Assembly: GCA_030665765.1 (NCBI GenBank)
Contig: DAOUZE010000005.1
Span: 1-33,717 of the forward strand
From: Filomicrobium sp.
Lineage (GTDB): Bacteria > Pseudomonadota > Alphaproteobacteria > Rhizobiales > Hyphomicrobiaceae
Length of the DNA: 33,717 nucleotides
Reading direction: 5' to 3'
Positions 1 through 33,717 of this stretch are shown here, piece after piece (the first letter of the stretch is position 1; each line of letters begins with the position of its first letter). A program made the position numbers and the translations under genes. The notes beneath the pieces were generated by a model, which worked only from the letters and a program-made list of their open reading frames with translations, did no database searches and was not told the origin of the DNA.

Positions 1-61
1 CAACGACGCCCACGTAGACGAGGACGTCGATGAGCGTAAATTTTCCAAATAGTCCGGGCAT
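1..61 (-). CDS. 5' end of a CDS running off the left edge (MPGLFGKFTLIDVLVYVGVV...), hydrophobic N-terminus
   Basis: ATG at 61..59 on the minus strand opens a frame to the window edge; only 16 nt downstream of the amidase stop, so a plausible next operon member. Confidence 0.4.
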   Translation of the reverse strand, partial: MPGLFGKFTLIDVLVYVGVV

Positions 62-77
62 AGCGAGCCTCAATTGA

Positions 78-1430
78 TCAAGCAGATTGACTTTCTTCGT
101 TTTCAAGCCGTGTCGCAAGCCACCGCGCGGTGCGTAGCAATCGCCCGTCATCCTGGCGTAACCCAACGAGCTGGACACCAATCGGCAGCCCGTTGATCTC
201 AAGCAACGGAACGCTGATAGCCGGCATGCCGAGATACGTCCAAAGGCCGTCGAAGATGGGGGAGCCAGTGATGCCTTCGCTCAATAGCGGGGCGGGCCCA
301 GGTGCCGCGGGAGTGAGGATTGCCGAATAGGTATCGAAGACCTCAAACATGGCTTCGTATGCTTTTTCCCGCGAAGCTACGGCGGAGATGTAGTCACGAA
401 CGGGAACGCGCGCGCCCTCATCGAGCCGGGCATTGAGGCCGTCGGAAAGCTGGCCGCGTCCCCTGTCTTGCAGCGGACCATAGTAGGCGGCGTTCTCTGC
501 GAGCTGAACTATGCGCTGCCACTCGATGACGTTGTCGAGACCAGGTATCTCGATTTCTTCGCAGACCGGGCCCAGGAAGTCCTTCAGCTCGGCAAATGCC
601 TCTTGCATGCCTTGGTCGGCGTACTCGGGCCAAGCCGGTGTTTTGACGAACGCGAATGTGGGCGCAAGTGGCGGATCGCTTAAGCCCATCTTTGTGACGT
701 GTGGCTGGCTGCGTGCGTAGCTTACGGGATCATTCGGATCCTGCGCGGATAGGCAATCGGTGAGGAGCGCGAGATCGTCAATTGAGCGGGCGAGTAGCCC
801 GAGCGTATCAAGCGTATGCGATTGCATCAGCACGCCGTTGCGCGAGATCAGGCCGAAGGTTGGCTTGAAGCCATAAATACCGCAGTAGGATGCCGGGCGA
901 AGAACGGAGCCGGCGGTCTGTGATCCCAAGGCGGCGGGAATCATAAGGTCGGCAACTGCGGCGGCTGACCCTGCCGAGGAACCTCCCGGCGAACGCTCCA
1001 AATCAATCGGATTGTGCGTAGCCGAAGGTGTCATGAGTGCCAGTTCGGTGGTGACGGTCTTGCCCAGTACGATGGCGCCAGCCGATTTCAGGGCCGCTAC
1101 GCAGGCGGCATCTCTTCTGGATTTGTTGCCCTCATAGAGCGGGCAGCCGTTTTCCGTCGGGTAGTCACGGGTATCAATGATGTCCTTGATACCGATGGGG
1201 ACCCCGTGCAACGGGCCGGTGCCGTTGCCGAACCCGCGCACCTGATCGGCGCGGCGGGCCTGCTCAAGAGCGTAGTCCTTTTCAATGTGTGCCCAGGCAC
1301 CGACCGCTTCGTTGCGCGCGTCGATACGCGCAAGAAATGCACCGACGAGCAGTTCGGAGGTCGTTGCTCCATCGCGGATGGCTGTGGCGGCCTCAGAGAC
1401 GGTCAGTTTGATGAGTTCTTCGGGTTTCAA
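78..1430 (-). CDS. Amidase signature family protein
   Basis: 450 aa; GVPIGIKDIIDT catalytic Lys region, PGGSSAGSAAA Gly/Ser motif and SQTAGSVLRPAS nucleophile region, as in the Ser-cisSer-Lys amidase family. Confidence 0.93.
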   Translation of the reverse strand: MKPEELIKLTVSEAATAIRDGATTSELLVGAFLARIDARNEAVGAWAHIEKDYALEQARRADQVRGFGNGTGPLHGVPIGIKDIIDTRDYPTENGCPLYEGNKSRRDAACVAALKSAGAIVLGKTVTTELALMTPSATHNPIDLERSPGGSSAGSAAAVADLMIPAALGSQTAGSVLRPASYCGIYGFKPTFGLISRNGVLMQSHTLDTLGLLARSIDDLALLTDCLSAQDPNDPVSYARSQPHVTKMGLSDPPLAPTFAFVKTPAWPEYADQGMQEAFAELKDFLGPVCEEIEIPGLDNVIEWQRIVQLAENAAYYGPLQDRGRGQLSDGLNARLDEGARVPVRDYISAVASREKAYEAMFEVFDTYSAILTPAAPGPAPLLSEGITGSPIFDGLWTYLGMPAISVPLLEINGLPIGVQLVGLRQDDGRLLRTARWLATRLENEESQSA

Positions 1431-1449
1431 GTGACGGTAGCTCCTGTGC

Positions 1450-2820
1450 TCATCGGCCGTAGAAGTATTCGGGCAGGAAGAGTGCGATGCCCGGGAACAC
1501 GTAGAGCAGCACCATCGAGATCAGCACCATTGCGAGGTAGGGCATTGTGCCCGAGAAGATCTGCGTCAACTGCACATGGGGCGGCGCTATCCCCTTTAGA
1601 TAATACGCCGCCATCGCCATGGGCGGCGTTAGGAATGATGTCTGCAGGTTGAGTGCGATCAAGATGCCAAAGAACAGCGGATCAATCTGGAAGATGGGCA
1701 GTAGTGGCAGGAAGATCGGCACGAAAATGATGATGATCTCCGACCACTCCAATGGCCATCCCAGGAGGAAGATTATGAGCTGCGCCATGATCAGGAACAT
1801 GATCGGTGACAGGTCCAGTGAAATGACGAAGTCCTTCACCAGATGCTCGCCGCCTAAATACGAAAAGACCGAGGAAAACGTCCATGAGCCGACGAACAGC
1901 CAACAGACCATGGCGGATGTCCGGACCGTCAAATAGACGGATTCCTTCAGTCGATCCCATGTCAGCGCCCTGTAGGCGGCGGCCAGGATCAGGCCGCCAA
2001 GCGAGCCGACGGCTGCCGCTTCCGATGGTGTGGCGAGCCCAAACAGGATGGCGCCAAGGACCGACAGGATGAGCAAGAAAAGCGGAACAAAGGATGTGAG
2101 TAGCAACCAATAGAGCTTGAATCCCTTAATGTCCGGCATGTCTTCATCGCGAGGCGGTGGCGCCAGCGCGGGGTTAAGCCAAGCCCGCCCGATGACATAG
2201 ACGAGGTAAAGCCCCGCCAGCATGAATCCCGGAATGAATGCCGCGGCGTAGAGCTTTACGACGGAGACGTTAGTGGTCGCCGAATAGACGATCAGCATGA
2301 TCGATGGCGGAATGAGAATTCCAAGACAACCGCCGGCGCAGATCACGCCCGAAGCGTAACTGATGTCGTAGCGCGCCTTCAGCATTTGCGGGAAGGCCAG
2401 CAAGCCCATCAAGGTGACGACGGCGCCGACGATACCGGTCGCCGTTGCAAACAGTGCGCAAGTGATGAGAGCGGCAACCGCCATTGAACCGGGAAGATTG
2501 CGGGCGGCGATTTGCAGGGTGGTGAACAGGCGGTCGACGATGTTGGAGCGCTCGACGATGTAGCCCATGAATAAGAAGAGCGGGATGGCGGTCAGCACGT
2601 CGGATGACATGACCGAATAGGTCTGATTGACCAGCAGGTCGAAGATCCGGTTGTCGAGAAACCAGAAGAAGCTGTCCATATCCATTCGGCTGGGGTCGTA
2701 ATAGGCATAGTATCCGAAGATCACGCCCATCGCCATCAGCGTGAATGCAATCGGGAAGCCCAGCAGTACTACGAGGATGAAGAGCGCGAGCATCATGATC
2801 GCGACTTGAGGGTCCGTCAT
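1450..2820 (-). CDS. dctM: TRAP transporter large permease (DctM family)
   Basis: 456 aa, many hydrophobic helices; GFPIAFTLMAMGV, IPLFLFMGYIVERSNIVDRLF and GGCLGILIPPSIMLIVYS are typical of DctM; ATGA overlap with dctQ. Confidence 0.95.
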   Translation of the reverse strand: MTDPQVAIMMLALFILVVLLGFPIAFTLMAMGVIFGYYAYYDPSRMDMDSFFWFLDNRIFDLLVNQTYSVMSSDVLTAIPLFLFMGYIVERSNIVDRLFTTLQIAARNLPGSMAVAALITCALFATATGIVGAVVTLMGLLAFPQMLKARYDISYASGVICAGGCLGILIPPSIMLIVYSATTNVSVVKLYAAAFIPGFMLAGLYLVYVIGRAWLNPALAPPPRDEDMPDIKGFKLYWLLLTSFVPLFLLILSVLGAILFGLATPSEAAAVGSLGGLILAAAYRALTWDRLKESVYLTVRTSAMVCWLFVGSWTFSSVFSYLGGEHLVKDFVISLDLSPIMFLIMAQLIIFLLGWPLEWSEIIIIFVPIFLPLLPIFQIDPLFFGILIALNLQTSFLTPPMAMAAYYLKGIAPPHVQLTQIFSGTMPYLAMVLISMVLLYVFPGIALFLPEYFYGR

Positions 2821-3431
2821 TTGCCGTCTGCTCCTTTGTCGTCTTCCAGTTCGTGCTGCAGGCGATCGTGGTCCTCAACCTGGTGTTTCAGGACCGTCTC
2901 CAACTCTTCAACGTCTTGAATTTTTCCGGGCCATTGGCCGGTCTGCAGGCACAGCAGGCAACGGCAGACCTGCGCCGTTCCCTGGATAAAAAGCAGGGCG
3001 CCGGCGGCGGGAATGATCAATTTGAACTGCCAAATCGGAACGTCGGCCGGGCTCATCGAGCTGACTTCAAGGTAACGGAATGCGCGGCCAGCATACTTCC
3101 AGCCGGCGATCATCAGCGCTATGACGCCGGGGAAAAAGAAGATGAAATAAAGAAACAGCTCGAGGCCAGCTTGCGTCTTCGGCGACCAGGTGCGGAAGAA
3201 AACGTCGCCGCGTACGTGGCTGTCACGCGCCAGGGCATAGGCGCCGCCCATCATGAATAGGGTCCCGTACATCATGTAACTGACGTCGAAGGCCCATGCG
3301 GTCGGGTCGCGCAAGACGTAGCGTACGAAGACCTCGTAACCGACGCCGAAAATCATGACCATGATGCACCACGCAAAAGCGTGACCAACCCAGGTCGAGA
3401 ATTTGTCGATGGTATCTATGTAAGTTTGCAC
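2817..3431 (-). CDS. dctQ: TRAP transporter small permease (DctQ family)
   Basis: 204 aa with hydrophobic helices; FVRYVLRDPTAWAFDVSYMMYGTLFMMGGAYALARDSHVRGDVF is typical DctQ. Confidence 0.93.
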   Translation of the reverse strand: MQTYIDTIDKFSTWVGHAFAWCIMVMIFGVGYEVFVRYVLRDPTAWAFDVSYMMYGTLFMMGGAYALARDSHVRGDVFFRTWSPKTQAGLELFLYFIFFFPGVIALMIAGWKYAGRAFRYLEVSSMSPADVPIWQFKLIIPAAGALLFIQGTAQVCRCLLCLQTGQWPGKIQDVEELETVLKHQVEDHDRLQHELEDDKGADGK

Positions 3432-3571
3432 TGGTCGATCCCGTGTTTCCGCGCGGCGATTGCAACCGTCCTGGCACTCGAGTCCAAGTTAGTTCCGTCG
3501 GGAGGATTGGCAAAGCAGTCAGAGGCTGGTCATGGCAAGGTCATAAGAGTCCGCCGACGGATAACATAGCA

Positions 3572-3606
3572 GGAGGCGGAGTGGCCTTGCACCAACTTCC
3601 GCCTCC
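3572..3606 (-). other. Intercistronic stem-loop between dctP and dctQ
   Basis: Perfect 9-bp inverted repeat GGAGGCGGA (3572-3580) / TCCGCCTCC (3598-3606), 17-nt loop, no T-tract on the minus strand. Confidence 0.7.
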
Positions 3607-3632
3607 CGAAGCGCGTTCAGCTAACGACGTGA

Positions 3633-4778
3633 TCAGCCCTTCTTCGCCGCCTTATCGGGGAAGTAGTGCTCAAAAGCGAGCTGATAGTCGGCCGCGTTAG
3701 TCAGATAATAGAAGGCGACGCGTTCGGCCCAGGCGCGCTGGCTGTCGACGACCTTCTTGAAGAAGGCATCCTTTTGCAGTTTGGCCAGCACCTTGTCCCA
3801 GCTTTCCAGCTGCGCCTTCATCACCGACGTTGGCGTGCGGTAGACGTTGACGCCGTCGTCATTCATCAGGCCCTGGAGGTCCTTTGAATAATTGTCGAGC
3901 GCGTAGGTGTAGTTGGCCGTGCTTGCGGCTTCAGCACCATATTCGCAGATCGCTTGGAGTTCGGCGGGCATCGATTCAAACTTCTTCTTCGAGAAGATGA
4001 TTTCGAAGAATTCGGCGGCCTGGTGATAGGAACCGAGGTGATAGTGCTTGGAAACGTTTTGAGCGCCGAACTGGCGATCAGAGGTCGGGTTGTTGAATTC
4101 AAAGGCCTCGATGACGCCGCGCTCCAGGGCCGGGATGATTTCGCCGCCTGGGAGCTGGGTTACCTTAAGGCCCATGCCCTGCATAATGTCAGTGGCAAGA
4201 CCGACGGTGCGGTACTTCAGGCCCTGCATGTCGTCAGCGGATTTGATTTCCTTGTTGAACCAACCGAGCGGCTGGGTCGGCATCGGCATGGCGAAGAAGC
4301 CGACGACGTCGAGGCCGAGGATGTCCTGGGTAAGTTCACGATACAGTTCCTTACCGTCGTCGGTTTGGATCCAGGCCAGCATCTGGGTCGCGTCGCAGCC
4401 AAGAACCGGACCGGTTCCGAAAAGCGAAGCCGCTTTATTCTTGCCGTACCAGTAGGCAGTGACCGTGTGGGCGGCGTCGATGATGCCGTCGGAGCAGGCG
4501 TCCTGCACCTGGAAGGCTTTTACAACTGCGCCTGATGGCAAAAGATCAAACTTGAGCCGGCCGCCGGCCATTTTTTGGCAGCGATCAACGTATTGCTTGG
4601 CCATGTCCTGGAAAATGGCGTTGGCGCCCCAGGAGCTCTGCATCTTCAGTGTGACCGTTTCCGCACGCGATACGTTCGGCATTGCAACGGTGCCAACCGC
4701 TGCGGTGCCAACGGCAACCGCGCTACCCTTTAGGAAGCGGCGACGGTTGACGGGTTTGGTGTCGACCTTTGATGTCAT
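3633..4778 (-). CDS. dctP: TRAP transporter substrate-binding protein (DctP family), Tat signal
   Basis: NRRRFLKGSAVAVGTAAVG twin-arginine signal then a DctP-type fold (LPSGAVVKAFQVQDACSDGIIDAAHTVTAYWYGK). ATG at 4778 chosen over the ORF-track start at 4829 because a purine-rich GAGAGAAGTG lies just upstream. Confidence 0.93.
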   Translation of the reverse strand: MTSKVDTKPVNRRRFLKGSAVAVGTAAVGTVAMPNVSRAETVTLKMQSSWGANAIFQDMAKQYVDRCQKMAGGRLKFDLLPSGAVVKAFQVQDACSDGIIDAAHTVTAYWYGKNKAASLFGTGPVLGCDATQMLAWIQTDDGKELYRELTQDILGLDVVGFFAMPMPTQPLGWFNKEIKSADDMQGLKYRTVGLATDIMQGMGLKVTQLPGGEIIPALERGVIEAFEFNNPTSDRQFGAQNVSKHYHLGSYHQAAEFFEIIFSKKKFESMPAELQAICEYGAEAASTANYTYALDNYSKDLQGLMNDDGVNVYRTPTSVMKAQLESWDKVLAKLQKDAFFKKVVDSQRAWAERVAFYYLTNAADYQLAFEHYFPDKAAKKG

Positions 4779-5430
4779 TTCACTTCTCTCCCTGGTGGTT
4801 TCCGTAGATTGGTCCGTTGCCCGCGGCACGCGGGGGACCAGTGTTTTGTTTTATCGGGACTCGATAGATCAGTGCTCTGCCCAAGTCGTGCTTAAACCCT
4901 TACTCGTATAAAAGCACGCTTAGGTTGGGGACGCTGACGTATACGAGAACGCCATCGAACCTAAATGTCGCAGGTGCGCGCGTAAACGGCTTTTTTTTGC
5001 CGCCTACGTCGTAACGGCTACGCAGCAGGAGGGTTCAGATGCTCTTTACGATCAACTGCTTTTTAAGCCGCTGCCGAATGTTATAGCGGTCGTCCGCGCC
5101 GGCGCCGCGGTAATACGCCCGAAGTACCGTGCCAAAACTCCTGTCGTGCATGAGCTTCAGGCCGAGGCTTGGGGTTCTGGGGGTAGGACATTGGGTTATC
5201 GTTTCCTAGAGGGCAGGCATTGGGAATGCGGCCTGATAGAGGGCCGGCAGTGCGCGGAGGAAGGTGCTTTGTTCCGCCGCGGCGGTTTATCTCGGTCGAG
5301 GCGCATGGGGCTTTTGTCGCTTTGACTGATTAGGTGGTCTGCGCTAGTCCGCAGTTTCGAATTGACACGCGCGGTTGCCGCGCACGCGCGAACGCGTCCC
5401 TACTGATGATCTGTTCCAGGACCAAAAAGC

Positions 5431-6633
5431 ATGTCGAAGACGCCGTATTTTGCTGGCCGCCACTTTCTGCAAATCCCCGGACCGACAACGGTTCCAGATC
5501 GGATCCAGCAAGCCATGGCGCGACCGATCATGGACCACCGCAGCGAGGAGTTCGCTCAGTTTTCGGCTGGCGTGCTGAAATCTCTGAAGGACGTCTTCAA
5601 GACGGAGAACCCAGTGATCATGTTTCCTGCGTCGGGGACCGGCGCCTGGGAAGCGGCATTGGCGAACACACTTTCGCCGGGCGACAAGATTGTGATGTTC
5701 GAGACCGGCCAGTTCTCAATGCTGTGGCAGACGATGGCCGAAAAGCTGGGACTGAGCGTCGATTATATTGGGTCCGACTGGCGCATCGGTGTCGATGCTG
5801 AAGCGATTGCCGCACGCCTCGATGCCGACAAGACGCATCAGATCAAGGCGGTTGCGATCGTCCATAACGAGACGGCGACGGGCTGCTGCTCGGCCGTTGA
5901 AGAGGTCCGCAAAGCTCTTGATGCGGCTGGCCACCCTGCCCTGTTGATGGTCGATACCATTTCGTCGCTTGCCTGCGTCGACTATCAGCACGATGCTTGG
6001 GGTGTGGACGTCACGGTATGCGGTTCGCAAAAAGGTTTGATGCTGCCGCCGGGTCTGTCGTTCACGGCGGTCAGCGATAAGGCGTTGGAAGCCAGCAAGT
6101 CGTCTCGGCTCGCGTCGGCATTTTTCTCTTGGGAAGACATGCTCGGTCCAAATCAAAAGGGTCTCTATCCTTATACCCCGGCGATCACGCTGATGTACGG
6201 GTTAGAAGAGGCACTCAACATGCTGAAGGAAGAAGGCCTCGAAAACGTTTTCGCACGGCACGCCAAGCTGGCCAGCGGTGTGCGGGCAGCAGTGTCGGCG
6301 TGGGGACTTGAGAACCAGTGTCGTGAGCCGAAGTACTATTCGAATGCAGTCACATCGATACGCATGCCCGAGGGTCACAGCGCTGATCAGTTCCGCAAGC
6401 TGGTGTTGGAGAATTTCAACATGTCGCTTGGTGCCGGACTGACCAAGGTGGCCGACAAGGTCTTCCGTATCGGTCATTTGGGTGACACCAACGAACTCAC
6501 CATTATCGGTGCGCTGGGCGGCGTGGAGATGGGCCTCGAGATGGCCGGTGTTCCTCATCAAGCGGGCGGTGTTGATGCGGCTATGGCGGAATTTCGCCGT
6601 TGGACCCGTGTGGACCAGGCTGCTGCAGCCTAA
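5431..6633 (+). CDS. PLP-dependent aminotransferase, serine--glyoxylate / alanine--glyoxylate aminotransferase type
   Basis: 400 aa; QIPGPTTVPDRIQQAMARPIMDHRSEEF start and VTVCGSQKGLMLPPGLSF PLP-lysine region are characteristic. Confidence 0.92.
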   Translation: MSKTPYFAGRHFLQIPGPTTVPDRIQQAMARPIMDHRSEEFAQFSAGVLKSLKDVFKTENPVIMFPASGTGAWEAALANTLSPGDKIVMFETGQFSMLWQTMAEKLGLSVDYIGSDWRIGVDAEAIAARLDADKTHQIKAVAIVHNETATGCCSAVEEVRKALDAAGHPALLMVDTISSLACVDYQHDAWGVDVTVCGSQKGLMLPPGLSFTAVSDKALEASKSSRLASAFFSWEDMLGPNQKGLYPYTPAITLMYGLEEALNMLKEEGLENVFARHAKLASGVRAAVSAWGLENQCREPKYYSNAVTSIRMPEGHSADQFRKLVLENFNMSLGAGLTKVADKVFRIGHLGDTNELTIIGALGGVEMGLEMAGVPHQAGGVDAAMAEFRRWTRVDQAAAA

Positions 6634-6691
6634 CATCGTTTGGGCTATTATTTGATCTTCAAAGAAGCCCCTTAGTCTTCTGGAGATTAAG

Positions 6692-7351
6692 ATGAAGCAG
6701 CCGGCCGCTTTTGTGTTTGATGCCTACGGGACGCTGTTTGACGTGCACTCAGCAGCGGCTCGACATGCCGATGCGATCGGCGACAAATGGCAGCTGTTGT
6801 CGGAGATTTGGCGCACCAAGCAACTTGAATATACTTGGGTGAGGGCGCTCGCCGGGCAGCATTGCTCGTTCTGGCGAGTGACAGAGGAGGGGCTTGATTA
6901 CGCCATTGCCGCGGTGGGCGGAATTGACGCTGCGCTGCGCTCGAAGTTGTTGTCAGCCTATCGTGAACTTGCCGCTTACCCGGAAGTACCGGCATGCCTT
7001 GAGGCGCTGAAAGCTCGCGGGGCGGCGGTCTCAATCCTGTCCAATGGCGATCCCGACATGCTGGCGGACGCTGTCCGCTTGGCCGGGCTCACAGAGGTTA
7101 TTGACGCGGTACTTTCCGTTGAAGCTGTAGGCATCTTCAAGCCTAGTCACCATGTCTATGAACTGGCGACGGCGCAATTCGGTCTGAGTGCGGGGGAGAT
7201 CTCGTTCCAATCGTCGAACCGCTGGGATATCGCCGGTGCTAAGTCCTTTGGATTCCACACGGTTTGGATCAACCGGGTTGGCCGGCCTGACGAGTATCCT
7301 GACCTGGCTGCTGATGAGGTGTTGAAGGACCTCAACGGACTTCTGATTTGA
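6692..7351 (+). CDS. Haloacid dehalogenase, type II (HAD superfamily)
   Basis: VFDAYGTLFDV nucleophile Asp motif, SILSNGD motif II, KPSHHVYELA lysine, SSNRWDIAGAKSFGF typical of L-2-haloacid dehalogenases. Confidence 0.9.
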   Translation: MKQPAAFVFDAYGTLFDVHSAAARHADAIGDKWQLLSEIWRTKQLEYTWVRALAGQHCSFWRVTEEGLDYAIAAVGGIDAALRSKLLSAYRELAAYPEVPACLEALKARGAAVSILSNGDPDMLADAVRLAGLTEVIDAVLSVEAVGIFKPSHHVYELATAQFGLSAGEISFQSSNRWDIAGAKSFGFHTVWINRVGRPDEYPDLAADEVLKDLNGLLI

Positions 7352-7437
7352 CGACCGTCAAAGCGATTTAATGCAGAAACCATGATGATAAATACCATCT
7401 TTAGTTGAACGCGACAGCGCGTGCGTGAGGTTTGAAT

Positions 7438-7872
7438 ATGTACACACACATTCTAATTGCCACCGACGGCAGCGAGCATGCCAACAAGGCTGTGCCTCAC
7501 GGGTTGGCGCTTGCGAAGTTGACTGGCGCGAAAGTGACGGCGCTGACAGTGCGCCCGCATCTGGACGATTTCGTCGCCGAGGGCGTCGTCATTACCGTGA
7601 CGAACGAGGAGCGAGAAGCCTTCAAGGAACAAGTCGATCATCATCTCGATTTCACGCGCCAGGCAGCCGAGGAAGCCGGTATCGCATTGGAAACCGTTCA
7701 GGTGGAAAGCGGGGAGCCTTGGAAGGCGATAGTTGATGCTGCCGAACAAGGCAAATGCGATCTGATCGTAATGTCCAGTCACGGTCGGCGCGGATTGTCG
7801 GCGCTCATTTTCGGCAGTGAAACGCAGGGTGTTCTGACGCATTGCGATATACCGGTTTTGGTTTTCCGGTGA
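7438..7872 (+). CDS. Universal stress protein (UspA family)
   Basis: MYTHILIATDGSEHANKA start; VMSSHGRRGLSALIFGSETQGVLTHCDIPVLVFR nucleotide-binding tail. ATG at 7438 preferred over the in-frame TTG at 7432. Confidence 0.95.
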   Translation: MYTHILIATDGSEHANKAVPHGLALAKLTGAKVTALTVRPHLDDFVAEGVVITVTNEEREAFKEQVDHHLDFTRQAAEEAGIALETVQVESGEPWKAIVDAAEQGKCDLIVMSSHGRRGLSALIFGSETQGVLTHCDIPVLVFR

Positions 7873-7921
7873 AGGTCTCGAGACCTAAGTGAGCGCGCAT
7901 CTATAATCGCAACGCAAAAGG

Positions 7922-7949
7922 TTGCGTGTGGCGATGGTAACGCTATAAC
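7922..7949 (+). promoter_or_regulatory. Putative sigma-70-like promoter for an intergenic RNA
   Basis: TTGCGT (7922-7927), 16-nt spacer, TATAAC (7944-7949). Confidence 0.35.
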
Positions 7950-7955
7950 ATTTGA

Positions 7956-8115
7956 TTTGGACAGGGTTGAGATTTCAGTCCAAGTCCAGGAGGAGACGAA
8001 GGAGGGTGCCACGTTGAGGCCACGCTGCGGGGTATCCCTCCTTCGTTACTGTTCATTCCCAACCCACCGACAAGATCAAGAAAAGGCCTGTCGTTTCGAC
8101 CGGCCTTAGGTTTTC
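7956..8115 (+). ncRNA. Candidate structured small RNA in the usp/SLC13 intergenic region
   Basis: Three successive hairpins after a promoter-like element: TTGGAC/GTCCAA (7957-7983), perfect 11-bp ACGAAGGAGGG/CCCTCCTTCGT (7996-8046), AAGGCC..GTCG/CGAC..GGCCTT (8083-8107). Strand assignment is inferential. Confidence 0.35.
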
Positions 8116-8123
8116 GAAAAAAA

Positions 8124-8152
8124 TCGCCTGTGCGAGGAGACGTCGCAGGCGA
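8124..8152 (-). terminator. Rho-independent terminator of the SLC13 permease gene
   Basis: TCGCCTG (8124-8130)/CAGGCGA (8146-8152) hairpin followed on the minus strand by TTTTTTT (complement of 8117-8123), 56 nt past the stop. Confidence 0.75.
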
Positions 8153-8207
8153 TAGAACCCGATCAATCGACTGCTGTTTCTGTAACTTTATTATTCAGCT
8201 TGCCAGT

Positions 8208-10010
8208 TTAGAGTGGCCAGACCATCAGAATCATCGGCACGCCAACGGCGACGACAATGATCTCCAGCGGCAGTCCCATGCGCCAGTAATCTCCGAAGCG
8301 GTAGCCACCAGGCCCCATAATCAGCGTGTTGTTCTTGTGGCCTATCGGCGTCAAGAAGGCGCAACTCGCGGCGATAGCAACGGCCATCAAAAACGGATCC
8401 GGATTGACACCCAGCGACCTTGCCACTTCCACGGAGATAGGTGCGGCGACAAGAGCGGTCGCGGTGTTATTTAAGACATCCGACAAGGTCATCGTTAGCG
8501 CCATCAGTATTGTCAGCACTACCCAAGGCGGAAGCCCCTGGGATACGTCGACGATGCTTTGTGCCAATATTTTTGAAGCGCCCGTTTGTTCGAGTGCTGC
8601 CCCGATTGGGATGAGCGAGCCGATCAATACAACCACGGGCCACTCGATGGTGTCGTAGAGCTGTTTTAGTGGCACGATGCCGAGCAACACATAGAGCACG
8701 CAGACCAAGGCCAAGGCGATCGGCAGATAGAGTATGCCGAAGCTCGAAGCGGCGATGGCTGCTGCAAACAAACCCGCCGCGAGTAGGGCTTTGCCAGTGT
8801 TCTTGACCTCAAGCCCACGCTCGGCGAGGGGCACCATGCCCATTTCTTCAATGAAAGCATTGGTGCGTGTCTTCGGACCTAACAACAACAGCACATCACC
8901 AACGGCAACCTGCGTGCGGCGAACGCGGGTCTGGATTTTGCGACCTTCGCGCTGGATACCAATAAGCCAGATTCCGTAGTTATCGACCAAGCTCAGGGAA
9001 TTGCTGGTGCGGCCTTCGATGCGTGTGCCTGGGCGGACAACGGCCTCGACGAGATCAAGATCGGCGCCCCGGATTTTGTCGCGCTGATGGTCTTGGTCGA
9101 CGTATGCCAGCTTATGTTCAGCGACAAAGTCGTCGAGGGATTCGGCGGCGGCTTCGACGAGGAGAACGTCGCCCTCCTGCAGCCTGATCCATCCGGCGTG
9201 GCGTTGCAGCCTGGACTTACCCCGGATGACATTGAGAAGCGTGACGTCGCCTTGTTCGCTGGCCTTTTCGACATCGACCAATTGTTTGTCGAGGAAGGAT
9301 GACTTTTCCTCGACGGTCAGTTCGGCGATGTAGTCGTTCAACTTGAAAGATTCATCACTGGCGTCGACGCGTCCTGCTGAGCTTGGGATCAGCCGCCAAC
9401 CGATGAGGGCAACGAAGGCGATGCCGGCGGCGGCGCAGACGATGCCAACGGGTGCGAAGTCGAACATCTCAAAGGGGGCGCCAAGTTCACGCTCGCGATA
9501 CGTTGAGATGATGATATTCGGCGGCGTTCCGATCAACGTCACAAGGCCGCCGAGTATGGTCGCAAACGACAGCGGCATGAGGGTCAATGCGGGAGATCGC
9601 TTCGCCTTGCGGGCGGCGTTGATATCGACCGGCATGAGCAAGGCGAGGGCGCCGACGTTATTCATGAAACCCGACAGGAGCCCCCCGACGGTTGACATTA
9701 TGGCGATGTGGATGGGAACCGAGCGGTCAGCAGCGGTCAGATGACGCGCTATGAAATCCACCGCGCCCGAAACCGAAAGGCCATAGCTGACAACGAGTAC
9801 AAGCGCGATAATCAGTGTTGCGGGATGGCCGAAGCCGTCGAAAGCCTGATCCTTTGGTACCGCGCCGATGATGACGGCGACGACGAGGGCAGCAAACGCA
9901 ACGAGATCGTAGCGCCAACGTCCCCAGACCAGCAGGGTGAGTACACCCAGCAGGATCCCCAGAACTTTGAGCTGATCAGTGGTGAATGGAAGGCTGATGG
10001 TGTCGATCAT
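8208..10010 (-). CDS. SLC13-family permease with internal TrkA-C/RCK_C domains
   Basis: 600 aa; N- and C-terminal helix bundles (GFGHPATLIIALVLVVSYGLS, GTPPNIIISTYRE, DVLNNTATALVAAPI) flanking two soluble RCK_C-like segments (LLNVIRGKSRLQRHAGWIRLQEGDVLLVEAA; GIQREGRKIQTRVRRTQVAVGDVLLLLG). Confidence 0.93.
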   Translation of the reverse strand: MIDTISLPFTTDQLKVLGILLGVLTLLVWGRWRYDLVAFAALVVAVIIGAVPKDQAFDGFGHPATLIIALVLVVSYGLSVSGAVDFIARHLTAADRSVPIHIAIMSTVGGLLSGFMNNVGALALLMPVDINAARKAKRSPALTLMPLSFATILGGLVTLIGTPPNIIISTYRERELGAPFEMFDFAPVGIVCAAAGIAFVALIGWRLIPSSAGRVDASDESFKLNDYIAELTVEEKSSFLDKQLVDVEKASEQGDVTLLNVIRGKSRLQRHAGWIRLQEGDVLLVEAAAESLDDFVAEHKLAYVDQDHQRDKIRGADLDLVEAVVRPGTRIEGRTSNSLSLVDNYGIWLIGIQREGRKIQTRVRRTQVAVGDVLLLLGPKTRTNAFIEEMGMVPLAERGLEVKNTGKALLAAGLFAAAIAASSFGILYLPIALALVCVLYVLLGIVPLKQLYDTIEWPVVVLIGSLIPIGAALEQTGASKILAQSIVDVSQGLPPWVVLTILMALTMTLSDVLNNTATALVAAPISVEVARSLGVNPDPFLMAVAIAASCAFLTPIGHKNNTLIMGPGGYRFGDYWRMGLPLEIIVVAVGVPMILMVWPL

Positions 10011-10111
10011 AACGCGGAGTGTTGCCGTAGCTTGCTGTCAGCCGCAAGTCCGCAGTCCAACGTGTCGGACGCTGTGTGGCCTATGGGGCAGCCGATAAAT
10101 AGGGCAACGAC

Positions 10112-10390
10112 CTAGCGTTCTATCCCGATTTCCCAACCATGGCTGATGCAGCGCGCGCCGATTTCAATCGGTCCAAGATTGAAAACCTTGTTGCAGGTCA
10201 GGACCGGTTTGTTGGGTATTGCAGCCGCGCTTTCGCCCAGCTTCAATCCAGCTCCCGAGCTGATGGCCAGGAAATAGGCGGGTTGATGTTTACTTGTCGT
10301 CGCATGGCCTTGCGGCTGCCAGAGAATTACTCCAAGTCCGGCAAAGCCGAAGGCGAATAGCGCAAGTGCACTGCGCTGTGACCACGGCAT
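10112..10390 (-). CDS. Small hypothetical protein with N-terminal signal/anchor segment
   Basis: MPWSQRSALALFAFGFAGLGVILWQPQG start; two Cys in the mature part. ATG at 10390 used rather than the longer ORF from 10447. Confidence 0.55.
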   Translation of the reverse strand: MPWSQRSALALFAFGFAGLGVILWQPQGHATTSKHQPAYFLAISSGAGLKLGESAAAIPNKPVLTCNKVFNLGPIEIGARCISHGWEIGIER

Positions 10391-10571
10391 GGCGATCCCC
10401 TCACCCCATAATAATGTGCACTTCAGAGTCACGTTCGCGTCCGGCAACGGCCCTTACCGCTGCCGTGGAGAACAATGGAGCTGATTCGCGGGCCTACGTC
10501 TTATCTGAGAGGGAGTGTAAGGACGTTCAGAGCTGGGATGTTGTTGCGATGTCACAGCGGATGACTGTCGC

Positions 10572-10823
10572 TCAGTTTTTGAAACCGGCAGCAGCGAGGG
10601 TTACCTGGCAGCGCGTGCCGAGTTTTGAGAAGTTGCGGCGAACGCAGCGTTTGACTTTGGCAACAGTCGGCTTGCGGCCAATGCAGAGACGACGGACGTC
10701 GGATTCGCAGGCTGCACGCATCTGTGGTGTGACGCCACTGGGAAGCTTGAAGTTATCGCCTGCGATGGCTGTGTTGGCACAGAGCAATACGGCTGAAACT
10801 GTAATGCCGCTGGTTGTTTTCAC
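10572..10823 (-). CDS. Small secreted cysteine-rich protein, GLG1/Cys_rich_FGFR-like repeat
   Basis: Signal peptide (MKTTSGITVSAVLLCANTAIAGD) plus AACESDVRRLC...VKRCVRRNFSKLGTRCQVTL, which fits the C-x6-C ... C-x9-10-C spacing of that repeat. Confidence 0.6.
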   Translation of the reverse strand: MKTTSGITVSAVLLCANTAIAGDNFKLPSGVTPQMRAACESDVRRLCIGRKPTVAKVKRCVRRNFSKLGTRCQVTLAAAGFKN

Positions 10824-11038
10824 TTTATACGCTCCGACGTGTTGAATGCGGACAATTCGCTAATTCTTGTCGCGAATTTGTAGCAAGTGGATCGCGTGCT
10901 GCACTGCGGCAAGCAACCGCATTCATTCACTTTTTCCACTCTTTTTGAAACAACCGGCATTAGTCGGGCCAGCCTCGTGCCAAAGAGGCCGAGCGGTCTA
11001 AATGCCGCGCCGGATCGGCCAGAAAGGTTTGTGGACGA

Positions 11039-11524
11039 TCACTTCCGTGGCGTCATCTCAAATCCAACGGTGTCGAGGATACCTGGTAGCACCTCATTGA
11101 TGCGGACCGAGTCGACGTCGTCTTTATGCAGGACTTCGGCGGCGCCCGCCTTCATCAGGTCCATACGCCGTCTGCGGGTTGCGACACCGCTGACGACCAC
11201 GATGGGGCCCGCGTATCCGACGCGGCGCAGATACGGAATGGAATCGGAAGCTCGGTCGGCAGACAGTTCGAGATTGTCATCGAGTAGGATCAATTGCGGC
11301 TTGTGCTTCAGCACCTGGTCAATCGCGCTCGATAGTGTATTGGCCTCGCGCACATCGATCTCATAGCCAAACATCAGGTGCAGTGTGGCGCGCAAACGCT
11401 TTATGTCCGTGCTGCAGTCATCGACCACCAGGACATTTGTCAGCTTCGGCATCTTTTTGAGTGATTTGGTGAGGCCGCTCTTTCTATCGAGAAAATCTCC
11501 GCCGGAGGTGGATGACTCCGCCAT
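11039..11524 (-). CDS. Stand-alone response-regulator receiver protein
   Basis: VLVVDDCSTD acidic pocket, LILLDDNLE phospho-acceptor Asp, VVVSGVA, VLHKDD conserved Lys; no output domain. Confidence 0.88.
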   Translation of the reverse strand: MAESSTSGGDFLDRKSGLTKSLKKMPKLTNVLVVDDCSTDIKRLRATLHLMFGYEIDVREANTLSSAIDQVLKHKPQLILLDDNLELSADRASDSIPYLRRVGYAGPIVVVSGVATRRRRMDLMKAGAAEVLHKDDVDSVRINEVLPGILDTVGFEMTPRK

Positions 11525-11677
11525 TACCGTATTCTCCTGTTCGGGTGCACCAGAGGTGAAACTGACTGCTCTTGTGCGGGTGCGCAGAACTTACATCAAT
11601 CAAACGGCCGCGAACGGATGTTGTTGTCGCAGAAAACAAGCAATGCCGCAATGTCAGGTGTGTCGCCTAGTCGAAAC

Positions 11678-12937
11678 TCATCGATCAGCAGTGGTTTCCT
11701 GGCACGGTATCAGCGGCCAGGAGAGCTGGAATTCGCTACCTCGTCGCTCAGATGGATTTGAGATCAGGTGCAGTTGACCACCCACGGTTTCGACGGTGCG
11801 TTTTACGAAAGCGAGCCCCATGCCGTGCGTGAGTTCTGCGTTGGGTTGGCAGCCGCCATCGGGACCTCTTCGATAACTACGAAATGGGTAGAACACCGCT
11901 TCCTGACGTTTGAGGGGGATACCTGGACCGTTGTCGCTCACCGTTACAGAAAGATGGTCATCGGTTAGTTTCGCGAATACACGGACCCAGCCCGCCTCGG
12001 GTTTGTCGTGATGCTTGATGGCATTGTCGACCAAGTTGCGCAGTACGAGATCGAACGGAGCGACATAGGTTTCGATGTTCGGCCAGTCGCCTTGGACTTC
12101 GATTGTGAACCTGTGAGGGCGCGGGAGCGAACTGACTATTGAATCAATCAAGTGTCGGCTATTGAGATGCTCCAATGTCTCCGTTTGGCGGCCGAGGCTG
12201 GCATAGTCGAGCAACTGCGAGAGCATTGTCGACATGCGTCGTGACTGCTGTTTCAAGGCTGCGCAGGCTTTGTGGGCGTCTTGCGGTCGTGCTTGACTGA
12301 GCGCGGTTTCGATATCGTCTGTGAAATAGCGTAGTGCGCGCATTGGAGCCTTGAGGTCGTGCGAGATAACTGTCGCAAAGTCCTCAAGGTCGCGGTTACA
12401 CAGCTCAAGCTCGGCGTTGGTGCGCTCCAGTTCGAGCTTTTGTTGTTCGATTTGTTCGAGCAGGATGGTGCGGTCGCGTTGCAGCCTTGCCAGCGTAGTG
12501 TCGGTACTCGAGTGGCCGCTGGCGCGCGTCACGAGCAGCAGAAATTCGTCGTTGTTGATTATAGGGGGCTGATCTTTGAGCGTCGACTCGCCGACGCTGT
12601 GTTCGGTTATTTCGGGATGACTGCGGAAAACGTAAATGTCGATCCGCGGTGTATCCGTGCCTTCGCCATTAACGAGGAGAATGCCGGGGAGTTCGAACGA
12701 GGTGCGGCCATCCGCAGGCAGGTTTTGAATATCGTCCAGGTAGTCGGCTAAAAATGGCAAACCCGATGAGACCGCTTCGCCAACTCCGAGGCTGGCAGTG
12801 AGATCACCAAAACGAGCTGTGACGATAAAACTAGCATCGAGCCAGGCCATGCCGTAGATGCCGTTGCGGGCGAGCAGCAATCCGGCGCTGAGTAGGGGAG
12901 AGGGTTTAGAGAGACCCATGACATTCTCCGTCATCAC
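11678..12937 (-). CDS. Soluble sensor histidine kinase (HisKA-HATPase_c)
   Basis: Coiled coil, H-box FATVISHDLKAPMRALRYF, N-box LVLRNLVDNAIKHHD, G1 SDNGPGIP, G2 GMGLAFVKRTVE; no obvious transmembrane helix. Confidence 0.94.
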   Translation of the reverse strand: MMTENVMGLSKPSPLLSAGLLLARNGIYGMAWLDASFIVTARFGDLTASLGVGEAVSSGLPFLADYLDDIQNLPADGRTSFELPGILLVNGEGTDTPRIDIYVFRSHPEITEHSVGESTLKDQPPIINNDEFLLLVTRASGHSSTDTTLARLQRDRTILLEQIEQQKLELERTNAELELCNRDLEDFATVISHDLKAPMRALRYFTDDIETALSQARPQDAHKACAALKQQSRRMSTMLSQLLDYASLGRQTETLEHLNSRHLIDSIVSSLPRPHRFTIEVQGDWPNIETYVAPFDLVLRNLVDNAIKHHDKPEAGWVRVFAKLTDDHLSVTVSDNGPGIPLKRQEAVFYPFRSYRRGPDGGCQPNAELTHGMGLAFVKRTVETVGGQLHLISNPSERRGSEFQLSWPLIPCQETTADR

Positions 12938-13443
12938 AGTCCGCGGCGTAAAATTGCATCCGCAGTCGCGTGGAAGGCGACATCGACGTTTTCGCCGGTC
13001 TTGGCGCTGGTTTTGAAGAGCGGTTCTGTTGTCTCCGCGCGCAGTTCCTCAGGCAGTTCGGGTGTGTCGGTGTCCGGAAAGAGATCGGATTTATTGAGCA
13101 GCAAGCTAAGTGGGCGGCCGGCACGTGCTTCGCGCCAGCCCGTGGTAAGTCCGGCCATGGCCTTCAAAGTTGCCGGGCGGGTGGAATCGCCGACGATGAT
13201 GGCTGCTGAAGCGTTCTTCAGGTAGACGCTTGAAAATATGGTCTGGCCGAAGTTGCCGTCGGTGTCCCAGATGAGCAACGTCACGGCCGGACGGTCGTCG
13301 GTTTCGGGCAAGTTGTAAGTGTAGATCTCGACATTGATGGTCGGCATGTAGTCGGTGCGGTATCGGCCATGCACGAGGCGATTAACGAGGGACGTTTTGC
13401 CCACCCCAATTTCGCCCAGCAGCATAATTTTGCGCGATGTCAC
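12934..13443 (-). CDS. Rab/Ras-like small GTPase
   Basis: G1 GEIGVGKTSLV, switch-I DYMPTINVE, G3 LLIWDTDGNF, G4 LLLNKSDL, G5 FKTSAKTGENVD; ATGA overlaps on both sides. Confidence 0.92.
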   Translation of the reverse strand: MTSRKIMLLGEIGVGKTSLVNRLVHGRYRTDYMPTINVEIYTYNLPETDDRPAVTLLIWDTDGNFGQTIFSSVYLKNASAAIIVGDSTRPATLKAMAGLTTGWREARAGRPLSLLLNKSDLFPDTDTPELPEELRAETTEPLFKTSAKTGENVDVAFHATADAILRRGL

Positions 13444-15617
13444 TCGGACGCTTCTCCAACAAAGCCCAGTTCGAATTCGACGCGGCGGTTGGGGCTCGAT
13501 GCTCCAATAACGGACGAGATGCCCTTCAGATCGTGGCGGCCGACGGAGACCATCCGGTTGGCGGGTACGCCGCGACGTATCAATTCCTGCATGACAACAT
13601 TGGCCCGGTTTTGCGACAATGGTGAGTTGTGTTGCGAGGTGCCCTGCTCATCGGTGAAGCCGACGATGCGGATATGCGCATCGCTGGCCATTATCAGTTG
13701 AGCAAGTTCGTCAAGATGCTTGGCGGTGACCGCTAGGTTCCGGAAGTCGGTTTCGCTGGAGAAGAAGATCGCGTGGGAGTCGATCCAGGCCGCGAGCTGT
13801 TCGTGCGGTGTTGGTGCGGTAGGCGGCGGGATTTCAATGGGTGGCTGTTTGACGTTGGCAGCCTGCGCAAGCGCTACGGTCAGGGTGGCGAACTGCTCGA
13901 CTTGGACCGCCATCGCTTCGGTCTCCAACATCAGGTTTCCGGTCTCGGCGGTGTTGGTGGCCATGGGCTCGGAACGTGCGGCTTGTGGATCAAGCAGGGA
14001 TGTTAGCTCATCGGCTGCCGAGGCTATGCGCGCCCGCAGGGCTGGCAAGTGTTGGCTCAGATCGCGATTGGCGACGGTGCTATCCGCTCCGGCGGCCAGT
14101 TCGCGCAGGGATTCGAGTTCCCCTCTAACATCGGACACGGTTGCGGCAGCGGAACTGGCGATGGCCCGTGCTTCAGGGCTATCGACGTTCTGCTGGAGAC
14201 GCTGCAGGTCGGCGGGGACCGCGGTCAGCCGTTGGATCGTGCGCGCGATGCTGCTGTCAAAGGCCTGCCGTTGGAGACGTCGAGGTAATTCATCGAGCTG
14301 TTGGCGAAGATCGCTGATCAGGGGGGTTGCGTCGGGAGTGGTGGGAACGACGTTCAGTTCATCATTGACTGTGACGCCGGTCAGCTCTGTCTCGAGCCGC
14401 GAGATGATATCAGTCTTGGCGGCTGGTGTTGGCGCGAGACCGGCCAGTGAGACTTCCTTGCCAAAGTCGGTCACGGTTAGGCGGACAGGGTAACCGCGCA
14501 TCGATTGGGTTTCAGAAATGACAGTGTTGGCACGTTCTCGGACTCGTTCGGCTGTGAAGACGTTGTAGCCGGTCCAGACCAGCCATGCGGTTAGGGCGAG
14601 GACCACGAGCCAAGCCATTGCCTTCAGCACGAACCAGCCGGTTTTGTCTTCTTCAATCTCGCGTCTGATTGCATCAATGCGTGACTGGATGTTCTCGGCG
14701 GTGTCGGAGAGGAGATCGGTTTGCTGGTTGGCCTCGTTGCTTGTCGCCAATTCATCCCAATGCGATTGGCGGCGCTCGAGCGTGGACATGAACTCTTCGT
14801 CGATTAGCCGCTCGACGGTGGCGTTGGCGACACCAGAACATTTCGCGGCGAGCAAGAGCCGCGGTGAGGCGCGCAGATAGACCTGGGCGGTGTTGAGGTC
14901 GATCTGGCGCAGGGATGAAGCTTCGTCGGCAAAAGCCTCCAGCGAGAATTCGTTGATGGCGGTCAGGATGCCGCTCATCACCTGATCGCGGTCCGGATGG
15001 CCGTCGTTGCCTGGCCAACGTGCCAGCAGTTCGCCGGAGCCGCGGCGGATGAGGTAGACTTCCTCGACCCGTAGATCCTGGGATCTCGCCAGCGCCAATT
15101 CCGCCATCGAGCGGCCGGTGGCTATGCTCTTGAGCCACAGCATCGTCGAGTTCGCCGTCATCTGGCGATCGATACGCTGGGTGAGTTCGCGGATAGCACT
15201 GGCCACATAGGACTGAACGAGACGGCCGGTTATGGGGTAGAGCGCTTCGACCAGTTCGTCCTGGCTTTCGTGGATTTCGCGCTTGATCGTGCGGATCACC
15301 AGAGGTGCCATCGCCTGAGACAGCTCATTGTGGTGCTTGATCTCGGCTTCGGACAGCGCACGGTCGAGAACTTCGGCAACGCTCGTTTTAAAGCGGTCTT
15401 CGGTGCCAGCGCGCGAAAAGACATCTTCGAGCTGGCCTATGACCTCATTGCGAAATGTCGCTTCGGCGTCAGCGAGGCGGTTGAGGTCACGCGATAGCGC
15501 GGCGCGTTGATCGGTGCCGAGTTTGGCTACGGCTTCGACGCGGCGTTGCAAATCGGTGAGAGCTTGAGATTCATGCTCAAAGAGCAGTTCTTTTAGCTTT
15601 GTGACGCCTTGCGACAT
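13440..15617 (-). CDS. Inner-membrane OmpA-family protein: cytoplasmic helical/longin-like region, one TM helix, BON-like domain, coiled coil, OmpA peptidoglycan-binding domain
   Basis: TM MAWLVVLALTAWLVWTGYNVF; BON-like RERANTVISETQSMRGYPVRLTVTDFGKEVSLAGLAPTPAAK; OmpA core IRIVGFTDEQGTSQHNSPLSQNRANVVMQELIRRGV. ATG at 15617 (MSQGVTKLKELLF) is an alternative to the ORF start at 15638. Confidence 0.9.
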   Translation of the reverse strand: MSQGVTKLKELLFEHESQALTDLQRRVEAVAKLGTDQRAALSRDLNRLADAEATFRNEVIGQLEDVFSRAGTEDRFKTSVAEVLDRALSEAEIKHHNELSQAMAPLVIRTIKREIHESQDELVEALYPITGRLVQSYVASAIRELTQRIDRQMTANSTMLWLKSIATGRSMAELALARSQDLRVEEVYLIRRGSGELLARWPGNDGHPDRDQVMSGILTAINEFSLEAFADEASSLRQIDLNTAQVYLRASPRLLLAAKCSGVANATVERLIDEEFMSTLERRQSHWDELATSNEANQQTDLLSDTAENIQSRIDAIRREIEEDKTGWFVLKAMAWLVVLALTAWLVWTGYNVFTAERVRERANTVISETQSMRGYPVRLTVTDFGKEVSLAGLAPTPAAKTDIISRLETELTGVTVNDELNVVPTTPDATPLISDLRQQLDELPRRLQRQAFDSSIARTIQRLTAVPADLQRLQQNVDSPEARAIASSAAATVSDVRGELESLRELAAGADSTVANRDLSQHLPALRARIASAADELTSLLDPQAARSEPMATNTAETGNLMLETEAMAVQVEQFATLTVALAQAANVKQPPIEIPPPTAPTPHEQLAAWIDSHAIFFSSETDFRNLAVTAKHLDELAQLIMASDAHIRIVGFTDEQGTSQHNSPLSQNRANVVMQELIRRGVPANRMVSVGRHDLKGISSVIGASSPNRRVEFELGFVGEASE

Positions 15618-15702
15618 GGCGAGCGTAATACTTCCCAAGAAACGGCGAGTTTAGCCTTTTTGCAGGCAACCTGCAGGATGGAACCCGAGACTTTCGCGCC
15701 GG

Positions 15703-16026
15703 TCAGATGCGAGACAGGTCTTTTACGTGTTTGCCGAGATCGGCAATGCCTCGAGAGAGTGCGTCAAAAGCAGCCCGGTGTTGACTGCTGACTTCTCCAG
15801 ACATCGCCTCGACACGCGCCTGGATTGCGTCAATCTTGCGGGTCACATCGGTCTCGAGATGGGTCAAGCGGGTTTCGATCGCGGCAAGACGATCATCGGT
15901 GCGGCGTAGGTCATCGCCGACCAAGAGGTCGCGGACCTGATCCATCTTCTCGTCTGCAACCTTCCTTAAGGGTGCGCCGTTCCTCAGCAAGTCTAGGGAT
16001 GTTGCGGTCATTGCGTTACTCTTCAC
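15703..16026 (-). CDS. Small coiled-coil protein upstream of the OmpA/GTPase operon
   Basis: Heptad-rich DDRLAAIETRLTHLETDVTRKIDAIQARVEAMSGEV; same strand, 64-85 nt upstream of the OmpA-family gene. Confidence 0.65.
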   Translation of the reverse strand: MKSNAMTATSLDLLRNGAPLRKVADEKMDQVRDLLVGDDLRRTDDRLAAIETRLTHLETDVTRKIDAIQARVEAMSGEVSSQHRAAFDALSRGIADLGKHVKDLSRI

Positions 16027-16063
16027 TACAGTATTAATTCCTTAGGCTGAGCCCCTTGTTGCG

Positions 16064-16082
16064 CGCCGCCTGGCAAGCGGCG
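16064..16082. other. GC-rich hairpin upstream of the operon
   Basis: CGCCGC (16064-16069)/GCGGCG (16077-16082), 7-nt loop. Confidence 0.4.
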
Positions 16083-16518
16083 AATTGCTGCCCTGCGGGC
16101 GTGTGCTGCCGAACGCATCGTTGCAGAGTATAATCCGCCGACGAGTTTAGTCAGGTTTGGCTCCCTGGATCGCTGCCAGCAGCACAGGCTGCGCACCTAA
16201 GGATCGAATGGTAGCACTGCTGAAGTTTAACACTCCACAACAAAAAAACTGCAATTCCATTTAGCATGAAGTGAGCCGTTTCGAGTGTCCCACTGGTGGT
16301 TCAGCGAAACTCTATTTGTCGCAAATCATCTTTTTCTGCCTTGATGACTCAGAACAGCTGACTTCATCTACCGATTGGCCGAGCCGACCGATGACCATTT
16401 ATAAGCAAAGCTTGCAGACTGCGGCGTTCGGCACCGCGCGGTGATGGAAACAAAATTGGGTGCCGGTCTGAAAAACCCGACACCTACGTTTCTGCTTTCT
16501 GGACTTTATGTGATCGCG

Positions 16519-16842
16519 TTACGACGTCAGCGAGTCGAGCTGATCGAATTTTTCGGCCAGCAGATAATAGAAGGTCACGCGGTTCTTGCGCTTATCGGCC
16601 TTCATGGTTTCGCAGATTTCCTTGATGACGGCGTCGAGCTTTTTATCGTCTTCGCTTCGGTGCAGCTTCTTCTTCAACCAGCTGTCGCGAACGCGGCTCA
16701 ATTCGTCCTTGCTGGAGCAGGAGACAAGAGAAGCGTCCTTGCTGCGAAGGGCTATGCCCAGGTGTTTGACGATTCCAGCGACTGCGTTTTCGTTGACGTT
16801 CGACGCATACCGAGCGACATCGTCGACGTATTCCTTGGACAT
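16519..16842 (-). CDS. DUF2853 family protein
   Basis: YVDDVARYASNVNENAVAGIVKHLGIALRSKDASLVSCSSKDELSRVRDSWLKKKL ... NRVTFYYLLAEKFDQL recalls the DUF2853 consensus. Confidence 0.85.
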   Translation of the reverse strand: MSKEYVDDVARYASNVNENAVAGIVKHLGIALRSKDASLVSCSSKDELSRVRDSWLKKKLHRSEDDKKLDAVIKEICETMKADKRKNRVTFYYLLAEKFDQLDSLTS

Positions 16843-17125
16843 ATTGAGAGTCTCCCTTTTGGCTGGGTCAAAATGCGCTGGCCAGATACTGGTCGACCAA
16901 GCAGCACGTATCGAAGCTATTCTACGGCGTTCGTCGCTGTGGCCCCGCTTGCGCGGAAGGGTCGTTGCGCCAAGCCATTGATTTCCTTGCGCGATTTTAA
17001 CTCTTTTTGGATGTTTGTCACCGACCCGGCAGTGCCGTCCATCAAAGCGATCCTGTCCTGGTATGGTTAGTCTACGAAGCTTTCAGCCTAAATCGACACA
17101 AAAATCAACAAAACGCCTGAGTTGG

Positions 17126-18217
17126 TTACGCAGTTGGAGGCGCCTCCGAGCCGGAGAGATGCTCGTCGAGGAGGCGGCGGCGGAAGCCCATATAGCTGGC
17201 GTTGATGTGTTTAGAGATGGCATCGTAGCCGGCCAGATTGGCAACCACGGCTTCGCTGAGGTGTGGGAGCGCTGCTGCGACATCTTCGGGCAGGGCGGCA
17301 AGTTTGAGCGGGTGCTTTCTGTTCAGCGTATCCAGCAGCACGGAGTTCGAAAGCCGGGCTTCGGATAGGCTCGTCCGATAGGCCTCGCTGGCGCATGCCG
17401 TTATGATGGTACGGTCAGCTGAGTTCAGGCCTTCCCAAACGTCGAGGCGGATGTTCAACGCGACCGCAGTGCCGCTTTGTGCGAGCCCGGGAGCGTAGCC
17501 AAATTGCGCTCGTTGGGTTATTCCGGCGCCCATGGCGTTCAGGATGGCGCCAAATTCGACGGCATCGACATCGCCTGTCTCAAGTGCGAGCGGCAGCTGC
17601 TGTGGGTGAATTGCCACGGGATTGGCGCCCAGGGCGCGAGCCAAATCGGCGGTTGGACCGATGCCGGCTATTCGAAGACCGCGGAAGCTGTCGAGGTCGC
17701 TCAATGGGCGGGTCGTCCAGAGCATAGGGGCGGCACCCAAATGACCTGCTAGCAGCGGTTTGTAGCCATAACACGCAGCGAGGTCGTCCCACAGCTCCTG
17801 TCCGCCGCTGTAGCTGATCCAGGTTTCGAGATCGGCGCCCGTTAGGCCGGAGCTCGATGGGAGGCCGGTAAAATACGCAAAGGCCGGGTGTAGTGAAGAG
17901 CGGTCGTGTTCGCAGCCGTGATGAAACTCTATCTCGCTTTCGGCGAAGCTGGCGGAGGCGTTCGTAGGGGATGTGCGCTTGAGCGTCAGCTGCAATTTAC
18001 CGCCGCTTGCTTCATGGATGCGCAAGGCGAGCCGATGGGCCATGTCGGTGGGACCAGACACGCTGTCCGCCCAGTTGAAGCTCATGCAAAAACGGCGTGG
18101 ACCAGTTAGTACCTCAGGGGCGGCGGGGCTGGAGCCGGCTGAGGCTTTCGCCGCCGCCGGAGCTGCTAGCAGGGCTGCTGCCACACCTGTTGATTTGAGA
18201 AAACCGCGCCTGTCCAT
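17126..18217 (-). CDS. Orphan TRAP-type (DctP-like) periplasmic binding protein, Tat signal
   Basis: MDRRGFLKSTGVAAALLAAPAAAKA signal; LALRIHEASGGKLQLTL, PLSDLDSFRGLRIAGIGPTADLARALGANPVAIHPQQLPLALETGDVDAVEF are DctP-like; no permease genes adjacent. Confidence 0.8.
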   Translation of the reverse strand: MDRRGFLKSTGVAAALLAAPAAAKASAGSSPAAPEVLTGPRRFCMSFNWADSVSGPTDMAHRLALRIHEASGGKLQLTLKRTSPTNASASFAESEIEFHHGCEHDRSSLHPAFAYFTGLPSSSGLTGADLETWISYSGGQELWDDLAACYGYKPLLAGHLGAAPMLWTTRPLSDLDSFRGLRIAGIGPTADLARALGANPVAIHPQQLPLALETGDVDAVEFGAILNAMGAGITQRAQFGYAPGLAQSGTAVALNIRLDVWEGLNSADRTIITACASEAYRTSLSEARLSNSVLLDTLNRKHPLKLAALPEDVAAALPHLSEAVVANLAGYDAISKHINASYMGFRRRLLDEHLSGSEAPPTA

Positions 18218-18298
18218 TGGTCAACTCCTACTGAAGCGGGTTGATGGAACCCGATGCAGGCGGTGATTGCAACGCTTTTACGGTTATTTGAAGGGGCT

Positions 18299-18706
18299 TT
18301 AGGAGCCAGGACGTCCCGAGAGGATGTAGTCGATGGCACGGAAGAAATCGTGGCGGCTCATATAGCCGGGAATGCGGCCGATTTCATGATTGTCTTCAAG
18401 GATTACAAAGGTTGGGACGATGTCAACGGGCTGTGTCAGGCCGATCTCGGCCAGAGCCGGATCGTTGAGGTTCACGAAGCGGATCGGGATCCTCTTGGCT
18501 TGTTTGGAGGACTTGTAGGTGGGCAAGAGCTGCCGGCGGAATACATTGCAGTAAATGCAACCTGGGACTTCCAGGACGACCATCTCGAGGTTTGGTGTTG
18601 GCTCTGCTGATGACCACAGATCGCGGGCGGCCTTCGTTGTCGGGAGCCCGGCGGTGATCCCCATGATGAATATACTTAGCCACAAAACACGTATCATCGC
18701 GCTCAC
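18299..18706 (-). CDS. Exported thioredoxin-fold protein (SoxS/SoxW-like)
   Basis: Signal segment, EVPGCIYCNVFRRQ CxxC motif, DIVPTFVILEDN cis-Pro motif, GRIPGYMSRHDFFRAIDYIL. Confidence 0.82.
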   Translation of the reverse strand: MSAMIRVLWLSIFIMGITAGLPTTKAARDLWSSAEPTPNLEMVVLEVPGCIYCNVFRRQLLPTYKSSKQAKRIPIRFVNLNDPALAEIGLTQPVDIVPTFVILEDNHEIGRIPGYMSRHDFFRAIDYILSGRPGS

Positions 18707-18720
18707 GCCTCAAAACAACC

Positions 18721-18739
18721 GCAGGCGCCGATGGCCTGC
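18721..18739 (-). terminator. Possible terminator between DUF1007 and thioredoxin-fold genes
   Basis: GCAGGC/GCCTGC hairpin with 7-nt loop, followed on the minus strand by GGTTGTTTTG (weak U-tract). Confidence 0.35.
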
Positions 18740-18843
18740 ATTTGTTTCAGGCTAGTCCGCTAATCCCCCAGCTGGGGGGAATTCGTGAAAATGGAGTTAA
18801 TCGGTGTCTTACTGCAGGGCGTAGGTGCGACGGCGTAAGTCTT

Positions 18844-19500
18844 TCAACTCGCAGGGCATGTCACGGAAATCGTCTTTGCAAGGCCGATGCCGATATCGCC
18901 GCCAAACTGCTGGAAGAAGGCTTCGCCGAGTTTTTCGGCGTCGGCTGTCTCGTCGGGGGGGACCGACACGTCGGCCTTGCAACCCGCGGGGGCGCCAGCG
19001 GCCAGTGTCACCGGTTTCTCTTTAGCGAGGTCGAAGGCGATGTAGTAGCTGGGATCAAAAACCTGGAAGGAAAAGCCTTGAGCATTGCCAAGGACGGTGG
19101 TTTGGAGTGGTAGTGTGAAGTGCAAGGTCAGGATGCCATCCTTGTGCTCCAGCCAATAGTCCTTTGGAGTGTCGATCTTGAGTGCCGTTTCGTCGAGCTT
19201 GGCGTGGGTGAAGTAATCGAATTCCTTCAGGCCATCGACGTTGACTTGGGCCAATTCAGCGAGTTCGTCGCGGTCGTAAGTGCCGTCGCCGTTCTTGTCT
19301 AGGCCTTCGATGGCCATCGTCGAGTAGCCCTCATCGAAGGTCCAGCTGTACTTGAACCCTGTAATACGGCCGTCCTCGTAGACCACCGTGGACTTCACAT
19401 CGACCCAGACATGGGGATGAGCGGCCGCGGGTGCGGCGGCGATTGCAATCACCGCGCAGGTTGCGGCAAGGCGTGCGGTCAAAGAAGTTATTGAGGCCAT
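18844..19500 (-). CDS. DUF1007 family exported protein
   Basis: MASITSLTARLAATCAVIAIAAAPAAAHPHVWVDVKSTVVYEDGRITGFKYSWTFDEGYS is typical DUF1007. The ORF-track extension to 19905 is low complexity and spans a terminator, so ATG at 19500 is used. Confidence 0.88.
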   Translation of the reverse strand: MASITSLTARLAATCAVIAIAAAPAAAHPHVWVDVKSTVVYEDGRITGFKYSWTFDEGYSTMAIEGLDKNGDGTYDRDELAELAQVNVDGLKEFDYFTHAKLDETALKIDTPKDYWLEHKDGILTLHFTLPLQTTVLGNAQGFSFQVFDPSYYIAFDLAKEKPVTLAAGAPAGCKADVSVPPDETADAEKLGEAFFQQFGGDIGIGLAKTISVTCPAS

Positions 19501-19644
19501 GGGATTCAATCCTTCGATTGGCCCTTTCAACTGGGCGTTGTCCGCAAGGTTCCGTCGATATGGGTGCAAATTAGTTCTCAAGTGCGGCAGGACAAGGTCT
19601 AGCGGAAGAGTTGTCGCAGGACCGGTCGAGGGGTGTGTGCGAAC

Positions 19645-19675
19645 AAAAAAGGGCCGCGCCTTTTGGCAGCGGCCC
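19645..19675 (-). terminator. Rho-independent terminator of the L,D-transpeptidase gene
   Basis: GGGCCGC (19651-19657)/GCGGCCC (19669-19675), followed on the minus strand by TTTTTT (complement of 19645-19650); 40 nt past the stop. Confidence 0.85.
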
Positions 19676-19714
19676 TTTGGTTGAACAGTTTTGCTTTCGG
19701 CTGGTGCCGGATGA

Positions 19715-20338
19715 TCACCAGTTGGAGCTGTATTTGACGCCGTTGTTGGCTTTAGCGTAGCCGCCGGACTTGTAGCGCTTCCAGGTGACGGTGACGCGGG
19801 TGCCGACGCGGGTGCGTTTGTACAGATCAATGACGTCGGAATTGTACATGCGGATGCAACCCGAAGAGGCAGCTTTACCGATCGTCCAAGGGGCGTCGGT
19901 GCCATGGATGCGGTAGGTGCTGGAACCTAGGTAGAGCGCGCGGACGCCGAGCGGATTCATGGGATGGCCGCCAGGAACCCAGCTCGGCAGGCGCGGGTTC
20001 TTGCGCAGCATCGATGGCGTTGGACGCCATGCCGGGTTCTTGCGTTTCATGGAGACGTTGGTGACGCCTTGCCAGCGAGCTTCGTTGCGCGGGATAGCGA
20101 TCGGATAGCTGACGGCACGACCGCGAGAGACAACCTTGTAAAGGCGGCGGTCACCGAAGCTGACGATGATTTGGCCCGGTGCGTGTTTTTTGGAGAAGCT
20201 TACGGTTTGACGGCCACCGCCCCATTCGCTGCTGCCGCCCCACATTGTTTGTGCGTTGGCGGAGGAGGCAAAGGTGAGTGCGGTCATGCCGGCGAGAAGG
20301 ACGGGCAGGAGACGGGCGATGGAAGAGTACACGGACAT
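19715..20338 (-). CDS. L,D-transpeptidase (YkuD family)
   Basis: YRIHGTDAPWTIGKAASSGCIRMYNSDVIDLY catalytic HxG...SxGCIRM motif; signal peptide. Confidence 0.95.
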   Translation of the reverse strand: MSVYSSIARLLPVLLAGMTALTFASSANAQTMWGGSSEWGGGRQTVSFSKKHAPGQIIVSFGDRRLYKVVSRGRAVSYPIAIPRNEARWQGVTNVSMKRKNPAWRPTPSMLRKNPRLPSWVPGGHPMNPLGVRALYLGSSTYRIHGTDAPWTIGKAASSGCIRMYNSDVIDLYKRTRVGTRVTVTWKRYKSGGYAKANNGVKYSSNW

Positions 20339-20683
20339 TAAGGCTTGCTCCGTTTATTTCAGCTCATGTCCAAGACGTCGACGTTGTTATTCGCCGTTCG
20401 TTTTGGCGCGCGATGGGTTTGATTTGTGTCGCCGTTAAAGTGATGGCTTTGGTGGCCTAAGCGATAGATTCCGGCCTTCCGCAAATGTGCACCACGGTTG
20501 ATGAACAGAAGGTATAGGAGCGCACCGGTTTTTGGCAGAGCTCAGCGGCCACACCCGTGGCTTGATTGTGCCTAAACCCGGTCACATTCAGTTCAGTTTC
20601 TTGTGAGTGGACAGTTGGGTGTTGGATTTGAGTCACTTGAATCAATGTGTTGGGATGGTGTGCGCTGGTTTTATTCTTATTTT

Positions 20684-20700
20684 GTTCTCTTTTTTTGTTG
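20684..20700. promoter_or_regulatory. Degenerate LexA-like half of a dyad upstream of imuA
   Basis: GTTCTCTTTTTTTGTTG is a near reverse complement of the perfect box at 20723-20737. Confidence 0.35.
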
Positions 20701-20722
20701 ACGCAGCAATGGTGTGCTGCTA

Positions 20723-20737
20723 GAACAAAAACAGAAC
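20723..20737. promoter_or_regulatory. Alphaproteobacterial LexA (SOS) box
   Basis: GAAC-AAAAACA-GAAC, a perfect match to GTTC-N7-GTTC on the opposite strand, upstream of imuA-imuB-dnaE2. Confidence 0.8.
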
Positions 20738-20849
20738 TTATGCTCTGCTTTAGTTCTCTTGTGTTTGTAAGTTCGCGTAACTCTCCTAATCGTTGTGTTG
20801 GTCTTTGTGGCTCTAGTTAGAGTTGAATCCATGTCGCGAGAGCGTTTCC

Positions 20850-21869
20850 ATGGCCCAGGCGGCTTTCCCCCTCCTGCCCCCGCTGTCCGAAGCCCAAAGG
20901 ATCTCGTCAACAAGGTCTGCGTCTCTTGATGCTTTACCCCGCTGCGTCGAGGCTCTGCCTTGCCGTGGGAGCCGGAACGGCAATATGCCCTCCGCCGTTC
21001 CGGCTTCTCACGCTTTTCAACCCCCGCACGATCAACCTCAATCGTCGACTTCCGCCGCGCACGCCGATGCTCAACGTCAGAAGCTTGGGGCTTTGCAGGC
21101 TGAGATTGATCGAATCGAGCGGTCGCAAGCGGGGTCTTTTGTTTCTTCCGCAGCTTTTCGCAGCCGCTCCTTCAATCCGTCGGGGGTTTTGCAGGAGCAT
21201 GGGGCACGGGGTTCAGATGAGGCGCTGTGGTTTAGCGGGGTAGCGGATGCCGACCGGCAGCTTCAGCCTGGCGGACTTGATCGGGAAGGAACGCATGAGA
21301 TCAAGCCGGTTGTCCCATCTTGTACCTCGCAGCCGGCGGTGTCAGCTGCCGCTTCAGCAGGAGCGCTTGCTTTTGCCCTGGAGCTTGTGGCGCGGCGCAT
21401 TTCGTGTCTGGGGGACGTGGTTGCGGCTCAGCCGATCCTATTTTGCGCGACCTTGGACATCATGCGTGAAATGGGCCGGGTTTATGGGCCGGGGCTCAAC
21501 GAACTTGGTGTGGCGCCTCAACGGCTGTTGATCGTGGAGACGGCAAAGCTTGCCGAAACGCTTTGGGCGATGGAGGAGGGGCTGAAGTCGCAGGCGCTCA
21601 GCGCCGTTATCGGGTGTTTGCAGGAGGTGGCTTTGACGCCGGCACGGCGCTTGAGCCTCGCGGCTAAGGCGCACGCCACGCCTTGTCTGTTGGTGACGGG
21701 CGCGCGGACCCCATCGGCTGGCGCGACTGCAAGCCGTTGGCGGGTTGGCGGAAATGCAGCCGAAGGTGAGCGCTGTGAGGCGGTGCTGGATAAGCTGCGT
21801 GTGCGGAGTGCGGGGTGGCCTACTTCAGACTGGGCTGTTCCGTGCTCTTTCCAGGGGAGCGCACGATGA
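20850..21869 (+). CDS. imuA: ImuA, SOS mutasome protein
   Basis: ALAFALELVARRISCLGDVVAAQPILFCATLDIMREMGRVYGPGLNELGVAPQRLLIVETAKLAETLWAMEEGL; position before imuB; ATGA overlap with imuB. Confidence 0.85.
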   Translation: MAQAAFPLLPPLSEAQRISSTRSASLDALPRCVEALPCRGSRNGNMPSAVPASHAFQPPHDQPQSSTSAAHADAQRQKLGALQAEIDRIERSQAGSFVSSAAFRSRSFNPSGVLQEHGARGSDEALWFSGVADADRQLQPGGLDREGTHEIKPVVPSCTSQPAVSAAASAGALAFALELVARRISCLGDVVAAQPILFCATLDIMREMGRVYGPGLNELGVAPQRLLIVETAKLAETLWAMEEGLKSQALSAVIGCLQEVALTPARRLSLAAKAHATPCLLVTGARTPSAGATASRWRVGGNAAEGERCEAVLDKLRVRSAGWPTSDWAVPCSFQGSAR

Positions 21870-23611
21870 AGCGTTTCGTCTCATTGTGGCTTCCCTATTG
21901 GCCGGTTGAGCGCATGCGCGGGGTACGTTTGAAACTCGTCACGGAAGACCATCCTTTGGTGCTGGTGACGAGTGGCGGGCGTGGGATTGAGATCACGGCG
22001 GTTAACCGCCGGGCGGAAGCGGACGGGTTGTGGGTGGGACAAGCGCTGGCGGACGCCCGAGCAATGGTGTCGGGTCTCCAGTCGCTGCCGGCGCAACAGC
22101 TAGAAGATGCCGCCGCACTCGAAAGGCTCGCTTTTTGGTGCGGGCGCTATGGTCCGCAGCGTAACGTGCATGGCGATACGGGGATCTGGATCGACGTTAC
22201 TGGTGTGGGGCACCTGTTCGGCGGTGAGGCAGAGCTGATGGGCGACGTCGTGCGTCGCTTCGAAGGCTTCGGGGTGACGGTGCGGGCCGGTATGGCCGAT
22301 ACATTCGCGGCGGCGGTTGCGTTAGCACGGTTTGGTGGGCGCCGTTTCAGTATCGCCGAAGCGGGGGAGCTGCGGAACGTTTTGGCCCCTTTTCCCGTCG
22401 ATGCCTTACGGCTTGATGCGCAATCGCTCTTGCTTCTCAAGAGGCTGGGGCTTCGGCATGTGGGCCAACTCTATGATATTCCGCGCGCTAGTCTTGAGCG
22501 TCGCTTCAACGATGCGAATTCCAGGCGCAACAAAAACGGACGCGGCAGCAGCAAGGGTGGTGCAGGTCGGCGTCGGTGTGGGCTCGCTGATCCTGCGGCG
22601 CGGCCAGCCAAAAGCGATAACCTGGCGGCGGCGGTTTTGTTACGTCTCGATCAAGCGCTGGGCGCAGTGGCGGAGCCGTTGGCGCCGCTTGCCGAACCAC
22701 CTGTTCTCACAGTGCGGCAATCCTGGGCCGAGCCGTTGATTTCAGCGGAGGGGCTGGCGGCGGAAGTGCGGGTGCTTGCGATGCGGCTTGCTAGGCAGCT
22801 TGAAGCGCAAGGGCTTGGTTGCCGCAGCGTACGGTTGTCGCTTTACCGGGCTGACGGAACAGCGGCGGATGTGCGCGTGGGCACCAGCATGGCGTGCCGC
22901 GATGGTGAACATCTGATGCGGCTCATTTCAGAGAAGTTTGCCTCGGTTGATGCGGGTTTCGGGATCGATGTCGCTGAACTTGGCGCGGATCTCGTCGAGC
23001 CGATGGCAGGCACACAGCAGCGTTTTGGTGCGGGTCTTGGTGTTGGACAAGGTGGCGACGAAGCGGACGACAAGGCCCTTGCCGAACTCGTTGACCGGCT
23101 GGTCAATCGTCTCGGCGCGGGCCAGGTGCAGATGCTGCAAGCGCGTGAAAGCCATATCCCTGAACGCGCCGAATGTCATCTGCCCGCCCGCGAACAGCTT
23201 TCCAGCCGGGCCGGCTCAGACGGCTCCCGACTTGAGAAGATGGCGGGGGGAAGACGTGCGCCTGCGCCGCTACGTCCTTTCCTGCTGTTGGCATCGCCGG
23301 AGCAGATCCATGTAACCGAACAGGAGCCTTGCGGGATGCCGGTTGCCTTTGTCTGGCGTCGGGTCGGTCACCGAATCTCGCATCTTGAGGGGCCAGAACG
23401 CATCGCGCCGGAATGGTGGAGGATGATCGGGCGGCGGCAACGCCGGCAAGAAAGCGGGCGCGATTATTACCGCGTGGAGGCCATGGGTGGCGAGCGCTAC
23501 TGGATTTTCCGGGAGTTGGCAGCGGAGGACGCAGAGGCTGGCGCTTTCGGTGCCGAGGCGGCGGGCGCGCTGGAGCGGTGGTTTCTGCACGGGCTTTATG
23601 GAGTGCGGTGA
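21866..23611 (+). CDS. imuB: ImuB, catalytically inactive Y-family polymerase-like mutasome protein
   Basis: MKRFVSLWLPYWPVERMRG start, GIWIDVTGVGHLFGGEAELM, GVTVRAGMADTFAAAVALARFG; start set at ATG 21866 overlapping the imuA stop. Confidence 0.9.
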   Translation: MKRFVSLWLPYWPVERMRGVRLKLVTEDHPLVLVTSGGRGIEITAVNRRAEADGLWVGQALADARAMVSGLQSLPAQQLEDAAALERLAFWCGRYGPQRNVHGDTGIWIDVTGVGHLFGGEAELMGDVVRRFEGFGVTVRAGMADTFAAAVALARFGGRRFSIAEAGELRNVLAPFPVDALRLDAQSLLLLKRLGLRHVGQLYDIPRASLERRFNDANSRRNKNGRGSSKGGAGRRRCGLADPAARPAKSDNLAAAVLLRLDQALGAVAEPLAPLAEPPVLTVRQSWAEPLISAEGLAAEVRVLAMRLARQLEAQGLGCRSVRLSLYRADGTAADVRVGTSMACRDGEHLMRLISEKFASVDAGFGIDVAELGADLVEPMAGTQQRFGAGLGVGQGGDEADDKALAELVDRLVNRLGAGQVQMLQARESHIPERAECHLPAREQLSSRAGSDGSRLEKMAGGRRAPAPLRPFLLLASPEQIHVTEQEPCGMPVAFVWRRVGHRISHLEGPERIAPEWWRMIGRRQRRQESGRDYYRVEAMGGERYWIFRELAAEDAEAGAFGAEAAGALERWFLHGLYGVR

Positions 23612-26600
23612 TGGTTGCTGCCCAATATGCCGAGCTGCAGGTGACCACCAACTTCTCCTTTCTCAGGGGCGCTTCCCATGGTGAGGAACTGGTGGCGCAG
23701 GCTAAGGCGCTGGGACTTTCAGCGATCGCGGTGACGGACCGGAATACGTTGGCGGGCGTGGTGCGGGCGCATGTGGCGGCCAAGGAACTTGGGATGCAGT
23801 TCATAGTCGGGGCGCGGCTGGATCTACGCGACGGTTTCAGTCTTCTCTGCCTGCCTCGGGACCGGGCTGCCTATGGGCGATTGTCGCGGCTTATCTCGCT
23901 TGGGCAGATGCGGGCGCCGAAGGGTGATTGCGCGCTCTGGCTGGCCGATGTCGCTGCCTATTCGGAAGGGCAGGTTTTCATCGTGTTGCCGCTGGAGGCG
24001 TGGGACTATCGTGATGCGGTCGAAGCCTTCGAAGCGGATTTGCGAGGCATCCGATCGGCGCTCGGCGCTGCCGATCTCTATCTTGCCGCGACGCACTTTC
24101 ATCGTGGTGATGAGCGTGCGCGGATCGCCGGTCTGGCCGATTTGGCGGGGCGCTCGGGTATGCGCCTCGTTGCCACTGGGGATGTTCTTTATCATGCCCG
24201 TCACCGCAAGCCGCTGCAGGATGTCGTTACCTGCATTCGCGAGGGAACGCGAATTGCCGAAGCGGGTTTTCGCCTGGAGGCCAATGGCGAGCGTCAACTG
24301 AAATCTCCGCAACAGATGGCGCGTTTGTTCGCAGGTTTTGAAGACGCGCTGGCGGCGAGTTTAGAGATCGCGCAAGCCTGCCGGTTTTCTCTTGATGAAC
24401 TCGTCTACGAGTATCCCGAGGAGCCGGTGCCGCCTGGACGGACGGCTCAGGCGCATCTGGAAGACTTGGCCTGGGAGGGAGCGGCATGGCGTTATCCGAT
24501 AAGTGTGCCCGACAAGGTAAGGAATATGCTGGCGCGCGAATTGGAGATCATCCGCGAGCTCAATTATGCGCCGTATTTTCTCACCGTCCACGATATCGTC
24601 AGCTTTGCACGGGCGCGCGGCATCCTTGCTCAGGGTCGCGGTTCGGCGGCCAATTCGGCAGTTTGCTATTGTCTTGGAATAACGGCCGTCGATCCTTCCG
24701 AAGCCGACCTTCTGTTTGAACGTTTCGTCAGTCCGGAACGCAAGGAGCCGCCCGATATCGACGTTGACTTCGAGCATGAGTGGCGCGAGGAGGTCATCCA
24801 ATATATTTACGCCCGCTACGGCCGTGAGCGGGCTGGGCTTGCCGCCACCATTATCTCATATCGTGCGCGTTCGGCGGTGCGTGAGGTCGGCAAGGTCATG
24901 GGGCTATCGGAAGATACGGTTGCCGCACTTGCTGGCATGGTGTGGGGGACGCGTTCGGGCGGGGTTCTGCCTGACGCGCATATCCGTGAAGCCGGGCTTG
25001 ATCCGCAAGACCCGCTGATCGCGCGGGTTATCGAATTGACCGGGGAATTAATGGGTTTTCCACGGCATCTCTCGCAGCATGTCGGCGGTTTTGTTTTGAC
25101 GCGCGGGCCGCTGACCGAGGTGGTGCCGGTGGGCAATGCGGCGATGGAAGAACGCACCGTAATCGAGTGGGATAAGGATGATATCGCTGCGCTCGGACTT
25201 CTCAAGGTCGACGTTTTAGGGCTGGGCATGCTGACGTGCATCCACCGTGCCTTTGATCTCCTCGACAAGCATCATGGCCGGAGTCTGACGCTGGCCAAGG
25301 TGCCGCGCGAAGACGAAGCCACCTATGACATGCTGTGCCGGGCCGACTCGATTGGCGTCTTCCAAGTCGAGAGCCGGGCGCAGATGAACATGCTGCCACG
25401 GCTCAAGCCGCGCACGTTCTACGACCTCGTCATCGAAGTGGCGATCGTGCGGCCGGGGCCAATCCAGGGTGACATGGTGCACCCTTATCTCAGGCGGCGA
25501 AGCGGGCTCGAGCCGGAGCACTACCCGGCGCCTGATCCCGAACACGGACCCGCCGACGAACTGCGCCAGATCCTTGGCAAAACCAAAGGCGTGCCGCTGT
25601 TCCAGGAGCAAGCGATGCGCATTGCCATGGTGGCGGCGCAGTTTTCGAATGCCCAAGTCAATGAATTGCGTAAGGCGATGGCGACTTTCCGCCGGCGTGG
25701 CACCATCGAACTCCTGGAAGATCAGATGGTCTCGGCGATGGTCGCGCGTGGCTATGAGCAGACGTTCGCCGAGCGCTGTTTTAATCAAATCAAGGGGTTC
25801 GGCGAATATGGCTTTCCAGAAAGTCACGCGGCGAGCTTTGCGCATCTCGTCTATGTCTCTTCCTGGCTCAAGTGCCACTACCCGGCGACGTTTGCCTGTG
25901 CGCTCATCAATTCGCAGCCGATGGGGTTTTACGCACCGGCGCAGCTTGTGCGCGATGCCCGCGAGCATGGCGTCGAGGTGCGGCCCGTCGACGTCAATCA
26001 TTCGGATTGGGACTGCACGTTGGAGCCGGCGGGGGAGGCGAACGGCCCCGCGTTGCGGCTCGGACTGAGGCTTGTCGATGGGCTTGGAGAAGAGGATGCC
26101 GAAAAGCTCGTGGCGGTGCGTGGCAACGGTTTCGCCGACGTCCATGATCTCAGAAGGCGTTCGGGGTTGAAACCCGCGGCGTTGGAGAAGCTCGCGGCGG
26201 CTGATGCGTTCCGTTCGCTGGCGCTCGACCGGCGGCAGGGGTTGTGGGAGGTGAAGGCGATCGGACCAGCGGAGCGGTTGCCACTGTTTGATTGGGCGGA
26301 AACGCGCGAAGAGGGCCCCGATCAGCACGTAGCACTGCCGGACATGCCGCTCTCGGAGCATGTGGTCAACGATTACCAGACGCTGCGCTTGTCTTTAAAA
26401 GCGCATCCGTTGCATTTCCTGCGGGAGAAGCTTGCCGCCGAAAGGGTGGTTTCGTGTGCTCAATTGCGTCAGTTGAAAGATGGCGCGTGGGTCAAGATTG
26501 GGGGCATCGTGCTTGTCCGGCAGCGGCCGGGAAGTGCCAAAGGGGTCGTGTTCATGACGTTGGAAGACGAAACCGGTGTCGCCAACGCCGTCGTCTGGGC

Positions 26601-26916
26601 CAAGACCCTGGAGCGTTACCGTAAAGTGGTGATGGCGGCGCAGTTGATCTTGATCGAGGGGCGAGTCCAACGACATGAAGATATCATCCACGTCGTTTCG
26701 GCGCGGCTGTTTGACCGTAGCGGTATGCTGATGCATCTGTCAGAACAGGCTAAAGACATGTGTGTGCCGATTGCCAATGCCGATGAGGTGTTGCGGCCGG
26801 ATCCGGGCTCAGCGAGAGGCGGTGAAGAAGCCGACCGACGCCAGCTGCGGCATCCTAGATGGGCCGGTCATCCACGTAACGAGCGGATCATTCCGAAGTC
26901 ACGGGATTTTCATTGA
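23611..26916 (+). CDS. dnaE2: Error-prone DNA polymerase III alpha subunit DnaE2
   Basis: [25 protein letters not shown] PHP start, [44 protein letters not shown], terminal [15 protein letters not shown]; TGATG junction with imuB. Confidence 0.97.
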   Translation: [1101 protein letters not shown]

Positions 26917-26924
26917 CGGGCGCC

Positions 26925-28754
26925 ATGGACGAACAGGCTATCAGTTGGGGATTATTCAGACGCGTGCCAGTTGAAAAACAAAGACAGGCACCGGTCCTGC
27001 TGATCGCGGCCATCTGGTTCTTCGTGTCCCTCGGCGTCCTATCCATGCCGGCAGTAGCGCAGGACGTGCGCGCCCGGTTTGCGCCTGAGGGGGCTTCTGG
27101 AACATCGGCTAAGACGCAGGTGATTGCGCCCAACTTCATGGTTTCGGCGGCCAATCCGCATGCCGTCGATGCGGGTGTTGCAATTTTGAAAGCCGGCGGC
27201 AGTGCGGTTGACGCGGCAATTGCGACGCAGCTGGTTCTCAATCTGGTTGAACCGCAGTCTTCCGGTATCGGAGGTGGCGCATTCATTGTCCTATTCGATG
27301 GCGCCGGGAAGAAGGTGCGCACTTACGACGGTCGCGAAACAGCGCCGGCCGCAGCGCAGCCCGACCGGTTCCTTCGAGACGGTCGGAGAATGTCGTTCCG
27401 CACGGTTGTGAATTCGGGTTTGAGTGTTGGCGTGCCGGGCTTGGTGCGGGTGATGGAGCTGGCCCATCAGCGCCATGGACTGTTGCCGTGGCCGCGTTTG
27501 TTTGAGCCGGCGATCCGGCTTTCGAGTGAGGGTTTCAAGGTTTCACCGCGGCTCAATTTGCTGCTGAACTGGTATGGCGCAAAGCGCTTCGTGCCGAAAG
27601 CGCGTGCGTATTTCTTCGATCCATCCGGACAGCCGAGGCCGGTTGGCTATCTTTTGAAGAACGTGGAGTTCGCGGACACGCTGAAGCGGATCGCCGAAGG
27701 TGGATCGGCGGCGTTTTATGAGGACGGTCCGATCGCGCGTTCCATTATCGCGGCGCTTCAATCGGCACCCAATGCCAAGGGTGATATGACGCTTCAGGAC
27801 ATCGCGGATTACCGAGCGCTGGAGCGTGAACCGGTTTGTTTCAAATACCGGGTGCGGCGGATTTGCGGCATGGGGCCGCCCTCTTCGGGGGGCATTACGG
27901 TGGCGCAAACGCTCAAGCTGCTTGAAGGCTACGATCTCAGCAAGCAGGCAATTGGAGTTATGAGCCCAAAGGCGCTGCATCTGATCGCAGAAGCCCAAAA
28001 ACTAGCTTACGCCGACCGGAACCGCTACCTGGCCGATGCGGATTTCGTGAAACCGCCAGAGGGTCTGTTGGCACCAGATTACATCGCAAAGCGGCGGCGG
28101 TTGATCTCGGATGGCGAGGCGATGATGCGGCCGCAAGCGGGACAGCCGCAAGCGCTGGCGCACCGCAGGTTTGGTGCCGACGAAACATTCGAACGGTCGG
28201 GTACAAGCCATATCTCGATCGTCGACAAGCGCGGGCAGGCCGTCGCGATGACAACAACAATCGAAGGCGGTTTCGGTTCGGGGCTGTGGGCGTCAGGTTT
28301 TCTTCTCAACAATGAGCTTACGGATTTCTCTTTTCTGCCAGTGGATGCGCAAGGCCGGCCGATCGCGAACCGCGTCGAAGGCGGAAAACGGCCGCGCAGC
28401 TCGATGTCGCCGACTCTGGTCTTCGGCCAGGACGGAAAACTGGAAGCAGCAGTGGGTTCGGTTGGGGGATCACGCATCATTTTGTATGTCATAAAATCTC
28501 TGATTGCGCTGACCGATTGGGAGATGAGTGCGCAGGCGGCGGCGGATCTATCCAATTTCGGTAGTCGCGGCGGTCCGTTCGAGGTGGAGTTGGGGCCGGC
28601 TGCGATTTGGCAGGGCCTGAAGGTCAAGCCCTACGGACATACTGTCGTGCCGGACCTGATGACTTCAGGGACCCACATTGTTGTGCGGCGACCTGATGGC
28701 TTACTCGAAGGCGCTGCCGATCCGCGCCGTGAAGGTGTCGCCGAGGGCGGATGA
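26925..28754 (+). CDS. ggt: Gamma-glutamyltransferase
   Basis: NPHAVDAGVAILKAGGSAVDAAIATQLVLNLVEPQSSGIGGGAF; SGTSHISIVDKRGQAVAMTTTIEGGFGSGLWASGFLLNNEL with the expected nucleophile Thr. Confidence 0.95.
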   Translation: MDEQAISWGLFRRVPVEKQRQAPVLLIAAIWFFVSLGVLSMPAVAQDVRARFAPEGASGTSAKTQVIAPNFMVSAANPHAVDAGVAILKAGGSAVDAAIATQLVLNLVEPQSSGIGGGAFIVLFDGAGKKVRTYDGRETAPAAAQPDRFLRDGRRMSFRTVVNSGLSVGVPGLVRVMELAHQRHGLLPWPRLFEPAIRLSSEGFKVSPRLNLLLNWYGAKRFVPKARAYFFDPSGQPRPVGYLLKNVEFADTLKRIAEGGSAAFYEDGPIARSIIAALQSAPNAKGDMTLQDIADYRALEREPVCFKYRVRRICGMGPPSSGGITVAQTLKLLEGYDLSKQAIGVMSPKALHLIAEAQKLAYADRNRYLADADFVKPPEGLLAPDYIAKRRRLISDGEAMMRPQAGQPQALAHRRFGADETFERSGTSHISIVDKRGQAVAMTTTIEGGFGSGLWASGFLLNNELTDFSFLPVDAQGRPIANRVEGGKRPRSSMSPTLVFGQDGKLEAAVGSVGGSRIILYVIKSLIALTDWEMSAQAAADLSNFGSRGGPFEVELGPAAIWQGLKVKPYGHTVVPDLMTSGTHIVVRRPDGLLEGAADPRREGVAEGG

Positions 28755-28784
28755 AGGTCCAGCAAACGAAGGTGCAGGTACGGT

Positions 28785-31456
<2,672 letters not shown>

Positions 31457-31487
31457 TTGACTCTTTCGGTGGGAGGATCGGCTGTCG

Positions 31488-31862
31488 ATGCGCGTTTCCC
31501 AGTTTCTGATCATCTCGCCCGTGGCGCTGCAGGTGATCGTGACATTCATTCTGTTCGGGTTTCACTGGCGGACGCGGTTGGCCGGCGAAGGGAGCAACCG
31601 GTTTACTGACGTCTACCGTGCGCAGTTCGAACTTCCGGTGCTGTTCTACGGTGCTGCATTGTTCGGGTACGCGATGCGGATCATTGATCCGTGGCATTTG
31701 TTCTTCGCTATGCTGTTCGTTCTGGCTCAGGTCACCGAGGCGGTCGGGGTGCTGGTGCTCAACAGCGGTGGCGTGCGAACCGCAGCGGTTCTTGTTGCGG
31801 CCTTCGCAGTGTTGGGGATGTGGTTGATGATAGCGGCGCATTTTTCGGTTGCGGGTTTTTAG
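31488..31862 (+). CDS. MAPEG-like small integral membrane protein
   Basis: Four hydrophobic segments; YRAQFELPVLFYGAALFGYAMRIID resembles the MAPEG N.FELPVLFY motif. Confidence 0.65.
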   Translation: MRVSQFLIISPVALQVIVTFILFGFHWRTRLAGEGSNRFTDVYRAQFELPVLFYGAALFGYAMRIIDPWHLFFAMLFVLAQVTEAVGVLVLNSGGVRTAAVLVAAFAVLGMWLMIAAHFSVAGF

Positions 31863-31870
31863 GGGCGTTG

Positions 31871-33166
31871 ATGAAAGCTGGTGCAAGGGTAAGGGCTGCC
31901 ATCGAAGTTCTGGAAGATGTTGTTAGGCAACATCGTCCGGCGTCGACGGCGCTTGGCGATTGGGGCCGATCGCACCGGTTCGCTGGCTCGGGTGATCGGG
32001 CTGCAATCGGCAATTTGGTGTTCGATGCTCTGCGGCATCGCAACTCGTTTTCTTGGCGCATGGGTGGCGAAACGCCGAGAGCTTTGGCGTTGGCAGCGGC
32101 TCACACTGCGTTGGGGCTCTCCAACGATGAACTCGTGGCGCTTGCCGATGGTTCGGACTATGGCATCACGCCGCTGACGGAAGATGAAATCGCCGGCCTT
32201 TCGCGGGAACTGCCAGCGGATGCGCCGCTTCATATCGCGGCGGACATCCCTGAGTGGCTGGTGTCTTCGTTCAATGGCGTTTTCGGAGAACGGGCGGTTG
32301 AAGAGGGCCGGGCGCTTAGTCAGCGGGCGCCGATCGATCTCAGGGTCAATGGGCTTAAAGCAACGCGCGAAAAGGTGTTGCGGGCGTTGTCCAGATTCGG
32401 GGCGGTGCCGACACCGTATTCGACCCATGGGGTTCGCATCGTGGCGCCTTCGGGAGCGGGCAAGTCGCCCAACGTCGAAGCCGATACAGCGCACGGTAAG
32501 GGCTGGTTTGAAGTCCAAGACGAAGGCAGCCAGATCGCATCGCTGATCGCGGGTGCTGCTCCGCGTGAGCAGGTGCTAGACTTATGCGCTGGGGCCGGCG
32601 GCAAGACGTTGGCGATGGCAGCCGGCATGCAGAACACTGGCCAGATCTACGCCTACGATTCTTCGCGCAGCCAGCTGCGGCCGATTTTTGAACGGCTAAA
32701 GCGGGCGGGTGCGCGCAATGTGCAGGTTTTGGAGGCGGGAGACCAAGTGGCGCTCGGCCAACTTGCAGACCGCTTCGATCTCGTTGTTGTCGATGCGCCG
32801 TGCACCGGTTCGGGGACCTGGCGGCGGCGGCCGGATTCAAAGTGGCGCCTAAAGCAGGAGGCTGTTGGGAACCGTATCGAGGAGCAGCGGGCGGTACTGC
32901 AGTTGGCGGCGCCGCTTGTTAAACCTGGCGGGCGGTTAGCTTATGTTACTTGCTCGGTGTTGGCTGAGGAGAACGACGACCAGATCGCTTGGTTTCAAGA
33001 GCAGCATCCGGAATTCGCGGTGTCACCGATTGCGGAATACTGGGCAAAGTCTATCGGTGGTGCGTTGCCGGCGTCGGCGGATGGCAAGGAGGGCACGTTG
33101 CTCTTGACGCCTGCTTTACACGGTACCGATGGATTCTTTATCGCAATGCTCAAAAGAGGTGGTTGA
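31871..33166 (+). CDS. RsmB/NOP-family RNA (cytosine-C5)-methyltransferase
   Basis: VLDLCAGAGGKTLAMAA SAM motif, VVDAPCTGSGTWRRRPDSKWRL motif IV, LAYVTCSVLAEEND motif VI; start set at ATG 31871. Confidence 0.93.
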   Translation: MKAGARVRAAIEVLEDVVRQHRPASTALGDWGRSHRFAGSGDRAAIGNLVFDALRHRNSFSWRMGGETPRALALAAAHTALGLSNDELVALADGSDYGITPLTEDEIAGLSRELPADAPLHIAADIPEWLVSSFNGVFGERAVEEGRALSQRAPIDLRVNGLKATREKVLRALSRFGAVPTPYSTHGVRIVAPSGAGKSPNVEADTAHGKGWFEVQDEGSQIASLIAGAAPREQVLDLCAGAGGKTLAMAAGMQNTGQIYAYDSSRSQLRPIFERLKRAGARNVQVLEAGDQVALGQLADRFDLVVVDAPCTGSGTWRRRPDSKWRLKQEAVGNRIEEQRAVLQLAAPLVKPGGRLAYVTCSVLAEENDDQIAWFQEQHPEFAVSPIAEYWAKSIGGALPASADGKEGTLLLTPALHGTDGFFIAMLKRGG

Positions 33167-33199
33167 AAAGCGTTGGCTCAAATGAGCGCTTGAAACGGG

Positions 33200-33717
33200 G
33201 TGAGCGTGAGCGAATTTGTTGAATTGGCCGACGGACGCCGTTTCGGGCTTGCTCGCTATGGCGCAGAAAATGGCCGGCCGGTTTTGGCCCTGCACGGTGC
33301 GCCAGCGTCCCGCATCATGTTCGATGTGACCGATGCAGCCGCAAAAAAACTGTCGCTGCAGATCTATTGTCCCGAGCGGCCAGGTTATGGGGTGACGCCG
33401 AAGGACAAGTCGCCGACGCTGGAGACGCGCGTGGCCGACCTTGAGGAGATCGCGGACCGGCTCGGGCTGCAACGGTTCGCTGTTTTGGGCGTTTCCGGTG
33501 GCGGACCCTACGCCGTGGCTTTGGCGGCGCGGCTTGGTCGGCGCGTAACGGGATTGGCTCTGGTCAGCCCTATGGGACCAATCGCGCAGTTCATGTTGGC
33601 AAAACGAGCCGGTACGATCGGCAGCAAATACGGTTCCGTTTCGCGCGGACACCGCTTGTTCTTCCTCGAGTTGCCAAAGCGCAAGCGCTTGTTGGCGCTA
33701 CAGTCAGGCATCGGCGC
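33200..33717 (+). CDS. Alpha/beta hydrolase, truncated by the right edge (absent from the ORF track)
   Basis: Frame opened by GTG 33200: VSVSEFVELADGRRFGLARYGAENGRPVLALHGAPASR...PERPGYG...FAVLGVSGGGPYAVALAARLG (GxSxG elbow); open to the window end. Confidence 0.88.
   Translation, partial: MSVSEFVELADGRRFGLARYGAENGRPVLALHGAPASRIMFDVTDAAAKKLSLQIYCPERPGYGVTPKDKSPTLETRVADLEEIADRLGLQRFAVLGVSGGGPYAVALAARLGRRVTGLALVSPMGPIAQFMLAKRAGTIGSKYGSVSRGHRLFFLELPKRKRLLALQSGIG

Follow-up and report, generated by a model that had tools for sequence, protein, structure and literature searches.

Organization of the locus

The window, a 33,717-nucleotide stretch of DNA from Filomicrobium sp. (contig DAOUZE010000005.1), carries a five-gene operon between positions 11039 and 16026. 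All five open reading frames lie on the minus strand at the coordinates given in the earlier note, and its account of five same-strand genes in a fixed order was borne out by ORF calls and Pfam. In the order of transcription, the operon encodes a small coiled-coil protein of about 102-107 residues (gene 1, 15703..16026, supported by ORF calls, Pfam and alignment), a single-pass inner-membrane protein with a C-terminal OmpA domain (gene 2, 13440..15617, or 13440-15638 with a TTG start; ORF calls, Pfam, homologue alignment and hydropathy), a Ras/Rab-like GTPase (gene 3, 12934..13443; Pfam, PDB matches and motifs), a cytoplasmic histidine kinase (gene 4, 11678..12937; Pfam, alignment and a structural model) and a stand-alone receiver (gene 5, 11039..11524; PF00072 and alignment). 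For the OmpA protein, ATG 15617 is the probable start, since the alignment with most close homologues begins at residue 8; TTG 15638 is a possible alternative.

Two 4-nt ATGA overlaps had been read at 13440/13443 and 12934/12937, but both sequences are in fact GTGA. The OmpA/GTPase overlap is convincing since GGAG lies 10 nt upstream of the GTG of the GTPase gene. The GTPase/kinase overlap, which requires GTG 12937, is doubtful because ATG 12919, about 15 nt past the GTPase stop, has GGAG 6 nt upstream; this ATG has the better ribosome-binding site and is probably the kinase start, in which case the genes do not overlap. Gaps of 153 nt between kinase and receiver and of 85 nt between the coiled-coil and OmpA genes limit tight packing to the central part of the operon. 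No terminator-like site was found in the minus-strand gaps, and promoter and terminator scans gave no excess over chance as set by shuffled sequences.

The coiled-coil protein matches coiled-coil families only, none of them above the curated Pfam cut-off. Its N-terminus carries the motif DEKMDQVRDLLVGD (DEKMxQVRxLLxG), which is similar to the opening helix of the OmpA protein; an hhalign comparison with the N-terminal helices of that protein gave P 6.5e-6. This suggests that the two may dock on the same partner. A common R/K-x-LL-x-G/D-x-E-like motif can be read in the coiled-coil protein (15703-16026, minus strand) and the first OmpA helix (15530-15617, minus strand). At one distant locus (L085:225-5108, plus strand), the coiled-coil gene is flanked by two OmpA-type proteins of this family, suggesting a duplication.

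A predicted longin/roadblock fold in the OmpA protein

A hydropathy scan of the five proteins found a single membrane segment, in the OmpA protein (14577..14633, minus strand; Kyte-Doolittle peak 2.17), and none in the coiled-coil protein, GTPase, kinase or receiver. The N-terminal half of the OmpA protein has no signal peptide. On the other side of the membrane segment is a periplasmic OmpA-like peptidoglycan-binding domain (13467..13727, minus strand; PF00691, 3.1e-10), among whose invariant columns are D656 and R671 (numbered from ATG 15617), 15 residues apart. Such an Asp/Arg pair binds peptidoglycan in other OmpA-like proteins.

The cytoplasmic domain (residues ~157-292 from ATG 15617; 14742..15149, minus strand) has no Pfam match above the curated cut-off. 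In an AlphaFold2 model built with 42 homologues (mean pLDDT 85.6), long helices precede an a-bb-a-bbb-a arrangement, and in a Foldseek comparison with the PDB the best 50 matches were all longin/roadblock proteins or complexes built on them, with modest E-values from 3e-4 to about 1e-2. They include AP sigma, zeta-COP, Mon1-Ccz1 bound to the Rab protein Ypt7, TRAPP, BLOC-3 and Fuzzy-Inturned, as well as Ragulator/Gtr, roadblock proteins of axonemal complexes and MglB bound to MglA. We therefore predict a longin/roadblock fold for this domain, an assignment that rests on one AlphaFold2 model and is the main new finding of this study. The best-known members of this fold regulate small GTPases, while some longin domains, such as those of AP sigma and zeta-COP, are inert scaffolds.

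Sequence comparison contributed little to the assignment. Neither a Robl_LC7 (PF03259) match nor a clear profile similarity was found for the cytoplasmic domain, and a profile search against PDB sequences returned nothing useful. An hhalign comparison with roadblock proteins gave a weak P of 0.0065 (best of 20 column shuffles, 0.16), and was dropped as proof of the fold because the N-terminal helical control scored 0.0075.

A Rab-like GTPase lacking the catalytic glutamine

Gene 3 encodes a single-domain protein of the Ras superfamily (PF00071, 6.7e-21) which is closest to Rab proteins in the PDB (Ypt51, 2.5e-16). All of the motifs G1 to G5 are present, and G1 (GEIGVGKT), G4 (NKSD) and G5 (TSAK) are canonical. 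G3 reads WDTDGN, with Asn following DxxG in the window; no locus with a readable G3 has Gln there, so that the catalytic glutamine (Gln61) is missing from every GTPase in which this motif was read. The window GTPase has no C-terminal Cys for lipidation.

The kinase, its N-terminal domain and the receiver

The kinase matches HisKA (4e-7) and HATPase_c (6e-21), with H193 (codon 12361-12359) in SHDLKAPMR and intact N, G1 and G2 boxes. The receiver (Response_reg, PF00072, 7e-10) has the acidic pair D35/D36, the phosphoacceptor D82 and the conserved Lys (HKDD). The two-component signatures are thus all present, and the absence of an evident membrane segment from the kinase and of an output domain from the receiver, both remarked on earlier, holds. 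Among the distant loci, one kinase (L088:4970-6082, minus strand) reads SRELRTPL where the phosphoacceptor His of SHEL is expected, and may be a pseudokinase.

In the structural model, the PAS-like domain of the kinase (residues 28-138; 12524..12856, minus strand) leads into a long signalling helix, and the HisKA/HATPase core is complete. R154 and R156 (RxR), at the start of the signalling helix, are invariant in 17 of the 17 aligned family members. The N-terminus is homologous to the N-termini of the cyclases and kinases that take the output position elsewhere (E 4e-6 to 1e-7 against the cyclases, compared with mostly 0.1-0.6 for unrelated controls); no homology was detected to the N-termini of the GGDEF-EAL proteins. 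A profile of this domain (A7) found it in 16 of 39 related genomes, every one of them a carrier of the GTPase. The matches adjoin the GTPase gene (in one assembly, G004, following a GTPase fragment at a contig start), bar one that begins a separate short contig in the fragmented assembly G037. Exclusivity to GTPase genomes, together with homology to the cyclase N-termini, points to a dedicated GTPase-linked effector domain, and we propose the PAS-like region as the putative GTPase-binding module.

Conservation of the core and diversity of the outputs

The earlier note had proposed a gene-neighbourhood search as a check, and related genomes do keep the order: all five genes are found in sequence across Hyphomicrobiaceae, and wherever the contig of a relative extends beyond the kinase the receiver is there too (18 of 18). 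Of the 39 related genomes, 17 have the GTPase, and the cytoplasmic domain of the OmpA protein occurs in exactly the same 17. G028 is the sole GTPase genome without the kinase N-terminal domain, and there no kinase follows the GTPase. Farther away, in other Pseudomonadota and on one cyanobacterial plasmid, the trio of coiled-coil, OmpA and GTPase genes is adjacent in 33 of the 33 distant loci read out.

What follows the distant trios varies, and can be a histidine kinase, a hybrid kinase, a class III adenylate/guanylate cyclase, a GGDEF-EAL protein or nothing. Eight class III cyclases, Mesorhizobium among them, and three GGDEF-EAL proteins were confirmed, the former by Pfam. Class III cyclases are an output type not named in the part of Wuichet & Sogaard-Andersen 2014 (PMC4316618) available to us. 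Cyclase genes after the GTPase core were observed at L113:3924-8569 (Mesorhizobium plasmid pWSM1497), L099, L100, L103-L105 and L112. Several families of the same order, some rhizobial relatives included, have the trio without an adjacent output gene, and the kinase is therefore not obligatory. In such loci (L093-L097) the trio stands alone and the G3 of the GTPase reads DTDGD.

On a GTPase tree, which left out the 71 sequences and the outgroups of PMC4316618, output type changes 9 times, compared with 28 times when labels are shuffled. The window's clade, composed of loci with kinase and receiver and of loci with no output gene, is separate (100/99) from the rest of the tree, where one clade holds the cyclase and GGDEF-EAL loci and those of Nostoc and Mesorhizobium.

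A candidate trans-envelope GTPase module

The computed results for this locus are the order of its genes, the anatomy of their domains, catalytic motifs that are intact, co-occurrence, a shared N-terminal domain and a predicted fold. The reading we prefer, to which we give about an even chance, is a trans-envelope GTPase module in which a wall-anchored longin-domain regulator would act on the GTPase, the GTPase on the PAS-like domain of the kinase, and the kinase on the receiver. The OmpA protein would be held by peptidoglycan outside and expose its longin/roadblock-type domain inside. This domain, probably as a dimer and with the help of the coiled-coil partner, would determine which nucleotide the GTPase carries, most likely by activating it in the manner of a GEF. 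Once loaded with GTP, the GTPase would bind the soluble kinase at its PAS-like N-terminus and signalling helix and alter kinase activity, and the kinase would phosphorylate the stand-alone receiver, which would act on further targets. In other lineages, the same core may drive class III cyclases, GGDEF-EAL proteins or hybrid kinases. The binding partners, a GEF rather than a GAP role, the order of signal flow and the state of the wall as stimulus are what we infer here. The chain from OmpA protein to GTPase, kinase and receiver suggested in the earlier note fits all of our findings, in particular the gene order, the co-occurrence, the Asp/Arg pair and the predicted regulator fold, but its composition had already been published.

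The signal could also run in the reverse order. The soluble kinase would then sense a cytoplasmic cue, its N-terminus would be a GAP or other regulator, and the GTPase would be an output acting on the OmpA protein and the envelope. The combination of an invariant output Gln with a GTPase lacking the catalytic Gln suggests catalysis in trans, as put forward in the available part of PMC4316618, and the absence of Gln61 wherever G3 was read fits this scheme, as does the QxxN(D/E)L-type motif that most outputs outside the window's family carry in place of RxR. Among 19 kinases of the window's own family, however, only 11 have Gln at the aligned position; the six of the Filomicrobium clade all have Leu or Met instead, and two others have Glu. 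The window kinase has Leu there, with a Gln displaced by one residue. The published Gln is thus unsupported as a catalytic residue in this lineage. Sequence comparison places the window in a separate clade of Alphaproteobacteria, where that Gln is absent or shifted and RxR is invariant. Moreover, the outputs are second-messenger or phosphorelay enzymes and resemble downstream effectors. Overall, we consider the reverse order unlikely.

Hyphomicrobium and Filomicrobium are budding, prosthecate bacteria, and wall-binding OmpA domains can anchor proteins. Both facts agree with a role in positioning, in which the wall-bound OmpA protein would mark a site such as the pole or the bud neck and the GTPase would recruit the kinase to it. 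Several relatives within the family whose assemblies are near-complete (G007, G010, G014 and G015) nevertheless lack the locus, and the module is therefore not needed for budding in general; nor was a polarity gene seen at the locus. The precedent is MglA, described as a polarity GTPase with a roadblock partner in the accessible portions of PMC2907295 and PMC9481161. A spatial landmark of this type seems to us no more probable than the reverse order. It is very improbable that the neighbourhood holds no single pathway and that the two-component pair is independent of the GTPase/OmpA unit beside it. Although the receiver lies 153 nt from the kinase and the trio occurs without a kinase in related families, the receiver is adjacent in every relative in which it could be read, and the kinase N-terminus is confined to genomes with the locus and common to the alternative outputs.

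Returning to the trans-envelope module, its fullest form would be a complete bacterial Rab-like cascade that spans the envelope from receptor to effector, made of a peptidoglycan-tethered transmembrane longin exchange factor, a Rab-like GTPase, and a dedicated PAS-like domain, the effector part, which can be joined to kinases, cyclases or c-di-GMP enzymes. We put this forward tentatively, as somewhat less probable than the module itself. Cascades of small Ras-like GTPases are rarely understood in bacteria. If the proposal is true, an unexplained domain would become a mechanism open to testing, in which a wall-binding membrane protein carries a GTPase-regulator fold on its inner side and the cell wall is linked to phosphorelay, cyclic-nucleotide and c-di-GMP signalling.

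Comparison with known systems

The composition of the locus is itself not new. It was published in 2014 as that of the Group 1 Rup loci, which, in the part of PMC4316618 available, comprise a coiled-coil protein, a protein with an unknown conserved domain, a membrane helix and an OmpA domain, a GTPase, and an output that is a GGDEF-EAL protein or a histidine kinase with an invariant N-terminal Gln. Wuichet & Sogaard-Andersen interpreted such loci as a signalling system and stated that the Rup family was then without an experimentally characterised member (PMC4316618). The literature we searched contained no experimental study of Rup or OmpA-GTPase loci, so that the earlier statement that no pathway of this composition has been characterised is correct. 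The window shares with Group 1 Rup the coiled-coil gene, the OmpA membrane protein with a conserved N-terminal domain, the GTPase without catalytic Gln and the adjacent output. Unlike the published loci, its output is a kinase with a separate receiver, and the published invariant Gln is lost while RxR is invariant instead. The longin/roadblock assignment, like the class III cyclase outputs, does not appear in the available part of PMC4316618. The window locus is best explained, on its sequence, as a divergent alphaproteobacterial relative of Group 1 Rup. What is new is the longin/roadblock prediction, the exclusivity of the kinase N-terminus and its homology to the cyclases, and the separate alphaproteobacterial clade with RxR.

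MglA/MglB of Myxococcus, cited earlier as a precedent, is a partial analogue: its Ras-like GTPase works with a roadblock/longin-fold protein, as is proposed for the window, and it likewise has links to response regulators. In contrast to MglA, which has Thr in G3, the window GTPase keeps Asp (WDTDG), and the longin-like domain of the window is part of one protein with a membrane segment and an OmpA domain. A genome-wide profile search of the window's genome found no MglB-type roadblock gene (PF03259). The actinobacterial conservons (CvnA-D) likewise combine a histidine kinase and a small GTPase in an operon, but their kinase is membrane-bound with HAMP, the roadblock protein CvnB is separate, CvnC is present and there is no receiver, whereas the window has a soluble kinase and a receiver, and leaves wall binding to another protein.

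The eukaryotic longin Rab GEFs (Mon1-Ccz1, TRAPP, BLOC-3 and Fuzzy-Inturned) have the fold that is predicted for the cytoplasmic part of the OmpA protein, whose candidate partner is likewise a Rab-like GTPase. The window protein, known here from predicted structure, differs from them in being bacterial and wall-anchored, and its domain has about 10-16% identity to theirs. If the cascade is true, bacteria would have a counterpart of the longin-GEF/Rab pairs of eukaryotes, and a pairing at the heart of eukaryotic membrane traffic would be placed in a bacterial setting.
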